Virus record (IMG/VR): IMGVR_UViG_3300034198_020069 | Span: 1-61,499 of that record | Source of the DNA: a virus | DNA length: 61,499 nt | Direction: 5' to 3' (one strand) | Shown here: positions 1 to 61,499 of the stretch, one piece after another | How the letters are laid out: each line of letters begins with the position of its first letter | How positions within the stretch are numbered: position 1 is the stretch's first letter | Program-made: the position numbers and the translations under genes | The notes under the pieces: model-generated | What the model was told of the DNA's origin: nothing | What the model saw: only the letters and a program-made list of their open reading frames with translations | Database searches by the model: none

Positions 1-98
1 AATTTCATAAATCTCATACCATAGTCTCTAACTTCATAGTGGTCTATATAGTTAGGTTTAGGTTCGTTGAGATTGAATGTGTAAAATTCTTTTTCCAT
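1..98 (-). CDS. partial small protein, truncated by window edge
   Basis: An ATG at 98 opens a frame that stays open to the left edge (at least 32 residues, starting MEKEFYTFNLNEP). It begins 4 bp after the stop of the preceding 47-residue gene, in the same dense arrangement as the rest of the strand. I do not recognise it, and the C-terminus is outside the window. Confidence 0.5.
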   Translation of the reverse strand, partial: MEKEFYTFNLNEPKPNYIDHYEVRDYGMRFMK

Positions 99-102
99 AT
101 AA

Positions 103-246
103 TTATATATCTTTTAGGTTTTCATAAAGATTACATACGTGATTCCAATCACATATATAAATCACCTTACCATTTAATCTTGCTTCTTCTATTGTATCAT
201 AAAAGGCAAGTCTTCCATCTTCTGTTTCTATTGCGTAGTATATCAT
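103..246 (-). CDS. small hypothetical protein (47 aa)
   Basis: The frame begins MIYYAIETEDGRLAFYDTIE and ends at TAA (105-103). Its ATG overlaps the TGA stop of the fibre gene in an ATGA arrangement, which suggests translational coupling. The composition is acidic and aromatic, and there is no membrane segment or recognised motif. The coupling and clean codon structure are the reasons for calling it a gene. Confidence 0.6.
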   Translation of the reverse strand: MIYYAIETEDGRLAFYDTIEEARLNGKVIYICDWNHVCNLYENLKDI

Positions 247-1520
247 AAAATTATATCTATTAAGTAATGATTTAAGGCAACGCTATCTGTTCCAAGCGAT
301 TTAATTATTGCGAAATTAATCCAAAATTGGTTTGCTGTATTTATAGATAGAGTTGTTGTCGTTGGGTCTATCGTGTTTGAACCTTCATATATAGAGTTAC
401 CAAATATCTGCATGAAAAATCTTTGAGATGATAAGTTATTTTGATTAGAGATTGTTTTAACAGTACCTGCTTGCCTCTGAGTTGATGCAAGAGATAACAA
501 TCTACTAAATTCACCAGTGGTAGTATCAGTTGCACTTACAGATGTCATATAGCTTCTAAATCCCCATGTTTGAGAAGCGGTTGCAGTTGCTATATAAAAA
601 GAACTAACTTCTATTCTACTATTTGTACTCATTAATGCAGATGGTATATTAACAGAAGCAACTACGGTTAGAGCAGTTGTGTTTCCTGACAATGTATTAC
701 TTCCTGATGAATATGTGATTCTACCAGTCCATCTTGTTCCGTTCCAAGTTAGTAATGAACCACCATTTCCTAAATCAGTTGCAAAATATATTTGACCAGA
801 GAATGGGTCTGTTGGTCTATTAACCCAAGTTCCACTTCGAGGAATTATTATAACTTGTGAACCCGATGCGGCCAATGGGCCTGTACCTGTTGAGGTAATA
901 GTTAAATTAGAAGAAGTTGAAGAAAAACTAGATGATAAAGCTTGAGATGAACTTATAGAATTTTGGGCTTGAGACGAGCTTAAAGAATAAGAAGCTGAAG
1001 TACTATTTAAAGCATAAGATGCAGATGTACTATTTAAGGCGTAAGAAGCACTTATAGAATTTTGGGCTTGGGATGAACTTAAAGAATAAGATGCAGATGT
1101 GCTGTTTAAAGAATATGAGGCTGAAGTACTGTTTAAGGTATAAGATGAACTTATAGAATTATTGGCTAATGAAGATGATATACTATAACTAGATGATATA
1201 GAATATGAACTAGTCCCTTGTAAAGAACCTGTAAAAGAACCTGTATTATAGGAACTAGTAAATTCATTAAATGAACTAGTTAAATTATTAAAGGATGATG
1301 TAGTAACAAATGAACCCGTATCTATAGAAGATGTGGGGCCTACAGGACCTACAGGGCCTACAGGTCCAGGACTAGCTACTGTAATAATAGAAGTTATAGG
1401 TTGAGTTACATTAAGTTCAGTATTACATACAGGACTTATTATATGTAAAGACCTATCATTTGATTCAATATTTACAGTATTTGTCTCAGTGTTTATAAAT
1501 AATTGATTAGGTATTGCCAT
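243..1520 (-). CDS. repetitive tail fibre / adhesin-like virion protein
   Basis: 425 residues. A short N-terminal domain (about 1-48) is followed by a collagen-like run (GPVGPVGPVGP, about 52-62) and then about 130 residues of degenerate Ser/Ala/Tyr repeats (units such as ALNSTSASY and SLSSSQAQN). A C-terminal globular domain of about 200 residues begins around NRPTDPFSGQIYFATD. This architecture is typical of trimeric phage fibres: attachment, shaft, head. It starts in a TAATG overlap with the upstream gene, so the two are coupled and probably structural partners. The role in receptor binding is inferred from architecture. Confidence 0.75.
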   Translation of the reverse strand: MAIPNQLFINTETNTVNIESNDRSLHIISPVCNTELNVTQPITSIITVASPGPVGPVGPVGPTSSIDTGSFVTTSSFNNLTSSFNEFTSSYNTGSFTGSLQGTSSYSISSSYSISSSLANNSISSSYTLNSTSASYSLNSTSASYSLSSSQAQNSISASYALNSTSASYALNSTSASYSLSSSQAQNSISSSQALSSSFSSTSSNLTITSTGTGPLAASGSQVIIIPRSGTWVNRPTDPFSGQIYFATDLGNGGSLLTWNGTRWTGRITYSSGSNTLSGNTTALTVVASVNIPSALMSTNSRIEVSSFYIATATASQTWGFRSYMTSVSATDTTTGEFSRLLSLASTQRQAGTVKTISNQNNLSSQRFFMQIFGNSIYEGSNTIDPTTTTLSINTANQFWINFAIIKSLGTDSVALNHYLIDIIL

Positions 1521-1936
1521 TATATTGTAACTTGGGGACTTAAATAAACTTGACCTTCTAATAAACGAGTTCTAATATTACCAGATGTTATTTCTAAATC
1601 ATAATATGCAGGACTTTCAAAAGTTAATTGTTGAGTTGTTAACCATCCCGCATAAACTCCTATACTTCCTGATGTAGGGGGAGTATTTAAATTACTACCT
1701 GATAAGCTTAAAAAAGCTGATCCTGAAGGAAAACCATTTCCATATTGGGATCCTGATAGAGAATTTAAAGTTAAATAAGTGATAGTTCCTGCACTTCCAC
1801 TATATCCTGATCTTATTTGCATAAAAGCAGTACAGCCTGTTAAATTTACAGGTAAACCAGCTCCATCTTTATATTGGATTTCAAAATTTAAAGTTGCTCC
1901 TTGTTCTATAGTAAATGAATATTTTCCAGCTGCCAT
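1520..1936 (-). CDS. small virion protein, fibre-adaptor-like
   Basis: 138 residues. The N-terminus YSFTIEQGATLNFEIQYKD followed by PVNLTGCTAFMQIRSG resembles a beta-rich module common at the N-terminus of phage structural proteins (BppU/fibre-adaptor type). The rest is Ser/Gly-rich beta-like sequence. It is the first gene after a terminator and a late promoter-like element, and it overlaps the fibre gene by TAATG. A tail or fibre accessory role is inferred from similarity and position. Confidence 0.6.
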   Translation of the reverse strand: MAAGKYSFTIEQGATLNFEIQYKDGAGLPVNLTGCTAFMQIRSGYSGSAGTITYLTLNSLSGSQYGNGFPSGSAFLSLSGSNLNTPPTSGSIGVYAGWLTTQQLTFESPAYYDLEITSGNIRTRLLEGQVYLSPQVTI

Positions 1937-1942
1937 ATTTTA

Positions 1943-1952
1943 TTATAAATAT
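1943..1952 (-). promoter_or_regulatory. late promoter-like element
   Basis: Read on the minus strand this is ATATTTATAA followed by TAAAATATG at the start codon of the 138-aa gene. It matches the TATAAATA-type element found a few bases upstream of most late units here, and it has no TTTG upstream box at the early spacing. Confidence 0.5.
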
Positions 1953-1967
1953 GATTAAAAATGAGAA

Positions 1968-1992
1968 AACCCTTCTTTTTTATGGAAGGGTT
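1968..1992 (-). terminator. rho-independent terminator after the PhoH gene
   Basis: An 8-bp perfect stem (AACCCTTC with GAAGGGTT) is followed on the minus strand by a T-rich tract. It separates the PhoH transcript from the fibre genes. The 98 bp between it and the PhoH stop contain no gene. Confidence 0.7.
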
Positions 1993-2089
1993 ACTTGAAA
2001 TTATTAATAATTTTTTAAATTTAATACCTGTTATTAATCTAGACTTATATATTATTTTATAATGTATTTTATATATTTTTCATACATAT

Positions 2090-3913
2090 TTATTCATACT
2101 GTTTGTAAATACCTAAAATTTGAGGAACTATTTCATGTCTATGATTTTGTTTCAAAGAAATTACTTTTACTCCTTTAACATTACTTTCTAATGTTTTGAA
2201 GAATGATATTCCTGAATTCTTTTTATTTATTAAGTCTATTTGACAAACATCTCCACAAAATACCATCCTTGAAAATTTACCTAACCTACCTATCATTAAT
2301 TCAGTTTCTCTATTATCAATATTTTGACACTCATCTACTATAACAAATGAATTAACAAAAGTTCTACCTCGAGCAAAGTTAATGGGTAATATTTCTATTT
2401 TTTGTTCTTCAATTAATTTATCTATAGCGATTTTATCATATAAAGTATATAGATTAGAATATATAGGAGCTAACCAAGGATCCATCTTATCTTTTATATC
2501 TCCCGGGAGATATCCTATGTCTCTAGAAGCACCTACCGTAGGTCTAGTAATTATAATTTTTTCAATTTCTTTATTGAATAGTAAATCCAAACCTATTTGA
2601 CATGCGAGTATTGTATTATGTGTAACTATAAAATTATTAGTAAGATATAAATGTGAATCTGAGTCAACTAATATACAAACAGCTTCATCATGTTTTAAAA
2701 ATTCTATCTTAGATATACTTCTATTTAAAATATTTTTACTATCTGTTATTTTTTCTTTTTTACGAGATAATCTAAATACCTCAAATCTTAATTCATTATC
2801 AAAATTTATACATATTCTATAATTAATTGCGGTTAATTTATATTCTTTTTCTCCTTTAGCTTTATATTTACCTTGCTTTTCTTGAACATAACAAACTCCT
2901 CCTAAACTCTGAACTAAAAATACTACATCATTTTTTAATTGTTCAGATGTAGTATAAAAATATATACCTGAAGATTCTCCTTTATTAGTTCTAAATTTTG
3001 TAGTTTGTACCCATTCGTCAGTATCTAATAATCCTTGAAGGATCCCTAATCTAGTAGGAATATCATTTATTAAATACTCTTGAGGGATAAATTTATTAAA
3101 ACTATTGGTTCCTATTAAATTATATTCTTTTAAAAATTTACTTAGAGTATTATATTGGATTGGAGATTGATTTTTTCTACTAGTTATAGAATATTCTATT
3201 TGTTCTCCATATTTATTAACACCTGATTTAGGATATAAAATTAAATTATTTTCATCACACCAAGTTTGAAAATATTGAATTAATTCAGGATCTTTGTTAG
3301 TTAATATAGGAGTTGAATAACTCAATGAACCATCTCCTATAAGACATCCTAAAATATAGGGATCTATATTAACATTTTGAGGTTCAAATTGAGTAATTCC
3401 TTGTTGAGGTATAAACCATTTATCTTTTTTACCCTCTAAAAGACCTTTTTCTTTAATCTCTTTTAAAGATAAAGTTTGATATTTTTGATAATTAATATTT
3501 AATGAACCTGTTCTGTTATATTTTCTATGTAAATTACTTCGTTTTATAACATTCCATAAATGTTCTTCACAACAGTTAGCTGTAGAACCGTCTGAAAATG
3601 TTATTTTGTATATATCTTTAGTACCCTGAGGGTAGATATTTAATACTTTAACAGGTTTTCCTTCTTCAGATATTACAAAATCTCCAGGTTTAATATCTCC
3701 TATTCTTTTAGATCCATTAGGAGTTATAACTAAACTATCTAAATCTTGGGCTTTTCCTGAACCCGCGATTCCTTGAAGTAATATTACTGTATTGTTTAGT
3801 ACTTCTTCTTTAGCTTGTTTCTGCTCTTCATTTAAAGGTATTTTAAATTTGATAGGATTTTTAGGTTTACGTTTTTCTTTGAATACTTCATCTTGATAAT
3901 TGTTTGAGGCCAT
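2090..3913 (-). CDS. phoH: PhoH-like ATPase interrupted by an intein
   Basis: 607 residues. The exteins (1-54 and 434-607) join to give a 228-residue PhoH-family P-loop ATPase, the normal phage size. The Walker A reads GIAGSGK|T across the junction and the Walker B is SFVIVDECQN. The family is widespread in phages of marine and Bacteroidota hosts; RNA or phosphate-stress roles have been proposed but not settled. Residues 55-433 form an intein with a LAGLIDADG nuclease, listed separately. Splicing must occur for the Walker A loop to be continuous, so enzyme activity depends on the intein. Confidence 0.92.
   Translation of the reverse strand: MASNNYQDEVFKEKRKPKNPIKFKIPLNEEQKQAKEEVLNNTVILLQGIAGSGKAQDLDSLVITPNGSKRIGDIKPGDFVISEEGKPVKVLNIYPQGTKDIYKITFSDGSTANCCEEHLWNVIKRSNLHRKYNRTGSLNINYQKYQTLSLKEIKEKGLLEGKKDKWFIPQQGITQFEPQNVNIDPYILGCLIGDGSLSYSTPILTNKDPELIQYFQTWCDENNLILYPKSGVNKYGEQIEYSITSRKNQSPIQYNTLSKFLKEYNLIGTNSFNKFIPQEYLINDIPTRLGILQGLLDTDEWVQTTKFRTNKGESSGIYFYTTSEQLKNDVVFLVQSLGGVCYVQEKQGKYKAKGEKEYKLTAINYRICINFDNELRFEVFRLSRKKEKITDSKNILNRSISKIEFLKHDEAVCILVDSDSHLYLTNNFIVTHNTILACQIGLDLLFNKEIEKIIITRPTVGASRDIGYLPGDIKDKMDPWLAPIYSNLYTLYDKIAIDKLIEEQKIEILPINFARGRTFVNSFVIVDECQNIDNRETELMIGRLGKFSRMVFCGDVCQIDLINKKNSGISFFKTLESNVKGVKVISLKQNHRHEIVPQILGIYKQYE
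2615..3751 (-). other. class 3 intein with LAGLIDADG homing endonuclease
   Basis: 379 residues inserted between Lys and Thr of the PhoH Walker A. It begins with Ala (AQDLDSLVITPNG) and ends FIVTHN before extein Thr. Block B has H118-L-W120, block F has C413 in AVCILVDSDSHLYL, and Thr431 precedes His-Asn. Together these are the W-C-T triad that defines class 3 inteins, which use the block F Cys instead of a first-residue nucleophile. Two LAGLIDADG helices (LGCLIGDGS about 188-196; LQGLLDTDE about 292-300) indicate a potentially mobile element. Confidence 0.88.
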
Positions 3914-3920
3914 AATATTT

Positions 3921-4520
3921 TTATTTAACTTGAGTTACAGTTAGTATAATTGAAGGTGTTCCAGGAATGTTACCTGAAGCTGATATAAAAGGAAAGGTAG
4001 TATTATTACTATTACTTTGATAGGATATTTCCGCAGTGTCTTCTGGATTTAGAGATATAATATAATTCCATGAAGCTACATAATGAGTATGGGAACTATG
4101 ATTCACAGACATTCGAGTTGCACTATTAATTATATTTATTCCATTTTTCTTAAACCATATATATAATTCGGCTTGACCTGAAGTTTGATATACTTGAGCT
4201 GAGAATTGGAAATTATAAACTCCTTTATTTTCTACTTTAATTTGAGAATTATTGATAACTTCTATTTTAGAAGCATCTTCTGTAATGTTGTAAGTAAAAG
4301 AAGATGAAACATTAGCTGTACAAGTTTGAGTTTGAGTTGAAATAAATACTCCGTAATCTTGAGTTGAATATCTTACTTGTTTAGTTTTTGGGTTTAATCT
4401 TAAAATAAAATCATCAGGGTCATCTTTAGGTATATCTAGTAAATATAAATTATTATAAATAATATCTTCTTGCCCCGAATTAGATTTAGTTTGAGTTGTA
4501 TATCTTTGGTTTTCAGCCAT
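3921..4520 (-). CDS. C1q/TNF-like jelly-roll virion protein
   Basis: 199 residues. An N-terminal tail of about 60 residues is followed by a beta-rich domain (SSSFTYNITE... NKGVYNFQFSAQVYQ... LYIWFKKNG) that resembles the C1q/TNF-like heads of phage fibres and decoration proteins. It is preceded by a late promoter-like TATAAATAA and lies just before PhoH. I infer a capsid decoration or fibre-head role; the fold call is by eye. Confidence 0.6.
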   Translation of the reverse strand: MAENQRYTTQTKSNSGQEDIIYNNLYLLDIPKDDPDDFILRLNPKTKQVRYSTQDYGVFISTQTQTCTANVSSSFTYNITEDASKIEVINNSQIKVENKGVYNFQFSAQVYQTSGQAELYIWFKKNGINIINSATRMSVNHSSHTHYVASWNYIISLNPEDTAEISYQSNSNNTTFPFISASGNIPGTPSIILTVTQVK

Positions 4521-4528
4521 ATAAACCT

Positions 4529-4538
4529 TTATTTATAC
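4529..4538 (-). promoter_or_regulatory. late promoter-like TATAAATAA
   Basis: The minus strand reads GTATAAATAA, 9 bp upstream of the start of the jelly-roll protein gene. This is an exact match to the T4-type late octamer TATAAATA. Confidence 0.55.
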
Positions 4539-4589
4539 ATATTATATATTTTTAGGTAAGTGAAGGATATATTTAGTAGTTCCACAATC

Positions 4590-4981
4590 TCATATTTTAA
4601 TATATTTTAATTCTTCCATAATTTGAGATTCTGTCCTATTTTCAATATTAATGCCTAATTTTTTAAGATTAATTTTATTAAAATTAAATCTATGAATTCG
4701 AGTTAAAAAGTCTTTAGTATAAAAATAACTAGGGGATGAAGATGAAATTTTACTAAATTCTATTTTTACCATTTTCTAAAATAACTACAGGAGTTCCACA
4801 TCCACATTTACATAAAGGAGTATCTCCATTTAGTAAATATTTTATAATATATTCACTTTTAGTAATTTCAGGATGTTTTTTAGAAATATGATACATTAAA
4901 TGTTGATTACTTAATAATAAATCACCACATTCATAACATTTAATATTAGATTGATTTTTAGCTTTGATATTTTTTATTCAT
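4590..4981 (-). pseudogene. frameshifted zinc-finger gene (homing-nuclease-like N-terminus)
   Basis: Three short frames line up as one broken gene. ATG at 4981 gives MNKKYQS then stop. A +1 shift within the A6 run opens a frame (4753-4977) with C2H2-like KCYECGDLLLSNQHLMYHI and a CKCGCG knuckle. After a second shift, a 60-aa frame (4590-4772) completes it. A C2H2 finger followed by CxCGCG is typical of the N-terminal part of phage homing endonucleases; no nuclease domain is visible. It could be decay or sequencing error. Confidence 0.5.
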
Positions 4982-5009
4982 AATATTATATAAATATAAT
5001 AAAAAAAAA

Positions 5010-5030
5010 GGAGCATCCAAAGGATGCTCC
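5010..5030 (-). terminator. strong terminator after the major capsid gene
   Basis: A 9-bp perfect GC-rich stem (GGAGCATCC with GGATGCTCC, 3-nt loop) is followed on the minus strand by nine T residues. It lies 24 bp beyond the capsid stop codon and is the clearest terminator in the head region. Confidence 0.9.
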
Positions 5031-5053
5031 ATTTTTATTAGAAACTTAATACC

Positions 5054-6763
5054 TTATAGTAAATTCAATCCATTTACATAGATCTTACCATAGAATTCAG
5101 GTCTTAACATTTTCTTAGCGTATCTTGTTAATAGACCTTTTCTTGGGATCAATGTTTCAGGATCGAAGATCAGAGGAGTCATGATTAATGGAATGTATGG
5201 AGCGAATACAGCTCCTGCTTCTAGGAATTGTTTTCCTCTGAAGCCCATTAAGATTAAGTTTTCAGTCATGTAAGGATTTTTATAAACAGTGTATCTGCTG
5301 TTTAATTGTCCTGCTTTCTGAACACCAAATGCATATTCCATTTTTTCAGCATTTCCGTCTGAATTTGAAGCAAATCCAGGGATAGATTCAATAATAGTAG
5401 CTACTGAAGGAGAGCAAATTAAGAAGTTAGCACCACCTCTAAGAGTTAATTGGTGAATTCTATTTGATAATTTTTGCATTTTAGTTCCTAAAGTTTGGAA
5501 CCATTGTCCTTGAGTGTTATAGAAAGCTTGGCCTGAAGTTGAGAATGAAGACCCATCAAAAACATTATTATTTTGTACTGACCAGTATTCAGTTCCAGCT
5601 GCTGCATCTTCAACTAACATTTCTAGGATTTCTAAGTCGATTTCTAATGAAATATACTCACTCATAATGTTAGTTACTTCAGCTTCAGCATCTAGAGTTT
5701 GGTAAGCATTTAAGTCGAGTGCAAACTCAGGAGTCCAAATAGCTTTCAATTTCTTAGTTTTAGCTACGATTGAGTCAGATCTCATTCCGATGTTAATTTC
5801 AGGAATGCTGATTTGGCTAGCATTAGCGGCATTAGGTACAGCGAAAGCATTACCTGCTTCAAAATCACCTACATTATAGCTAGACATTTGAGTAGCTTTG
5901 TTATAGAATACAGTTAGAGCACTAGTACCATTAACTAAACCTACATAGTTAGCTGATGATGAGAACGTAAATGTAATTTTGTTATTAGTGAAATCATAGC
6001 TAGTAAATTGAGGTAATAAATTAGCAGCTGTGATAGCAGAAGCAGAAACTGGGATGAATCCTCTAACAGCTTCAGGATCAAAGTTAGTTAAAGCTGAAGA
6101 TGAAATTGTTAAAGTATAAATTTGTCTAGCAGCTACTGATGCTGAGAAGTTTGAATCAAAGTTTACAGCTGCTAAAGAAGAAGCAGATACTAAAGAACCT
6201 GTTCCAGCACCTACAGTTGGGAGAGTATTAGTATTAGAAGCTGTTACTGGGATTGAAGCTGAGAATTGGTTAGTTGAGTAAGTAAATCTTCCAGTTCCAT
6301 AAAGACCACCAGCGGTATCACCTGTAGCAAATGGGAATTGTGAACCAGTGTTACCATAAAGTGAAGCACCAGCGGTGAATGGGTTTTTAGTTGAACCGTA
6401 TTGGAAATCTAGATAGAATACTAGACCTGAAGGTAAGTTCATAGGTTGAACTGAAACGAATTCCTTAGCTGAAATTTGTCCGAAGACTTTACGTACTAAA
6501 GGAAGTGCTACACCAGCCCACTCAGGACCTTGACCTACTGAGAAGCTTCCGAAACCAGATCCACCACCTAGAGCTGAAGTTTCAACTACAAGTTGTTTTG
6601 CCTGGTTTTCCAGAATAAGAGCCATGTTATTACGTTCGGTATCATTAGAAAGGTCTTCTAAAAGTCCTGTTCTTTTCCACTTAGCAGCTAAACGAGCTGC
6701 ATCAGACTGTAAGTTTTTCCAACTATCAGCTGCGGATTCTAGTAATTGTTGTACTTGTGACAT
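5054..6763 (-). CDS. major capsid protein (T4 gp23-like)
   Basis: 569 residues. The family signature LPLVRKVFGQI then VSVQPMNLPSGLVFYLDF lies about residues 85-120. An N-terminal region of about 60 residues precedes a likely prohead-protease site (QLVVE before TSALGGG), as in gp23 maturation. A Ser/Ala-rich insertion (about 150-260) may form a surface domain. The downstream strong terminator and upstream scaffold gene match the T4 order. No gp24-like vertex paralogue is seen in the window. Confidence 0.95.
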   Translation of the reverse strand: MSQVQQLLESAADSWKNLQSDAARLAAKWKRTGLLEDLSNDTERNNMALILENQAKQLVVETSALGGGSGFGSFSVGQGPEWAGVALPLVRKVFGQISAKEFVSVQPMNLPSGLVFYLDFQYGSTKNPFTAGASLYGNTGSQFPFATGDTAGGLYGTGRFTYSTNQFSASIPVTASNTNTLPTVGAGTGSLVSASSLAAVNFDSNFSASVAARQIYTLTISSSALTNFDPEAVRGFIPVSASAITAANLLPQFTSYDFTNNKITFTFSSSANYVGLVNGTSALTVFYNKATQMSSYNVGDFEAGNAFAVPNAANASQISIPEINIGMRSDSIVAKTKKLKAIWTPEFALDLNAYQTLDAEAEVTNIMSEYISLEIDLEILEMLVEDAAAGTEYWSVQNNNVFDGSSFSTSGQAFYNTQGQWFQTLGTKMQKLSNRIHQLTLRGGANFLICSPSVATIIESIPGFASNSDGNAEKMEYAFGVQKAGQLNSRYTVYKNPYMTENLILMGFRGKQFLEAGAVFAPYIPLIMTPLIFDPETLIPRKGLLTRYAKKMLRPEFYGKIYVNGLNLL

Positions 6764-6787
6764 ATTGTTTTTCTTGTTTTGTTAGTT

Positions 6788-7819
6788 TTAATTTTTAATA
6801 CCTGCTAGAACTTGCCATCTAGCGAATGTTGCATCATTTTCTAAAATTGGTTTTCTTGTATCATTACTTTTAATAGCTTTAGAAGCTAATCCTCTTACAG
6901 ATTCATTGATTCTATTATTATTTTTAGATTGAGATTTGGAATTAAAATCACTTAAAAGAGTTTCATAAATAATTTTAGATTCTCTAGTAGTTTTAGCTTT
7001 ATCAAAAGCTTCCAATACTCTCATTTTTTGAGATTCTGAAAGATTTTTAGTTTTGAAGATTTTATTAGTATATAAAAGTTTAGAATTTAATAATTTTGTT
7101 TCATTTAAATATGAAGAAATCTCATCTAAAGTTTTAGTTAATTCATTGATTTTACGTTTCATGGCTTCTTTTTCAGGATCAGATTTACGTTCCATCATTT
7201 TACGTTTATCTCTCATCATTGCACGTTTACGTTCCATCATTAATTCATCTAAATCAACTTCTTCATCAAGATCTTCATCTTCCATTTCTAACATTAATTC
7301 ATCTAAATTAACTTCTTCTTCTTCTTCATCTTCATTTTCTTCATCTTCATTATAAGAATCTCCAGCTTCTAATTCACCATCTTCAATCATTTGATGAATA
7401 ACATCTTCGATTACTTTAGTTAATTCTTCTTCAGACATATCTTCTAAATCAGTATCTTCAGAATCTTCATCTTCATTCATATCTTCATCTTCATTCATAT
7501 CTTCATCTTCATTCATATCTTCATCTTCACTTAAAGAAGCTAGTAATTCATTTAAATCCATTTCTTCTTCTTCTAAGTTCCCATGTTCTTCTGAACTGAA
7601 TCCAGAGCCTTCACCTTCTTCTGAAGGGTCATTAATAGTTCCAAGACGTTCTGTAATATCGTCTTCTTCTTCCATTTCTGCTAGTTTCGCAGCAAATTTT
7701 TCCTTTAAGAAAGGAGTAAATGCTTCTTCTAAAGCCAGTTTAGCATTTGCTATAGCTGTCTCTTTTACTGCTTTTGCATCTGCAATAGCATCTTTTAATA
7801 AATCTCGGTTTTTAGCCAT
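6788..7819 (-). CDS. prohead scaffold/core protein (gp22-like)
   Basis: 343 residues, very acidic and mostly helical. Residues about 85-190 are Asp/Glu-rich, with a perfect MNEDED repeat, followed by a Lys/Arg/Met-rich stretch and a long coiled coil. The C-terminus ends TFARWQVLAGIKN. Position between protease and capsid genes, composition and size fit the T4 gp22 core protein, which is degraded by the prohead protease before packaging. Identity rests on synteny and composition. Confidence 0.8.
   Translation of the reverse strand: MAKNRDLLKDAIADAKAVKETAIANAKLALEEAFTPFLKEKFAAKLAEMEEEDDITERLGTINDPSEEGEGSGFSSEEHGNLEEEEMDLNELLASLSEDEDMNEDEDMNEDEDMNEDEDSEDTDLEDMSEEELTKVIEDVIHQMIEDGELEAGDSYNEDEENEDEEEEEVNLDELMLEMEDEDLDEEVDLDELMMERKRAMMRDKRKMMERKSDPEKEAMKRKINELTKTLDEISSYLNETKLLNSKLLYTNKIFKTKNLSESQKMRVLEAFDKAKTTRESKIIYETLLSDFNSKSQSKNNNRINESVRGLASKAIKSNDTRKPILENDATFARWQVLAGIKN
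7463..7516. repeat. three tandem 18-bp repeats inside the scaffold gene
   Basis: Three identical in-frame copies of an 18-bp unit plus a partial fourth encode the MNEDED repeats. Such repeats change copy number easily by slippage, lengthening or shortening the acidic arm of the scaffold without breaking the frame. Confidence 0.85.
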
Positions 7820-7918
7820 ATTTCCACAAAATTGATTTTGGTTTGAGGTTTACGATTATTAAGAAAATCGTAATAAAAATTATAATTAAGAATGTTATAT
7901 AAAGAATAACATATTGGC

Positions 7919-7928
7919 TTATTTATAC
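7919..7928 (-). promoter_or_regulatory. late promoter-like TATAAATAA before scaffold gene
   Basis: The minus strand reads GTATAAATAA about 100 bp upstream of the scaffold start. The intervening leader (7820-7918) is AT-rich and gene-free. Scaffold and capsid would then share a dedicated late transcript ended by the terminator at 5010-5030. Confidence 0.5.
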
Positions 7929-7971
7929 ATATGTAGGGTTTTTTCAAAAACAAAAAAGAAATGAAAAAATC

Positions 7972-8547
7972 TTAAACTCCTACGCTTTTTAAAATAAAGT
8001 TTTTAATTTCACCACTTTTTATAGCAGTTAAAGCAGATTCTAATAAAGTAAGTTGAACATTTTTAGCTGCTAAAGCTTTAACAGTAGTGACACCTGATGC
8101 TACTAAGAATGATGCTACTATTAAATGAAATACTATGTCAGCTATTTTATTAGCTTTATTTTTATCTTTAACAAATTTACTTACTAAACCTTTAATGGGT
8201 GTCATATATAAATGATGTAATTCATCTGCTATATGTCCTAATTTAGACATCCATTGGTTATATGCGTTATTATCATTAGGTTTTTTACCTAACATTTTTT
8301 GAATTATTTGATTAGCTTTTAAACCAAATTTAGAAATCAAACCCATAATGGTAGGTAAGGCTATAGCAATACTAGCTGTAGTTAGAAGACCTTCATTAAC
8401 TTTAGATGATTCATCTTCTAATTTATCTTCTAAAGAATTAAGAATCTGATCCATACTAGATTTTAATTGATCTACAATTTTTTCTTCTTCAGATTCTTTT
8501 AGTAAAATATTATTAGCTAAATATGCGGTTAAGTTAAAATTATCCAT
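7972..8547 (-). CDS. head-associated protein with hydrophobic helices
   Basis: 191 residues. The N-terminus MDNFNLTAYLANNILLKESE looks like a short targeting helix ending in an L-x-E site. A second site-like VNE-GLL occurs near 54. Two hydrophobic stretches follow (about 55-75 and 140-165), separated by a charged helical region. It sits between scaffold and protease genes, where T4-like phages keep core-associated proteins. I do not recognise the family; a prohead-core or internal protein role is inferred. Confidence 0.6.
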   Translation of the reverse strand: MDNFNLTAYLANNILLKESEEEKIVDQLKSSMDQILNSLEDKLEDESSKVNEGLLTTASIAIALPTIMGLISKFGLKANQIIQKMLGKKPNDNNAYNQWMSKLGHIADELHHLYMTPIKGLVSKFVKDKNKANKIADIVFHLIVASFLVASGVTTVKALAAKNVQLTLLESALTAIKSGEIKNFILKSVGV

Positions 8548-8553
8548 ATTAAT

Positions 8554-9165
8554 TTATATTATAGGGCATGTGCCTTTAGAACAAAGAATTTCAGTTATTA
8601 AAGTATTTACGTTGGTATATTTATTAGTTAAATTAGAATTAAATTCTTTTCCTTCTTTAACTAAATGCATGTATGAGCCTGGGTTGGATGGGTTACTAAC
8701 GAAATCCCAGCATAAAAGTTCAAAATCATCTTGAACTTCCATAATTTCGCCCATTTGTTTTAAAGATCCCATACCTCTAGAGGATACTCCTACTTGTACC
8801 CTATTTTCGATAAGGGCCTTAAGAATATTTCCAGATGCTGTAGGTAAAATTTCTATTTTACCCATAATATGATCATTATCCCACCACAACTCACGTATAA
8901 TATGAGATACATTTTTTAAATTAATAATAGAGGATTCAGGATGATCTAATTCTCCAGTAGCTCTATTTTGTTTAACTATTTCTAGATATTTTTTAATTTC
9001 TCTTTCCCATAAATTCCTAGAATAATATCTACCATTACCATTTTTAACTTCTACAGTAGCTAATATCCCTTCTATTATAGGATTACCTAAAGGAGATTTT
9101 AATCCTTCATTTAAAGAAATAGGATTAACATTAAAAGGAATAGTTTCTATTAATACTTGTTTCAT
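8554..9165 (-). CDS. prohead maturation protease (gp21-like)
   Basis: 203 residues, the usual size for T4-type prohead proteases. The catalytic His lies in GELDHPESS (H75) and the Ser in VGVSSRGMGS (S128/S129). The family motif NGNGRYYSRNLWE is near 42-54. The N-terminus contains ISLNE-G (site at residue 20), matching the expected self-cleavage consensus I/L-x-E before a small residue. It lies between portal-proximal genes and the scaffold, as in T4. Confidence 0.93.
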   Translation of the reverse strand: MKQVLIETIPFNVNPISLNEGLKSPLGNPIIEGILATVEVKNGNGRYYSRNLWEREIKKYLEIVKQNRATGELDHPESSIINLKNVSHIIRELWWDNDHIMGKIEILPTASGNILKALIENRVQVGVSSRGMGSLKQMGEIMEVQDDFELLCWDFVSNPSNPGSYMHLVKEGKEFNSNLTNKYTNVNTLITEILCSKGTCPII

Positions 9166-9168
9166 GTT

Positions 9169-10374
9169 TTATTTTTTACCAAAATTTTCATTGATTTCTC
9201 TTCCTCCTTCGTATGAAGCAACAGTTAAATCAGAATCATACCAATCAGATACTCTATATTCTCCTGACCCCTCTTCGGTTTCTTCTACATGTTGAGTTAC
9301 ACCTTCTTTTTTAGATATTTGTTTTGCTTCTTTTTTAGCATCTTCTAAAGACATACCATGACTTTCTTTTAATGAAGATTTTTTCAAATCAGCAATTTTC
9401 ATTAATCTCATTTCGTTATTTATCCATGCATTGGCGTTACCTTCACCTTCAATAGTTTTAACATGTTTTCCATTTTTAAAAATAAAATATACCCCATCTC
9501 CTTGATATTCTTTGGTGAATATTTTGTCTATATTACTTAATTCAGATTTTCTGTATCCTATAGGATCATGAAACATACTTATTTCCTTAATTTTAGATTT
9601 TTTCAAATCAGAAGCTTTTACCCAAGTATCAGGTCTTCTTCCATATTTTAGATTTTTTATGTAAATTCTATCATCAACTATACGAGTAACTTCATGGTTT
9701 ATACCTTTATACTTAACTTTATCACCTACTTGAAATCCTTCAGGTTTATGCATAGGACCTACTGAACGAGTTTCCATTTCTTCTTTTATTAAAGTGTTTA
9801 TTATTTTTCGAAGTTTAGATTCTTTTAAATCTCCATACCCACTAGATTTATATTTACCTTTAGGTTCTTTAGGAGTACCTAAACCTGGATGTTCTGTGGT
9901 ATATCCTACTCCCTTAACTCCGAATTGACCATCCTTAACATAGAAATTTTTATCTTTTGTTAAGTTTTTAGCTACAATTTCCTTAAGCTCATCAGTACTT
10001 TTATCTTTATTTTTAGGATCTCCCATTTCTGTATAGAATCCTTTAATAAAAGCTTCACTATACAAGTTATCAATATTTTTAGGATCTTTATAATCAAATC
10101 CTTTAGTAGAAGCTTCTTCTACTTCTTTTGATATTTTTTCTTCTTGTAAAAATTCATTAAATCCTTTAAAAGGATCAAAAGTTTTTTTAGTAACTACTCC
10201 TCCTATACCTTCGTTAATAATATTTTTTTGTTTTAAAATATTAACAGCTTCATTGTATGTTGTATAGTTGGGTAAGTATTCAGGGAATAAATTTTTAGCA
10301 TGTTTTAAAAAAACATCTTTATGTCCCTTACCTTCTTTTATTAAATTAAATTGATTCTGAAGTGATTTATTCAT
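9169..10374 (-). CDS. head-associated multidomain protein
   Basis: 401 residues from the ATG at 10374. An upstream in-frame ATG at 10428 lies inside the neighbouring gene and adds an unlikely leader, so I prefer MNKSLQNQFNLIKEG. The N-terminus carries LIKE-G and IINE-G, both prohead-protease-like sites. Residues about 200-270 contain a KOW/SH3-like GDKVKYKGINHEV segment, and LKES recurs three times. It is probably an internal head protein processed during maturation; no enzyme motif is seen. Confidence 0.6.
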   Translation of the reverse strand: MNKSLQNQFNLIKEGKGHKDVFLKHAKNLFPEYLPNYTTYNEAVNILKQKNIINEGIGGVVTKKTFDPFKGFNEFLQEEKISKEVEEASTKGFDYKDPKNIDNLYSEAFIKGFYTEMGDPKNKDKSTDELKEIVAKNLTKDKNFYVKDGQFGVKGVGYTTEHPGLGTPKEPKGKYKSSGYGDLKESKLRKIINTLIKEEMETRSVGPMHKPEGFQVGDKVKYKGINHEVTRIVDDRIYIKNLKYGRRPDTWVKASDLKKSKIKEISMFHDPIGYRKSELSNIDKIFTKEYQGDGVYFIFKNGKHVKTIEGEGNANAWINNEMRLMKIADLKKSSLKESHGMSLEDAKKEAKQISKKEGVTQHVEETEEGSGEYRVSDWYDSDLTVASYEGGREINENFGKK

Positions 10375-10387
10375 ATTAATACATATT

Positions 10388-10624
10388 TTAAGGATAAAGT
10401 AAAATAGCCCCTGCTGAAATAGAAGCACTTGTTATATATAAAGGTACAGTAGTTCCTGTACCAAATGTTAATGTATTAGTACTTGTAGCTAAAGTAGTCC
10501 CAAAATAATCTTTAAGACCTGTAAAAGTAACGGCTTGAGCTACGGTAAATCCCGCGAAAGAACCTGTTATTGATGCTGAACCACTGAGGATTACAGCAGA
10601 GCTGTTTACTGGTATATTTGCCAT
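10388..10624 (-). CDS. small beta-rich virion protein (78 aa)
   Basis: It begins MANIPVNSSAVILSGSASIT and is composed of Ser/Thr/Gly/Ala with alternating hydrophobics and no charged clusters. This is typical of small decoration or fibre-tip proteins. It sits between two head genes in the same transcript. I do not recognise a family. Confidence 0.55.
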   Translation of the reverse strand: MANIPVNSSAVILSGSASITGSFAGFTVAQAVTFTGLKDYFGTTLATSTNTLTFGTGTTVPLYITSASISAGAILLYP

Positions 10625-10630
10625 ATTTTT

Positions 10631-11086
10631 TTATTGTTTTAGTAATTCGGTTATATCTTTTAAATAATCTAAAATTAGATCTGTAGGTATAACTACAGAA
10701 TAAGATTGTGGATTATTTTTATAATATTCAATTGTCTCGTTTTTGGAATCTCTTAATTTAGATGATATTTTATTTATTTCATTGAATATTAAATCAAAGG
10801 CCTTAATACGATCTTCTTGAAATTTATATAAAGATGAATCTTCCTCCCATAATTGTTTAACATCAATTGCTTTAGATTGTTTTGCTAATTTTTTAGAGTT
10901 AACTAATTTATAGTTAAATTTTTCAACATAAATATTATTTTTAACTCCATCCTTACCTGCTTTAGGCCCTTTACCTAAAGAACTACCAGGATTGGCTTCT
11001 TTAATTTTTTTAGTTAGCTTAAAAGCAAAAGGAGTCGCATATTGAGCTCCTAAACCTGGTGAGAAATTTTCGTTAGTTTTTTTCAT
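10631..11086 (-). CDS. conserved-type head-region protein (151 aa)
   Basis: It starts MKKTNENFSPGLGAQYATPF; the middle has YVEKFNYKLVNSKKLAKQSKA and the C-terminal half is helical. The first 14 bp overlap the upstream gene end. The GAQYATPFAF motif is reminiscent of proteins next to the portal in marine T4-like phages, but I cannot name a family. A structural or head-assembly role is inferred from location. Confidence 0.5.
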   Translation of the reverse strand: MKKTNENFSPGLGAQYATPFAFKLTKKIKEANPGSSLGKGPKAGKDGVKNNIYVEKFNYKLVNSKKLAKQSKAIDVKQLWEEDSSLYKFQEDRIKAFDLIFNEINKISSKLRDSKNETIEYYKNNPQSYSVVIPTDLILDYLKDITELLKQ

Positions 11087-11936
11087 TAGCTATATTCAAT
11101 TCATGAATCAATTGATAATATTGAAGTAAATCAATCATATTATCATTTTTTATAGACTCATTTTTATTTAAAGGTTTAATAAAATTAAGAATTTCTTTTA
11201 ATTTAATTTTAATAACTGTATCATCGGTTAATTTAATGTGATTTTTAATTAAATTTTGAATTTCATTAATGTTTTGGTTATAAAATTCTTTTAATTTAGG
11301 TGTAGAATCAACAGATGTTACATATTCTCTTAATACTCTTTTTTGAGATTCTAATAGAGAATCATATTTAGAATTAAATTTTTCTAATAAAATTTTATAA
11401 GTTAAAAGTCGTACATCTTTACTATTATTTGAAAATTCTTCTAATAAATAATCTTTAGTATTTTCTTTAATAGGGGATTGAGTTAAACTTTCTAATAGAG
11501 TAAATTTATTCTCTACTATTTGTTTAGTATTTATATTATCTATATTTTCAGCCTCCATTAAGGTATATAGGGCAGCGTATTGTTTATAATTTTTTAATTT
11601 GATTTGAAAAAAGTCATTTATATTATAATGATTTTTAATTTCATTTATTAAATTATATTTTTGTTTTCTTAATGAAGATCTATTTAATTTTTTAGAAGAC
11701 TCTATAATAGTTTGAATTAAAATATTAGCTTTTGTTTCATTAAGTTTTTTACTTTTATTTAAGACTTCATATAATTTTAATTCTTTACTTAACTCACTTT
11801 TAGTAAAATAATTTTTTATTATTTTTAACGCTGGAGAATCTAACCCATTTAAAGTATCCGATGTTACTTGTTTAACTAATAATTCAAAAAGAATACCAGT
11901 GTTCTTATATTTACTATGTTTTATTAAGTTAGCCAT
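11073..11936 (-). CDS. portal-adjacent helical protein (287 aa)
   Basis: It begins MANLIKHSKYKNTGILFELL and is almost entirely alpha-helical, rich in Lys/Asn/Leu. Several LxE sites appear (LLESLTQS, LLEEFSN). The N-terminal KNTGILFELLVKQVTSDTL segment looks strongly conserved in character. It lies between portal and protease genes and follows a late promoter-like element. Function is unknown; a head-core or portal-assembly role is inferred. Confidence 0.55.
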   Translation of the reverse strand: MANLIKHSKYKNTGILFELLVKQVTSDTLNGLDSPALKIIKNYFTKSELSKELKLYEVLNKSKKLNETKANILIQTIIESSKKLNRSSLRKQKYNLINEIKNHYNINDFFQIKLKNYKQYAALYTLMEAENIDNINTKQIVENKFTLLESLTQSPIKENTKDYLLEEFSNNSKDVRLLTYKILLEKFNSKYDSLLESQKRVLREYVTSVDSTPKLKEFYNQNINEIQNLIKNHIKLTDDTVIKIKLKEILNFIKPLNKNESIKNDNMIDLLQYYQLIHELNIANEKN

Positions 11937-11940
11937 TTTA

Positions 11941-11950
11941 TTATAAATAT
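11941..11950 (-). promoter_or_regulatory. late promoter-like element
   Basis: The minus strand reads ATATATTTATAATAAAATG, the start codon following within 5 bp of the AT element. It has the same form as the element upstream of the portal gene. Confidence 0.45.
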
Positions 11951-11960
11951 ATATAGAGAA

Positions 11961-13826
11961 TTAATCATTTAAATTTTTTTCATCTAAAAATGAAATTTTT
12001 TTACCTTTTAAAGATTCTAATAATATTTTATTTTGGGGAGATATAATTTTACGAGTTTCCAATGCTAAAGGCGATCCTCCTTTATATCTTACCTTACCAT
12101 AAGATTCAGATTCTTTAGATTTATTTCCTTTTGAACCTAATCTATCTAAACCAAAAGCATTATCTTGAGTATTAATATTTGAAGCTTTTTCTTTAGGACG
12201 TCCTAGAGTAGAATCTTTATTATAACCATCAGGTACACTAGCATTACCATATCTACTACGTCCGTATAATGAAGCTAAATCATGAGGAGTTCCATATGAA
12301 CGTCCAGTTTCTTGTGGGTCATTACCTTCTTCTTTTATTTGAGTTAATCTAAATAAACGTTTTTGATCTTCAATAATTAAATCTCTATATTCATCATATT
12401 GATCTTCACTTAAATGGAATATATTATGATAAATCCAATCTGAAGGTAATAAACTTGATTCCATTAAAGATTTAGCTAGTTCTACTTTTTCTTTCATTAA
12501 GTTTATTCTTTCTTGATCATAAATAATAGAAGGGGTTGTTAAACTTAATTCAAAATTAGATAATTGTTCTCCATCAAATCCTTGAGAGTATAAATGGATA
12601 ATAGCAATTTTATATAATTCAGATAAAATAATTCTTTGAATTCTATCAATAGTTCTACCAAATCTAATATCTTCTGCTGCTAATGTAGCTTTACCTGTTA
12701 AGTCTTTTTCATAACCCATAAAAGCTTTAGGTACTTTAAGGGCTGCAAATAGTTTATCTCTTAAATATTCTACGTCTTTAATTCCATCATATTCTAATCC
12801 CTTTAGAGTATCAATTTTAGTACTAGAATCATTACCTCTCATAGGAATGTAAAAATCTTCTAGAATACTCTGCATATTATATTTTAAATTATATTCTCCA
12901 TTATTTTCATTATATAAAGGAGTTTTCTTCATTGTGTTAATAGTTTTTTGCATAAAACCTTCTACTTCATGAGCAGGCATACTTCCAACATTAACATAAA
13001 ATACTCGTTTTTCAGGAGCTCTAGTGATCCTATGTATTAACATAGCATCTTCCATTAAAATATATTGTTTAAATAAACGTCTAGCAGGTTCTAAATAAGA
13101 TCTACCATAGGGTAAATAATTAGTATCAGATAATAGTCTGAAGTGAGCTATTTCGTAATTATCAAATATTATAGAATTAGTTGAAGGTTGAGCATTAGGT
13201 GTAGAATAATAACCTGAACCTCCTGTAAAGTATCCTTCAGGAGAATATAAAAATTCAATTTTAGCAGGATTTTCAGGATCAAAATTCTCTCTACGTTGAA
13301 TATGGTAAGCAGTGTAAGGGATTATATTAAATACTCCAAACTTTTCAGATATTTCTAATTTTAAAAAGAAATCTCCATATTTACACATTTGTCTTACCCA
13401 TGACCATAAATTAAATTCAATATTAAGAATATCATAAAATAAATTATAAAGTATACGTTGAATATCCTCGTCACTACTTCTGATTTGAAGAACTTCACCC
13501 ATATCATTTTTTAATGTACATTCATCTGCTATAATATCTAAAGCTGAAGCTACAATAGCATCTGTATCCATTGTATCATAATCACTATACAGATATGTTC
13601 TTAAATATTGATAATTTATATTAAATTGTTGACCTAATAAAGATGTAGAAGAGGGATTTCTATAGATTTTATTAAATCTATCCATTAATGAATTAGTTTG
13701 AAATTCCCCGCTAGTTTGTATTTTATTAGTATCTATTACTTTTAATTGTCTCCCACCTTCGTTTCTGATAATAACATCAGTAGAAAATAATTGTTGTAAT
13801 CTAGAAAATATATTTTTTTCAGCCAT
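11961..13826 (-). CDS. portal protein (gp20-like)
   Basis: 621 residues, slightly longer than T4 gp20. Landmarks are DTDAIVASALDIIADECTLK (about 85-104), LEPARRLFKQYILMEDAMLI (about 243-262) and RAPEKRVFYVNVGSMP (about 267-282), all characteristic of T4-type portals. The C-terminal about 100 residues are low-complexity Gly/Ser/Lys sequence. It follows the terminase gene by 20 bp with a late-type element between. It forms the dodecameric packaging vertex. Confidence 0.95.
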   Translation of the reverse strand: MAEKNIFSRLQQLFSTDVIIRNEGGRQLKVIDTNKIQTSGEFQTNSLMDRFNKIYRNPSSTSLLGQQFNINYQYLRTYLYSDYDTMDTDAIVASALDIIADECTLKNDMGEVLQIRSSDEDIQRILYNLFYDILNIEFNLWSWVRQMCKYGDFFLKLEISEKFGVFNIIPYTAYHIQRRENFDPENPAKIEFLYSPEGYFTGGSGYYSTPNAQPSTNSIIFDNYEIAHFRLLSDTNYLPYGRSYLEPARRLFKQYILMEDAMLIHRITRAPEKRVFYVNVGSMPAHEVEGFMQKTINTMKKTPLYNENNGEYNLKYNMQSILEDFYIPMRGNDSSTKIDTLKGLEYDGIKDVEYLRDKLFAALKVPKAFMGYEKDLTGKATLAAEDIRFGRTIDRIQRIILSELYKIAIIHLYSQGFDGEQLSNFELSLTTPSIIYDQERINLMKEKVELAKSLMESSLLPSDWIYHNIFHLSEDQYDEYRDLIIEDQKRLFRLTQIKEEGNDPQETGRSYGTPHDLASLYGRSRYGNASVPDGYNKDSTLGRPKEKASNINTQDNAFGLDRLGSKGNKSKESESYGKVRYKGGSPLALETRKIISPQNKILLESLKGKKISFLDEKNLND

Positions 13827-13837
13827 AAAATTATTTA

Positions 13838-13847
13838 TTATAAATAT
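13838..13847 (-). promoter_or_regulatory. late promoter-like element before portal gene
   Basis: The minus strand reads ATATTTATAATAAATAA within 20 bp of the portal start, in the gap after the terminase stop. It shares the TTTATAA core with the other late units. Confidence 0.45.
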
Positions 13848-15409
13848 TATAGGAGCCAGCTAATATCCTCATTGCGGCCTCCTATTTGTTGAATATATGG
13901 ATTTACTATTTGATTTCCACGGGAAAATATAGGAGTTCCTACATTTCTTTTTATGTTAGATAAAGTAGCACGAGTTATATCCATACTTTGTTGTTGGAAT
14001 TTTAAAGAAGTGTCCCTTAAAAACATACCAATACCAAAAGACATAATTAAATCATCATTATACCCATATTGAGCTTCAGGCCTTCCATTTCTCCATACAA
14101 ATACTTTCATTTCTTCTGATAATCTTTTAGATTGTATAGTAACACTTCTTTCCTGAACATACTCTCTAAATTTATTTACTACTAAGGGTCGAGTTCTTAA
14201 AGACATATTAAAGCCTGGAGTTAGATTCTGAGATAATTCATATTTATTAAAATATGTTTCGGCTGTTATATTATCTCCTTTAGGTGAATAATAGAAATTT
14301 TGGTAATTTGATTCTAAAACAGTTTCAATTGTAGCCCAACCTATAGAAGAGTTTTCTATAACTAAAAGAGCACCATTATATTCATTAGCTAGACCCAAAA
14401 GAAATTTTCCAAATTCTTTAGGTGATAATTGACCTTTATATTCAGCTACTTGAGTATTAGTTTGAATATCTATTACTTGAGCTGCTGAAAAGTCTTTTCC
14501 ATCTCCTCTAGCTACATCACCTACAACTAAATAATCTCTAGTATAATCAGGATGTTCCCATATCCATAAATTTTTATCAGCTCCTCTACGTTCTATAGGC
14601 TCTTTTATTGTAGTTTGGGATATAAACTCCAACCATTCACTTAAAAATACTGTATCTCCTGATGTTGTAAAATCGCAATCACATTCTTGTGCAGCTAAAC
14701 GAGGGTCCCCTAAAAGTTCATCTTGCATCTTCCTCCAAGCTTCATCTCTTTCAGGATGTACTTTCCAAGGTAATTTAATAGGTAAAAATTGATTATCCCC
14801 AGATTCAGCAGCAACCCAAGTTTTATGGAACCAATTTCCTGTACCATAAGGAGTAGATAATACAATAGCCCCACCCCCAGTTGCTAGAGTTTGTTGAGCT
14901 GAAGCCCATATTTCACCAATATTATCAATAAAAGCAGCCTCATCTATAATCAACAAAGATACAGCTTCAGATCTACCCGCATCTGAGGCAGCTGAAACGG
15001 CTTTAATTTGGGAACCATTTTTAAGTCTAAGAGTTAATTTATTATTTTCTTCTGCTTCTACTTTTAACCATGATGGTAAGTTTTCAAACATAAACTTAAC
15101 CTTAGTTACCATATTTTTAGCAGTTTCTTGTTTAGTAGCTAAACATAATACGTTTTTATCTTTATGAAATAACATTAACCATAAAGCGTATCCGGCCGCT
15201 AAAGTAGAAATACCTAACTGTCGAGATTTTAATATAATTGAATATGGATTATCTTTCCATAAATTTAAAACTTTGGATTGAAAAGGGTAGAGATTAAATA
15301 TAATTCTACCCCTTTGTGGATGTTGTATATGACAATACTTACTCATAAAATGAGAAGGACTATTAGCACATTTTACATACTCATCTATTATTATTTGTTT
15401 TATTTCCAT
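13847..15409 (-). CDS. terminase large subunit (gp17-like)
   Basis: 520 residues. The ATPase has a deviant Walker A, KSRQLGIST (61-69), in which the usual GK lysine is replaced by Ile and the upstream Lys/Arg is presumed to substitute, as in many terminases. Walker B is SLLIIDEAAF (151-160). The C-terminal nuclease shows VVGDVARGDGKDFSA and a later DDLIMSF. It powers DNA packaging through the portal and cuts concatemers. Its start overlaps the end of the upstream membrane-anchored gene. No small terminase was identified. Confidence 0.95.
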   Translation of the reverse strand: MEIKQIIIDEYVKCANSPSHFMSKYCHIQHPQRGRIIFNLYPFQSKVLNLWKDNPYSIILKSRQLGISTLAAGYALWLMLFHKDKNVLCLATKQETAKNMVTKVKFMFENLPSWLKVEAEENNKLTLRLKNGSQIKAVSAASDAGRSEAVSLLIIDEAAFIDNIGEIWASAQQTLATGGGAIVLSTPYGTGNWFHKTWVAAESGDNQFLPIKLPWKVHPERDEAWRKMQDELLGDPRLAAQECDCDFTTSGDTVFLSEWLEFISQTTIKEPIERRGADKNLWIWEHPDYTRDYLVVGDVARGDGKDFSAAQVIDIQTNTQVAEYKGQLSPKEFGKFLLGLANEYNGALLVIENSSIGWATIETVLESNYQNFYYSPKGDNITAETYFNKYELSQNLTPGFNMSLRTRPLVVNKFREYVQERSVTIQSKRLSEEMKVFVWRNGRPEAQYGYNDDLIMSFGIGMFLRDTSLKFQQQSMDITRATLSNIKRNVGTPIFSRGNQIVNPYIQQIGGRNEDISWLL

Positions 15410-15992
15410 TACCTTTATTTTTTAATTTCCAATATATTTTTCCAGATAACATAGGTTGAAAATTATTATTAACACCAATTCCCACACCATACATATTATT
15501 TTTACCGTTTCTATATAAAACTTCGGTTCCTATAAAATTTAATTGAGAGGGTGAACCTATTATATTACCTCCAACATACCATTCTTTAGGGTTTAAATAT
15601 ATCTCTTTGGTATGAGTTATTTCTGGGATGTTTAATTTATACGAAAAGCTCCTAGAAGATATTTTATTTAATGAAATTGTATCATTTACAACTACATTTC
15701 CTATTGTATCTAATTTAAGAGTATCAATATAAACATATTTAGAATAATAATCTTTTAAAATAGCTTCAGTATCTACTGGTAGAGTATCTACTACAGGAAA
15801 AGAATCTATTCTAGTTCTCCATTTAGGATAATATTTAGGAACTTCTACTTCAAAAGGAACTTTTTTTATTTCAGTTTTTACTATAACATCAGAAGTAGGG
15901 GTGTCTTGTTTCGAACACCCCTTTGCTATTAATAAATAACTAAGTATAAATATAATTCCTATTTGAATATAATTAATCCATTTCTGAGTCAT
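15381..15992 (-). CDS. membrane-anchored protein (DUF6808-like)
   Basis: 203 residues. A single N-terminal hydrophobic segment (about 8-25, IGIIFILSYLLIAKGCSK) precedes an extracytoplasmic domain with tandem short beta elements (KYVYIDTLKLDTIGNVVVND). This resembles DUF6808-type proteins of Bacteroidota phages. The Cys after AKG could be a poor lipobox. Stop TGA lies inside the terminase start. An envelope-facing role, possibly in lysis or entry, is inferred. Confidence 0.6.
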   Translation of the reverse strand: MTQKWINYIQIGIIFILSYLLIAKGCSKQDTPTSDVIVKTEIKKVPFEVEVPKYYPKWRTRIDSFPVVDTLPVDTEAILKDYYSKYVYIDTLKLDTIGNVVVNDTISLNKISSRSFSYKLNIPEITHTKEIYLNPKEWYVGGNIIGSPSQLNFIGTEVLYRNGKNNMYGVGIGVNNNFQPMLSGKIYWKLKNKGNGNKTNNNR

Positions 15993-16644
15993 CTAATTTT
16001 AATTTACTTTCTAGTTCTTTTTTTAATTTAGTTAATCTTTTTATATCCTCAAGATGTTTTTTATCTTCTTGAGTTCTTTTATCTGAGGGTTTAGAGGCGA
16101 TTTCTTTAGTTTTAGCTAAACCTTTTTTAAGTTGTTTAGTAATTGAGCTTAATTCAGCATGAAGTTTAGATATTGATTTTTCTTTTTTAATATCTTTAGT
16201 TGTAGGTTCTTTTTCAACATACATATCTTCTTTATCTACTTTACCATAAGTATCTTCTACTTCAACATCATCTTCCTCTTCATCTTTTTTCTCAGTAAGT
16301 TTAACATTTAAACCTTTAGAGGTATATTTTTTGATTTCAGAATCAGGAGTACCTTTTTTTAATTCAATCGCACCTTCTTCTTCAGATAAAATTCCAATAA
16401 TAGTTTCTTTAATTTGTTTCTTTAATTTAGAATGTTTCTCTTTAGAATACTCCTCAGTATGATTATCTACCCAACTTTTTCTCATCCATCTAGAAGGAGT
16501 TGCCTTATCACCTACTTGATAAACAAAATAATGTTCACTATCTTTATCTCTTACTTTAATAACATCTCCTACCTCAGCAAATACTCTACCTGAAGGGTAT
16601 GTTGCTACTTCAAATCTTTTAATTACTACTAATTTTTTTATCAT
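15973..16644 (-). CDS. acidic/coiled-coil head-region protein
   Basis: 223 residues. The N-terminal about 60 residues form an SH3-like segment (SGRVFAEVGDVIKVRD). Then comes KKQIKETIIGILSEEEGAIE, which resembles the LxxIIRExI peptide seen at the start of many neighbouring proteins, and a Lys/Glu coiled coil with an acidic patch (EEEDDVEVED). It overlaps both neighbours. No family is recognised; an internal or assembly role is inferred from these features. Confidence 0.5.
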   Translation of the reverse strand: MIKKLVVIKRFEVATYPSGRVFAEVGDVIKVRDKDSEHYFVYQVGDKATPSRWMRKSWVDNHTEEYSKEKHSKLKKQIKETIIGILSEEEGAIELKKGTPDSEIKKYTSKGLNVKLTEKKDEEEDDVEVEDTYGKVDKEDMYVEKEPTTKDIKKEKSISKLHAELSSITKQLKKGLAKTKEIASKPSDKRTQEDKKHLEDIKRLTKLKKELESKLKLDDSEMD

Positions 16645-16900
16645 ATATTTGAATTTTTAATTTAGTTTTACCTTTTATAACACGATGATATTCATGTTCA
16701 TTTATAAATATGACTTCTCCTTTTTTCATTTCAAAAGGAAGAGAATTCTCAAATTGAATATACCATCCTTCTCCTTCTAAAATAGTAATCTCTCTATCAT
16801 ATTTATCTCGATGCCATTTTAATTCTAAAGGATTTATATTTTCGTCAAATTCTCTAATAACTAAATTATTATATAAAACATCTTTATAAGGTTTATTCAT
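16619..16900 (-). CDS. cupin-fold protein
   Basis: 93 residues, one cupin domain. The sequence runs LKWHRDKYDREITILEGEGW, then a beta strand, then a second motif with GEVIFINEHEYHRVIKG. His residues at W-H-R and EYHR could bind metal, as in small cupins. The gene overlaps its neighbours by one to a few bases. The substrate is unknown; phage cupins of this size are usually uncharacterised. Confidence 0.75.
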   Translation of the reverse strand: MNKPYKDVLYNNLVIREFDENINPLELKWHRDKYDREITILEGEGWYIQFENSLPFEMKKGEVIFINEHEYHRVIKGKTKLKIQIYDKKISSN

Positions 16901-17535
16901 TAAGGAGTAGAAGTATTTTTAAATTCTGTTAGATATTGATTATCTGTTTCATACCCACCTTTATTTTCAATAGAATAAATATTCATATCAATTTTATAAC
17001 CAGGATTTTTATCAATTCTATTAAATGTCCAAGCATTATCCATCCAGATTATTCTATTATTTGGATAAATAAAATAATTCCCATTATCCATTTTAAAAAC
17101 ATGCCCACATTTATGTTCAGGTGTTTCAGAAAAATTTGTATCAAGCATTGTTCTGTTTTCATGACTCCAGTCTAATGTAAATAGATATTGTCCTTGTCTT
17201 TTGACACCTGTAATTGAGATTAAATCAGCTTTTAAACCGCTTAATCTTTCACGAATATTAACATCTATATATGAACTAAAACAATCCCAATAAATATGTT
17301 CATTTAAAGGTAATCTCTCAGCGTTCTTTTTCCAACAAAAAGCATGAATAGGCCTTCTGGTCCAATTAACACCATTTTCTAAAAAAGCTTCAAATAAAGG
17401 AATTCTTTTTTGTATAGAAGCTACAGAATGTATATCAGCTAAAGTAAATTCATTAAAACCTTTTTCATGATTAAATAAAAATTCGTTTCTAATATAACAT
17501 GTAATTGTTGGTATATTATGATTTAAATAAGCCAT
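16900..17535 (-). CDS. conserved T4-like hypothetical (MAYLN family)
   Basis: 211 residues beginning MAYLNHNIPTITCYIRNEFL. It has RRPIHAFCWKK, WDCFSSYIDV, FTLDWSHEN, and near the end EHKCGHVFKMDNGNYFIYPN and NNRIIWMDNAW. This pattern is familiar as a conserved uncharacterised protein encoded near the terminase in T4-like phages. The many Trp/His/Cys residues suggest a folded enzyme or binding protein, but no catalytic motif is clear. It is coupled to the cupin gene by a one-base overlap. Confidence 0.6.
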   Translation of the reverse strand: MAYLNHNIPTITCYIRNEFLFNHEKGFNEFTLADIHSVASIQKRIPLFEAFLENGVNWTRRPIHAFCWKKNAERLPLNEHIYWDCFSSYIDVNIRERLSGLKADLISITGVKRQGQYLFTLDWSHENRTMLDTNFSETPEHKCGHVFKMDNGNYFIYPNNRIIWMDNAWTFNRIDKNPGYKIDMNIYSIENKGGYETDNQYLTEFKNTSTP

Positions 17536-17853
17536 TTATCCATTTTTAATTAATAATTCTCCTAACACCTCTAAACGTCCTACTTCACGTTGAAATTCAA
17601 TTTGAGACATATTTAAGGATATCTTTTTATAAGTTTCTTCAAATTCTTTTTTTGATTTTTCTAAATCAAATTTTCCTTCTGAAGCTTTTTTATAGTAAGG
17701 TAATTTAACTTTAAAATGATGCCATGTTAAAAGAGCTAATCCTCCTTTTTCTTGGGCATTATCGCTAATTTTTTTAGCCCCTTCCCCACGAATCTTAGAA
17801 AAATCTTCTAAGGTTTCTTTTACCTCATTTATCAATTTAATTAACCTTATCAT
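17536..17853 (-). CDS. small protein, DUF5661-like
   Basis: 105 residues. An amphipathic N-terminus (MIRLIKLINEVKETL) is followed by GGLALLTWHHFKVKLPYYKK, which resembles the DUF5661 signature, and then a helix. The start ATGA overlaps the stop of the Dps-like gene. The N-terminal peptide is of the type shared by many genes in 17-28 kb, suggesting co-targeting, probably to the prohead (inference). Confidence 0.6.
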   Translation of the reverse strand: MIRLIKLINEVKETLEDFSKIRGEGAKKISDNAQEKGGLALLTWHHFKVKLPYYKKASEGKFDLEKSKKEFEETYKKISLNMSQIEFQREVGRLEVLGELLIKNG

Positions 17854-18224
17854 GATAAATTTTTTAATTTATATAAAGTAGAGAATATTAATTCTTCAAC
17901 AGTATCAATTTGATTTTGAATATAAGAATCAAGAGTGTCTTTTCTTAAAGAGGAAATACTTTTAGCTAATAATTCAAAATAATTAATAAATTCTAAGTTA
18001 GAATCATATTCTAAATATTCATAATTATTATATCCTTTAAGTATACCATATTTACCCTGATATGTTTCTACTAAACCATCTATAATACCTACTATAGATT
18101 CATAATAAGTACCTAATGCTGTATGAGTAGCAAAACTTCCAGGTCCCGAAGTTTGCCAATGAAATATATGAACTTGATTACGAGAATGAAGTAAAAGTGA
18201 AATTAATTTTTTAAAATTTTCCAT
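17850..18224 (-). CDS. Dps/ferritin-like helical bundle (DUF5856-like)
   Basis: 124 residues, all helical. The N-terminal FKKLISLLLHSRNQVHIFHW segment, then ALGTYYESIVGIIDGLVETYQGKYG, recalls the helix A/B arrangement of Dps-like proteins and the phage DUF5856 family. The His and acidic residues could form a metal site, but a complete ferroxidase set is not evident. It is coupled to the next gene by ATGA. A DNA-protecting role in the head is only a guess. Confidence 0.6.
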   Translation of the reverse strand: MENFKKLISLLLHSRNQVHIFHWQTSGPGSFATHTALGTYYESIVGIIDGLVETYQGKYGILKGYNNYEYLEYDSNLEFINYFELLAKSISSLRKDTLDSYIQNQIDTVEELIFSTLYKLKNLS

Positions 18225-18237
18225 ATAATATTTTTAA

Positions 18238-18468
18238 TTAATCTAGGTATGACGATAAGAAATCATAAATTTCTTCTAAATCATTTTTGGCACTAGCTAA
18301 ATGAGCAGAAACCCAACCATTACCATCTGAAATAGTTTCATCTATAATATCTTTATCTAAAAGATTTAATCTCCACAAAATACCATCTATTTTTTTTAAA
18401 TTTTGGAAAAACATTTCATTTTGTCTTTCCTCTTTTAATAGATTTTTAATTAATGTTCTAGTATCCAT
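18238..18468 (-). CDS. small head-region protein (76 aa)
   Basis: It begins MDTRTLIKNLLKEERQNEMF, an amphipathic helix ending in L-K-E. It then has GNGWVSAHLASAKNDLEEIYDFL at the C-terminus. Positively charged N-terminal and acidic C-terminal halves are clear. No family is recognised. The N-terminus matches the recurrent LIxxLLKEE pattern of neighbours. Confidence 0.55.
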   Translation of the reverse strand: MDTRTLIKNLLKEERQNEMFFQNLKKIDGILWRLNLLDKDIIDETISDGNGWVSAHLASAKNDLEEIYDFLSSYLD

Positions 18469-18489
18469 GTTTTTTTATTTATTTTTATT

Positions 18490-18861
18490 TTATTTATTTT
18501 TACCCCAAGTTTTCCCTTTACCAGGTTTTTTACATTGTGATGGTGTGGGGCGACAAGATGGATATTTTACGCGTTTTTCACCGGCTTTTCTACCACAAGC
18601 TTTACACTTACCATCACGACATGTATTACAATCTACCCAACCACCTTCTTTACCTGAGGGACCTTGTCGATTAAACCATTTATGAAGTGATTCATCTTCT
18701 TTAATATCTTTCCAAATATCTCCTTTACGACATCGTACAACTGCTCCTGATTTATAAGCTGAAGGTTTATCAAATTTACGATCAGCAATACGTAAACATC
18801 TATCACGTTTAGTTTTCTCTTCTAAGAGAATCTCTTTTAAGATGTTTATTAATTTTACCAT
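18490..18861 (-). CDS. Cys-rich zinc-binding protein (DUF5872-like)
   Basis: 123 residues. The N-terminal helix is MVKLINILKEILLEEKTKRD. The C-terminal half has GGWVDCNTCRDGKCKACGR and then YPSCRPTPSQCKKPGKGK. The CxxC and CxxC spacing fits a zinc site, and the string matches my memory of the DUF5872 family of phage and giant-virus proteins. The basic C-terminus could contact DNA. Function is unknown. Confidence 0.7.
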   Translation of the reverse strand: MVKLINILKEILLEEKTKRDRCLRIADRKFDKPSAYKSGAVVRCRKGDIWKDIKEDESLHKWFNRQGPSGKEGGWVDCNTCRDGKCKACGRKAGEKRVKYPSCRPTPSQCKKPGKGKTWGKNK

Positions 18862-18872
18862 AATAATAAATA

Positions 18873-19466
18873 TTACCAGTAACCTGAAAAATTAGAACCA
18901 CCTCCTAATGATTTCCAATATTTACCAATATTACAACTCCAGAATCCAGGAGTAGTACGATCTTTTTTACGATCACATTGTTGTCTTTTTGCAAACGCCC
19001 TACGAGCCTTAGGATCTCTAATTTTAACAGCTAGATTTTGACCACCTCCTGCAGCACCAAAACTAACCTTTTTAACTCGTTTGGTTTTAGGATCACGAAC
19101 ATAAACATAAAATTTCTTAGAACCTCCACGTTTGGGTTTATTCAATTGAACTTCTTTTCCTTTATATTCAGCCTCATGTAAAAATGATAAGGATTCATCT
19201 ATCATGGGAAAATCTAAAGGTACTAAATTACCTAAATACAACCCATACTCTCCTAAATTAGTATTTAATATAATATCTAAATCTTCATTATTATCAATTT
19301 CTAATAAATTTCGAGAATATAAAGTTCTTGCTTCTTTCCATAATTTAAAATAATTATCTGAACCAGGGCGATATATATTTTCAATTAAAGGTTTATTATT
19401 AGTTATATGATAATTTAATCCTTCAGAAATTATATTACGTTTTTGTACATTTTCGTTAAGTATCAT
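18873..19466 (-). CDS. conserved phage protein with basic C-terminal domain
   Basis: 197 residues. The N-terminal half is variable, with IISEG and LLEIDN sites. The C-terminal domain (about 110-197) is dense and conserved-looking: KKFYVYVRDPKTKRVKKVSF, then RRAFAKRQQCDRKKD and TPGFWSCNIGKYWKSLGGG, ending GYW. This domain recurs in T4-like phages from marine and Bacteroidota hosts, where its role is not known. High Lys/Arg content suggests DNA or capsid interior binding. Confidence 0.6.
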   Translation of the reverse strand: MILNENVQKRNIISEGLNYHITNNKPLIENIYRPGSDNYFKLWKEARTLYSRNLLEIDNNEDLDIILNTNLGEYGLYLGNLVPLDFPMIDESLSFLHEAEYKGKEVQLNKPKRGGSKKFYVYVRDPKTKRVKKVSFGAAGGGQNLAVKIRDPKARRAFAKRQQCDRKKDRTTPGFWSCNIGKYWKSLGGGSNFSGYW

Positions 19467-19469
19467 ATA

Positions 19470-20648
19470 TTAATGTTTAGTTATTCTTAAAAATAAAGGT
19501 AAAATATTTCCTTGAGTATTTCTTAAACCAATTTTATATTTAATATTTCCTTCAATAGGAGAATTTACATAAATATCTAATTCAGTATTTTTTGTATTAA
19601 TACCTGGATATTTTATTTCGGTTTTAGTAATATCACCAGCTAATTTATAAGCATCCTCTTTAGTTAAAAGAGGAATTATTTTTAGTTTTTCTTTACTCAC
19701 TTCTTTAACATAAAAATAACCATATCCTATAGAAGATGCTAATATATTTTTAAATATATCTTGGTTAATTTTAATAGATTCCCATGAACTTGGAGAACCT
19801 TCTTTATTTATATAATTATTTAACCCATCAGCTACTTTATTCCAGTCTATATTAAATTCTTTTATAAGAGGTTCTATAGGTATAGAAGAATCATATATAA
19901 CTTTATCATCCTTATATTTAATAAAAGGAATTACCCCTCCACTGTAAATCCCTCCCCCACTTTTATTTTTTAAAGATATAAAATAATCTTTATTATCATA
20001 AGTTATAATAATATCTGCTATAGTATTACCTACATTTTTAGGCCCTTCTAAAGAAATTGATCTTTTAGTGTCTTTATTTCCAGCAAATTTTATATCATTT
20101 GATGATAATTTAGTATTATCAATATTTAAAACTTTATATAATTCTTGAAGATCATTTGGTAATTCATTATTAGGAACTCCTGCTAGATTTTTAGCTTTAG
20201 ATACAAAATCTTTTTCATACTTTTCTCCTAAATTAGCACCTCCACTAACTATAATAGCAACCTTTCCAAATTCTTCAGTATCAAACTCATACATATTAAA
20301 TTTACTTGAAGGATTAGGCCCTGTTTTAGGGGAATGAGTTATTATATTTTTAGCTCCCAATTTATTTTTAAAAATATTAAGTATATCTTCTTCAGATATT
20401 TTATTTAAATTGCCTAATCTTTGAGGATCAGTTTGAGTTTTAAATCCTTTATCAGTATTATTAACTAAAAACTGTATAGCCTTAGATGTATTGGTTTTAA
20501 TGGATTCATTTATTAATGAAAATTTTTCTCCTAGAACTTCAGAAATTAATTGTTCTAAAAGAAGAATATCCTGACTATTTTTTATGTCAGGATATCCTTT
20601 ATTAAATTTATACGCTATATTATTTAAAAACTTTGTTATATAATCCAT
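19470..20648 (-). CDS. PD-(D/E)XK-like nuclease-fold protein
   Basis: 392 residues. The N-terminal about 45 residues are helical with a LINESI site. The central segment GNTIADIIITYDNKDYFISLK (about 205-226) fits the D-x(n)-x-L-K core of restriction-endonuclease-like nucleases, and an upstream Glu (YEKDFVSKAK) could complete the site. It lies inside the head-linked gene cluster, unlike the replication nuclease at 25.4 kb. If active it might be packaged and injected. Fold call by eye only. Confidence 0.5.
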   Translation of the reverse strand: MDYITKFLNNIAYKFNKGYPDIKNSQDILLLEQLISEVLGEKFSLINESIKTNTSKAIQFLVNNTDKGFKTQTDPQRLGNLNKISEEDILNIFKNKLGAKNIITHSPKTGPNPSSKFNMYEFDTEEFGKVAIIVSGGANLGEKYEKDFVSKAKNLAGVPNNELPNDLQELYKVLNIDNTKLSSNDIKFAGNKDTKRSISLEGPKNVGNTIADIIITYDNKDYFISLKNKSGGGIYSGGVIPFIKYKDDKVIYDSSIPIEPLIKEFNIDWNKVADGLNNYINKEGSPSSWESIKINQDIFKNILASSIGYGYFYVKEVSKEKLKIIPLLTKEDAYKLAGDITKTEIKYPGINTKNTELDIYVNSPIEGNIKYKIGLRNTQGNILPLFLRITKH

Positions 20649-20651
20649 AAT

Positions 20652-21098
20652 TTATGATTCAGTTGGTTCTTCTTTTGGAGGTGCTTCATCAGATAAATCC
20701 TCGGTTGATTCAGTATTTTCATCTTCGACTTTAACTCCATATCTTAAAATTCTAGATATAGCTTGGCAAGCTGATTCTTCCTCATTTAAATTTAATAAAT
20801 AATATTTTTTTCCTTCGACTTGGGCTATCCAAGACCTAGTACTATAAATTAAATAAAATTGAGAACCATTTTTCAAATTTATTCTGAATGTAGTAGGTCT
20901 AGGAGAAACCCAATCTATAGTAGATAAAAAATAATCAAAATCAGAAGTTAAAAGATCAATAATAACTTTTTTCAACTCAGGAAATTTAGTCAACTCATCA
21001 TATTCAATATGTGGTTGAGCTGGAGTAGTATCTGTAGGTTTTTTATAGATATTCCTAATAATACTTTTAATTTTTTCTCTAAGTTGATTCTTATCCAT
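20652..21098 (-). CDS. conserved-type hypothetical (148 aa)
   Basis: It starts MDKNQLREKIKSIIRNIYKK, a basic amphipathic helix. The core KKVIIDLLTSDFDYFLSTID followed by WVSPRPTTFRINLKNGSQFYL and AQVEGKKYYLL is compact and looks conserved. The last 25 residues are an acidic Pro/Glu/Ser tail. It overlaps the upstream gene by one base. Family not recognised. Confidence 0.55.
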   Translation of the reverse strand: MDKNQLREKIKSIIRNIYKKPTDTTPAQPHIEYDELTKFPELKKVIIDLLTSDFDYFLSTIDWVSPRPTTFRINLKNGSQFYLIYSTRSWIAQVEGKKYYLLNLNEEESACQAISRILRYGVKVEDENTESTEDLSDEAPPKEEPTES

Positions 21099-21577
21099 TA
21101 ATAAATGTCAGTTGCTTTATGTTTATCAAATAGTTCTTTAGCTTCTTTACTATAACCTAAATCATTCAATTGTTTTATAAGTTCATGAATTTCATCCATT
21201 TGAGCTGAACCTCTATTATAAACACTATCACTATCTGACATCATATAATACCAGTCATGTTTTTTTAATGAATCTTCTAATTCATTCATTAGATCTTGAA
21301 CTTGTTTAAGTTCTTGTTCTTTATTATAACGTTCAGAACCAGCTTCATTTTCTTTCATTGAAAGTTTTTTAGTTAGAGCTTTTCTAACCATCTCTTTTAA
21401 GTTATGTTTCATATTTAAATTTTTATTTTCTGCTACTTTTTTTGCTATATTAGTGGCTCTACCATACATAACAGATTCAGCATCTTTACCGTATCTTTTA
21501 ACTAAAGATCTTTTCTGATCTTTCATAGCTTTAATTATCTCTTCTCGTTTTTCTAATTCAGATTTAGATAATTTCAT
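21098..21577 (-). CDS. helical head-region protein (159 aa)
   Basis: The N-terminal KREEIIKAMKDQKRSLVKRYG and ESVMYGRATNIAKKVAENK form a motif I associate with small T4-like virion or head proteins. An internal peptide MKHNLKEMVRKALTKKL resembles the targeting-like N-termini of neighbours. The C-terminal half (WYYMMSDSDSVYNRGSAQMD) is acidic. Function is unknown. Confidence 0.5.
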   Translation of the reverse strand: MKLSKSELEKREEIIKAMKDQKRSLVKRYGKDAESVMYGRATNIAKKVAENKNLNMKHNLKEMVRKALTKKLSMKENEAGSERYNKEQELKQVQDLMNELEDSLKKHDWYYMMSDSDSVYNRGSAQMDEIHELIKQLNDLGYSKEAKELFDKHKATDIY

Positions 21578-21580
21578 AAT

Positions 21581-22153
21581 TTAATTAAATTGAGACTCTA
21601 TAGTATAATTTACTCCCATTTCATCTAAAGCCTTTGTTAAATCTGATTCTAAACTATCTAAAAAATTTTCTTCTGGGAGGAAGAAATATTCCTCTACTTT
21701 ATTTTCAATAGCATAAAAATCAGATTCTTCAAAAAATTTCTTTAGAATATTATAATCATCAGATGTTGATGTAGTTACTATTAAACCTTGACCTTCCATT
21801 TCCTCATTTCTTCTCTCATTAAGAGATAATGATTCTTGGGTTACAACATGCTGTCTAGTAAAATAAGTAATAGTATTATCAATTTGTTTATTTAACTTAT
21901 CATCTCCAAATGCTAAAGCTTTTTTCTTTAAATCTTCTAAGAGATCCATAAATCCTTCAGTATCATTTGAAGAAGTATCTTCAACTTCTACTTCATCTTC
22001 AGTTTCTTTTTTTTCATTTAAAACTGAAATAATATTATTTCTAATAATTTCTCTTAATTTAGAAACTTCTTTAGATTCATTTAACTTAGATGTCTTATAT
22101 GTACATTCAGTTAAAGGATTTTTACGTAAATATTCGGTTAAGTTAAAGTCCAT
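21581..22153 (-). CDS. acidic head-region protein with shared N-terminus (190 aa)
   Basis: It begins MDFNLTEYLRKNPLTE, nearly the same opening as the 191-aa gene at 7972 (MDNFNLTAYLANN). Both continue to an LKES/LNES site. A second helix KLREIIRNNIISVLNEKKE follows, then a strongly acidic stretch and a C-terminal globular segment. It has a late-type promoter element upstream. The shared leader suggests a common destination, probably the prohead. Confidence 0.55.
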   Translation of the reverse strand: MDFNLTEYLRKNPLTECTYKTSKLNESKEVSKLREIIRNNIISVLNEKKETEDEVEVEDTSSNDTEGFMDLLEDLKKKALAFGDDKLNKQIDNTITYFTRQHVVTQESLSLNERRNEEMEGQGLIVTTSTSDDYNILKKFFEESDFYAIENKVEEYFFLPEENFLDSLESDLTKALDEMGVNYTIESQFN

Positions 22154-22161
22154 AATTTTGT

Positions 22162-22170
22162 TTATAAATA
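22162..22170 (-). promoter_or_regulatory. late promoter-like element
   Basis: The minus strand reads TATATTTATAAACAAA, 9 bp before the start of the 190-aa gene, with the same TTTATAA core as other late units. Confidence 0.45.
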
Positions 22171-22197
22171 TATATAAAGTTAAAGAAAATCAAAAAA

Positions 22198-22401
22198 TTA
22201 AGGTTTTTTATTGGTTTTTTTTGATATTTTTTCTTCAATAATATCTATTTTTTCTTCAATAATATCTATTTTTTCTTCAAGTTCTTCCTCTATATTAGAA
22301 AATGATTGAGGTATAGTTTTAGGAGGAGTATCTTTTATATAAGAAATATTTTTTACTCCATAAATTGTTTTTCTAGTTTCGCCTGGATTGAATTTAATCA
22401 T
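22198..22401 (-). CDS. small coiled-coil protein (67 aa)
   Basis: The N-terminal 35 residues (MIKFNPGETRKTIYGVKNIS) are followed by a Glu/Ile/Lys coiled coil containing two exact copies of a 7-residue unit (EEKIDII). The unit derives from a 21-bp tandem DNA repeat at 22225-22266. It is two bases from the zinc-ribbon gene, so probably coupled. Function is unknown. Confidence 0.55.
   Translation of the reverse strand: MIKFNPGETRKTIYGVKNISYIKDTPPKTIPQSFSNIEEELEEKIDIIEEKIDIIEEKISKKTNKKP
22225..22280. repeat. 21-bp tandem repeat (2.7 copies)
   Basis: Two perfect copies and a 14-bp partial copy of a 21-bp unit encode one heptad of the coiled coil per copy. Copy changes would lengthen the coil by whole heptads. 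Confidence 0.85.
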
Positions 22402-22403
22402 AA

Positions 22404-22970
22404 TTATTTTTTTAATGATTTTAAATAATTAATTGTTTCTGTTTTAGATTCTAAAAGTTTATTTTTAATTGAACCTACCCAATTTTCTTTATCTCCAGCT
22501 TCTGAGAAGAATGAAGATTCTGAGTTAATTTCTTCATTTATCCATATTTCAAAATCTTCAATTATAAAATCAATATCAGAATTAATAATAAATTTTTCAT
22601 ATTCATCCCATAAACCCTGGGATCTAATATTATATTCAAAATCTATTTGACAATTATAACATCTTTTATACATTCTAAACCACTTTTTATCTAAATGGGG
22701 TTTCATCAATTTATTACATTCAGGACAGAATAGAGGTAAATTAATTAATTGTTTAGCTTTATCTAATTTAGTAATATTTTGTTTAATACCATTTTTGATA
22801 ACCCAGGTTTTTCCATTTTCTTCCCATGATTCACCTTCGTTATGAACTACATTAACTTTAGAATATCCTACTATAGTTTTACTCTTATCATTACCTTTAC
22901 CTTGAATTAAATTTCTTAATCGTTGAACATCCTCTTGTTTAAAGGATTTTTTTAGCATAGTTTCTTTCAT
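22404..22970 (-). CDS. zinc-ribbon phage protein (188 aa)
   Basis: The N-terminal FKQEDVQRLRNLIQGKGNDK is followed by WEENGKTWVIKNGIKQNITK. A zinc ribbon LFCPECNKLM (about 95-104) and CYNCQIDFEY (about 120-129) gives CxxC...CxxC. The C-terminus is an acidic helical tail. This family is common in T4-like phages but unassigned. The start is preferred at MKETMLKK; an MLKK start four codons on is possible. It is ATGA-coupled to the nucleotidase. Confidence 0.65.
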   Translation of the reverse strand: MKETMLKKSFKQEDVQRLRNLIQGKGNDKSKTIVGYSKVNVVHNEGESWEENGKTWVIKNGIKQNITKLDKAKQLINLPLFCPECNKLMKPHLDKKWFRMYKRCYNCQIDFEYNIRSQGLWDEYEKFIINSDIDFIIEDFEIWINEEINSESSFFSEAGDKENWVGSIKNKLLESKTETINYLKSLKK

Positions 22971-23443
22971 AATCCTAATATTTTTAATTTTTCTATAGTA
23001 GAAATAGCTGAAGTATGAAGAATACCAATTCCTCCTCTATTAACCCATTGTTCAATATTAGATAATTTATCATCTATTAAGATATTATTAGGCCCTGATA
23101 ATTCTTGTTTCTCGTTAGCAGGTTTTAAAATTAATTTAATATTAGGAAGGTTATTTTTAATCCAAAGTTTCTTACCTATATGTGAGGAGTTATGTTGAGA
23201 AGGAGCTGATAGGATTATAGGTTTATATTTCTTAATATATTTCCAGTATTCTTTCCCATCTTTCATCCAAGACATTTCAGACCAAAATTCTACTCCAGCC
23301 TTATTAATGAGATTCCAAAATTGATTGATTCCTAAATTATATTCATATCGTTTAGGAGTTATCCCTCTCGAATATTCCATGAATCTAGAATCAAAATCAG
23401 TTATAACTCCGTCCATATCAGAGTATAGCACAATCTCATTCAT
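22967..23443 (-). CDS. HAD-family 5'(3')-deoxyribonucleotidase-like
   Basis: 158 residues from the ATG at 23443. The catalytic loop YSDMDGVITDFD has both Asp residues of the HAD motif. Later IILSAPSQ (motif II-like) and NILIDDKLSNIEQW (motif IV) complete the active site. It would dephosphorylate nucleotides, recycling host pools. A longer start at 23473 lies in a tandem repeat and adds an unrelated MRIRDNVAID, so I prefer the shorter form. It is the first gene after an early promoter. Confidence 0.8.
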   Translation of the reverse strand: MNEIVLYSDMDGVITDFDSRFMEYSRGITPKRYEYNLGINQFWNLINKAGVEFWSEMSWMKDGKEYWKYIKKYKPIILSAPSQHNSSHIGKKLWIKNNLPNIKLILKPANEKQELSGPNNILIDDKLSNIEQWVNRGGIGILHTSAISTIEKLKILGL

Positions 23444-23467
23444 ATCTATCGCTACATTATCTCGTAT

Positions 23468-23506
23468 TCTCATCTCGTTATCTCATCTCGTTATCTCATC
23501 TCGTTC
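23468..23506 (-). repeat. three 13-bp direct repeats in a leader, with minimal ORFs
   Basis: Three tandem copies of a 13-bp unit (last base differs in one) lie between the early promoter and the nucleotidase. Each copy supplies an ATG. The first two read ATG AGA TAA, a two-codon ORF, and the third opens into the nucleotidase frame. The arrangement could tune translation of the gene. Confidence 0.7.
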
Positions 23507-23531
23507 AATTATTACTACTAAACCCGTAGTA

Positions 23532-23564
23532 TAAAAATAATAGATTCTCTCTGGGAGGCCAAAC
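23532..23564 (-). promoter_or_regulatory. early promoter (TTTG-N20-TAnnTTTA)
   Basis: The minus strand has GTTTGGCC, exactly 20 bp from TTTG to TATTTTTA, and serves the nucleotidase and downstream genes. It fits the Bacteroidota -33/-7 pattern. Confidence 0.75.
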
Positions 23565-23565
23565 T

Positions 23566-24597
23566 TTAGATTAATCCTTCTAAAAGAAGATCTACCCATG
23601 TATTATTTTCAGTTAAACTTTCATGTAAATATTTCTTTTTAGGATTAGTTTTAACATTATCTTCCCAATTTCTAAATAACATATTTCCTTTCTCATAAGC
23701 TTCTCTTTCAATCTCAGGTAAATCCCCAGATTCATTAGTATTAGAAGTATTTATATTATTTAATTTACCTTTTAAATTTTGTTCATGATGTATCATTTCA
23801 TGCGCGAAAGAACGCGCAATATCCTTGGGATGACGTTGGTTAGTATATAGGACGATAACTTTGTCATAAGGGTCATAATAGGCGGTTTTACCAAGTATTT
23901 TACCCGAATTTTTAATATCGTTATTTATAAACTTAACTTTAGGTAAAGGTGTAATATCAAGATGATTACTCATATATTGAGTTAATTCTTTGATAAGATC
24001 TTTTAAAGTAGGCTTGGCCTCCATTAAATTTTCATTTATCTTAGGTTTAAGAAGATTATAAATTTCTTCTTGTTCATTAGAAGGTACTTCAGTAGGTAAA
24101 TATTTAAAAAACTCTTCTTTACTTTTAGTTAAAGCTAATCTAGCGTTAGTACCACTAATACCTAAATTTGAAGTAGTTATAGTTTTTACTTTTAAATTAG
24201 GATATTTTGAAATACTTTTAGTTCGGGAAATTAGATCTTGGATATCATCTTCTTTTCCTTCTCTAACTCCTGAAATATAATAAATTAAATCATCTGGGTT
24301 ATCCTTTGATAATCTTAAAACATCACCTATAGGAGAAGATGAAGGTCTAATTTCTAACTTAGAACCTAATACTTCATTATAATATTCCCATATTTTCATA
24401 GATTGTTCTTGAGAAATATTATCTCTAACTCCACTTCCTACTAATATAATAAATTTATCAATTTCTGGATATTGATTAAGAGTTTTTTTAACTACTTCAA
24501 AATGTCCTTTAGTAGGAGGCTTAAACCCTCCAGGATATATAGCTATAACTTTTTTATTATCTAATACTTCATTTAAGTATTCTAAAATCGGCTTCAT
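23566..24597 (-). CDS. nucleotidyltransferase fused to HExxH metalloprotease domain
   Basis: 343 residues. Residues 15-165 are an NMNAT/PPAT-type cytidylyltransferase fold: GGFKPPTKGHFEVV (T29-K-G-H32) and ISGTNAR (about 147-153), the two nucleotide-binding motifs. Residues about 215-320 are a zincin: FAHEMIHHEQ (H266-E-x-x-H270) with a downstream Glu-rich helix. The first 13 residues, MKPILEYLNEVLD, look like the shared head-targeting peptide, and the linker contains INEN. It overlaps the kinase gene by ATGA. Substrates of either domain are unknown. Confidence 0.75.
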   Translation of the reverse strand: MKPILEYLNEVLDNKKVIAIYPGGFKPPTKGHFEVVKKTLNQYPEIDKFIILVGSGVRDNISQEQSMKIWEYYNEVLGSKLEIRPSSSPIGDVLRLSKDNPDDLIYYISGVREGKEDDIQDLISRTKSISKYPNLKVKTITTSNLGISGTNARLALTKSKEEFFKYLPTEVPSNEQEEIYNLLKPKINENLMEAKPTLKDLIKELTQYMSNHLDITPLPKVKFINNDIKNSGKILGKTAYYDPYDKVIVLYTNQRHPKDIARSFAHEMIHHEQNLKGKLNNINTSNTNESGDLPEIEREAYEKGNMLFRNWEDNVKTNPKKKYLHESLTENNTWVDLLLEGLI

Positions 24598-25385
24598 TTT
24601 GATAAAAATCTTTTTATTTTATTTCTAGCTTCTTCAGGAGTTAAAGTTTGTTGTAAAATTTCTTCTACATTTTCTTTTTTTAACAAATCTGTAATTTCTT
24701 TTTTAGTATTTTCAAACTTTTTTAATGAATCTTCCTTTTCTTTTTCAGTTTTAGGTTTTACATCAGTTGGTTGATAAGGAGTTATATAAGTATTTATAAT
24801 ATCTTCAATAGACTTATTATCAACTATTTTTTTATCTAAAGTAGTAGAAACAAATTTATCACTAAATAAATTTAAATAAGGTATAAAATTCTTAGTTACA
24901 TTAAGCCAGGTTTGTAATACAATAGAAGGCATTAAACTTCTATCAGACCCTTTAGAACGTTCAAATCGTTTTTCATTTTTCTCTAAAGCATTCTCTAATG
25001 AAGAATAAACATAAACCATTAAAACATCATATCCGGCATTTTCTAATTCATTTTTAATTCTTTCAGTTTTTTTATATGAAGCTGCAGTTCCATCTAAAAC
25101 TATATTATTTTTATTTTCAATTTGATTTTGAAACTCTTTATCATATTCTTTAGTAGCATCCGCCATAGCTTTACCAGCTTTACTTCTACCTTCAGAATCA
25201 GCTTTTTTTAAATCTAATGATACATTTAATGATTTTAAATTTTTAATAAAATAATCATCAATATTTAAAATTTTAAGATTAAAATCATTAAAAATATTTC
25301 CTACTATAGTAGATTTGCCTGCTCCAGGCGCTCCACTTAATATTATAGCTTTAGGCTTTTTTAAGAGTTCAGTTAATAAAATCAT
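24594..25385 (-). CDS. P-loop kinase (zeta-toxin/AAA_33-like)
   Basis: 263 residues. Walker A GAPGAGKST lies at 18-26, just after a short hydrophobic leader (MILLTELLKK). NIDDYF and later FERSKGSDRS fit the substrate-binding and lid regions of zeta-toxin-type small-molecule kinases. The C-terminal about 60 residues are a charged coiled coil. It is ATGA-coupled to the nucleotidyltransferase-protease. The substrate is unknown. Confidence 0.75.
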   Translation of the reverse strand: MILLTELLKKPKAIILSGAPGAGKSTIVGNIFNDFNLKILNIDDYFIKNLKSLNVSLDLKKADSEGRSKAGKAMADATKEYDKEFQNQIENKNNIVLDGTAASYKKTERIKNELENAGYDVLMVYVYSSLENALEKNEKRFERSKGSDRSLMPSIVLQTWLNVTKNFIPYLNLFSDKFVSTTLDKKIVDNKSIEDIINTYITPYQPTDVKPKTEKEKEDSLKKFENTKKEITDLLKKENVEEILQQTLTPEEARNKIKRFLSK

Positions 25386-25397
25386 TAATTATACATA

Positions 25398-26153
25398 TTA
25401 CTTTTTTTCAACTACTGTTTGAAAACTATTAAATATAGGTTCAATATTTGGGTTTTCTATATCAAAAATAGTTTTAACTGCTTTAAAAATCTCAATATTT
25501 TCTGAAATACTTCTAGGGGATTCATAAATTTCCCAACCTTTTCCTTGCATTTTTTCTTTATTAAGTCTCCTTTTAGAAGATTTTAACCATAATATTCCTG
25601 TTCTATCTACTTTTTTACCAAAACATTCTTCAAAACATTTAGCATAAATAGCAGTTTGCAAATCATAAGTATTATGTAAGTGATTTGATGTTTTAAAATC
25701 AATTATCCATAATTTATTATTTATTTCACAAACTAAATCACAAGTGCCTGCTATTTTTAATTCATCTGAAAATAATAAAACTTCACTTTCAATCAAAACA
25801 GGATTGTAAATTTCCCAAAATTCAACAAATTTTAAAAACATTTGCCATACTTCAATATCATATTGGGGTTGGTTATTTTTATTTAAAAATGATAATGTTT
25901 TTCCTTCTAAATATTGTTCAATTAAATTATGAACTGCTGTTCCTTCTTCAGAGGATTTTTTTACAATATAATCTGAAGCAAACCCTACTTGCTTTAACCA
26001 ATTTTCAAAATGAGAGCCTTTAGGGTATGCTTGTAATACATAAGTTATTGAGGGATAATATTTACCATTTCTTTTATAAAATCTAGAGTCTGGGAGTGTA
26101 ATTTGCATTGAATCCTCAGATATATCTAGAATTCTTTTATAATTTTGTTTCAT
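25398..26153 (-). CDS. RecB-like PD-(D/E)XK exonuclease
   Basis: 251 residues. The motif order is that of Cas4/RecB-like nucleases: GTAVHNLIEQYL (H75), then IESEVLLF, IAGTCDLVCE (D139), IIDFKTS (D152, K154) and TYDLQTAIYAKC. There is no obvious four-Cys cluster. It is coupled to the primase gene by ATGA, consistent with a role in phage DNA replication, recombination or host DNA degradation. Confidence 0.85.
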   Translation of the reverse strand: MKQNYKRILDISEDSMQITLPDSRFYKRNGKYYPSITYVLQAYPKGSHFENWLKQVGFASDYIVKKSSEEGTAVHNLIEQYLEGKTLSFLNKNNQPQYDIEVWQMFLKFVEFWEIYNPVLIESEVLLFSDELKIAGTCDLVCEINNKLWIIDFKTSNHLHNTYDLQTAIYAKCFEECFGKKVDRTGILWLKSSKRRLNKEKMQGKGWEIYESPRSISENIEIFKAVKTIFDIENPNIEPIFNSFQTVVEKK

Positions 26154-27079
26154 AATTCTAATTTTTTACTTAATAATGAATAAGTTGTTAATGGGGTAGC
26201 ATTTTGAATATACTTTAATATAGCTTGAAACCCTATTTTATTAGGATCTTTTTTATTTAAATCTATAAGAAATACTTCTTTACCTTCATTAAATAAATCC
26301 TCAGCATATTTCAACGTTAACTTCTTCATATCATTATCCAGGATTATAAATATTTGTTTTATCTTAGAAGTTACAATTTTTTTCATTAATTCATCTTGTA
26401 TACTATTTCCTAATAAAGGAATAGCGTTTCTCTTTATTGAAATTGCATCAAAAACTCCTTCACATAAAATTAAAGGTGAATTCCAATTAATAAATAATTC
26501 AAAAGGAATTATATTTTTTGAAAAAGGAGGATTTTGATATTTTCTATAAGAACCTGGATTGAAACTTCTAGCTATAAAATAATTTAATTCACCTAATGAA
26601 TTATATGAGGGTGTGATTATACATTGTTCATATTTACCTTCCTCACAATAACCTATATTATATTTTATTATATCTTCATTAGTTATACCTCTACTCTGAA
26701 GATATTTTAAGGCTCTTTTGGCATGGAAATTATTATTATTTAAAATAGGTAGATATTCTTTTGGTAATTCAATTTTATTAAATTCTTTAACTTTAACATC
26801 TAATTTGAAATTAGAATTAGTTAAAGATTTTAATTCATATATTTTCTCATCAGGAATATTTAATTTTTTAAATAATGATATAATTTTAGTTCCTTTGGTA
26901 TGACATACCCAACAATTCCATTTTTGATAAAAATTATCATTATCTTCATCAAAATTAATTTCTAATTTAGGTTTATGATGATTACAAAAAGGGCATTTAT
27001 AAGCATAATTACCTCTAGATGTAGGATTACCTACTCCTAGGATAGAATTTACTAAAGTTACAACTAATTGATTTACCAT
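26150..27079 (-). CDS. DNA primase (DnaG-type, zinc finger plus TOPRIM)
   Basis: 309 residues. The N-terminal zinc ribbon is C29-x2-C32 (CPFC) and C56-x2-C59 (CWVC). The TOPRIM core has LILCEGVFDAIS and IFIILDNDMKK. It is shorter than DnaG and lacks a helicase-binding C-terminal domain. It would make RNA primers on the lagging strand. It is the first gene after an early promoter, so expressed early with the exonuclease, kinase and transferase that follow. Confidence 0.9.
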   Translation of the reverse strand: MVNQLVVTLVNSILGVGNPTSRGNYAYKCPFCNHHKPKLEINFDEDNDNFYQKWNCWVCHTKGTKIISLFKKLNIPDEKIYELKSLTNSNFKLDVKVKEFNKIELPKEYLPILNNNNFHAKRALKYLQSRGITNEDIIKYNIGYCEEGKYEQCIITPSYNSLGELNYFIARSFNPGSYRKYQNPPFSKNIIPFELFINWNSPLILCEGVFDAISIKRNAIPLLGNSIQDELMKKIVTSKIKQIFIILDNDMKKLTLKYAEDLFNEGKEVFLIDLNKKDPNKIGFQAILKYIQNATPLTTYSLLSKKLEL

Positions 27080-27085
27080 AATATC

Positions 27086-27118
27086 TAAAAATAAAAAAAG
27101 AGCTTGGGTTAGCCAAAC
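27086..27118 (-). promoter_or_regulatory. early promoter for the primase operon
   Basis: GTTTGGCTA, 20 bp after TTTG, then TATTTTTA on the minus strand, 7 bp from the primase start codon. The upstream box lies inside the terminator hairpin of the preceding gene. Confidence 0.75.
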
Positions 27119-27122
27119 TCTT
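27098..27122 (-). terminator. terminator overlapping the primase promoter
   Basis: A 10-bp stem (AAGAGTTTGG with CCAAGCTCTT, one G-T pair) is followed by seven T residues on the minus strand. It ends the transcript of the 103-aa gene. Confidence 0.8.
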
Positions 27123-27140
27123 ATTTTATTATTTAATAAA

Positions 27141-27452
27141 TTAATCTAAGGGAGTTAACAAAATATAAATCGCACTATCATCATGATTTGTTTTAGCCAT
27201 AAAAACTTCATTACGTTTATTATGAGGATTTTTAACTATAATTTCGTAAGTACCTTTAGGGTATCTTTTATACATTTGAGGACTTGGTTTATGGTTAAAC
27301 CCTCTAGATATTCTAGATATTAATACTTTATTATTAGATTTGAGTTTATCATATTCATATTTATTGATTTGAATGGAAGGCATAGACTGTTGAGTTGTTA
27401 ATTCTTTTTCAATTTCTTCTCTAATGATTTGTTTTAATTCGTGTAGTTTCAT
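27141..27452 (-). CDS. small head/tail-region protein (103 aa)
   Basis: It begins MKLHELKQIIREEIEKEL, an amphipathic helix of the recurrent type, followed by a basic beta-rich domain (NHKPSPQMYKRYPKGTYEII). It ends YILLTPLD. A late-type element precedes it and a terminator follows, so it is a single-gene unit. Function is unknown. Confidence 0.6.
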   Translation of the reverse strand: MKLHELKQIIREEIEKELTTQQSMPSIQINKYEYDKLKSNNKVLISRISRGFNHKPSPQMYKRYPKGTYEIIVKNPHNKRNEVFMAKTNHDDSAIYILLTPLD

Positions 27453-27460
27453 GTTATTTA

Positions 27461-27470
27461 TTATTTATAC
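27461..27470 (-). promoter_or_regulatory. late promoter-like TATAAATAA
   Basis: The minus strand reads GTATAAATAA, 8 bp before the start codon of the 103-aa gene. It is an exact match to the T4 late octamer. Confidence 0.55.
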
Positions 27471-27490
27471 ATAAATATATGGATCTTATT

Positions 27491-27937
27491 TTAAGAAATA
27501 AAATCTTTGGTAAAGAATTTACCTAAAATATTACTATTAAACCATTTAGTAGGATGTTCTAAAACTTCATTAATAAAAAGATATTTACATTCATAATAAG
27601 TTAATAATTTTTTATCATAAATTAAATGTAATATTTCTTTAGTAAATTCATTTTGTTTACCTTCTTTTATCAATGATTTAATAATATCTTCAGAACCGTA
27701 ATAAGTCTTCCAATCAGATTCTTTTTGAATTATTTTTGTAGTAGCTTTCCTACCAGGGCCTGATTGTTCTGCTAATTCTTTTTTGGTTAATTTCTTTTTT
27801 ATATTAAAGAATAATACTTTTTTACCAATATAGCTTTTTCCACTAGGTATATGAGTTACTTTATAAATAAAACCAAAAGGAGTAGTATTACCAAAATCTT
27901 CAATATTTTGTATTATATTACCTTTATATTTCCACAT
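27491..27937 (-). CDS. GIY-YIG-like endonuclease domain protein
   Basis: 148 residues. GFIYKVTHIPSGKSYIGKK (about 22-40) is a GIY-YIG core, with Gly-Phe-Ile-Tyr and Tyr-Ile-Gly replacing the namesake triplets. DWKTYYGSEDIIKSL and FTKEILHLIYDKK follow, and then YYECKYLFINEVL carries a candidate catalytic Glu. It is compact, with no DNA-binding extension, and sits between fibre genes. It could be a Seg-type homing nuclease or a domesticated phage protein. Confidence 0.7.
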   Translation of the reverse strand: MWKYKGNIIQNIEDFGNTTPFGFIYKVTHIPSGKSYIGKKVLFFNIKKKLTKKELAEQSGPGRKATTKIIQKESDWKTYYGSEDIIKSLIKEGKQNEFTKEILHLIYDKKLLTYYECKYLFINEVLEHPTKWFNSNILGKFFTKDFIS

Positions 27938-27938
27938 T

Positions 27939-28886
27939 TCAAAAATCTATATTAATTATTATATTAAGATCAGTTACATCACTTGTCATTAAAGGTTGGG
28001 CTAATTTAGCTACAGCTAATAATTCTTTATCATCATTATATAATCCTATAGTTGTAATATAAGGATTAAAAAATGAACTAGTAACATAATTATAAACTGA
28101 ACCTGTTGGGTAAGTAAAGTTATACCAAGAACCTGATATAGTATTACTACTTGATATAGTAGTAGGATTTAAAGTATAATTAAATTCGTTTTCTCTAATA
28201 GTACATTTATATTGAGTTTCATATAAAGTATAAGAAGATGAAAAAGAACATGTTACATTAGTTTCAGCTATTGAGCTAGAAGCTAGGTTTTGGTTTGTTA
28301 TTATAGAAATCCCATGAGTATAAATAATATTTCCTATTACTGAGTTATTATATAATAAATTACCTTCTCCATCATCTTGAAGTTCATAATTTACACTAGA
28401 ACTTACGAATTTATAATAAAATGAATGAGGTTGTATATACTGCCCAAATAATTTAGAAGGTATAGAAATAACTCCTACCTCAGAATTAGAACTTGTAGGA
28501 AAACTTCGGGATTGAGTTAAAGTAGAACTTAAATAATTAAAATACCTACCACTAGAATTAGAAGGACCTACTAAAACATCTCCTTGAGGATTACTCCCAG
28601 GTATAGTAAAGGGTTGTGATATAGGATCTCCCCAACTTTGAGATAAAAAATTTGAATAATATAATTCTTTAACCGAATTATAGATTAACCTTTGGTATTG
28701 TGTTGAAGAATATCCTGTAGTAGGATCTGAGTTAGTATTAAATGAGCCTGTGATATTTTTCCCTAAAAATCTATCTATACTAACATCTGATAATATAAAA
28801 GAACCCCCTTCAAAGTAAAAATATTTATTTACTTCAAAAGGGATAATTTTAATATCAGAAGTTAAAAATTGTTTATAGGCTATCAT
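27939..28886 (-). CDS. tail-fibre/baseplate-associated virion protein
   Basis: 315 residues, Ser/Thr/Asn/Tyr-rich and beta-like. The last 70 residues (NEFNYTLNPT... PYITTIGLYNDDKELLAVAK... NIDF) form a domain shared with the next upstream protein (ends at 28899). Such a shared C-terminal domain suggests a common docking site in the tail. The N-terminal half differs between the two. Probably structural. Confidence 0.65.
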   Translation of the reverse strand: MIAYKQFLTSDIKIIPFEVNKYFYFEGGSFILSDVSIDRFLGKNITGSFNTNSDPTTGYSSTQYQRLIYNSVKELYYSNFLSQSWGDPISQPFTIPGSNPQGDVLVGPSNSSGRYFNYLSSTLTQSRSFPTSSNSEVGVISIPSKLFGQYIQPHSFYYKFVSSSVNYELQDDGEGNLLYNNSVIGNIIYTHGISIITNQNLASSSIAETNVTCSFSSSYTLYETQYKCTIRENEFNYTLNPTTISSSNTISGSWYNFTYPTGSVYNYVTSSFFNPYITTIGLYNDDKELLAVAKLAQPLMTSDVTDLNIIINIDF

Positions 28887-28898
28887 TTATATCTAATT

Positions 28899-29924
28899 CT
28901 AAAAATCTAATTTGATACGTACAAGAGCCTCTTTTGAAAAGTCTTTTAATAAAGGTCTAGATAATTTAGCTACAGCTAATAATTCATTATTATCATTATA
29001 AAGACCTACAGTTGTAATATAAACTTGAGGATTGCTTATAAAACTACTAAAAATAACATCTCCAGTTGAACCTGATATAAATGAAGGATTTTCAGAATAA
29101 TTAAACTCAGAACTTCTAGGACGTACAAATATAAAGTTAGAAGTTACATTTTCTTGAGAATTTAAAGTAAAATTACCTGAACCTGAAATAGCTCTATACA
29201 ATCTAGCATTATTATTACCTGGAGAATCGAATGATCTACTAACAGCTAATCCGATACCTCCTCCAGCTGAAGAAGCTGATAAAGCTGTTGAATTTAATAA
29301 AATAGTTCCAATATCAGGTAATAACCAACCATATGAACCTGAATTTAAACTCCATCCATCTGCTGTAGTAGCAGCCGTAGTAGTTTTAACTCCATTTGAT
29401 CCTGAAATTAAATTATAGATTCTACCAGCATTTCCATAAGTAGGAGTAGTTACATAATTACTATCATCTGTTAAAGAAATGCTACCTAAGCTTCCTGATA
29501 ATCTTAGAGTTAAAGAACCTGGAAATAAAGATTCTTTATATCTATTTCTATCTATTGATAGGGCCCAGAAATCTGATGATGTAACACTTCCAAATATAAA
29601 ATTATTATTTTCATCACCTAAAATTAAATTTTGATACTGACCATAAATAGTAGATGTATAAGATGAACCTGTAACATTATCATTGTATAAAATACTTCCA
29701 CTACCATTAGCATTACCATAAGCTATAGCAAACTGAACTTCAGAAGTTGATAATGTTGAAGATGTTTGATAAACATTTAAATAATAATTTCCTGAAGAAG
29801 CTAATTCTTGAGTTGATGAAGTGAAAAAAGTACTTAAAGTAGGAATATTATTAGTCCATATTCCAGCAGTAATAGAATCTGTGGAAATTACAAAATCATC
29901 TGTTTCTAATCTTTTAAATGACAT
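28899..29924 (-). CDS. tail-fibre/baseplate-associated virion protein, paralogous C-terminus
   Basis: 341 residues. The C-terminal SEFNYSENPS ... VYITTVGLYNDNNELLAVAK ... LDF matches the end of the adjacent 315-aa protein. The N-terminus (MSFKRLETDDFVISTDSI) and Gly/Ser-rich middle are distinct. It is the downstream member of the set that begins with the 217-aa tail protein. Confidence 0.65.
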   Translation of the reverse strand: MSFKRLETDDFVISTDSITAGIWTNNIPTLSTFFTSSTQELASSGNYYLNVYQTSSTLSTSEVQFAIAYGNANGSGSILYNDNVTGSSYTSTIYGQYQNLILGDENNNFIFGSVTSSDFWALSIDRNRYKESLFPGSLTLRLSGSLGSISLTDDSNYVTTPTYGNAGRIYNLISGSNGVKTTTAATTADGWSLNSGSYGWLLPDIGTILLNSTALSASSAGGGIGLAVSRSFDSPGNNNARLYRAISGSGNFTLNSQENVTSNFIFVRPRSSEFNYSENPSFISGSTGDVIFSSFISNPQVYITTVGLYNDNNELLAVAKLSRPLLKDFSKEALVRIKLDF

Positions 29925-29935
29925 ATATTTTTATA

Positions 29936-30589
29936 TTAAGATACTTTTGTTATAGTTATAGGAATTGTTACACGAGCTCCTGAATCTCTACCTTCTACAG
30001 TTAAAGTAGCATTTAATTGAGAATTAACTCCAAATAAAGTATTAATTGTAGTAGCTGTTATATTAAGAGTAGTCCCAACTACAGTTTTGGAAACATTAGT
30101 TCCTATAGTTTGGGTTTGGTTTAAAGCTTGAGCTGAAGGTGTGTTAATTCCAACACCATTAAAATTACTAGTTAAACGTACATCAGATATAGTAAAAGTA
30201 TAACCTGATGGTTCAACTTGATTTCCACCTGTATAATTTAATGTTTGTGGTGATACTGCTAATGAAGCACCTTGTTTAATAGTAATTGAAGTATAACCTA
30301 AATCTAAAATAGGTAATCTAGCAGTTCCTCTAGGTAAGGTAACTAATTTATACTTCATAGTTTGGGTTTCATTAGGAAATGCTTCTAAAAGAGGCATGTT
30401 GTTAATAGCTTCCCCATAATAAGCTGAGCCTGATGGATGGTTAGGATTATATAAAGTATAATCAATCTCATCATCAGCTAAAGCAAATTGGGTAATTCTA
30501 AAAGCTCCATTTCCTTGAGCCAATAATTGTCGACCTTTAGTAGTTAAAATAGCATCAACAGTAACTACAGAATTATTTAAATATCCCAT
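29936..30589 (-). CDS. conserved tail/baseplate structural protein
   Basis: 217 residues. The N-terminal block NNSVVTVDAILTTKGRQLLA, then ITQFALADDEIDYTLYNPNH and ETQTMKYKLVTLPRGTARLP, is a pattern I associate with a virion protein conserved in marine T4-like phages. The C-terminal about 100 residues are an Ig-like Thr-rich beta domain. It follows a late-type promoter element. Confidence 0.7.
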   Translation of the reverse strand: MGYLNNSVVTVDAILTTKGRQLLAQGNGAFRITQFALADDEIDYTLYNPNHPSGSAYYGEAINNMPLLEAFPNETQTMKYKLVTLPRGTARLPILDLGYTSITIKQGASLAVSPQTLNYTGGNQVEPSGYTFTISDVRLTSNFNGVGINTPSAQALNQTQTIGTNVSKTVVGTTLNITATTINTLFGVNSQLNATLTVEGRDSGARVTIPITITKVS

Positions 30590-30604
30590 TTATTTTATTT
30601 TTGT

Positions 30605-30613
30605 TTATAAATA
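30605..30613 (-). promoter_or_regulatory. late promoter-like element
   Basis: The minus strand reads AATATATTTATAAACAAA, in the 56-bp gap after the 1986-aa gene and before the 217-aa gene. Confidence 0.45.
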
Positions 30614-30645
30614 TATTAAAAAATTTTTTCTTAGGCACGTTTAAA

Positions 30646-33600
30646 TTAAGAAATTAGAATCCATTTATTATTAACCCACTCATATGTCTTACCTTCAAAA
30701 TTCTGGGTTTCTCCCTGGAAAAAACCTGGTCGATTTAACGGCACCCACCCAATAGGGTTCACATTTCCGGAAACACCTGCTAAAGCATTTGCAGTTTGTG
30801 AATTGCTAATTTCAGTTTGTAACTTCAATTTTAACTCACCTTTAGGTCCTAATATTGGAGTATTATTTTCTCTAAAAATAGATAAAACACCTCTTAAATC
30901 ATTATTAAATCCATCAGGAATTACATATCCTCCTTTTTCACCTATACCTGATGGAAAATCAGCTAATCTATTTTTTATAACTATTGATTGAGGAATATTA
31001 TTTGATTTCCAAATTAACATAGATAAAGAACTATTAGGACCTGATAAAGAACCACTACCTATTCCTTTAAAAGAATCAGGTAATTGTCTATCTAATTCCA
31101 TTATATAAGGTGAACCGAAAGGAGCTGAAGGTCCTTGAGTAACTCCAAAATATTTTATCTTATAAATACCTTGAGAAGCTAAACTGAATGTTTTTGAATA
31201 ATCATTTAATGAACCTGAATTATAGGGAGATAAATTAGTGCCCGCGTAAGCTTCTTCAAATGTAGGTAAAGGATAAGCTGAACCTGTATATAAAGTTATA
31301 TACCAATCTTCTCCTCTAGATATATTTGAACTTATAAATAATGAAGTTGAAACAACTGAGAAGTTAGCTAGATTAACATCTGATGATAGTGAAGCTGTTA
31401 TATACCTTCCATTAGAATCTATACTTTGAGGATATATTATAGAAGATGTATTAGAGAATAAAATACCACCATTAGGATAAATTGAACCCGCCCAAGAACT
31501 TGTATAAAATATTCCTTGATTTTGTGATATAGTTTGCTGTCTAGGGATAAAATAAGATGAATTAATAGGCCATCCTATAGTACCATCAAGAGTAACTAAA
31601 TTATTACCTAGAATAGGAGAAGTGTCATTTGAGAAAATTTGACTAGATTGACTATACCCTAAATATTGATCTATTAAAAAGTTGAAAGTAGAAGGAGTAT
31701 TTTGATCAATTAAAGTAATATTTGAAGGATTTTCTGAATTGAAAATTCCTATATTTTTAACATTAATTATAGTACCATTAGCCATTTCAGGATAAGCTCC
31801 TTGAATATAATCTATATTAAAAGCAATATTACTATTATTATCTATAGCCGCAGTTTTACCATATGATTCATCCCCAGACCAATCATTATCAACTGGAGTG
31901 TAAATATTATAATATTTACTAGTTACTTTTGAACCACTATATCTAGGAATGATACTTCTTCTAAGATTCCAGTTATAATCTTGAATAGGAGCTAAAGTAG
32001 CTGAACCTGAACCTTTAATTGCGTTTATAATATTATCATAATTAACCGGAGTTAAAGAGCCTTGACTGTAATCTAAATCATAATACCCTTGAGCTCCTTC
32101 AACATCTAGAGCATTATTTAAAATAGCATTATAATTACTATAAGTTAAATCATCATTAACTCCAGGAACGTTAAGAAATAAAATATTTTGGTTAGATGAA
32201 GTTACAAATGCTATATTAGAACCATCTCCATTAAATCCTAAATTAATTAAAAATGAACGTAAATTATAAGATGGAATTGGATTAGTTGCCTCATTACCTC
32301 CTCCAGGCCTATTAAAATTCCCTACATTTAACATAGTAGTTGACCTGTTAATAGGAGTAACATTTATGTTTGTAGGTTGAGAATTTATATAAGAACCTAC
32401 ACTAACTCTAGTAGATCTTACATCAGTTAGATTAAATAAAAATGATTGACATTGGCTTAATAATGTAGTATAATCTGTTGAAGTGTCATCTATATTATTA
32501 ACTTTAACTCCTACAAAATAATATTTTAATAAACTTCTATAATGTAAAGTTATAGTAAAATCTGTAGTATCAGCAGCAGATTGAGAAAAGGCTATAGTTC
32601 CTATACCTGGAGGTGAAGGATAATTAGGGTTTATACTAGAAGTTAATAAATAGCTAGTTCCTGAAGGTATTAAATTTATCACACCAGATGAACCTGAGTA
32701 TAATAATGATAAAGTTCTATCATTAGGTCTAGTAATGTCATAATAGAAAGGACTTTTAGTAGTATTACCATTAAATGAAGCAGAATATAAAATATATCCT
32801 GAAGGAGTATTTAAAGTAGAATTATTAAAAGCACCTCCACTACCTACAGATGTCTCAACTCGAAGTTGATTAAATTCTAGGGCATAGAAAAAATTAGTAT
32901 ATGAAGGATCAGTCATTTTGTATAAATTATTAAATGACATTGATACTGTATATGAGCCTGAATATTCCCCAAAAGGTTCATAAACAAAAGCTGCAGCAAA
33001 TGTTCCTGGCGCTACATTAGTGTTATATAGTTGAGTTAAGGCATCCTGATAAGCTATATCTAAAGAATCTACACTTTCATTAGTTAATTTAACTAATATA
33101 GAACTTGATAAGTCATAAATAGGAGTTAAAGGTTCTGATTTTAAATAAGGGTTATCTCCATTCAAATTACCATCTTCCGCTATAAAATTAGAACCATCTA
33201 ACTCTCCATTAAAAAATTCTTGAGCATTACTTTGAGTAAAAGGCACTCGACCTAAAGGTGTTATATTAGTACCTAAAAAACTTTGAGTTAAATTATATGA
33301 AATTGAATCTCCTACAGGAACCCCAACTTCAGTTTGATAAGAAGTTCCATTATTTAATGTAATTGTTGTTTTATTAAAGCTTGAACTTAAATCAGCGTAA
33401 GCCCCACCTTGAGTAGATGTGAAGTTTCCTATAGGATCTTCATTAGTTCCAATAGAACCAGTTAATGTTAAGTCTTCAACTATAGATGCAGTGTTAAATC
33501 CAATATAAGCTATAGAACTTGAAGGAGTAATTTTAGGAATAGGATATTTATTACGTTCTAATAAATGCTGTTTAATAACAATTCCTGAAATTAAACTAGT

Positions 33601-36600
33601 TTGAGCTGGAGTAAAATCCTTAATCATTTTGAATAAGGAATTATCAAAATATTTAATTAATCTAATATAATCATAAATGTTATAATTATGAATGTATTTT
33701 AAAAAATATTGTTCTCTTAATCTATCCAAAGGATTATAACTAGTATTTCTATCATAAATTACTCTAGGATCTCCTAAAATATCTCCTAAATTAAATCCAG
33801 GTATTTGACCTGCTATATCATCATTAATTTCATTTTGAGGAGAAAAAGCTATTTCTAATTGATTAATGTTAGATGTAAATGATTCAGATATAGAAGAATT
33901 TTGTTGTATGCTTATATCTTTAGATAAAACACTACCTGAAGGTAAAACCATATCTACAATTTTAATTCTATCTGTAGTACGATTTTTTATACCATTTATA
34001 GGTTCATTAGGATAAACAGTTTCATAATTATTAACAAATATAGGAGTTCCTACAAAAGATGCTAATGAAGTATCACCACTAAATGATTCATAGTTTTCCC
34101 ATGAACCTGTAATTCTAGGATGTATAGATCCAGAATTTATATATAATTCATTACCTAAAGGTAATCTAAATAATAATTGTTCAGAACCTGAATTAAATCC
34201 ATTCCCTTCTATAGAAGATGGATCTTTAATAAAAGATTTAAAACTTTTTTCATTTAAAGGTGTATTATAAAATCTATATTCTTGGTATAGAGGTCCAGGT
34301 CTTTCAGCTATACCAGGGTAATAACTATTTAAACATGGAATATAATCTTCACTCCACTGAGAAAGAGATGAATTTATTGAAGATGAAAAATAATATAATT
34401 CTCCATTTATATAACTTCCAGCGTGTAATATAAATTCTTCAGTATTATTATTAGTTATCATTACATCCCACCATTCATTATTAAAGAAGGGTAAATATAA
34501 AGAAGCGCTTAATTGAATATTATCTAGGTCCGGGATAAAGTTTAAAGTTCCATACTGGTAATAAGGATCTAATATATTATTAGAATATGGAGTATAAGGA
34601 TTTCCTGAACCTGTATATAATATTCTAATTGAAGTTCTAGAACGCCCACCATCATTTAATTCCCATAAAGTTTTTTGATAATTTTGTGTAATTTTAATAC
34701 CTAAACTACGTTCAAATTTAAATCTAAATAATACTGAACTAGGGACATCAGTTACATTTTGAAAATAATTATTAATCCTCCAAGGTGAAAATAGAAAACT
34801 TCCTGAAGAGTTCCAGGCATAATTAAAACGATCTTCAGCTAAATCTTGAGTATTATCAATTACATTTCTACTACCAAAATCATTTATTCTTAAAATTGTA
34901 GAAGGAATTCCATAAATATTGAGAATATCTTTTAAACCTTGAATTGTACCTTTTTTCTTTAATAATAGAGGTAAATTATGATATAATCTTTTATAAATAG
35001 ATTTTTCAATATCTTGTAAAGGTATTACTTCATTCGAAGCTGATATTTTAGTGTTAATATATTCATACCCCGATAAAACCGGTAAAGAACCCGTTATAAA
35101 TGGAAAAGGGAAAGTATTACCATCAGGTGTTACACCTAATAAAGCTGTATATAAATCCATGGAAGAAAAACTATTTTGATATATTTTAAGACCTAGGTCT
35201 TTCAAAATAGTAGCTACTAAATCCTTAGATACTCCATAATTTAATCTATTATCAGCGTCCCATTTATTAGTTACATCTTTATAATAAACCCAAATATTAT
35301 CAAACATTTCTCCTAACATTTCAATAAAGAATTCATATTGAGAGTTAGAAGAATCATCTCTTAAATATTGAGGTATAGAATTTACTAAATTATTATAATT
35401 TTCTCTATCATATTCTTCAGCTACTAAAGATTGAGATAAGAACCAATTTGAACCTGAAAAAGAACCTGTAGAAACATTTATATAAGGATAGGTGTTATTA
35501 GATTTAGGCCAAGCATTTGAACCTGATTCAAAATATAAATAATATTCATAACCATCAAATGTAGTTACTATTTCATCTATTTTATTCTGCCATAAATCAT
35601 AGTTTTGAGTTGTATATGAACTTGAAACACTTCCTGTAGGAGATAAATTAGAATTTATAGTATAATCTCCAATTAATTTTAATTTATAGTAAAAATTCTC
35701 TAAACGAGTTTGCGCTGAAGATAGGTATATAAAATTATTATAATCTGAATAATCAACATTAATCTCTATTCCTCTTTCATTTAATATACTATTAAGTTGA
35801 TATTTTAGATTTCTTGAACCTGTATTATAATTAGTTGAAGTTAAATCTGTATAATTAACATAAGGAGTTGAATTATTAATTTGATCATTAAGATTTAAAT
35901 TAAGATTAGGGCCTCTTAAAGTTAATGAAGTATCCTCAAAAATAAAATCTGGTGTTAACTCTATATCAAAGGCTAGAGAATCTGATACTTTAGTAACTAT
36001 CCATAAAGTATCTTTCAAATTAAATTGAGGTGGTAGAGGTTCATACAATTTTATTAATAAATCCCCTCCATTATCTAATAAAGTATTTACACCTATTAAT
36101 ACTTTATTTTCTCCAAAATTTAAATAAAATTCATTAAAATAAACTTCACTATTAAGATTTTGTATAAAATTTGGAAATTCAGAAGTTAAAAGAGTAGTCG
36201 GAATTATATTACTAGCTAACCTCAACTCAGTCCTATCTGGAGATATTTCTTTAATGAAGAAATTTGCTTCTTGATTACTACTTAATTGGTTTTTAAAAAA
36301 ATTATAAACAATTTGATATTTACCTTCATCAAATCCAGTTTCAATTAAATCTCGTTCTGGATTGAGATTCATAGTTGAGTAACCTCCAGTTTCTATGATA
36401 GAAGGATCATTACTAAATGAGTAATTTCTAGTAATTAATCCTGCTAATAATTGATTATTAAGATCATAAATAAAATACTCAACATAATCTTCTTCAGGTT
36501 TAAATGAAGATGTTATGTTAAAGTTAGGTATAATATTATTATCAGAAAATGTATAATCCTGTAATGAAAATATATCGGGGTTTATATTAGTTATTATAGT

Positions 36601-36606
36601 ATTCAT
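30646..36606 (-). CDS. giant tail/baseplate protein (1986 aa)
   Basis: The largest gene in the window. Residues about 548-565 read KKKGTIQGLKDILNIYG, and about 1005-1030 contain KDFTPAQTSLISGI and HLLERNKYP; both are landmarks of a very large virion protein family of T4-like Bacteroidota and marine phages. The rest is Ser/Asn/Thr/Tyr-rich beta sequence. The C-terminus ends with a short aromatic repeat (GKTYEWVNNKW) like those of the 360-aa protein at 40.7 kb. It probably bridges baseplate and fibres. Confidence 0.75.
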   Translation of the reverse strand: MNTIITNINPDIFSLQDYTFSDNNIIPNFNITSSFKPEEDYVEYFIYDLNNQLLAGLITRNYSFSNDPSIIETGGYSTMNLNPERDLIETGFDEGKYQIVYNFFKNQLSSNQEANFFIKEISPDRTELRLASNIIPTTLLTSEFPNFIQNLNSEVYFNEFYLNFGENKVLIGVNTLLDNGGDLLIKLYEPLPPQFNLKDTLWIVTKVSDSLAFDIELTPDFIFEDTSLTLRGPNLNLNLNDQINNSTPYVNYTDLTSTNYNTGSRNLKYQLNSILNERGIEINVDYSDYNNFIYLSSAQTRLENFYYKLKLIGDYTINSNLSPTGSVSSSYTTQNYDLWQNKIDEIVTTFDGYEYYLYFESGSNAWPKSNNTYPYINVSTGSFSGSNWFLSQSLVAEEYDRENYNNLVNSIPQYLRDDSSNSQYEFFIEMLGEMFDNIWVYYKDVTNKWDADNRLNYGVSKDLVATILKDLGLKIYQNSFSSMDLYTALLGVTPDGNTFPFPFITGSLPVLSGYEYINTKISASNEVIPLQDIEKSIYKRLYHNLPLLLKKKGTIQGLKDILNIYGIPSTILRINDFGSRNVIDNTQDLAEDRFNYAWNSSGSFLFSPWRINNYFQNVTDVPSSVLFRFKFERSLGIKITQNYQKTLWELNDGGRSRTSIRILYTGSGNPYTPYSNNILDPYYQYGTLNFIPDLDNIQLSASLYLPFFNNEWWDVMITNNNTEEFILHAGSYINGELYYFSSSINSSLSQWSEDYIPCLNSYYPGIAERPGPLYQEYRFYNTPLNEKSFKSFIKDPSSIEGNGFNSGSEQLLFRLPLGNELYINSGSIHPRITGSWENYESFSGDTSLASFVGTPIFVNNYETVYPNEPINGIKNRTTDRIKIVDMVLPSGSVLSKDISIQQNSSISESFTSNINQLEIAFSPQNEINDDIAGQIPGFNLGDILGDPRVIYDRNTSYNPLDRLREQYFLKYIHNYNIYDYIRLIKYFDNSLFKMIKDFTPAQTSLISGIVIKQHLLERNKYPIPKITPSSSIAYIGFNTASIVEDLTLTGSIGTNEDPIGNFTSTQGGAYADLSSSFNKTTITLNNGTSYQTEVGVPVGDSISYNLTQSFLGTNITPLGRVPFTQSNAQEFFNGELDGSNFIAEDGNLNGDNPYLKSEPLTPIYDLSSSILVKLTNESVDSLDIAYQDALTQLYNTNVAPGTFAAAFVYEPFGEYSGSYTVSMSFNNLYKMTDPSYTNFFYALEFNQLRVETSVGSGGAFNNSTLNTPSGYILYSASFNGNTTKSPFYYDITRPNDRTLSLLYSGSSGVINLIPSGTSYLLTSSINPNYPSPPGIGTIAFSQSAADTTDFTITLHYRSLLKYYFVGVKVNNIDDTSTDYTTLLSQCQSFLFNLTDVRSTRVSVGSYINSQPTNINVTPINRSTTMLNVGNFNRPGGGNEATNPIPSYNLRSFLINLGFNGDGSNIAFVTSSNQNILFLNVPGVNDDLTYSNYNAILNNALDVEGAQGYYDLDYSQGSLTPVNYDNIINAIKGSGSATLAPIQDYNWNLRRSIIPRYSGSKVTSKYYNIYTPVDNDWSGDESYGKTAAIDNNSNIAFNIDYIQGAYPEMANGTIINVKNIGIFNSENPSNITLIDQNTPSTFNFLIDQYLGYSQSSQIFSNDTSPILGNNLVTLDGTIGWPINSSYFIPRQQTISQNQGIFYTSSWAGSIYPNGGILFSNTSSIIYPQSIDSNGRYITASLSSDVNLANFSVVSTSLFISSNISRGEDWYITLYTGSAYPLPTFEEAYAGTNLSPYNSGSLNDYSKTFSLASQGIYKIKYFGVTQGPSAPFGSPYIMELDRQLPDSFKGIGSGSLSGPNSSLSMLIWKSNNIPQSIVIKNRLADFPSGIGEKGGYVIPDGFNNDLRGVLSIFRENNTPILGPKGELKLKLQTEISNSQTANALAGVSGNVNPIGWVPLNRPGFFQGETQNFEGKTYEWVNNKWILIS

Positions 36607-36941
36607 TATATAGTATTTAATTCTTCTAATCTTTGATTAAGAGATAGATTTTCTTGTCTTAATTGGGAAATTTCATTTAATAAAACTTGAATTTCTTCAT
36701 TAACTCTATCAAACTCAATATAAGCCCCACTTCGTTCTACTAAATAAGTATGAGAATTTATTGTCCCTTCTTTTGGTATCTGGAAGAATAATTCTTCATA
36801 TAAATTAAAAAATTCATCCACCCCGATTGTAGGAGTTTCAACATTAGAGGTACCCACAAGCTGAGTAAATGAAGTATCCACAGTATTAGTGAATCCATTT
36901 TTAGTAAATACATTTTTATTTAATGTTATAAGTTCAGCCAT
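36606..36941 (-). CDS. small structural protein with C-terminal coiled coil
   Basis: 111 residues. An N-terminal beta-like part (MAELITLNKNVFTKNGFTNT) and a linker precede a C-terminal coiled coil (EIQVLLNEISQLRQENLSLN). It overlaps the 374-aa gene by 8 bp and abuts the giant tail gene, suggesting stoichiometric co-assembly. Family not recognised. Confidence 0.6.
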   Translation of the reverse strand: MAELITLNKNVFTKNGFTNTVDTSFTQLVGTSNVETPTIGVDEFFNLYEELFFQIPKEGTINSHTYLVERSGAYIEFDRVNEEIQVLLNEISQLRQENLSLNQRLEELNTI

Positions 36942-38058
36942 TTATAATTTTAAAATTGTAATTATTATCCAATATTAAAGTTGTATCTCCTATTGTAGTT
37001 TGCATCAATATACAATAATACCTTTCAGGTTCCAACCCATTCATATAAATATCAAAAAAACTACTTTCTTCATCTGAAGAAATTAAAGTATATTTTTCAT
37101 CAAAATCAATTACCATTTCATTTGTATGTAAGTCCTTTACAGCGTAATAAGAGGAACCTGAAGGTAAATAATAATTAGTAGTATAAATAGAAGACGTTTG
37201 GAATGTTCTAGTAGGATATTGGGGACGAACATTTAATCTAAAACGTTGTATACTCTCAGGATAGAAAAATCCTGGATTGTTAGCTAAAGAAATATAAACA
37301 TCTGAATCATTAATTACAGTTTGAGTTGAAGAACCTGTATTCCATATAAAATCATTCCATCTAAATTCAAGTTGGGGTGGATAAATTGTATGAGTATCTA
37401 TAGAAAAATATTTTAATGTAGTTTGTTTATTAATATTATTAATAAACTCTTGTGAAGGATCTTGTCTTAAAATAAATCCATTATTATTCCAAACACTTCC
37501 TGTCCAATACTTAACTATATCAGTTACATTAAAATTTAAATCTAAATTAGACCTGTATGAAAAAGTTTGACTAGCAGAAGGAGTTACCCACCAAACACCC
37601 CCACCTGGATTTGATACTTCAAAGGAAGCTGTACTATTATTAGCAAAATTTGAAGTTTTCCAAGAAGTACTTCCTGAATAATTAGACCAAGTCCATGAAG
37701 CTCCATTTTGAACCTCAGGATATGAAGAATAAAACCCAGTACCCATATCCCAGGATTGAGATAAAGCATTTACTAATATTTTAGTATCAGTTTGGATACC
37801 TGTAGTATTAGCTACAAATAATTTTAAATAAACTTTCCAATCTTTATTTTTAATTAGAGATTGAGAAACATAACTGATATCATCAGAATTAAATTGAATA
37901 AGAGTTCTTGAGGTTTGAGGGGTATCACCTACTAACTTTAAAGGTCCTTCAATAAAATTAGTACTAGCTTCTAATATTTCATCTAACCCAGTATTCATAC
38001 TTGGATAAGCAGAATATAGAGTAGTGTCTTTTGTTGGGAATATTTTATATACGGCCAT
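36934..38058 (-). CDS. virion protein with DNRLRE-like beta domain
   Basis: 374 residues. The opening YKIFPTKDTTLYSAYPSMNT, then SRTLIQFNSDD and later FNVTDIVKYWTG, resembles the DNRLRE-type carbohydrate-binding or autotransporter-like beta-sandwich. Many Trp/Tyr residues suggest a sugar-facing surface. It is between gp6-like and giant tail proteins. A baseplate-attached host-recognition or stabilising role is inferred. Confidence 0.6.
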   Translation of the reverse strand: MAVYKIFPTKDTTLYSAYPSMNTGLDEILEASTNFIEGPLKLVGDTPQTSRTLIQFNSDDISYVSQSLIKNKDWKVYLKLFVANTTGIQTDTKILVNALSQSWDMGTGFYSSYPEVQNGASWTWSNYSGSTSWKTSNFANNSTASFEVSNPGGGVWWVTPSASQTFSYRSNLDLNFNVTDIVKYWTGSVWNNNGFILRQDPSQEFINNINKQTTLKYFSIDTHTIYPPQLEFRWNDFIWNTGSSTQTVINDSDVYISLANNPGFFYPESIQRFRLNVRPQYPTRTFQTSSIYTTNYYLPSGSSYYAVKDLHTNEMVIDFDEKYTLISSDEESSFFDIYMNGLEPERYYCILMQTTIGDTTLILDNNYNFKIING

Positions 38059-38060
38059 GT

Positions 38061-39896
38061 TTAAAAATTTACTATACGTCCTTGAATGTCACTATCAGGA
38101 TATTTAACTTCAAATATCATTGGATCTAATGAAGGGTAAACAACACCATTTATGGTAGCTCCTTTAATATCATAAGCGTATTGAGAATACCCTAAATTTT
38201 CACCACTTAAATTAGTTATTTCAATTAATTTAACAGTTTGAACTCCTTCAATTTTATCTAAAAGAATACTAATATCTCTTAAAATAATAGGTTCATTAAT
38301 TTGCCAATTATCTCCTCTCCAAAAATCTTTTAAAGCATTAATACATTTAGTTAATACCTCATTTGAATTATAACCAGGTAAAACAATAATTTCAAAATTA
38401 ACATTTATATTAATAATAAAAGCATCTTTGATATTTAATATATTATTTGAAGAGTATTGAGATAAATAAGTTTTTAAATTTTGTTTTAAAGTAATTGTAG
38501 CGTTTTTAAGTTTTTTCTCATTATCATAAGATAAAACATATAAATCTAATAAATTATTTATATTATTCGAAGCTAATGAAGGTGTTATATAAGCTTTAGC
38601 TATATTACCATATCTAGAAGGCATTGATAAAGCCCTAACTAGATAATCATCAGAAGTAACATTTCTTAACTGAGTAGCAAAATTAGAAGAAGCATTTTGT
38701 CTTAACTCTTCAATAGTATCTCCATCTCCCCCACCATCAGCTGCTGTTATATTATTTACAGCAAGAGTTGCAAAAATATAATTAGCAGTATTGGTATTTA
38801 AACTTGGATTTAAAAACACAGGAGTACCCGAAGTTATAGTATTTATAGTATTCGCTGGCACATTTGACACAACACCTCCTCCTGTTAAATATCTAACAGT
38901 TAAGGTAGTATTAGATGGGGAAATACCATACGACTTAGTAAATATAAAATTTGAAGGAGAGAAAGCAGTTGTTAATTTAGTTTTCTCAAAAGGTAAACCT
39001 AATCCTACATTATCAGGGTTAGGAATTATGTTTTCATCTGTTATGGTAGGATCTCCAACTCCAAATTGTAATTGTAATGTAGTAGGGTTTAATAATCTAG
39101 TAGCAAATCTTCTCTGAACTGATTTTAATTGTAATAAATAAGGTACATCTCCAGTTTTAGTAGGATCTTCAATATTAGTATTTCTTATAGAATCAAATAC
39201 CATATCTTGAGCTAAATAATCAACCTCATACCATTTATTACCATCAGAATCTATAATATCTAAAATTCCCACAATTTGAGGAGAATTTATTTCAACGGTT
39301 TGGAAAGGTTGGGGATCCCCAAAAGTAAATGTAGTAGTATTAATATTAGCTGATATTGCTTTTCTAGTTTTTCTTAATAAGAAATAATTTACTGCATTAC
39401 CTGTTACACTATAAATTGTAACTTCTGTAGGATCCAAAGAAGAAGAAACGCTAAAATCAACAGGATCCTGAATTATAAATGATATACTTCCTGAGGCTGT
39501 TGAAGTTAATGTCGTATTTTCAGGTACATATAAAGCATACCTAAAATCAGGAATATAAGAACTACCTGAGGTTATAGCAGGAACTTGTTGATAAAAATCA
39601 ATATCTACTGTAGCTACTTGAGTTACATTAGGTTTATAACCTAACATATAAGCTAACTCAAATAAATTATTTGATTGTCGAGCATATTGTAAATATGTTT
39701 CTTGAATTTGATTATCTAAATAAAAAGATAAAACATCTCCTACATAGGCCGCCATCTCCATAAACATAATACCTGGAGAGGTTGGACTAAAGTCATTATA
39801 AGTAGTAGGGAAATAGGTCCTAGCGTAATTTATTAAGCTGGACCTTAGTTCAGTAAAATCTTTATTTAAATATTGAATATTACGTTTAGTAGCCAT
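38061..39896 (-). CDS. baseplate wedge protein (gp6/gpJ-like)
   Basis: 611 residues. The N-terminal LNKDFTELRSSLINYARTYF ... SPTSPGIMFMEMAAYVGDVLSFYLDNQIQE is the diagnostic T4 gp6 opening. The middle has GDGDTIEELRQNAS and DDYLVRALSMP, typical of the gpJ core. It lies next to a gp25-like gene, as in contractile tails generally. It builds the wedge ring that couples baseplate change to sheath contraction. Confidence 0.9.
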   Translation of the reverse strand: MATKRNIQYLNKDFTELRSSLINYARTYFPTTYNDFSPTSPGIMFMEMAAYVGDVLSFYLDNQIQETYLQYARQSNNLFELAYMLGYKPNVTQVATVDIDFYQQVPAITSGSSYIPDFRYALYVPENTTLTSTASGSISFIIQDPVDFSVSSSLDPTEVTIYSVTGNAVNYFLLRKTRKAISANINTTTFTFGDPQPFQTVEINSPQIVGILDIIDSDGNKWYEVDYLAQDMVFDSIRNTNIEDPTKTGDVPYLLQLKSVQRRFATRLLNPTTLQLQFGVGDPTITDENIIPNPDNVGLGLPFEKTKLTTAFSPSNFIFTKSYGISPSNTTLTVRYLTGGGVVSNVPANTINTITSGTPVFLNPSLNTNTANYIFATLAVNNITAADGGGDGDTIEELRQNASSNFATQLRNVTSDDYLVRALSMPSRYGNIAKAYITPSLASNNINNLLDLYVLSYDNEKKLKNATITLKQNLKTYLSQYSSNNILNIKDAFIININVNFEIIVLPGYNSNEVLTKCINALKDFWRGDNWQINEPIILRDISILLDKIEGVQTVKLIEITNLSGENLGYSQYAYDIKGATINGVVYPSLDPMIFEVKYPDSDIQGRIVNF

Positions 39897-40303
39897 TAAG
39901 TAAAATTAATTTGTAATTGGTCTGAAATTGATGTATTTTGGATTCTATATTTAATAACTACATTATAAGAATTATCATCATATTGTTGATATACTTCTAA
40001 TTCATCTACTATAACATTTGGAAAATTTTGAGAAATTTTAGTTTGGATATTATCTTTTAAATCTTGAGTAGTATTATTTGTTATATTTTCAAAAATAAAA
40101 GATCTTAAACCTCCTCCAAAAGTTGGATTTAAATAAATCTCTCCTGGTTCAGTTAAAAAATAATTAATAAGATTTGTTTTTAGAGCTTCTTGAGTTGTGT
40201 AAGTTGTCTGAAAAACCCCATTTGAATTAAAAGGTAAAGACACCCCTACACCCACATCTCCACGTGTATCAATAGGAAATATTTTTTTCGCTCCAAATGC
40301 CAT
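39896..40303 (-). CDS. baseplate wedge protein (gp25-like)
   Basis: 135 residues. TEPGEIYLNPTFGGGLRSFI and FPNVIVDELEVY are signatures of the gp25/gpW-like baseplate protein family. It overlaps the gp6-like gene by one base, the usual pairing in contractile injection systems. It forms part of the sheath-initiating platform. The start MAFGAKKIFPIDT fits the family length. Confidence 0.9.
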   Translation of the reverse strand: MAFGAKKIFPIDTRGDVGVGVSLPFNSNGVFQTTYTTQEALKTNLINYFLTEPGEIYLNPTFGGGLRSFIFENITNNTTQDLKDNIQTKISQNFPNVIVDELEVYQQYDDNSYNVVIKYRIQNTSISDQLQINFT

Positions 40304-40306
40304 TAT

Positions 40307-40645
40307 TTATTTATTTAATAAACCTATTATCTGATCTAAACTTACATTACCTGCAGGTAAATCAGCACCCGGCATAACTCCTGTAGGATTAAAACCTGGT
40401 TGAGGAGCTAATCCTTGAAGATTTTCAGTTGTAAAAGATATTTCATTAGATCCTTTATTAAAACCTCCTACCATAGCTTCATACATAGCTTTTTTATCAA
40501 TTTTAGGAGTTTTAGGATGTTGTACAGATTCTTGAATTACATTTCTAGAACCTCTAACAGATTCTAAAACAATTTCCTTTAATTCCTCTTGAAAGACTTC
40601 TCTCACAGCTTGTTTTAACAATTCTTTTAAAGCATTAACTTTCAT
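40307..40645 (-). CDS. small protein with amphipathic N-terminus in baseplate cluster
   Basis: 112 residues. It begins MKVNALKELLKQAVREVFQE, a helix like those of the head-linked genes, then a Gly/Pro/Asn-rich tail ending VSLDQIIGLLNK. A T4-late-like element precedes it. Its presence among baseplate genes is unusual if the leader directs proteins to the prohead. Function is unknown. Confidence 0.55.
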   Translation of the reverse strand: MKVNALKELLKQAVREVFQEELKEIVLESVRGSRNVIQESVQHPKTPKIDKKAMYEAMVGGFNKGSNEISFTTENLQGLAPQPGFNPTGVMPGADLPAGNVSLDQIIGLLNK

Positions 40646-40647
40646 AT

Positions 40648-40656
40648 TTATAAATA
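40648..40656 (-). promoter_or_regulatory. late promoter-like element (palindromic)
   Basis: The sequence ATATTTATAAATAT reads as TATAAATA on both strands and lies 2 bp from the start codon of the 112-aa gene. Confidence 0.45.
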
Positions 40657-40664
40657 TTTTAATT

Positions 40665-41747
40665 TTAAATTTTTACACTCCAAGTTTTAGTAGAAGAATT
40701 CCAAAAATAAGTATTTCCATTTACATTAATAGATTCTCCATTATAAAATCCTTCCCTACCAACAGGATAGAAGGGAGTAGTAAATGTTATAGTAACGGGC
40801 TCCCATTTTTGACTTCTATCACTCCAGATATAAGTTTGATTATTAGTTGTATAATACTCATTATCATATAATCCTTTTCTACCCACAGGTGGATATAAGG
40901 TAATTACTGAAATTGAATTATCCAAATTTGAATCTAAAAATTGATCAATTTTAAATTTTACTTCATCTACTAATATTTGAGAGTCAGCACTAAATGAATA
41001 ATCTCCTATTATTTGAGTATTATCACTTCTTATACCTACCACACGCCTTCTGGGAAATGAAAATTTATTTTCTTTATCATATTCTAAAATTAATCTAAAA
41101 TTTTTATAATCTAGAGGATTATTAGAATTAGGATTTAAACTTTCATTTAAGGAAACTTTAGTTACACTATCTTCATTTATACTATCAATTTCACTATCTA
41201 AATTAATATTTAAACTTTCAAAATATTTTTCTTTTTCCTCATCACTCAAATTTTGGGATTGTTCATTAAGGCAAGATAATAATAAAATATTTAATTCATT
41301 CAATTTAGATTGAATGTTAGTAATAGATTTTCTAATTATAATAACAGAAGGAGTAACTGAATTTACAGCTCCTTGATTTTGATTAATTATATTAGATAAA
41401 GAATCTAATGTTGATGAAAAAGTTAATATAACCCCTAAAGGCACCCCAGCACCTGGAGGAACTGATGAGGGTATAGGAAGATTTTTTATAGTAGATGTAG
41501 CAGCATTTAAACTAGAGTTAATAATATTTAAAGTACTACTAGTTTGTGTTAAAGTTTTTAATGAAGTTTGGGTTTGGTTTAGAGCTTGAGTTAAGGAATT
41601 TTTTGTTAATATTATTTTTTGTAATTCCTCTTTAGAGGGGCATGAAGTCTTCAGCCTACTTAATAAAGGATCAATACCAGATTCAAAACTAACACTAGCT
41701 TTAATCGCATTTTTAACTAAAGAAGAAATAATAGGTCCAAAAGCCAT
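40665..41747 (-). CDS. baseplate/tail protein with aromatic C-terminal repeats
   Basis: 360 residues. The helical N-terminal half has Gln/Thr/Ser/Leu heptads (about 50-175). The C-terminus contains two related units: YPPVGRKGLYDNEYY ... TYIWSDRSQKWEP and YPVGREGFYNGE ... TYFWNSSTKTWS. The giant tail protein ends with a similar TYEWVNNKW unit. Such units may bind glycans or another tail protein. Overlaps its neighbour by one base. Confidence 0.6.
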   Translation of the reverse strand: MAFGPIISSLVKNAIKASVSFESGIDPLLSRLKTSCPSKEELQKIILTKNSLTQALNQTQTSLKTLTQTSSTLNIINSSLNAATSTIKNLPIPSSVPPGAGVPLGVILTFSSTLDSLSNIINQNQGAVNSVTPSVIIIRKSITNIQSKLNELNILLLSCLNEQSQNLSDEEKEKYFESLNINLDSEIDSINEDSVTKVSLNESLNPNSNNPLDYKNFRLILEYDKENKFSFPRRRVVGIRSDNTQIIGDYSFSADSQILVDEVKFKIDQFLDSNLDNSISVITLYPPVGRKGLYDNEYYTTNNQTYIWSDRSQKWEPVTITFTTPFYPVGREGFYNGESINVNGNTYFWNSSTKTWSVKI

Positions 41748-42976
41748 TATATTGTTTTATTTTGTTTAGATTTTAAAGTATTAAGTTTATTTTTAAGTAA
41801 ATTTATTTTAGCTAAAGCTTGTGTAGCTTGGGCATTAACATTAATAAAAGGAGTACCTGGAGGTAAAGAAGATAAAGTTGATAATTGATTAAAGACTCCT
41901 ATTAATTCTTCAAATAAAGCTGACAATAAATCAACAGTTTTATCTCCTAATAATAAAGGTTCCGTAGCATTTTTATCTCCTAAAAATAATTCTTTAGTCT
42001 GAATAACTGTTTGTTTAGAATCAATATTTACATTTTCAGTAGCGTTCAAATTAATAGATTTCTTAGAAAGAAATAGAATATGATCTTCATAAGCGTTAAA
42101 AACTAAACGACCTGAATTAAGAATTACTTGAGGTCTTTTATATAAATTTACCTCTTCAGGGGCATTAGATTTATAACTTTGGAATAAATTAGGAGAATTT
42201 AAAGGGATTTTTTGAAAACTAGTTAACCAAATAGAAGACTCCATATTATTAACATCTTCTACAATAGGAATCCAACCTTCATCATTTTGATTTCCTTGAC
42301 CATTTCTTAAAATAACTATAGGATCTCCATTTTCTCCTATTTCTGACCATGAATTTAAATTAGGTACAGTTGAACTAAAACGTAAACTACTTCCCCATCT
42401 ACTTTCAAAAATTCTATCCCCTTCAAAAGGTAATAAAGGATGTATATCAGATTTTTCAATAAAAGTTTTACCTAAGTATATCTCAGTAGATTGGTCTGTA
42501 ACTCTTCTAACACTTCCTATTTGAGTTTGTATATAGTCTTTTTGTTGGGAGGGTTGTAGTGTATTAGAATTTTGAGGAAAAGCATTATGGTGAGGATGAT
42601 TCCAAACTCCAACAACATTTATATAATAATTAGTTTGACTAGTTGTAAATTCTCCTATATTAGAATTAGGCAAAGTCAAAATATAAACTATCTCATTAAT
42701 TAATGGATAATTTTTAAGGGAAGGATCTAAGGGTTTAGCTATAGGTAAAATATTTTTATTAGTACTAGGGGAATTTACAACCTCATACTCTATAGTTCCT
42801 AAACCATTCCATTCACCTAATTCTTTAAACCTAGGATGTGTTTCATCTAATACTATACTAGTAACTCTACCTTTAACTACAAGATTTTGTAATTGATTTG
42901 AATTAAATAAACTAAAATTATTATTTTTATTTTTATTAGAGTTAGTATATAAAGATGAAATTCCTTTAGTTATCAT
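41747..42976 (-). CDS. baseplate hub/spike-like protein (gp5-type OB region)
   Basis: 409 residues. An N-terminal OB-like segment (VKGRVTSIVLDE ... LGTIEYEVV) is followed by HPLLPFEGDRIFESRWGSSL and SEIGENGDPIVILRNGQ, which recall conserved spike/hub proteins. The C-terminal beta-helix-like stretch (VFNAYEDHILFLSKKSINLNA ...) resembles a needle, then a coiled coil. No lysozyme domain is visible. A central-spike role is inferred. Confidence 0.65.
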   Translation of the reverse strand: MITKGISSLYTNSNKNKNNNFSLFNSNQLQNLVVKGRVTSIVLDETHPRFKELGEWNGLGTIEYEVVNSPSTNKNILPIAKPLDPSLKNYPLINEIVYILTLPNSNIGEFTTSQTNYYINVVGVWNHPHHNAFPQNSNTLQPSQQKDYIQTQIGSVRRVTDQSTEIYLGKTFIEKSDIHPLLPFEGDRIFESRWGSSLRFSSTVPNLNSWSEIGENGDPIVILRNGQGNQNDEGWIPIVEDVNNMESSIWLTSFQKIPLNSPNLFQSYKSNAPEEVNLYKRPQVILNSGRLVFNAYEDHILFLSKKSINLNATENVNIDSKQTVIQTKELFLGDKNATEPLLLGDKTVDLLSALFEELIGVFNQLSTLSSLPPGTPFINVNAQATQALAKINLLKNKLNTLKSKQNKTI

Positions 42977-42977
42977 T

Positions 42978-43304
42978 TTATTTTAAATTTTTAACAGCGT
43001 TTAATAATTGTTCTTTTTCTTCATCACTTATACCTAACTGAGTTGAAGATTCAGTATTATTAAGAGTTCTTTGAACCAAAGCAGCCATTTTAACTAAAAG
43101 ATCATCATTTTTAACTCCTATTTCTAAATATTCTTTAATAAGAGGTACAATTAATGTAGCATCCCCTATTTCTTCAATCATAGGTTTAAGTTCATTAATT
43201 AAAGCATTAATTTGTTTATCTTTTTTACGTTGGTTATCGTAAATCTCCTCTAAAATATTACTAAATGTTTTTCCTTTAAATACTTCTTTATTAAATGTTG
43301 TCAT
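42978..43304 (-). CDS. small helical protein (108 aa)
   Basis: It begins MTTFNKEVFKGKTFSNILEE, all helical with Lys/Glu/Leu; the centre reads IVPLIKEYLEIGVKNDDLLV. It is likely a small tail-assembly or baseplate accessory, from its position as the first gene of the late unit and its abutment with the spike gene (1 bp gap). No family recognised. Confidence 0.55.
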   Translation of the reverse strand: MTTFNKEVFKGKTFSNILEEIYDNQRKKDKQINALINELKPMIEEIGDATLIVPLIKEYLEIGVKNDDLLVKMAALVQRTLNNTESSTQLGISDEEKEQLLNAVKNLK

Positions 43305-43307
43305 ACC

Positions 43308-43315
43308 TATAAATA
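43308..43315 (-). promoter_or_regulatory. late promoter-like element
   Basis: The minus strand reads AAATATATTTATAGGTATG, with the start codon of the 108-aa gene 3 bp on. It overlaps the gap after the sigma gene. Confidence 0.4.
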
Positions 43316-43318
43316 TAT

Positions 43319-44047
43319 TTAATCAAACTTTATGTAACCATTTTCTAAATAAAATAAATAACCTTTATTAAAAATATATTTTAATTTATCAACCACTTTA
43401 GTTATACGTGGAGTTGTAACATCTGCTTGTTCTTTTATATAGATGTATAAAGCTTTTTTATTGAAAATATTAATATGTTCTCTTTTTCTGAATAACTCTA
43501 AAACTGCATCTGCTATTCGAGCATCATTAATATAGTCTTTACTTTTCTCCTTTACTGGAAATAACGTATAAATATTATCAGTACAATATTCAATATAACT
43601 ATCAATATATTTATTTAATTTACCTTGTGTAGTGGGTTCTTCATGTTCTTCATACATTTGTTCATCTAATGAATATGAATGAGTAATATTCTCATCAACT
43701 ACATCTAATGAAGACTTATCTATTTTCTTTTTATAATTTTTTTCATTTGATTTTATTAAATATCTTTTAGCTATAGTACCAAAAAATGAGTAAGCTTTAT
43801 ACCCTAATTCAGGATCGAACCTATACATTTTAGATAATAAAAATATTATTACTTCATGTTGTAAATCTTCTAAATTCTCTACTTCAGTATAATAATATTT
43901 AAAAGTATGAATCAAATTTTCAGTAAGTTTAAAGAAAGGATAATGTATATAATTTTGATAAATCTCGTTTTTTAATACTTCATCTTGTGTATTATTATAT
44001 AATACTATAGCCTCTTCAGTTTCAGAGGTGAAATAATTTTTACTCAT
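43319..44047 (-). CDS. late-transcription sigma factor (gp55-like)
   Basis: 242 residues. The central segment ENLEDLQHEVIIFLLSKMYR, then FDPELGYKAYSFFGTIAKRYL, is a sigma70 region 2 as in T4 gp55. The C-terminal helical part (ARIADAVLELFRKREHINIF ... ITKVVDKLKYIF) replaces the usual region 4. It would direct host RNA polymerase to the TATAAATA-type late promoters in this window. It overlaps the membrane-protein gene by 4 bp. Confidence 0.88.
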   Translation of the reverse strand: MSKNYFTSETEEAIVLYNNTQDEVLKNEIYQNYIHYPFFKLTENLIHTFKYYYTEVENLEDLQHEVIIFLLSKMYRFDPELGYKAYSFFGTIAKRYLIKSNEKNYKKKIDKSSLDVVDENITHSYSLDEQMYEEHEEPTTQGKLNKYIDSYIEYCTDNIYTLFPVKEKSKDYINDARIADAVLELFRKREHINIFNKKALYIYIKEQADVTTPRITKVVDKLKYIFNKGYLFYLENGYIKFD

Positions 44048-44316
44048 AATTTAACTTTAAATTTATTTAATATATTATTAAGTAATTTAATTCTATCAAA
44101 GAAAAATCCTATTTCATCATCTGATTTAAAAGTTCCTTTTACATCAATTTCTTGAATTCTCTCATCAATAAAAGTGATTACATCATCAAGTTCATTAAGA
44201 TAATTTTGATATGAAACCAAAATATCAACTGCTTTTTCGTTTTTTCTTAGGAGATTCCATATAATATAACCCATCACCCCTATTACTACTACTAATATTG
44301 AAATTAATATTTCCAT
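44044..44316 (-). CDS. single-pass membrane protein (90 aa)
   Basis: An N-terminal hydrophobic helix (about 2-22, ILISILVVVIGVMGYIIW) is followed by a charged helical domain (NYLNELDDVITFIDERIQEI). ATGA overlap with the sigma gene links their translation. Similar small membrane proteins accompany gp55-like genes in some T4-like phages; the function is unknown. Confidence 0.65.
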   Translation of the reverse strand: MEILISILVVVIGVMGYIIWNLLRKNEKAVDILVSYQNYLNELDDVITFIDERIQEIDVKGTFKSDDEIGFFFDRIKLLNNILNKFKVKL

Positions 44317-44343
44317 ATATTTTACGTGTTTTAAAGTGGAATA

Positions 44344-44364
44344 GGTCGTGTTAGTAACACGACC
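44344..44364 (-). terminator. hairpin after HD gene, probable terminator
   Basis: A 9-bp perfect stem (GGTCGTGTT with AACACGACC, 3-nt loop) lies in the 70-bp gap between the HD hydrolase and the membrane-protein gene. The T-tract after it on the minus strand is weak, so some read-through to the sigma gene is likely. Confidence 0.6.
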
Positions 44365-44386
44365 ATATCCTTTATAAAATTTTAAA

Positions 44387-45154
44387 TTATTCTAAATTAT
44401 TTAACAAATTTCGCAATCCTTCACTTTTCATAGAACTCAAAACTTTTTGTTTTACTGGAGTTTTTTTCTCTGTTGAAGATTCTTCAACTTTTGTAACTTT
44501 CACATTACCAAATTTTCCATTCCATGTTCTTTCAAATTCAATACGAGCCGCCATCAAATCCGCAAAATGTAAAATATAAATTAAAGCATTCCTAGGTTTT
44601 TGTTCAGGCATAAATGTATGTAAATACTTTTTATTAGCTTCATCATATAAACCATCATGGGTTTGAATTGCTAACATCTCATTAAAAGTATATTGAATTC
44701 CATGTTTTTGAAGTAAATATAATCCTCTATCAGGTACTGATGCAAAGGCTAAAGAATCATTAAACATGTAATCTTCTCCTAATTTATTACGCCTCCATTC
44801 ATCAGTTTGAGGAATATAAGCTTCATGATTTTCATCACCCATTTTACCTAAATCATGATTTAAGGCTGAAAAAATCATTTCTTCATAAGTGAAACCTGAA
44901 GTATCTACTCCCATTTCTTCCCATATATCATATTGTTTAATAACACATTTAATAACTCTATTAACATGTTCAATATAACCCCCTGGAAAAGCATTATGGT
45001 ATTCTTTTTTATGGGCGGCGGGCATAAACATTAACCTTTCTTGATATTGATTATAAAAATTCAAGAGTTTTTGCTTCCTTTCTCCAGTTATATAGTTATT
45101 TACATAACCTATAAATTCATCCCAATTATTCTTAATTTGCTCAGCATTTAACAT
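44387..45154 (-). CDS. HD-domain phosphohydrolase
   Basis: 255 residues. H63 (GGYIEHVNR), H100-D101 (SALNHDLGK) and a later TYNE/THDGLYD region supply metal ligands of the HD superfamily. The C-terminal 40 residues are a Lys/Ser-rich tail. HD proteins in phages hydrolyse nucleotides or signalling molecules; the substrate cannot be told from sequence. A hairpin terminator follows. Confidence 0.8.
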   Translation of the reverse strand: MLNAEQIKNNWDEFIGYVNNYITGERKQKLLNFYNQYQERLMFMPAAHKKEYHNAFPGGYIEHVNRVIKCVIKQYDIWEEMGVDTSGFTYEEMIFSALNHDLGKMGDENHEAYIPQTDEWRRNKLGEDYMFNDSLAFASVPDRGLYLLQKHGIQYTFNEMLAIQTHDGLYDEANKKYLHTFMPEQKPRNALIYILHFADLMAARIEFERTWNGKFGNVKVTKVEESSTEKKTPVKQKVLSSMKSEGLRNLLNNLE

Positions 45155-45171
45155 AACTTTAATTTTAAGTA

Positions 45172-45345
45172 TTAATCTCTACGTTGAATCATTGATTTAA
45201 TTTGCTCAAGAGTTTCTTCACACTGGTTTAAAACTTCTTTAAAATGCTCAGTGGTAGTGTCAGGACGAGTAAGCATAACATACATCGTTTTAAATTTCCC
45301 TTCTAATTTTTCAATTTTAGTTGTTATCAAATCTACATTTTTCAT
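45172..45345 (-). CDS. small hypothetical protein (57 aa)
   Basis: The frame begins MKNVDLITTKIEKLEGKFKT and ends IQRRD. It is helical and coiled-coil-like with regular Leu/Ile spacing. It fills the gap between the HD gene and its promoter-like sequence, with start and stop fitted neatly to the neighbours. No family is recognised. Confidence 0.6.
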   Translation of the reverse strand: MKNVDLITTKIEKLEGKFKTMYVMLTRPDTTTEHFKEVLNQCEETLEQIKSMIQRRD

Positions 45346-45349
45346 AATT

Positions 45350-45381
45350 ACAATATATTAAATTTTTTCTATAATACCAAA
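45350..45381 (-). promoter_or_regulatory. weaker early-type promoter
   Basis: TTTG and, exactly 20 bp later, TATATTGT on the minus strand, 5 bp before the start of the 57-aa gene. The upstream box lacks the usual GGC extension and the -7 box departs from TAnnTTTA, so this is a weaker member of the family. Confidence 0.45.
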
Positions 45382-45382
45382 T

Positions 45383-45766
45383 TTAAATTAAATCTATGAT
45401 TTTTTTCAATAAAATACATTTTTCATATTCCTCATATTTTTCAAAAAATTCTATAGAATCATTTAAATGTTTTTTTAATGAAATTTTCATATTCTTATTT
45501 ATACCCAAATAAATTTTTAATTGATCTAAATTAATATCTTCTAAAAAAGAAAAAGCTCTATTGAAGATAATATAAGACTTGATTAAATCAACTTTATCTT
45601 TATCCCCATCTAAAGCTTTTTCTATAAGAGATTGTAGATCCTTTCTAAAATTAAGGGCATTCTCAAAATTTTTTAATTTATAAGCTATTGTATTTGTAAT
45701 ATCAATAACAGGATCAAATTCAGGTTCCTCAGAAAATAAATCAAATATTTTATTTACTTGTAACAT
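45383..45766 (-). CDS. helical protein (127 aa)
   Basis: It begins MLQVNKIFDLFSEEPEFDPV and is all helical. The C-terminal HLNDSIEFFEKYEEYEKCIL segment is faintly like a UVR motif, but I would not assign it. It has a late-type element upstream and a terminator 20 bp further up, so it starts its own transcript. Confidence 0.55.
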   Translation of the reverse strand: MLQVNKIFDLFSEEPEFDPVIDITNTIAYKLKNFENALNFRKDLQSLIEKALDGDKDKVDLIKSYIIFNRAFSFLEDINLDQLKIYLGINKNMKISLKKHLNDSIEFFEKYEEYEKCILLKKIIDLI

Positions 45767-45768
45767 AT

Positions 45769-45777
45769 TGATAAATA
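45769..45777 (-). promoter_or_regulatory. late promoter-like element
   Basis: The minus strand reads TATATTTATCAATATG, with the ATG of the 127-aa gene included; it follows directly on the T-tract of the terminator at 45786-45801. Confidence 0.4.
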
Positions 45778-45785
45778 TAAAAAAA

Positions 45786-45801
45786 GGGGTTTTAAAACCC
45801 C
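45786..45801 (-). terminator. terminator of the tRNA/lipoprotein transcript
   Basis: The palindrome GGGGTTTTAAAACCCC is followed by a T-run on the minus strand, just after the lipoprotein stop. It closes the transcript that contains the first tRNA block. Confidence 0.8.
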
Positions 45802-45805
45802 TATT

Positions 45806-46015
45806 TTAGTTAATGATCATTTCTACATTTGAAGAATCTAAAAGTATAGAATCAGTTGAAAGAGAATCTGTAAAAATATCTGATGTGTCTTCTAAATCTA
45901 AAACCTCAGTAGAATCTTGAATAGAAGTTTCTTCATTCACCGACGTACAATCACAAGCTGTTAAAGTACTAACTAACATAACTCCAAATAGAGTTTTAAT
46001 AAAATTTGTTTTCAT
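45806..46015 (-). CDS. small lipoprotein
   Basis: 69 residues from the ATG at 46015. A longer frame upstream reads through tRNA T-arm sequence and is rejected. A Lys-containing N-terminus, hydrophobic stretch (TLFGVMLVST) and lipobox LTAC at about residues 18-21 mark a lipoprotein signal. The mature part is acidic Ser/Asp/Thr-rich. It might act at the envelope, for example in superinfection exclusion or as an outer spanin; this is inference. Confidence 0.75.
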   Translation of the reverse strand: MKTNFIKTLFGVMLVSTLTACDCTSVNEETSIQDSTEVLDLEDTSDIFTDSLSTDSILLDSSNVEMIIN

Positions 46016-46017
46016 AG

Positions 46018-46090
<73 letters not shown>

Positions 46091-46099
46091 TAAATTTTG

Positions 46100-46172
46100 A
46101 GCAGGTAGTCAGAATCGAACTGACATCCGAACATTGGAAGTGTCCTATAATAAACCATTATACGATACCTGC
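46100..46172 (-). tRNA. tRNA-Gly(UCC)
   Basis: Acceptor GCAGGTA pairs with TACCTGC; anticodon loop CTTCCAA; T-arm GTCAGTTCGATTCTGAC; discriminator T as usual for Gly. Ten bases separate it from the previous tRNA. Confidence 0.93.
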
Positions 46173-46189
46173 AAAATTACCTCGATTTC

Positions 46190-46446
46190 AAGTTAAAATC
46201 AAGGATTAGTTACATCGGTTTCTTTCGCTGTTTCAAGAACCTGTTACACTTCTGCTATAAAACCCGGCAAGTCTACTTGGTAGGAATGACTTATTTCCTA
46301 TTTACCCAACGAAGAGTATTTTAATTATAATAACTCATATAATCTATAAATTTACAAATTCTGCCTTTATTATAACTTTCAGTTACCACCTCTTATTAAC
46401 TGGATTACTTTAAAGCTGTAATCTAACTTTGAATTCTTCAATTCAT
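46190..46446 (-). ncRNA. structured gene-free stretch N1, candidate stable RNA
   Basis: 257 nt between tRNA-Gly and tRNA-Thr with no coding frame. Complementary arms include GATTAC/GTAATC (6 bp), TAGGAA/TTCCTA (6 bp), TTATAATAA/TTATTATAA (9 bp), GAATT/AATTC and a terminal 9-bp hairpin with one G-U pair near the Gly tRNA followed by a short T tract. No T-arm signature, so it is not a tRNA. Similar stretches recur at 46.6, 46.8, 48.8 and 52.3 kb. Confidence 0.5.
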
Positions 46447-46448
46447 TG

Positions 46449-46522
46449 AGCTGATGATAGGAATCGAACCCACAACCCTCTGAGTACAAATCAGACGCTC
46501 TACCAAATTGAGCTACATCGGC
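46449..46522 (-). tRNA. tRNA-Thr(UGU)
   Basis: Anticodon loop TTTGTAC, stem TCTGA/TCAGA. Acceptor GCCGATG pairs with CATCAGC with one C-A mismatch. T-arm GTGGGTTCGATTCCTAT with G-U pairs. Slightly degenerate but a full fold. Confidence 0.88.
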
Positions 46523-46528
46523 TTATTG

Positions 46529-46603
46529 CGGTTCTAACGGGATTCGAACCCGTGACCTCCCGCGTGACAGGCGGGCGTTGTAAACCAACTCTACTATAGA
46601 ACC
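46529..46603 (-). tRNA. tRNA-Asp(GUC)
   Basis: Acceptor GGTTCTA/TAGAACC perfect; GC-rich anticodon stem CCCGC with loop CTGTCAC; T-arm ACGGGTTCGAATCCCGT; discriminator G as in Asp. Confidence 0.94.
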
Positions 46604-46606
46604 ATG

Positions 46607-46722
46607 TGATAATTTTTAAACTGACGCCAGAATTATCAAAACTGTGCCGATTACGATTCGGTGACCATTTGAGCTGTTCTTATGAGAAGCTTGTCTATCT
46701 TACGATCCTTGATCAAAGGCAA
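46607..46722 (-). ncRNA. structured gene-free stretch N2, candidate stable RNA
   Basis: About 116 nt between tRNA-Asp and tRNA-Cys. Four hairpins follow one another: TGATAATT/AATTATCA (8 bp, with an inner CTG/CAG), CCGA/TCGG, TTCT/AGAA nested in AGC/GCT, and CCTT/AAGG. No frame and no T-arm. It is comparable in position to the unexplained stable RNAs C and D of the T4 tRNA cluster. Confidence 0.45.
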
Positions 46723-46725
46723 TTG

Positions 46726-46800
46726 TGGAAGTTATGAGAATCGAACTCACCTCAAACTGATTGCAAATCAATCTCGCCAAACCTTGGTATATGAACCCCC
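46726..46800 (-). tRNA. tRNA-Cys(GCA)
   Basis: Acceptor GGGGGTT pairs with AACTTCC with two G-U pairs; anticodon loop TTTGCAA; T-arm GTGAGTTCGATTCTCAT. A complete fold. Confidence 0.88.
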
Positions 46801-46802
46801 AA

Positions 46803-46916
46803 TCAAAAGATAGCTTATAACGTCCATATTACCCCGTTATAAGAAGTGACGACCAGTCAAGTTATGGATCTTACTTTACGTTGCCTGCAACAGGTGCCAC
46901 TTACTTCTATCTTTTT
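46803..46916 (-). ncRNA. multi-branched structured RNA N3, candidate
   Basis: A closed structure of about 111 nt between tRNA-Cys and tRNA-fMet. The outer stem AAAAGATAG/CTATCTTTT (46805-46813 with 46907-46915) is perfect over 9 bp. Inside are CTTATAACG/CGTTATAAG (9 bp), AAGTG/CACTT (5 bp) and CCTG/CAGG. The hexamer-plus CAGGTGCCA recurs in the RNA at 48.8 kb. No tRNA signature. The nested perfect stems argue for a real RNA. Confidence 0.6.
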
Positions 46917-46918
46917 TG

Positions 46919-46992
<74 letters not shown>

Positions 46993-47035
46993 ATATTTTT
47001 ACCATACATATTATCAATGAACAATTTTTTATTCG

Positions 47036-47109
47036 TACTCTCGACGGGACTCGAACCCGCAAGCTTCACAGTGAAAGTGTGATGACCTAACCCATTAGTC
47101 GACAAGAGC
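47036..47109 (-). tRNA. tRNA-Glu(UUC)
   Basis: Anticodon loop CTTTCAC with stem CACA..; T-arm GCGGGTTCGAGTCCCGT; acceptor GCTCTTG pairs with CGAGAGT through G-U ends. Discriminator A. Confidence 0.88.
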
Positions 47110-47118
47110 ATATATTTG

Positions 47119-47190
47119 CTGAGGTGGGGAATTTCGAAATCCCGACATCTTGATTAACAGTCAAGCGCTCTGCCTCTGAGCTACACCTCA
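47119..47190 (-). tRNA. tRNA-Asn(GUU)
   Basis: Acceptor TGAGGTG/CACCTCA perfect; anticodon loop CTGTTAA; discriminator G. The T-arm is GGGATTTCGAAATTCCC with one mismatch at the loop end. First tRNA after the promoter at 47250-47283. Confidence 0.9.
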
Positions 47191-47249
47191 ATTTAATGTT
47201 ACAAAATCATTAACTTTTATCCAATTCATCTTATTTTCTTATTATAATA

Positions 47250-47283
47250 TAAATATATGAATCAAATTTTAAATAGCCAAACT
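47250..47283 (-). promoter_or_regulatory. early promoter for the Asn-to-lipoprotein tRNA block
   Basis: GTTTGGCTA, 20 bp, TATATTTA on the minus strand, overlapping the stop of the RNase H-like gene. It lies about 60 bp before tRNA-Asn. It is nearly identical over 45 bp to the element at 49591. Confidence 0.78.
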
Positions 47284-47756
47284 TATTTTTGAAAATCTGC
47301 TCTAATTATATGATCTGATGCTTTTGAAGCAATTTGTTCTTCAGGTTTAACTGTAGCTTTAAATCCTAATGATGTTACCCATCCTTTAGAAGCCGCCACT
47401 AATTTATATGAATCTTCAAATTCATCACTATTATAATCTAGATCAATTGAATGTATTTTTAACGGAGTATTATGGGTAATAAATTGAGCTACTTCAACAG
47501 ATAGTTCAACTTCTTTCCATAGTTTAGTCCAAAAATCCTTAATTATAGGCATTTTAACTCTACTATAAAGTATATGGCCTCCTCTAGAACCTAATCTTAA
47601 TACTACAGTTGTAACATAAACTGTTTCAATTCCAATATTCTGAGAATCAGTTCCTATATGTATAGAAACATCAGGGTACTTTTGAACATAATCTAATATA
47701 TATTGAATTAGATTTATAGGTTTTAGATTAGTATAACTTTTAAATACATGATTCAT
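47283..47756 (-). CDS. RNase H-like protein (YkuK/DUF458)
   Basis: 157 residues. SIHIGTDSQNI near 31-41 is the first strand with the catalytic-type Asp, followed by TVYVTTVVLRLGSRGGHILY and later KIHSIDLDYN and ATVKPEEQIASKASDHI. This is the YkuK-type RNase H fold. It sits within the tRNA cluster, which makes an RNA-processing role attractive, though that is inference. Its stop overlaps the next promoter. Confidence 0.75.
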   Translation of the reverse strand: MNHVFKSYTNLKPINLIQYILDYVQKYPDVSIHIGTDSQNIGIETVYVTTVVLRLGSRGGHILYSRVKMPIIKDFWTKLWKEVELSVEVAQFITHNTPLKIHSIDLDYNSDEFEDSYKLVAASKGWVTSLGFKATVKPEEQIASKASDHIIRADFQK

Positions 47757-47772
47757 TTTTAAAACAATTTAG

Positions 47773-47859
47773 CGGAAGACAATGGAATCGAACCATATCC
47801 CTTTTTAGGGGGATGCATTTCTTAGCAGGAAATCTTATCGCCTTGATAATTTATCTTCC
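47773..47859 (-). tRNA. tRNA-Ser(GCU)
   Basis: Class II tRNA with a long variable arm (CATCCCCC paired with GGGATA region). Anticodon loop CTGCTAA between TTTC and GAAA. Acceptor GGAAGAT/GTCTTCC. Discriminator G, as in Ser. Confidence 0.88.
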
Positions 47860-47865
47860 AATTTG

Positions 47866-47947
47866 CGGAGGTCAAGAGACTCGAACTCTTACAGCTGTTA
47901 CACCCTAGCGGTTTTCAAGACCGTGTACCACTCCTTTGGGGACCTCC
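47866..47947 (-). tRNA. tRNA-Ser(UGA)
   Basis: Acceptor GGAGGTC/GACCTCC perfect; anticodon loop CTTGAAA; long variable arm; T-arm AAGAGTTCGAGTCTCTT; discriminator G. Confidence 0.92.
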
Positions 47948-47952
47948 TTTTG

Positions 47953-48024
47953 GGTGACTAAGCAGAGTCGAACTGCCATATACTTCATCCACAGTGAAGC
48001 GCTTTACCATTAAGCTATAGTCAC
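47953..48024 (-). tRNA. tRNA-His(GUG)
   Basis: Acceptor GTGACTA/TAGTCAC; anticodon loop CTGTGGA; discriminator C, the His identity element that pairs with G-1. Confidence 0.92.
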
Positions 48025-48026
48025 AG

Positions 48027-48097
48027 TTACCCGGGGAAGATTCGAACTTCCATACTTAGAGCCAAAATCTAAGGTCCTGCCATTAGACGACCGGGTA
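48027..48097 (-). tRNA. tRNA-Gln(UUG)
   Basis: Acceptor TACCCGG/CCGGGTA; anticodon loop TTTTGGC; T-arm GGAAGTTCGAATCTTCC. Discriminator A. Two bases from tRNA-His. Confidence 0.9.
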
Positions 48098-48103
48098 ATA
48101 ATG

Positions 48104-48295
48104 TTATTTATATTTCTTTACAAATGTTTTCTCTTTACAAATATCACAATGTTGTGGTGGTAACCATTTTTCCCCTTTACATGATTTCCACTCATCTTCT
48201 GAAAATTCAGAGCCTGTTTTTAAAATTCTACTACAATTGGAACAAACTAAAGCAAACATTCCTGAATTAAATTTGAATTTAACTTTATTTTTCAT
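48104..48295 (-). CDS. small zinc-ribbon protein (63 aa) within the tRNA cluster
   Basis: ATG at 48295 gives MKNKVKFKFNSGMFALVCSN; an upstream in-frame ATG lies in tRNA-Pro and is rejected. CSNCSRIL and CDICKEK form a CxxC...CxxC zinc site. It is wedged between tRNA-Gln and tRNA-Pro and so is transcribed with them. Function is unknown; RNA binding is possible. Confidence 0.7.
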   Translation of the reverse strand: MKNKVKFKFNSGMFALVCSNCSRILKTGSEFSEDEWKSCKGEKWLPPQHCDICKEKTFVKKYK

Positions 48296-48297
48296 AG

Positions 48298-48371
48298 TAG
48301 GGATGATAGGACTCGAACCTACAACCGCCGGTTCCCAAAACCGGCATTCTAACCAATTGAAATACATCCCT
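48298..48371 (-). tRNA. tRNA-Pro(UGG)
   Basis: Acceptor AGGGATG/CATCCCT; anticodon loop TTTGGGA with stem CCGGT; T-arm GTAGGTTCGAGTCCTAT. The D-arm is unusual (TTTC...GAAT). Confidence 0.88.
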
Positions 48372-48377
48372 ATATTG

Positions 48378-48452
48378 TATTGATAGATGGACTTGAACCA
48401 TCGACCTTCACATTATCAGTGTGACGCTCTAACCAAACTGAGCTATATCAAT
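48378..48452 (-). tRNA. tRNA-Ile(GAU)
   Basis: Acceptor ATTGATA/TATCAAT; anticodon loop CTGATAA; T-arm GATGGTTCAAGTCCATC; discriminator A. Confidence 0.93.
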
Positions 48453-48457
48453 ATTTG

Positions 48458-48543
48458 TGGGCGAGGTGGGATTCGAACCCACTGCGTTTCTTATGTAGTA
48501 GATTTACAGTCTACCGCCACTCCGCCATCGTAGCCGCTCCCCC
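48458..48543 (-). tRNA. tRNA-Tyr(GUA)
   Basis: Class II with a variable arm of about 14 nt. Anticodon stem GTAGA/TCTAC, loop CTGTAAA. T-arm GTGGGTTCGAATCCCAC. Acceptor GGGGGAG pairs with CTCGCCC with one G-G mismatch, and position 8 is C rather than U, so it is somewhat degenerate. Confidence 0.82.
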
Positions 48544-48554
48544 ATTTCATTTTG

Positions 48555-48627
48555 CGTAGATGGGAGGACTCGAACCTACAACCCTTGGTTTTGGAGACCA
48601 ATACTCTACCAATTGAGCTACACCTAC
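48555..48627 (-). tRNA. tRNA-Trp(CCA)
   Basis: Acceptor GTAGGTG/CATCTAC; anticodon loop CTCCAAA with stem TTGGT; discriminator G as in Trp. The T-arm is GTAGGTTCGAGTCCTCC with one mismatch. Anticodon CCA, not UCA, so it would not be a dedicated UGA decoder. Confidence 0.9.
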
Positions 48628-48632
48628 GTTTG

Positions 48633-48706
48633 TCTTTCCTGATAGATTCGAACTATCGACATCTTCTTTGTAATAGAAGCACTCTAACCAACTGAGCTAA
48701 GGAAAG
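48633..48706 (-). tRNA. tRNA-Val(UAC)
   Basis: Acceptor CTTTCCT/AGGAAAG perfect; anticodon loop ATTACAA; T-arm GATAGTTCGAATCTATC; discriminator A. Confidence 0.92.
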
Positions 48707-48711
48707 TACTG

Positions 48712-48785
48712 TGACCCTGGAAGGATTTGAACCTTCAACTCCCACATTAAAAGTGTGGTACTCTAACCAATTGAGTTACAGAGTC
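48712..48785 (-). tRNA. tRNA-Lys(UUU)
   Basis: Acceptor GACTCTG/CAGGGTC with one G-U; anticodon loop CTTTTAA with stem CACA; T-arm GAAGGTTCAAATCCTTC. Confidence 0.92.
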
Positions 48786-48868
48786 GTATGTTCCTTATTC
48801 TCTTACCCTTTTATTTCGGAACGCACCTGCTTATCTTTAAATACGAGTTTTTCAAGGGTACAGGTGCC
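48786..48868 (-). ncRNA. pseudoknot-forming RNA N4, candidate
   Basis: The arms interleave: GTTCC/GGAAC (5 bp), TACCCTT/AAGGGTA (7 bp) and GCACCTG/CAGGTGC (7 bp). The last two cross, in the order a-b-a'-b', which is a pseudoknot topology. The 5' end on the minus strand, TGGCACCTG, also occurs in RNA N3. It starts right after a possible promoter at 48869-48897 and runs into tRNA-Lys. Confidence 0.55.
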
Positions 48869-48897
48869 ATTTTATTTAATATTTACCAATATGTCAA
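48869..48897 (-). promoter_or_regulatory. sigma70-like promoter candidate for RNA N4
   Basis: The minus strand reads TTGACA, 17 bp, TAAAAT, followed within 7 bp by the start of the pseudoknot RNA. This spacing is E. coli-like and differs from the early family elsewhere. Chance occurrence in AT-rich DNA is possible. Confidence 0.35.
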
Positions 48898-48906
48898 AGA
48901 ACAAAA

Positions 48907-48931
48907 AACCCGACTTTTTTATGGTCGGGTT
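48907..48931 (-). terminator. terminator after a 27-residue peptide gene
   Basis: Perfect 8-bp stem AACCCGAC/GTCGGGTT followed by TTTTTTGTTCTTT on the minus strand. It ends the short transcript started at 49045-49077. Confidence 0.88.
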
Positions 48932-48954
48932 CTTAAAGTTATTTTTAATTCACT

Positions 48955-49038
48955 TTATTCTCCCAACCAAAACATTCCCCATACCGGATAAAAATCCTTT
49001 TGCGAAATATTTTGTGTATGAATATTATATGTTTTCAT
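48955..49038 (-). CDS. 27-residue peptide with its own promoter and terminator
   Basis: The frame starts MKTYNIHTQNISQKD and ends WGMFWLGE, then TAA. The -7 box of an early promoter lies 7 bp before the ATG and a strong terminator follows 24 bp after the stop, so the unit is a single tiny gene. The aromatic C-terminal half (Phe, Tyr, three Trp/Phe pairs) is notable. I know no homologue. Confidence 0.55.
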   Translation of the reverse strand: MKTYNIHTQNISQKDFYPVWGMFWLGE

Positions 49039-49044
49039 TTGTTA

Positions 49045-49077
49045 TAAATATACTAAACTTTTTTTTCTTAGCCAAAC
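49045..49077 (-). promoter_or_regulatory. early promoter for the 27-aa peptide
   Basis: GTTTGGCTA, 20 bp from TTTG, then TATATTTA on the minus strand, 7 bp before the ATG of the peptide gene. Confidence 0.75.
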
Positions 49078-49096
49078 TTATTTACTTTTCTTTTTG

Positions 49097-49170
49097 TACC
49101 CTCATCTGGGTTCGAACCAGAAACCTATTGCTTAGAAGGCAATCGCTCTATCCAATTGAGCTATGAAGGC
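49097..49170 (-). tRNA. tRNA-Arg(UCU)
   Basis: Anticodon loop CTTCTAA, stem TTGC; T-arm CTGGTTCGAACCCAG; acceptor GCCTTCA/TGAGGGT with G-U pairs. It reads AGA/AGG, frequent in this AT-rich genome. Confidence 0.9.
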
Positions 49171-49178
49171 AATTTTTG

Positions 49179-49252
49179 TACCCTATACAGGAGTCGAACC
49201 TGTAAAATTTTGATTCTAAGTCAAACGCGTCTGCCAATTCCGCCAATAGGGC
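49179..49252 (-). tRNA. tRNA-Leu(UAG) with short variable loop
   Basis: Acceptor GCCCTAT/ATAGGGT; Leu-type D-arm GCGGAATTGGCAGACGC; anticodon loop CTTAGAA; T-arm ACAGGTTCGACTCCTGT. The variable region is only about 5 nt, where Leu tRNAs normally have a long arm. Confidence 0.88.
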
Positions 49253-49257
49253 TTTTG

Positions 49258-49332
49258 TACTCCGAGTGAGATTCGAACTCACATAAAAACACATCTTAAG
49301 TGTGTCGCGTCTACCTGTTTCGCCATCGGAGC
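49258..49332 (-). tRNA. tRNA-Leu(UAA) with short variable loop
   Basis: Acceptor GCTCCGA/TCGGAGT; Leu-type D-arm; anticodon loop CTTAAGA; T-arm GTGAGTTCGAATCTCAC. The variable loop is 5-6 nt, as in its neighbour, whereas the other Leu(UAA) at 52129 has a normal long arm. Confidence 0.88.
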
Positions 49333-49338
49333 GTATTA

Positions 49339-49371
49339 TAAATACACTATCTTTAAATTAAAATACCAAAC
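49339..49371 (-). promoter_or_regulatory. early-type promoter for the Arg-Leu-Leu tRNAs
   Basis: GTTTGGTA, exactly 20 bp, then TGTATTTA on the minus strand, 7 bp before tRNA-Leu(UAA). The -7 box has TG for TA. It overlaps the end of the 70-aa gene. Confidence 0.55.
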
Positions 49372-49570
49372 TTAAATCAGAAGTATTTTTTACTTTTTCA
49401 AAAACTCTATGAGCTTCAACTCCTGACATAAAATATTTCCGTAACCAAATCTCTAGAAAATGAGAATCGATTTCATCAACTTTAACATCTGAGTCAAAGT
49501 ATTTAGAAGCATATGAAAAATTCATATTTTCTAAAACTTTTACCACTTTTGATTTTTTAATTACTTTCAT
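49358..49570 (-). CDS. small early protein (70 aa)
   Basis: It begins MKVIKKSKVVKVLENMNFSY; helical and basic at the N-terminus. The middle, SHFLEIWLRKYFMSGVEAHR, looks like a compact helical domain. It has a strong early promoter 20 bp upstream. Not recognised; small early genes often modulate host functions. Confidence 0.6.
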   Translation of the reverse strand: MKVIKKSKVVKVLENMNFSYASKYFDSDVKVDEIDSHFLEIWLRKYFMSGVEAHRVFEKVKNTSDLSLVF

Positions 49571-49590
49571 CTCACTTTCTTATTATAATA

Positions 49591-49623
49591 TAAATATATG
49601 AATCAAATTTTAAATAGCCAAAC
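49591..49623 (-). promoter_or_regulatory. early promoter for the 70-aa gene
   Basis: GTTTGGCTA, 20 bp, TATATTTA followed by ATTATAATAAGAAA. It shares about 45 bp almost exactly with the element at 47250. Confidence 0.8.
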
Positions 49624-49633
49624 CAAAAGAAAA

Positions 49634-49659
49634 AACCCCAAACTTTTCAGAATGGGGTT
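49634..49659 (-). terminator. terminator after the DUF932 gene
   Basis: Stem AACCCC/GGGGTT with a 14-nt loop, followed by a T-rich tract on the minus strand, 10 bp beyond the gene's stop and directly before the next promoter. Confidence 0.7.
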
Positions 49660-49668
49660 CAAATAAAT

Positions 49669-50460
49669 TTAAGCGTAATTATAAACTAAATCCAATAACT
49701 CAGTATTAATTTTGGTATCATCTTCAATATTTAATTTAGATGAAATAGGATTAAAATCAATATCTACCAAATGATTAGATTGTGTAAGATTTTCTTGAAT
49801 ACGATTATAAACAGACCATAAATCATTTCCTAAATCTTCCTCTCTAACAGCTCTTAATAGTTGTAAAGCATCAATCTTTCTAGTATTACCAAATCGAATT
49901 TTTAAAGCCTCTTTAGCTAATCTATGAGATTCATTCTCACTCAATTCTTTTTCTTTTAATTTACCGAATTTATTTACAATATTTTGAGTGGACTCCTCCA
50001 TACTTTTAAGTCGATTTTCTAATACATTATGATCTTGAGATGTATGAGATAATGAAAAAGATCCGAATCGTTCACCTGAAATTAACCCATTTGAGCATAC
50101 TAACCTATACATACCCATATCCACACTTACACCATTATTAAACTTGTTAGAAATGTTAACCATAGCTACAGCTTCAGTTTTAATTTTACTTGAAAGTTTA
50201 ATGTTGGGATGTTGGAGTTGAATATATTGAGAACCAATTTTACGAGTAGCAGGTCCTCTTTGTTCATAAGCGCCCCAAATATACCATCCTTGATCTCTTA
50301 AAGATTCTACAATGTCTAAGGTTTCAATGAAATCCTTTGAAGTTTTAATACGCTGATTTTCTCTCCAAGATTTCTCAAGTGAAGGTAGAAACGCGATTAA
50401 TTTGTTAACATTGTTGTCCATCGGAATGTAACCAAATTTGGGTTTGAAATTTGTAATCAT
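49669..50460 (-). CDS. DUF932 phage/plasmid-like protein
   Basis: 263 residues. The core has SVDMGMYRLVCSNGLISGER, typical of the DUF932 family found in phages and plasmids, preceded by ESLRDQGWYIWGAYEQRGPA. The C-terminal half is helical. Members are expressed early and often lie near mobile or defence genes; no activity is known. A single-gene unit with promoter and terminator. Confidence 0.8.
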   Translation of the reverse strand: MITNFKPKFGYIPMDNNVNKLIAFLPSLEKSWRENQRIKTSKDFIETLDIVESLRDQGWYIWGAYEQRGPATRKIGSQYIQLQHPNIKLSSKIKTEAVAMVNISNKFNNGVSVDMGMYRLVCSNGLISGERFGSFSLSHTSQDHNVLENRLKSMEESTQNIVNKFGKLKEKELSENESHRLAKEALKIRFGNTRKIDALQLLRAVREEDLGNDLWSVYNRIQENLTQSNHLVDIDFNPISSKLNIEDDTKINTELLDLVYNYA

Positions 50461-50483
50461 ATTTTAAAATTTTAATTTATGTA

Positions 50484-50516
50484 TAAATATATGAATTAAT
50501 TTTTGAAAGACCAAAT
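50484..50516 (-). promoter_or_regulatory. early promoter for the DUF932 gene
   Basis: TTTGGTCTT, 20 bp after TTTG, TATATTTA on the minus strand, 24 bp before the start codon. The box extension GTC replaces the usual GCT. Confidence 0.7.
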
Positions 50517-50520
50517 AAAA

Positions 50521-51312
50521 TTAAGCTTCTTCTTTAGCTGATTCATAGGCATAATATACACCTTTTGAATTAATTGAGAAATAAACTTCAAAATCTTTAT
50601 CACAATCTCTATTTTTAGAAAAGAACATTTTTCTTTGTAAACTGTCTTTAGATCTTTCAACATGACAAAATGCATCCACCATATGCTTTAATCTATTAGA
50701 ACCTGCAAAATCCCCTGATTTAGTCATTTGTTGAATATTAATAAATGTGGTAAAGTAGTTATTATCATTATTACCTTTTTTATGAGTATCCTGAAGATGC
50801 AATAACCAACTTTCAGCCATTCCCTCAGTACATTTATGAGCGTCTTTATACATATCAATCACCTCAGCAATTGAATCTATACCTACCACATCATATCCTG
50901 ATTTAAAAACATACTCTAAAACTTCTTTAATATCATCCGCGTAATTCTTTAAAAACAAAACTTCAACACAACTTACTTTAGGTAATCTTTTACAATACTT
51001 ATAATAAGCAATTTCATCCATTTCTCCTGAAACGAATAATGTTTTATAACCCTGCATAGTTAAGTTAGATAATACATCTAACACTACAGTGGATTTACCT
51101 GAACCTGGGCCCCCTGCAAACATCATATTAGTACCAGGCATTAAACCTCCTTCAGTTGAAAAAATTACATCCAACTCAGTATTAGTTTTCATAGGCTCAA
51201 ACAAACTATCACCGAAATAAAGATCAGAACCTCTAAGAGTATTTACGATACTTGGATCAAAAACTTTTTCAATTTTCATTTTTGATGGGCGGCCTCTTTT
51301 TACAGTATTCAT
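50521..51312 (-). CDS. RecA-fold ATPase (RadA/DnaB-like)
   Basis: 263 residues. The N-terminus KRGRPSK is an AT-hook-like motif. Walker A GGPGSGKST is at 67-75, ETF-type FVSGEMDEIAYYKYCKR follows, and VVGIDSIAE is a Walker B-like strand. There is a FINIQQMTKSGDFAGSNRLKHMVD segment similar to RadA/DnaB loops. It could be a recombination or helicase-loading ATPase. It lacks the zinc finger and Lon-like domain of RadA. Confidence 0.78.
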   Translation of the reverse strand: MNTVKRGRPSKMKIEKVFDPSIVNTLRGSDLYFGDSLFEPMKTNTELDVIFSTEGGLMPGTNMMFAGGPGSGKSTVVLDVLSNLTMQGYKTLFVSGEMDEIAYYKYCKRLPKVSCVEVLFLKNYADDIKEVLEYVFKSGYDVVGIDSIAEVIDMYKDAHKCTEGMAESWLLHLQDTHKKGNNDNNYFTTFINIQQMTKSGDFAGSNRLKHMVDAFCHVERSKDSLQRKMFFSKNRDCDKDFEVYFSINSKGVYYAYESAKEEA

Positions 51313-51336
51313 TTTTCTTATTTTCTTATTATGATA

Positions 51337-51369
51337 TAAAGATAAGTTAAGGGATTTGGTAAGCCAAAC
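51337..51369 (-). promoter_or_regulatory. early promoter for the RecA-fold ATPase
   Basis: GTTTGGCTT, 20 bp, TATCTTTA followed by TATCATAATAAG on the minus strand, 24 bp before the start codon. Confidence 0.8.
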
Positions 51370-51401
51370 CCCTTTAAAAATAAGATAATATAAAAAATTC
51401 T

Positions 51402-51818
51402 TTATATTTTAGCTAACTGAAAATGCATACCATCTTTTCTTTTCCAATTACCACCCCAATGAAAACCTGCATCAGTAAAACATTTAACAAACCCCGCAGA
51501 TAATTTAGGTTCCATATTTAATTGATTTTCGAAAGCGTTTACATCAATAGCAATAGCCCAACTATGCAGGCTCATAGAATTTAAACCTCGTTTTTTACGA
51601 ATGTTGAAACATCCGTCCCAAGTTTTTAATTCATTTACAAAATTTCTATCTATTAAGTTTTTAAAAGCTTGTTCTAGGGGCCCAATTAAATCTCGATTAC
51701 AATATAAACGTTTAGGAATAACTCCTATTTCTAGGTTAGAAGGAACATCCCACATAACCAAATTTTTTTGTAGTTCAGGATTTCCATATTTTTTCAAACA
51801 TTGAGCTGCTGTTACCAT
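51402..51818 (-). CDS. M15-family peptidase, probable endolysin
   Basis: 138 residues. The zinc ligands H85 (SMSLHSWAIAID), D92 and H132 (GMHFQLA) fit L-alanyl-D-glutamate/D,D-peptidases of the M15 family. There is no signal peptide, so export would need a holin; none is identified. It is followed by an intergenic A-rich stretch and precedes the ATPase promoter. It probably cleaves peptidoglycan stems at lysis. Confidence 0.85.
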   Translation of the reverse strand: MVTAAQCLKKYGNPELQKNLVMWDVPSNLEIGVIPKRLYCNRDLIGPLEQAFKNLIDRNFVNELKTWDGCFNIRKKRGLNSMSLHSWAIAIDVNAFENQLNMEPKLSAGFVKCFTDAGFHWGGNWKRKDGMHFQLAKI

Positions 51819-51838
51819 ATCAATACATATTATATAAT

Positions 51839-52024
51839 TTATTGATATTCATCATCTGATATAGAAGCAGCGTCTAATTCATTACGAATTTTTAACATAT
51901 AATCCTCATATCTAAAATCCCAATAATGATCATGTTTTAAAGAATTATCATCTTTTAGATATTCTAAGAATTTTACTCTAATATTGTTAGGCAAATCTTC
52001 AGCCCATTGTTTAGCAGTTTTCAT
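51839..52024 (-). CDS. small hypothetical protein (61 aa)
   Basis: It begins MKTAKQWAEDLPNNIRVKFL; helical, acidic at the C-terminus, with HDHYWDFRYEDYMLKI in the middle. It is preceded by a late-type TATAAATA element and is located directly upstream of the endolysin gene, 20 bp apart. Function is unknown. Confidence 0.6.
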   Translation of the reverse strand: MKTAKQWAEDLPNNIRVKFLEYLKDDNSLKHDHYWDFRYEDYMLKIRNELDAASISDDEYQ

Positions 52025-52026
52025 AT

Positions 52027-52035
52027 TTATAAATA
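52027..52035 (-). promoter_or_regulatory. late promoter-like element
   Basis: Palindromic ATATTTATAAATAT immediately before the 61-aa gene, the same as the element at 40648. It would make the endolysin gene late-expressed, as expected for lysis. Confidence 0.45.
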
Positions 52036-52045
52036 TCTAATTTTG

Positions 52046-52132
52046 AAGTCAGGACAGGATTCGAACCTGTAAAACCTCCATGTAAGATAAAGGGGGGAGG
52101 TATGATATCTGTTTCATCAACTCGCTAGTACT
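52046..52132 (-). pseudogene. degenerate tRNA with enlarged anticodon loop
   Basis: It keeps a perfect T-arm (ACAGGTTCGAATCCTGT) and a D-arm-like GCGAGTTGATGAAACAG. The anticodon stem CCTCC/GGAGG encloses about 16 nt instead of 7, and the acceptor halves (AGTACTA, CCTGACT) scarcely pair. Its 5' end overlaps the 3' end of tRNA-Leu by 4 nt. It is a decayed tRNA, or one with an insertion in the loop. Confidence 0.6.
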
Positions 52133-52210
52133 TCTGGCCGGACTCGAACCGGCACACCCTAAGGCAACAGATCTTAAGTCTGTCGTGTCTACCAATTTCA
52201 CCACAGAAGC
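52129..52210 (-). tRNA. tRNA-Leu(UAA), normal variable arm
   Basis: Acceptor GCTTCTG/CAGAAGT; anticodon loop CTTAAGA with stem CAGA; variable arm of about 13 nt; T-arm GCCGGTTCGAGTCCGGC. Confidence 0.92.
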
Positions 52211-52216
52211 AAATTG

Positions 52217-52290
52217 TGGTCCTTGTAGGACTTGAACCTACGACCCACGGATTATGAGTCCGTCGCTCTAACCATCTGAGCTAAAAGACC
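52217..52290 (-). tRNA. tRNA with CAU anticodon (Met or Ile2)
   Basis: Acceptor GGTCTTT/AAGGACC; anticodon loop CTCATAA with stem CGGA; T-arm GTAGGTTCAAGTCCTAC; discriminator A. The third CAU tRNA of the window; not an initiator. Confidence 0.9.
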
Positions 52291-52292
52291 TT

Positions 52293-53020
52293 ATCTTCCT
52301 GATACCACTCAGGCTCGCACAATGTGTCTACACTTATCTTTTAAGTTTAGGTGTTCTAGGTATATTAATACACACCATTTTTCAACAACTACTACAACAA
52401 TATTACTACTGTTGAGGCATAAATAAGATTTTTAACGGACTGAAAATGTAATTACCGTTTATTTATGCTGCCACCATTATTGTTACTTAGGTTATATACT
52501 CCATTCAATCTACAATCCTGACAGTCATATCAAGTATAACATACATCAGTGGGATAGTATTTTCACAATAACTTTACATTCTTCTACTTACTATTTACCA
52601 CAATATTATAATGTGGTCAGTATAGAATATTATCTAATGTTTTGTAATAAAGTATTTTCGAAATATTTACTTCGGAACTATAATAACTTCTCCATTGAAG
52701 TTTTCCTTTTATTACAAAACAATTAGACATGAGATTGATATTTGTGTTAAGAGTTAATTCATGTAGCCACACCTTCCATCCTCTCTTTAAGTTGTGTACG
52801 GTACTTAGTTTCTCTTATCCCAATCAGAGAAACAACACAATTTGTAGTAATAAAACATTTAAGCCTTTTACTGTACAAGACATGGTAGTACTTAATCCAA
52901 TTATTACTACAACTTTTTATGTGAATTACATTTTAAATTTCTGTTTGACATAGTAAGACTTATAATAATTCACAAAGGTAAATATCAAACCTAATTTCTT
53001 TCAGAATTTCAATGAACGCT
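52293..53020 (-). ncRNA. long array of structured RNA (N5, about 730 nt)
   Basis: No credible gene, but dense perfect stems: GCATAAATA/TATTTATGC (52417, 52460), CCACA/TGTGG (52598, 52612), a 13-bp stem at 52639-52651 with 52708-52720 enclosing AACTTC/GAAGTT, ACATGA/TCATGT (52727, 52759), TTGTGT/ACACAA with TTTCTC/GAGAAA nested (52792-52840), a 12-bp stem at 52842-52853 with 52901-52912, and GTGAATTA/TAATTCAC (52921, 52966). It lies between two tRNAs under an early promoter at 53161. Confidence 0.65.
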
Positions 53021-53024
53021 TTCG

Positions 53025-53098
53025 TACTCCCTACTGGACTTGAACCAGTGACCTTGATGATATAAGCATCCTACTCTAACCAACTGAGCTAAAGGAGC
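53025..53098 (-). tRNA. tRNA-Ile(UAU)
   Basis: Anticodon loop CTTATAT gives UAU, stem GATG/CATC; T-arm ACTGGTTCAAGTCCAGT; acceptor GCTCCTT/AGGGAGT; discriminator A. UAU-type Ile tRNAs are uncommon in bacteria, which normally read AUA with lysidine-modified CAU. Confidence 0.88.
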
Positions 53099-53160
53099 AA
53101 ATAATATTTTAAAATATACTTAGCCAATCAATCATATCTACCGCTTCAACTTTCATGATA

Positions 53161-53193
53161 TAAAGATAATATTCAAATTTTCAAAAGCCAAAC
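53161..53193 (-). promoter_or_regulatory. early promoter for the Ile(UAU)/N5/second tRNA block
   Basis: GTTTGGCTT, 20 bp, TATCTTTA on the minus strand. Downstream is a 15-codon frame (MKVEAVDMIDWLSIF) before the tRNA, which I list only as a possible leader peptide. Confidence 0.75.
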
Positions 53194-53227
53194 ATTTTTT
53201 AAAACTTCTTTTTTCTAATCTTGAGAT

Positions 53228-53258
53228 TTTGAACCACCTATTTATTAGGTGGCTCAAA
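53228..53258 (-). terminator. hairpin terminator after the 94-aa gene
   Basis: A 13-bp stem with one G-T pair (TTTGAGCCACCTA with TAGGTGGTTCAAA, 5-nt loop) lies 15 bp beyond the gene's stop. The T-tract is weak but the stem is very stable. Confidence 0.7.
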
Positions 53259-53273
53259 TCCCATAGCATCTTA

Positions 53274-53558
53274 CTATATTGAAATATTCATGCAGCAGAA
53301 ATTCTTAGCTCTGTAACTTGTAAACACTTTCTTAGTGCCTGTACCACTCTCACCTTTTTTCCAAAATGTAAATTTGATGTTAACACTAACCATAGTATCG
53401 AGTTTAGGATCGTTAATATATTCAACATCAGTTACCCAAATTTTAGATACTTTTCTATTATCCTGAGCAAATCTAAGCAACGTTTTAGAAAAGATCATTA
53501 AATCTTTAACACTCTCAAATTTTTGCTCTAAACCGTCTTTGAAATCTAAATCCATCAT
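53274..53558 (-). CDS. small early protein (94 aa)
   Basis: It begins MMDLDFKDGLEQKFESVKDL; a mixed alpha/beta domain with KIWVTDVEYINDPKLDTMVS and FTFWKKGESGTGTKKVFTSY. One early promoter and one terminator make it a single-gene unit. I do not recognise it. Confidence 0.6.
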   Translation of the reverse strand: MMDLDFKDGLEQKFESVKDLMIFSKTLLRFAQDNRKVSKIWVTDVEYINDPKLDTMVSVNIKFTFWKKGESGTGTKKVFTSYRAKNFCCMNISI

Positions 53559-53576
53559 ATCTTTTTAATCAATATA

Positions 53577-53609
53577 TAAATATATGTATATATCTTTGGG
53601 TAGCCAAAC
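53577..53609 (-). promoter_or_regulatory. early promoter for the 94-aa gene
   Basis: GTTTGGCTA, 20 bp, TATATTTA on the minus strand, 18 bp before the start codon. Confidence 0.78.
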
Positions 53610-53625
53610 CTTTTGAAACTTCTAT

Positions 53626-53880
53626 TTACCCCTTTGATACTATTTTGAAAAACATACCTCTACCTCCAAACATATATGGGTTATAATAACTCCCATCTTT
53701 TATACTATATAAAGATTCACTTCCTGGTCTGTACACAATTTCACTTTTTCTTATTAGTTTATCAGAAACAGGGATTAGATTACTATCCTTAGTTAGACTA
53801 TCTATATCTAGATCTCTAACGTAACGTTTTCTAAACTTGTTTGATTTACAAACTGAAGGATTATTAGGAAATTTGATCAT
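53626..53880 (-). CDS. small early protein (84 aa)
   Basis: It begins MIKFPNNPSVCKSNKFRKRY, basic N-terminus, then RKSEIVYRPGSESLYSIKDG and a Gly-rich C-terminus. It follows the next gene by 22 bp in what looks like a four-gene unit from the promoter at 54685. Not recognised. Confidence 0.55.
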   Translation of the reverse strand: MIKFPNNPSVCKSNKFRKRYVRDLDIDSLTKDSNLIPVSDKLIRKSEIVYRPGSESLYSIKDGSYYNPYMFGGRGMFFKIVSKG

Positions 53881-53902
53881 TTAGATTAAAATTTTTAAGT
53901 TT

Positions 53903-54124
53903 TTAGTCATTGATTATACTATTTAAATATTCGAGTACTTCTTTTGCTTTTTTTATATCTCTCTCATCAATATACCAACCCCCTTGTTCCTGTCTACCAT
54001 GTGTATAAAATATAACATCAGGTGTATCAAAATGTAGTCCTGGATAAGTAGGGTCATATTTAGGATATTTTTTATCTTGTACAGCAATACATCCTACTCT
54101 TTCATCTATAAAAAATCTACTCAT
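53903..54124 (-). CDS. small early protein (73 aa)
   Basis: It begins MSRFFIDERVGCIAVQDKKY; the centre is FDTPDVIFYTHGRQEQGGWY and the end a helix. It overlaps the upstream gene by ATGA. The pattern of short aromatic beta strands suggests a small folded domain. Not recognised. Confidence 0.58.
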   Translation of the reverse strand: MSRFFIDERVGCIAVQDKKYPKYDPTYPGLHFDTPDVIFYTHGRQEQGGWYIDERDIKKAKEVLEYLNSIIND

Positions 54125-54417
54125 GGTTTTCTTGACAAATTATTATACATCCACGTAGATAAAGAAGTGGGACAAGGGATACAAATAACCCATCTAAGGT
54201 AAGGTAAAATTCCTATCACTCCTACTCCCCAATGACCATCCATTACTATAGATAGTTCAAATTCAAAGGTATCTAATGTCCAAAAACGGAAAAATAACCA
54301 ACTAAAACTTAAACTAGGTGTATTGTATTTATCTCCTTTTTTATAGGATATTTTAGGTATAAGAGAAAATATTTCTCGATTATACCATCTTTCGGGTTTA
54401 TGATTTGATAATAGCAT
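54121..54417 (-). CDS. small early protein, hydrophobic (98 aa)
   Basis: It begins MLLSNHKPERWYNREIFSLI and carries seven Trp residues, with ELSIVMDGHWGVGVIGILPY and LRWVICIPCPTS. The hydrophobic centre might be membrane-associated but is not a clear transmembrane helix. TAATG overlap joins it to the gene interrupted by UGA. Confidence 0.58.
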   Translation of the reverse strand: MLLSNHKPERWYNREIFSLIPKISYKKGDKYNTPSLSFSWLFFRFWTLDTFEFELSIVMDGHWGVGVIGILPYLRWVICIPCPTSLSTWMYNNLSRKP

Positions 54418-54680
54418 TATTGTTTTGTTATTAATCCGTCTTTTTCAAGCATTATTTTTAAACTATAATAAAGAGCAACTGTTGCTTCTTTACTTAAGGG
54501 TAATACAGTTTGAAGTATGTTCCTATTGAATGTATAACTACAAGGTAATGGATTTTCCCCTTTAAATAACCTTCTAAAAACAATACGATAACTAGTATCT
54601 TTATAAGGATATATCCATAATCTTCAATTCGGGTATTTAGTAAATATTCCCAAATCACATGATGTGATTTTTATTTCCAT
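54417..54680 (-). CDS. small early protein interrupted by one in-frame UGA
   Basis: ATG at 54680 opens MEIKITSCDLGIFTKYPN, then TGA at 54626-54624, then the same frame continues RLWIYPYKDTSYRIVFRR for 68 more codons to TAA. The stop overlaps the next start as TAATG, and an early promoter sits directly upstream, so the full 87-codon frame appears to be the real gene. UGA could be read through, often as Trp, or be a nonsense mutation or sequencing error. Confidence 0.55.
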
Positions 54681-54684
54681 AACA

Positions 54685-54717
54685 TAAATGTATGATGAAA
54701 TTCTCGGAAGGCCAAAG
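54685..54717 (-). promoter_or_regulatory. early promoter giving a nearly leaderless transcript
   Basis: TTTGGCCTT, 20 bp, TACATTTA on the minus strand. The -7 box ends 4 bp before the ATG at 54680, so transcription would start at or next to the initiation codon. Confidence 0.75.
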
Positions 54718-54719
54718 AA

Positions 54720-54740
54720 AGCCTGAAAAGATTTCAGGCT
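54720..54740 (-). terminator. terminator after the 153-aa gene
   Basis: Perfect 9-bp stem AGCCTGAAA/TTTCAGGCT with a 3-nt loop, 5 bp from the gene's stop, then TTTCTTTGG on the minus strand, which is already the next promoter's upstream box. Confidence 0.85.
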
Positions 54741-54745
54741 CGCGT

Positions 54746-55207
54746 TTATCCCATTTGGGTAAATACTGCCCCACATCGTTTGCTTTTCTCTTTCATTATC
54801 TTATGACCTTCATTTGTGTTTGGAATTCGAATAAGTCCATGCGTTGCATGACTAAAAAGCCCGAATGTAACTTCGAATGAACCTATGGTTGAATTAGGAT
54901 CAATTATAAAATGTCCATGTTCAATAAAGTGTTTAATGTTATCACTTTCCTTCATTCCGTTGCTTAAGTACTGATCAAAATCAACACGTACAAAACCCGT
55001 GTCGGAAAGCGAAGAGTGATATGTGATTTCCTTGAAGAAATTAACACCTCCTGTATTGTAACAAACGTAGAAATTATTGTCTTCGCTTTTATAAAATGTA
55101 GGTTTATATTTCATGTACATCTCCACTTTTTTAATCCATTCAGCTGGGTTGTAGCCATTTATCTCTGAATTGATTACTTCTTCTGGTGTGGTGGTTGTGA
55201 TTTTCAT
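54746..55207 (-). CDS. early protein (153 aa)
   Basis: Start chosen at 55207 (MKITTTTPEEVINSEINGYN); an upstream ATG at 55288 would read through the promoter. The middle YKSEDNNFYVCYNTGGVNFF and the end FSHATHGLIRIPNTNEGHKI are a compact alpha/beta fold. Codon and base use are richer in GC than most of the window. Not recognised; a single-gene unit. Confidence 0.6.
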   Translation of the reverse strand: MKITTTTPEEVINSEINGYNPAEWIKKVEMYMKYKPTFYKSEDNNFYVCYNTGGVNFFKEITYHSSLSDTGFVRVDFDQYLSNGMKESDNIKHFIEHGHFIIDPNSTIGSFEVTFGLFSHATHGLIRIPNTNEGHKIMKEKSKRCGAVFTQMG

Positions 55208-55228
55208 CGTCTCGCGTTTATTATGATA

Positions 55229-55260
55229 TAAATATAAGATAAAAATCTTAGAAGGCCAAA
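55229..55260 (-). promoter_or_regulatory. early promoter for the 153-aa gene
   Basis: TTTGGCCTT, 20 bp, TATATTTA then TATCATAATAAACG on the minus strand, 21 bp before the start codon. Confidence 0.8.
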
Positions 55261-55341
55261 AGAGTGTTATATTAAAGATATTGTTCAAGTTTATCTACCA
55301 CACTGCTTTATACTAAATCATTATTGGAAACCGTAAATAAG

Positions 55342-55761
55342 CTAATCTCGCTGACCAGCATTTTTAGTAATCCTCTCAAAGAAATTGTCATCAGGTGGAA
55401 CCCAAGTTTCAATTATCTGTAAAACACGATATGCTACTTTATCAATATCATCAAATCTTTGACCGACAATTTTGATGTTTGGGTATTTTGTTTCGTCTGG
55501 ACTTTCAATTTGAATAATGACCTGTTTCTCCCAATCTTCTGATGCTTTACCATAATAACCTTCAAATTGACTTTCAAGTGTTATTGCTCTTAACGTATCA
55601 AATCTATAATGTCATGTTGAAGAACATTCTGGGAGTAGTCCATCATCTTCAATGCTTAGATTTATCCTATTATTATCAATAGACTCAACTTTTATAATAT
55701 CATTGAATTCGTTTGTAACGAAGTTTCCAATACGAAGATCGTTAGCTTTTATCTTGTGCAT
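55342..55761 (-). CDS. early protein interrupted by one in-frame UGA (139 codons)
   Basis: ATG at 55761 opens MHKIKANDLRIGNFVTNEFN, an IGNxV-type opening common in Bacteroidota phage proteins. TGA at 55614-55612 (codon 50) follows CSST, and the frame continues HYRFDTLRAITLESQF to TAG. Both halves have coding character and no frame shift. The next residue context suits Trp. The gene overlaps the upstream 89-aa gene by 20 bp. Confidence 0.55.
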
Positions 55762-56011
55762 ATTCTGAAAAATCTAGAGTATCAATGTTATTATCTAATA
55801 GGTGTCCCAAGTTTAATAGAGCGATAAAAACAGGATGGTATGGAAAATGTTTTCGTACCATTTTACCTATTTCTTCATTTGCTTCTGCTTGATTTTCATC
55901 AAATCGTTCAAATTCTTTTACCCTATCTCCTACATCTGTTAAGAATGTTCTTAACTCATTTAAATCATCTTCGCTAATTAGCGTGACTGATAGTTGTTTT
56001 ATCTTTCCCAT
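55742..56011 (-). CDS. small early protein (89 aa)
   Basis: It begins MGKIKQLSVTLISEDDLNEL, helical and acidic, then EIGKMVRKHFPYHPVFIALL. It is 4 bp from the previous gene's stop and overlaps the next. Part of a six-gene string of small genes (56772 to 55342). Not recognised. Confidence 0.6.
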   Translation of the reverse strand: MGKIKQLSVTLISEDDLNELRTFLTDVGDRVKEFERFDENQAEANEEIGKMVRKHFPYHPVFIALLNLGHLLDNNIDTLDFSEYAQDKS

Positions 56012-56015
56012 TGTT

Positions 56016-56192
56016 TTAATTTTGTATACTATGCTGTAATAAAAATCGCCTAATTACCTCTGATAATATTATATCAGTATCGTCTAATTTTGGAGGAACA
56101 GACATTGTGAAGCTGCGCCCTCCAGTTGAACATAATTTACTAAGTGCTGATTGAGCCATTTCTGCAAGTTGTTGGTCGGGAATAACTTCCAT
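56016..56192 (-). CDS. small early protein (58 aa)
   Basis: The frame MEVIPDQQLAEMAQSALSKL continues to ILSEVIRRFLLQHSIQN. Its ATG follows the stop of the 43-aa gene directly (TAAATG). A helical protein with a central TGGRSF turn. Not recognised. Confidence 0.58.
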   Translation of the reverse strand: MEVIPDQQLAEMAQSALSKLCSTGGRSFTMSVPPKLDDTDIILSEVIRRFLLQHSIQN

Positions 56193-56324
56193 TTATGCTT
56201 TGAATTCTTCGTGTGTCATTGCATCAACTTCTACTGCTCCACATTTAGGGCATTTATCACTATCAATAGCCATTTTCTTTAAGTCTTTGACTATTTCTTC
56301 GGGTATGTCAATATTTTTTCTCAT
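56193..56324 (-). CDS. very small zinc-knuckle-like protein (43 aa)
   Basis: The frame begins MRKNIDIPEEIVKDLKKMAI and has KCPKCGAVEVDAM, a single CxxC pair. The opening resembles half of a ribbon-helix-helix motif. ATGA overlap upstream and TAAATG downstream strongly support it as a coupled gene. Confidence 0.58.
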   Translation of the reverse strand: MRKNIDIPEEIVKDLKKMAIDSDKCPKCGAVEVDAMTHEEFKA

Positions 56325-56587
56325 TGTGCGTAACTTATCGCTCCTTTTAATGTTTTAAACTCACGTTCTGTTTTCCACATATCTTGAACAGCCCAATTCA
56401 TATCATCTTTTTCACAATTACCATAAATGATATTTTTACCTGTGTCCATACTTTCAAGGCACATACCTTGGTTGTAAAGCATATTACCTATTTCATCTTC
56501 GTGATTTTGAGCAATCATTTCTATCATTTCGGAAGTTAATGGCTTACCCTTGTGTAGAGTAAGCCACTTTTTAAAATCTTGTTTCAT
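56321..56587 (-). CDS. small early protein (88 aa)
   Basis: It begins MKQDFKKWLTLHKGKPLTSE, helical, then GNCEKDDMNWAVQDMWKTER. ATGA overlaps on both sides. Not recognised. Confidence 0.6.
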   Translation of the reverse strand: MKQDFKKWLTLHKGKPLTSEMIEMIAQNHEDEIGNMLYNQGMCLESMDTGKNIIYGNCEKDDMNWAVQDMWKTEREFKTLKGAISYAQ

Positions 56588-56772
56588 TTTGCTTTTTTGT
56601 TTAGTTTATCTCTTTTAGTTCCAAGTTTTGCAAATCTTGTGTAAGCTACATCAGTTGGTTTTTTACCTGCTTTTTCGCAAGCAACAAAGTAGTCTTTCAA
56701 CTCATCCATTCCAGCATTTACGTCTGACAAGTCAGAGCATTTTTTAGCTATTGTGTAAGCTCGTAAGTCCAT
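56584..56772 (-). CDS. small early protein (62 aa)
   Basis: It begins MDLRAYTIAKKCSDLSDVNA; all helical with a Lys-rich C-terminus. ATGA overlap with the next gene. First gene of the string; its upstream leader contains a GC-rich hairpin (56801-56826). Confidence 0.6.
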   Translation of the reverse strand: MDLRAYTIAKKCSDLSDVNAGMDELKDYFVACEKAGKKPTDVAYTRFAKLGTKRDKLNKKAK

Positions 56773-57216
56773 TGTTTTACTTTCGTTTTTTACACCCCAA
56801 ACCCCGCATTTATTTCAGTGCGGGGTGTGTATATTTGTATATACTTTTGTCGATGTGGGTGTGAAGGTATATTTTTATTGGGGTTTATACTTGATGATAT
56901 GAGGGGTGTTTATGATGAGGGTGTGGGTTTGTGGGGTGTATATTTGTAGGTGTATATTTATGGGTTGGTGGGTGTATATTTGTATATACTTTTGTCGATG
57001 TGAAGGATCGTTTTCGATCTGAAAATCAATCTAATTGAACACCCCACACAACGCCCATATATAGTGATAACAACGCGCGTGGTAGATGCCACATAATACA
57101 CGTGTAAGTTACCGGTACGTACGTACTACACCACAATCCATGCCATTTAATCTACCATTGATTTTATAACGATTTTACAGCGAATTTAGCGTTATGCAAT
57201 TTCACAATATAAGGGG
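56773..57216. other. G/T-rich repeat and palindrome region, candidate origin/control region
   Basis: 444 bp with no gene and a base composition unlike the rest. A hairpin ACCCCGCA/TGCGGGGT lies at 56801-56826. The motif GGTGTATATTT recurs about five times, with one longer unit of about 30 bp present twice (near 56826 and 56971). The right half holds palindromes ACGCGCGT, TACACGTGTA and TACCGGTA next to a TACGTACGTAC run. Strand bias (G/T on plus), iteron-like repeats and palindromes suggest an origin or regulatory hub. Confidence 0.5.
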
Positions 57217-57438
57217 TCATTGTATTTCGTGAAGGTCATCAAAATCACAAAGCGAGCGGCTAATGTTACTACCTCTGTCTTCATGCGCTTTTATTGCCGC
57301 GTCCCATGTGTTGCCGTGCTGCTCTCTTTCTTTCTGCTTAGCGATTGCGTAGGCTGTCACAACATCAGAAAAAACATCATCGTCTTTAAAGTGGTGTCTG
57401 ATTCTGTCGAAAAACCACGATAGGGCTGTGTCGTTCAT
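57217..57438 (-). CDS. small early protein (73 aa)
   Basis: It begins MNDTALSWFFDRIRHHFKDD; helical, then AKQKEREQHGNTWDAAIKAH and an acidic tail. ATGA overlap with the 41-aa gene. GC content is higher than in structural genes. Not recognised. Confidence 0.6.
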   Translation of the reverse strand: MNDTALSWFFDRIRHHFKDDDVFSDVVTAYAIAKQKEREQHGNTWDAAIKAHEDRGSNISRSLCDFDDLHEIQ

Positions 57439-57560
57439 AATTTTATTGTTTCATCATCATAATTTTCAGGTACAATAACTCCACACCAACAATCCTTATT
57501 ATGACAATCAATCACTTTCCATGGTGTGGAGATCTTCATTTCCTCAATCATATTATCCAT
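57435..57560 (-). CDS. very small Cys-containing protein (41 aa)
   Basis: The frame starts MDNMIEEMKISTPWKVIDCH and has DCWCGVIVPENYDDE. Overlaps of 8 bp upstream and 4 bp (ATGA) downstream support it. C-x(5)-C-x-C could bind metal. Not recognised. Confidence 0.58.
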   Translation of the reverse strand: MDNMIEEMKISTPWKVIDCHNKDCWCGVIVPENYDDETIKL

Positions 57561-57807
57561 TACTTACTTTATTTATGATTGCTTTTTTAATCTCAGATAC
57601 AGTTAAATCAGATGTCATTAATCCACTTTCATCCCACGCCTTATATAACTTAGTATACATTTGTCTTTCCTCAGTATTCGTATCAGCAATTATCTCATAT
57701 AACTCATATTCAAATTCATAAGCCATTTTCGTCAGGCCTGCGTTTGAAGCGATTTCACTTTTAATTGCTAATGTGAAAATTTTATCTACGAGTGGTGTGA
57801 TGTTCAT
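57553..57807 (-). CDS. small early protein (84 aa)
   Basis: It begins MNITPLVDKIFTLAIKSEIA, helical throughout. It follows an early promoter and starts a three-gene string. Not recognised. Confidence 0.6.
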   Translation of the reverse strand: MNITPLVDKIFTLAIKSEIASNAGLTKMAYEFEYELYEIIADTNTEERQMYTKLYKAWDESGLMTSDLTVSEIKKAIINKVSNG

Positions 57808-57828
57808 CTTGTTTTTCTTATTACAGTC

Positions 57829-57861
57829 TAAATTTAAGTATCAGATCCTGGATAGCCAAAC
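57829..57861 (-). promoter_or_regulatory. early promoter for the 84/41/73-aa string
   Basis: GTTTGGCTA, 20 bp, TAAATTTA on the minus strand, 21 bp before the start codon; it could also feed the string beyond the repeat region. Confidence 0.78.
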
Positions 57862-57867
57862 CAGTTT

Positions 57868-58248
57868 TTAAAGGCCTAATCTTGAAGCAACATATTTTTG
57901 ACAAGCCATTTTATATCGTTTACCCATTTCAAATGCTTCAATTTCGTATGGATTTTCATGATATGATGTTCCTGTTTTTTCAAAAATCGCATACGCTTTA
58001 AGATTTTGTAAATAATGTGTATACTCATGAACAATTGTATCCATTGCTTCAACAAATGAAGAGTGTGCGGCTTTGTAAACATGAATCTTATTTTCAGATG
58101 AATCATAGTACCCATACAAACCAATTGGTGAAGGTAATCTATGTAATACTAAACTTGGAACCTCTAAACCGGGCTTAGTACCAAATGTTTTAACACAAAA
58201 CTCAATGGCTAAATTTCCTGCTTCTCTGTTCAAATCGTAAATGTTCAT
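57868..58248 (-). CDS. HExxH zincin metalloprotease-like protein
   Basis: 126 residues from the ATG at 58248 (MNIYDLNREAGNLAIEFCVK); an earlier ATG at 58284 lies in the promoter. The motif TIVHEYTHYLQNL is a HExxH zinc site, and a downstream Glu (NPYEIEAFEMG) could be the third ligand. Small phage zincins of this kind have no known substrate. A single-gene unit with an early promoter, so a host-directed function is plausible. Confidence 0.72.
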   Translation of the reverse strand: MNIYDLNREAGNLAIEFCVKTFGTKPGLEVPSLVLHRLPSPIGLYGYYDSSENKIHVYKAAHSSFVEAMDTIVHEYTHYLQNLKAYAIFEKTGTSYHENPYEIEAFEMGKRYKMACQKYVASRLGL

Positions 58249-58269
58249 TTTCACTTTCTTATTATGATA

Positions 58270-58302
58270 TAAATCTAAGTGCAAATTTTAGCGTAGCCAA
58301 AC
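58270..58302 (-). promoter_or_regulatory. early promoter for the zincin gene
   Basis: GTTTGGCTA, 20 bp, TAGATTTA then TATCATAATAAG on the minus strand. Confidence 0.8.
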
Positions 58303-58332
58303 AAAAGGTAAAAAGAGGATATAAAAAATTCT

Positions 58333-58680
58333 TTATACTAAAGATTTTCTCATATCCTCAAAATTACTGAGTTTGAAACCACATAAAATTTCTACTACTT
58401 TATATTTAATAAGATAGATATAATTTCTGCGGGCGTTAGAAGCTTCAACTTCGCTGGTGTGCCAATCTAAATATAAGGTATCACCATCAATAAATCTAAG
58501 ATATTCTCTTTCAATAAGACAATCCATATTATAACTAACCAAACTTCTACTATCATAAGAGGTTTTATTGGTCTTACGATCAATCACCTTATAACATGAA
58601 CCGTAATTTACTAATTCAAATCTTTCATTTACAATTTGAGCGATTTGTTTAACTTGACCGTTTGTGATTCTCTTAATCAT
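58333..58680 (-). CDS. early protein (115 aa)
   Basis: It begins MIKRITNGQVKQIAQIVNER; basic alpha/beta, with YKVIDRKTNKTSYDSRSLVS and a long C-terminal helix (RRNYIYLIKYKVVEILCG). A single-gene unit with an early promoter. Not recognised. Confidence 0.6.
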   Translation of the reverse strand: MIKRITNGQVKQIAQIVNERFELVNYGSCYKVIDRKTNKTSYDSRSLVSYNMDCLIEREYLRFIDGDTLYLDWHTSEVEASNARRNYIYLIKYKVVEILCGFKLSNFEDMRKSLV

Positions 58681-58700
58681 CTTATTTAATTATTATAGCA

Positions 58701-58733
58701 TAAAGATAGCATATGATTATAATATAGCCAAAC
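58701..58733 (-). promoter_or_regulatory. early promoter for the 115-aa gene
   Basis: GTTTGGCTA, 20 bp, TATCTTTA on the minus strand, 20 bp before the start codon. Confidence 0.78.
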
Positions 58734-58739
58734 AAGAGG

Positions 58740-58925
58740 TAAGAGAAGAATATAAATTTTTCTTTATGTAAGTAACACAATTAAGTGAAGCGTAATTTTT
58801 GAACCTAATATCATATTAACCCATTTCGATTTTACTTTTACGCACCCGGGCGGAAATCATACTTTTGCGGGTTCACACGACCCTATTAATTTGATATTAT
58901 TATCAGATATAAATATCACCAAAAT
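58740..58925. other. gene-free interval
   Basis: About 186 bp with no credible gene. Only frames of 14-16 codons occur on the minus strand. It has a GC-rich patch (about 58845-58885) with CACCCGGGCGG that stands out from the AT-rich surroundings, but I can give it no function. Confidence 0.4.
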
Positions 58926-58929
58926 ATAG

Positions 58930-58974
58930 AAAAACAAAAAAAGAGGTAACTTTTCTTTTACTTGTAAAATACCT
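58930..58974 (-). terminator. probable terminator of the RNA ligase transcript
   Basis: The stem AGGTA/TACCT encloses a second TTTTAC/GTAAAA stem and is followed by CTTTTTTTGTTTTT on the minus strand. Confidence 0.65.
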
Positions 58975-58986
58975 GGATAAATAACA

Positions 58987-59019
58987 CCAGGCACCTAAAT
59001 AATAGCAGTCGGTGCCTGG
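58987..59019 (-). other. strong hairpin downstream of the RNA ligase unit
   Basis: Perfect 9-bp GC-rich stem CCAGGCACC/GGTGCCTGG with a 15-nt loop, between the 31-aa gene and the terminator. It may stabilise the 3' end of the transcript. Confidence 0.6.
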
Positions 59020-59061
59020 GCCGTGGTCCTTTATTTTATAATGTATTTAATATGTTTTACA

Positions 59062-59157
59062 TCACACCTCAGGCTTAGGAGTGTTGTTATTATCTCCTTT
59101 GATAACAACAAAATATAAAATAATTAAATTCAACAGTAATAACAAAATAGGTATCAT
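59062..59157 (-). CDS. 31-residue single-pass membrane peptide
   Basis: The frame opens MIPILLLLLNLIILYFVV and ends with a short polar tail (GDNNNTPKPEV), then TGA. It starts 6 bp after the RNA ligase stop. A hydrophobic helix of about 17 residues spans nearly the whole protein. Not recognised; it might affect membrane function. Confidence 0.5.
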   Translation of the reverse strand: MIPILLLLLNLIILYFVVIKGDNNNTPKPEV

Positions 59158-59163
59158 ATACTT

Positions 59164-60360
59164 TTATTTTTTAGAATCGTATTCATCATTCATAAATTTG
59201 GCTGAGAATTTAGAGTCAGGTGTTCTTAACACAATACCTTCAACCATATTATTTTTGAAATATTCTTTACATTGTTTTTCAATTTCTTCTCTTGAATTAA
59301 AGATTCCCTCAAAAATTACAGGTGTATGTTCAAACCCAAAATCCTTAATATAATCAATAAAACTATCATGATTCATTTTATATGCTCTGTTATTAACATC
59401 ATATAAATCAACTCCAAAAAATAAAATACCCGGTTCTAATTTAGAATGAGGATTATTTTTATTTCCTGAACCTTTCCATCCTGTCCCATAAGCCTCACCT
59501 CGTAAAATAAAAGGCAAAGAATATGTCTTTGAACTTTTTCTGATTTGATTTATATAAGGTTTGGCTAATTGAATGAATTTACTATCGTTTTCTACCCATT
59601 CTTTAACTCTTAAATCAGGTACATGTCCTGAGAAAAATTCTATGATACGTTCTTTTATAGTTGGATATCTATATCCTACAGTTTTATATACTTTTTCGGA
59701 TTTAATCAAATTACGAGATCCTACTTCATAACAATTATTTAAAGGATCTACAAATATCGAAATAGAAGAACCATCAACCTTAACAGAACCTACTAAATCA
59801 ATGGGATATTCAATATGTCCCCATAAGTTATTGATATTGGTTTCATCTGTTTTATAAACATTTTGAGGGAAACTTCTACCACCACTTTGTTTTTCCCCTG
59901 GAGTTGTTGGTTCTGGTTCTTCCCATTTAGTAATACCTAATAATTCAACAAGGTCAGTTTCCTCTAATGAACCCTCTTTATTGTACCTGAATTCATCATA
60001 AGGTAATAAATCATATACTTCATGATATGGTAATAAAATGCCTACTGAATAAATAGGTTCATTATCTCCAGTATGTAAATTAAACTTAACTGCTCGAATT
60101 CTATTATTGGAGCCTAATTTAGATTTTTTAGGATCGCCTCCAGGTCTAATAAATGATTCAAATAATGGAATATCACTCAGGCAATAATCGGGTTGAATAT
60201 AAACTGCTTTATCTCCAATTTCATATAGATCCTTTTGAGCAACCAAACTAAAGCCATTTTCTTCTAATTCAATTTTTTCAATTGCATTTGCTTGTTCTTC
60301 ACCCTTAAATAAAGGTGTTTTATTTTTGATTGTTACAATCTGTACAATTTGTTGCTCCAT
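59164..60360 (-). CDS. RNA ligase (Rnl5/DraRnl-like)
   Basis: 398 residues. The N-terminal about 110 residues are an OB-like domain (AIEKIELEENGFSLVAQKDL ... VYIQPDY). The nucleotidyl-transferase domain has the adenylated Lys in GSVKVDGSSISIF (K194), then EVGSRNLIK, LPFILRGEAYGTGW, MVEGIVLRT and FSAKFMN. The N-terminal OB plus ligase layout matches DraRnl-type 3'-OH/5'-PO4 nick-sealing ligases. With the tRNA cluster it suggests RNA repair, though that link is inference. Confidence 0.85.
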   Translation of the reverse strand: MEQQIVQIVTIKNKTPLFKGEEQANAIEKIELEENGFSLVAQKDLYEIGDKAVYIQPDYCLSDIPLFESFIRPGGDPKKSKLGSNNRIRAVKFNLHTGDNEPIYSVGILLPYHEVYDLLPYDEFRYNKEGSLEETDLVELLGITKWEEPEPTTPGEKQSGGRSFPQNVYKTDETNINNLWGHIEYPIDLVGSVKVDGSSISIFVDPLNNCYEVGSRNLIKSEKVYKTVGYRYPTIKERIIEFFSGHVPDLRVKEWVENDSKFIQLAKPYINQIRKSSKTYSLPFILRGEAYGTGWKGSGNKNNPHSKLEPGILFFGVDLYDVNNRAYKMNHDSFIDYIKDFGFEHTPVIFEGIFNSREEIEKQCKEYFKNNMVEGIVLRTPDSKFSAKFMNDEYDSKK

Positions 60361-60365
60361 GTTTT

Positions 60366-60905
60366 TTATTTTAAAATTTTCTCAATCATCTCATACCCGT
60401 TAAAACATAACACATTACCATTTTTTCCTCTATAGATATTATTGGAAGGAATCTTATAATATGTAATTGTTTCTTCAAGTTGGGCCTGATTTAAGGTTAA
60501 GTTTTTTGTTTCAAGAGTATAGTCTTCATTTTCCTTTATATATACTCTAATTGTATCTGAGCCTAAATGATAGTCATACAGATAAAGTAATTCTTCAGAT
60601 GTGTATTGTTCTGATTCAACCTCAGGAGTTTTAACCTCATCATTTAACGTAATACCACAATACTTAAGGAAAAAATATTTATTCCATTCTTCAAAAACTG
60701 CTCTCCCATTACAAGACCTCCTAACCAAACCTAGATTAGCAATATTACCTAAGTTATTTGCATAGTTATTTACTAGATAAGAGAAGTCCTCAAAAGAATC
60801 CATCCCTGTTATTACAAGACCATTTTTTTCAAGAATCGGTCTAATCTCGTCAAATTGCTCTTGTGAGCATTTCATTGCAATTGGGGATATTATTTCTTGT
60901 TTCAT
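60366..60905 (-). CDS. hypothetical early protein (179 aa)
   Basis: The N-terminal domain AMKCSQEQFDEIRPILEKNG ... FEDFSYLVNNYANNLGNIAN resembles a module I have seen in Bacteroidota phage proteins of unknown function. The C-terminal half is acidic, then a basic YKIPSNNIYRGKNGN. It lies 5 bp upstream of the ligase gene, in its operon. Confidence 0.6.
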   Translation of the reverse strand: MKQEIISPIAMKCSQEQFDEIRPILEKNGLVITGMDSFEDFSYLVNNYANNLGNIANLGLVRRSCNGRAVFEEWNKYFFLKYCGITLNDEVKTPEVESEQYTSEELLYLYDYHLGSDTIRVYIKENEDYTLETKNLTLNQAQLEETITYYKIPSNNIYRGKNGNVLCFNGYEMIEKILK

Positions 60906-60923
60906 GTGTTTCTTATTATGATA

Positions 60924-60956
60924 TAAATTTAAGTATCAAATCCTGGGTAGCCAAAC
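60924..60956 (-). promoter_or_regulatory. early promoter for the RNA ligase operon
   Basis: GTTTGGCTA, 20 bp, TAAATTTA then TATCATAATAAG on the minus strand. The upstream box touches the stop of the 47-aa gene. Confidence 0.82.
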
Positions 60957-61099
60957 TAATATTTGATCATTGCGGCTGTGTAAATCCTATCAATACACTC
61001 TACTTCATTTACCAATTTATACCCTTGGCTTTTGTACATTTTAACTTCGGCCATGATGGATCTAAGACTTGTGTTTGTTAAAAGCAATCTGTGTGTCAT
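60956..61099 (-). CDS. small early protein (47 aa)
   Basis: The frame starts MTHRLLLTNTSLRSIMAEVK and ends TAAMIKY. An internal Met (codon 16) is an alternative start. It has a perfect early promoter 19 bp upstream. Not recognised. Confidence 0.6.
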   Translation of the reverse strand: MTHRLLLTNTSLRSIMAEVKMYKSQGYKLVNEVECIDRIYTAAMIKY

Positions 61100-61117
61100 G
61101 TGTTTCTTATTATGATG

Positions 61118-61150
61118 TAAATCTAACATCCTATTTTAGGGGAGCCAAAC
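61118..61150 (-). promoter_or_regulatory. early promoter for the 47-aa gene
   Basis: GTTTGGCTC, 20 bp, TAGATTTA then CATCATAATAAG on the minus strand. Confidence 0.8.
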
Positions 61151-61454
61151 TCTCTAAACTCAAATCTGTAAAAAATGTCCAATAATAATCTGCAATATAG
61201 CAGTCATCCTCATCAATTCCTTGATATACTTTAAGACCTAAATCCTCTACAATTTTCCTTGGGTTGAGCCCAAAATCTTCTAAAACATCAAAAGGTGTTT
61301 TATATCCGTATCCGTTTTTATACTCCAAAAGAAACACATACTCATCAACAGTTGAATCATGACCCACATAAATTAACTCTTTTGAAGGATATGCAGCTGA
61401 AGGGAAGTCTTTATGGGTGTATTTACCGTACAATTTTAAATTTGTTGTTTTCAT
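61131..61454 (-). CDS. small early protein (107 aa)
   Basis: It begins MKTTNLKLYGKYTHKDFPSA; a beta-rich N-terminal half (YVGHDSTVDEYVFLLEYKNG) and an acidic helical C-terminal half. Its end overlaps the next promoter's upstream box. Not recognised. Confidence 0.6.
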   Translation of the reverse strand: MKTTNLKLYGKYTHKDFPSAAYPSKELIYVGHDSTVDEYVFLLEYKNGYGYKTPFDVLEDFGLNPRKIVEDLGLKVYQGIDEDDCYIADYYWTFFTDLSLESLAPLK

Positions 61455-61472
61455 CTTATTTTCTTTAATACC

Positions 61473-61499
61473 TAAAGATAATATGGGATTTTTAAAGGG
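61473..61499 (-). promoter_or_regulatory. partial early promoter at window edge
   Basis: TATCTTTA lies 18 bp before the 107-aa gene. The 20-bp spacer would put its TTTG box just outside the window. Confidence 0.5.

Follow-up and report, generated by a model that had tools for sequence, protein, structure and literature searches.

Two stable RNAs that are not tRNAs, RNA C and RNA D, lie inside the tRNA cluster of phage T4; both are much shorter than the region described below. GOLLD is phage-borne, protein-free, often longer than 800 nt and often found near tRNA islands, and ROOL, a large RNA of prophages and phages, is located near tRNA islands as well (PMC12286853). In the virulent phage K, the non-coding intergenic transcripts lnc001 and lnc002, of about 0.6 and 1.2 kb, were found beside tRNA genes; lnc001 has its own early promoter, and both RNAs were likened to GOLLD and ROOL by their place and abundance (PMC9241854). 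An ORF-less transcript of about 800 nt was reported for ICP1 (PMC7567579).

The stretch of DNA analysed here, to which we refer as the window, is an uncultured virus record of 61,499 bases, from a phage of lake type. It encodes a major capsid protein of the T4 type (Gp23, E = 6.6e-70) and carries nearly all of its genes on the minus strand; the style of its promoters, TTTGG ... TATnTTTA, suggests a Bacteroidota host. ARAGORN called 21 tRNAs in the window, arranged in two groups. A tRNA-Ala(TGC) whose D-arm is unusual (about 46726-46800) and a tRNA-Ser(TGA)-like gene (about 47866-47947), both on the minus strand, were not called by ARAGORN and lay under the Rfam threshold. Elsewhere in the window, a 607-aa PhoH-like ATPase ORF (2090-3913, minus strand) appears, from its translation alone, to contain an intein; the candidate insert starts after GIAGSGKAQDLDSL... 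and its end reads ...NNFIVTHNT.

The region of interest (52291-53023, minus strand) fills the 733-nt gap between tRNA-Ile (anticodon tat, 53024-53098) and tRNA-Met (cat, 52216-52290) and has a GC content of 29%. Both flanking tRNAs were confirmed on the minus strand and are co-oriented, tRNA-Ile by ARAGORN and Rfam RF00005, tRNA-Met by ARAGORN and Rfam. The same two methods identified tRNA-Leu (taa, 52128-52210), which shares the operon with tRNA-Met and tRNA-Ile. The earlier note had called the region the longest gene-free stretch, which holds except for a gap in the crude gene calls at 54418-55611, where a plausible 180-aa ORF sits. The region is indeed non-coding, as had been claimed, with a coding signal in no frame. 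Codon scores trained on this genome ranged from -0.05 to -0.14 in all six frames, and those of the neighbouring small genes from 0.23 to 0.69. Reading TAG or TGA as sense still gave no long frame, and when stops were masked, searches of the frames against Pfam and PHROGs returned nothing convincing (best E 0.074). In the region, cmscan with all of Rfam 15 found no match at the gathering score; at E values up to 10, a scan of 51820-53280 found no match to a family of the GOLLD or ROOL type.

Directly upstream of tRNA-Ile and the region, a phage-type promoter, TTTGGCTTTTGAAAATTTGAATATTATCTTTA, is present at 53161-53192 on the minus strand, with the motif TTTGG-N15..26-TATnTTTA. This motif occurs at 13 sites on the gene-bearing minus strand of the window and at none on the plus strand, and therefore very probably marks a class of promoters that belongs to the phage itself; the same strand bias upholds the promoter that had been placed at 53161. 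Examples of the class (TTTGGCT-N-TATnTTTA) are found on the minus strand at 53608, 53192, 50515, 49622, 49076 and 47281. No site with the motif lies inside 52291-53023, the next one being at 51368, and no intrinsic terminator was found within the region. With a promoter upstream, none inside and no internal terminator, the region is probably transcribed together with the flanking tRNAs. A minus-strand transcript from 53161-53192 would then contain tRNA-Ile, the region, tRNA-Met and tRNA-Leu, and 3' processing of tRNA-Ile, combined with cleavage by RNase P at the 5' boundary of tRNA-Met, would release a single RNA, about 730 nt long.

On the minus strand, the region contains four long-stem modules and two short hairpins, so that the six or seven modules counted previously were an overcount. 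The four stems named in the earlier note are all present and perfect, at lengths of 14, 12, 10 and 9 bp, three of them one base pair longer than had been stated. Module M1 (52920-52974) is closed by a 9-bp stem (52920-52928/52966-52974) with AAATG at its 3' junction and a P1 pairing probability of 0.93. Module M2 (52842-52912) has a 12-bp stem (52842-52853/52901-52912), its length unchanged, with junctions TTGGA and AAATGT and a P1 pairing probability of 0.95. The 14-bp stem of module M3 (52638-52651/52708-52721; span 52638-52721) closes a three-way junction, has AGGA and AAAATAC at its junctions and reached a mean P1 pairing probability of 0.90. Module M4 (52417-52468) combines a 10-bp stem (52417-52426/52459-52468), with junctions ACGG and AAAAATC, and an inner stem AACGG/CCGTT. 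The short hairpins are one of 8 bp, GTTTCTCT...AGAGAAAC, at 52808-52833 (pairing probability 0.99) and one of 6 bp, ACCACA...TGTGGT, at 52597-52617. In the full-length minus-strand ensemble, the P1 stems of the four modules and the two short hairpins all had mean pairing probabilities of at least 0.90. M4 and the hairpin at 52597 form well on the minus strand only, with pairing probabilities of 0.91 and 0.98 there and 0.36 each on the plus strand. All stems consist exclusively of Watson-Crick pairs, with no G-U pair, and inverted repeats at the level of the DNA would therefore fit them as well. The differences between the P1 stems of M2 and M3 are all compensated, but they were discounted as evidence, since compensation arises automatically when both stems are picked as perfect. 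An alignment of the four modules with MAFFT, which is not structure-aware, gave no useful count of covariation.

The claim that stems of this length exceed chance was borne out with two kinds of control, dinucleotide shuffles and natural windows from the rest of the genome. Counts of perfect stems came to 4 (0.37 expected) for lengths from 9 bp upwards and to 3 (0.10 expected) for lengths from 10 bp upwards; neither count was reached in any of 3000 dinucleotide shuffles. Taken singly, a 14-bp stem had a p value of 0.0007. In none of 593 other 728-nt windows of the genome did as many as three stems attain 10 bp, whereas 45 of the 593 matched the region in its number of stems of at least 8 bp, a count that is not unusual for this genome. 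The excess thus resides in the long stems. A strong folding energy overall was not supported, the general excess being modest and one module an outlier. Local folding with a span of 100 gave z values of -3.6 on the plus and -3.8 on the minus strand, and 120-nt windows had a mean z of -1.1 in the region versus -0.4 elsewhere. The excess was concentrated in M3 (52638-52721; window z about -5): the sole outlying 120-nt window of the region, with z = -5.3, starts at 52621 (52621-52740), and several windows outside the region fold as low or lower. No window of the genome folds more extremely (z = -6.8) than that of a strong terminator-like hairpin near 48901, between tRNA-Arg and tRNA-Lys. The hairpin is directly followed by a boxA-like GTTCTTTGACA at 48892-48902 on the minus strand, which may be an antitermination signal of the tRNA operon.

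The four modules share a signature at the junction of their stems. On the minus strand, all four carry AAAT in the heptamer that precedes the 3' arm (TAAAATG, AAATGTT, AAAATAC and AAAAATC), and GG follows right after the 5' arm in three (TTGGAT, AGGAAA and ACGGTA). Elsewhere on the minus strand of the window, the AAAT junction was found in 6 of 57 stems. AAAT and GG were combined in three of the four modules, compared with 1 of the 57 other minus-strand stems and 6 of 1666 stems of related loci. As the motif had been spotted before it was tested, random quartets of stems from the genome were scored for any shared 4-mer in the same flank; about 2.5e-4 of them had one, a value that is corrected for the choice of the 4-mer and for which flank length and word size were chosen by the analyst. 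The shared junction favours the earlier idea of repeated modules and supports the view that the four are diverged copies of one hairpin, by which a function is not proven. The two strongest modules both fit GTAATAANNGGA-N30..60-AATNNTTTATTAC, a pattern with two matches in the window and none in 100 shuffles. Its four matches in IMG/VR lay within genes or across a gene start, and none was a comparable RNA.

Homologues of the region were sought by blastn in named phages, about 175 loci and about 75 whole virus records, and only tRNAs and AT-rich noise were returned. With its nearest relatives the phage has 71% of the RecA/KaiC-like protein in common, and for the terminase the figure is 78%. Blastn against the tRNA arrays of these relatives, whole or with flanks, found nothing resembling the region; ORF-poor gaps in the arrays held tRNA-like elements, reading frames or few stems. 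That no homologue turned up argues only weakly against the existence of one, and it leaves the region without support from conservation or covariation. Nor were further copies, as expected of a dispersed repeat or insertion element, found in its own record, which is possibly a fragment.

A tRNA-Leu-like element, which we call the chassis, recurs in tRNA arrays of related phages and on four MAG contigs. Its two ends read 5' AGTCAGG TGGCGGAATGGTAGACGC and ACAGGTTCGAATCCTGT CCTGACT-A 3', and between them a hypervariable stretch of about 20-120 nt replaces the anticodon arm; acceptor, D-arm and T-arm are constant (AGTCAGGTGGCGGAATGGTAGACGC ... ACAGGTTCGAATCCTGTCCTGACTA). One scan yielded 25 distinct elements with a 5' mate, 54-169 nt long, of which ARAGORN called 3, and up to eight different ones occurred in one phage. 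They are located in loci L208 (5316-10240, plus strand), L212 (1214-1330), L239 (3747-4836), L267 (6088-6257), L288 (1531-1680), L290 (5004-5842) and L291 (1411-3042). A finder without restriction on the acceptor gave 31 tRNA-like elements with a length of 100 nt or more, and an exact AGTCAGG was present in 23. When the Rfam tRNA model was followed residue by residue on one element, acceptor, D-arm and T-arm aligned and the anticodon arm was skipped. The chassis thus looks like a tRNA scaffold with a variable RNA cargo. A second expanded type of about 153 nt has a tRNA acceptor and T-arm around a conserved middle (GAATGAGGGTAATTTG ... CCTTAATACTAGGATCGGAG). It was seen at six loci, L202 (3980-4132, minus strand), L256 (9271-9423, plus strand) and L258, L259, L260 and L262 (about 12086, plus strand), with a similar element in L198 near 3250 (minus strand), and it matched no recognised family. 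No published description of either type was found in the literature searched.

That the region itself is built from unusual tRNAs or chassis elements which escaped the gene finder would be in line with the several gaps of relatives that such elements fill, and with an unannotated tRNA-like element nearby (52040-52127, minus strand), whose positions 52047-52070 are an exact 3' half of the chassis. The 5' half, however, was absent from the window at up to three mismatches. No T-arm (TTCRA loop) with a paired acceptor exists in 52291-53023, and no tRNA was matched there at a relaxed Rfam threshold. The missing T-arms refute this explanation, to which we assign the least probability of all. Scarcely more probable is a decayed protein gene, for instance of a dNMP kinase or a homing endonuclease. 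Gaps in the tRNA arrays of relatives do hold open or possibly broken reading frames, and the exact 18-mer GCCTGAGTGGTATCAGGA of the region has one match, inside a T4 gp1-like dNMP kinase gene; a scan with another 18-mer, GAGGATGGAAGGTGTGGC, had none. We estimate, however, from the contig count, that about one exact 18-mer match would be expected by chance in such a collection. Neither tblastn of seven other, intact kinases, which aligned with no relic, nor the PHROG scans of all frames nor the negative codon scores supported a kinase pseudogene, and no Pfam relic was found. So far as it could be tested, a decayed gene is refuted. A titrating RNA of the CsrB/RsmZ type was rejected too, since GGA motifs are not in excess in the region (9 versus 8.4 expected).

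The reading that we tentatively prefer is a lineage-specific, structured non-coding RNA that would be co-transcribed with the tRNAs and released by tRNA processing. The freed RNA would be stable, and its junctions, repeated in four apparent copies of one hairpin, would most likely serve to bind a protein or RNA of the phage or the host several times over. Its chief rival, a serious if somewhat less probable one, is a fast-evolving spacer of the tRNA operon without function, in which template switching during replication or small duplications would have left perfect inverted repeats that are not under selection. The AT-rich composition, the perfect stems without G-U pairs and the absence of a homologue from every record searched are what such a spacer would give, and variable spacers and degenerate elements abound in the tRNA arrays of relatives. 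It accounts poorly, however, for a junction signature common to four independent stems and for long stems in a number that no other window of the genome attains, and 733 idle nucleotides are at odds with an otherwise tightly packed genome. Ranked third, and rather improbable in our judgement, are stems that act as processing signals, for instance RNase III sites, to split the precursor of tRNA-Ile from that of tRNA-Met and tRNA-Leu, the RNA in between being discarded. A single transcription unit in which long, irregular stems with a recurring junction motif separate two tRNAs could be read in this way. Most of the remaining tRNA gaps, in this phage as in its relatives, have no such stems, however, so that processing works without them, and four sites look redundant. 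Going beyond the structured non-coding RNA preferred above, one might see in the region a new class of long phage RNAs, with at least four paralogous hairpins, an NNGG / AAAT junction, excision from a tRNA operon and multiple binding of one partner; this stronger proposal we regard as unlikely.

When compared with the known long RNAs of phages, the region resembles GOLLD and ROOL in being phage-borne, placed beside tRNA genes, several hundred nucleotides long and non-coding. It differs from them in having no Rfam match at either threshold used, and from GOLLD also in that it has no demonstrable conserved 3' domain; by covariance model it is a member of neither family. To the phage K lncRNAs it is comparable in size and in its tRNA-adjacent place; those, however, were seen by RNA-seq, whereas the RNA of this region is predicted only. 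Blastn of the region against the phages collection taken as a whole gave only partial matches of tRNA type. The ICP1 transcript is likewise long, ORF-less and similar in size, but ICP1 has no tRNAs and no structure was claimed for its transcript. Our analysis presents the region as a candidate addition to the lncRNAs of phage tRNA islands. The large non-coding RNAs of such islands, GOLLD, ROOL and those of phage K, reach high abundance and are not known to have a function. If the reading preferred here is true, a further, unrelated RNA with a simple, repeated module would imply that convergent RNAs occupy the tRNA-island niche, and it would offer a small motif with which the binding partner could be fished directly.
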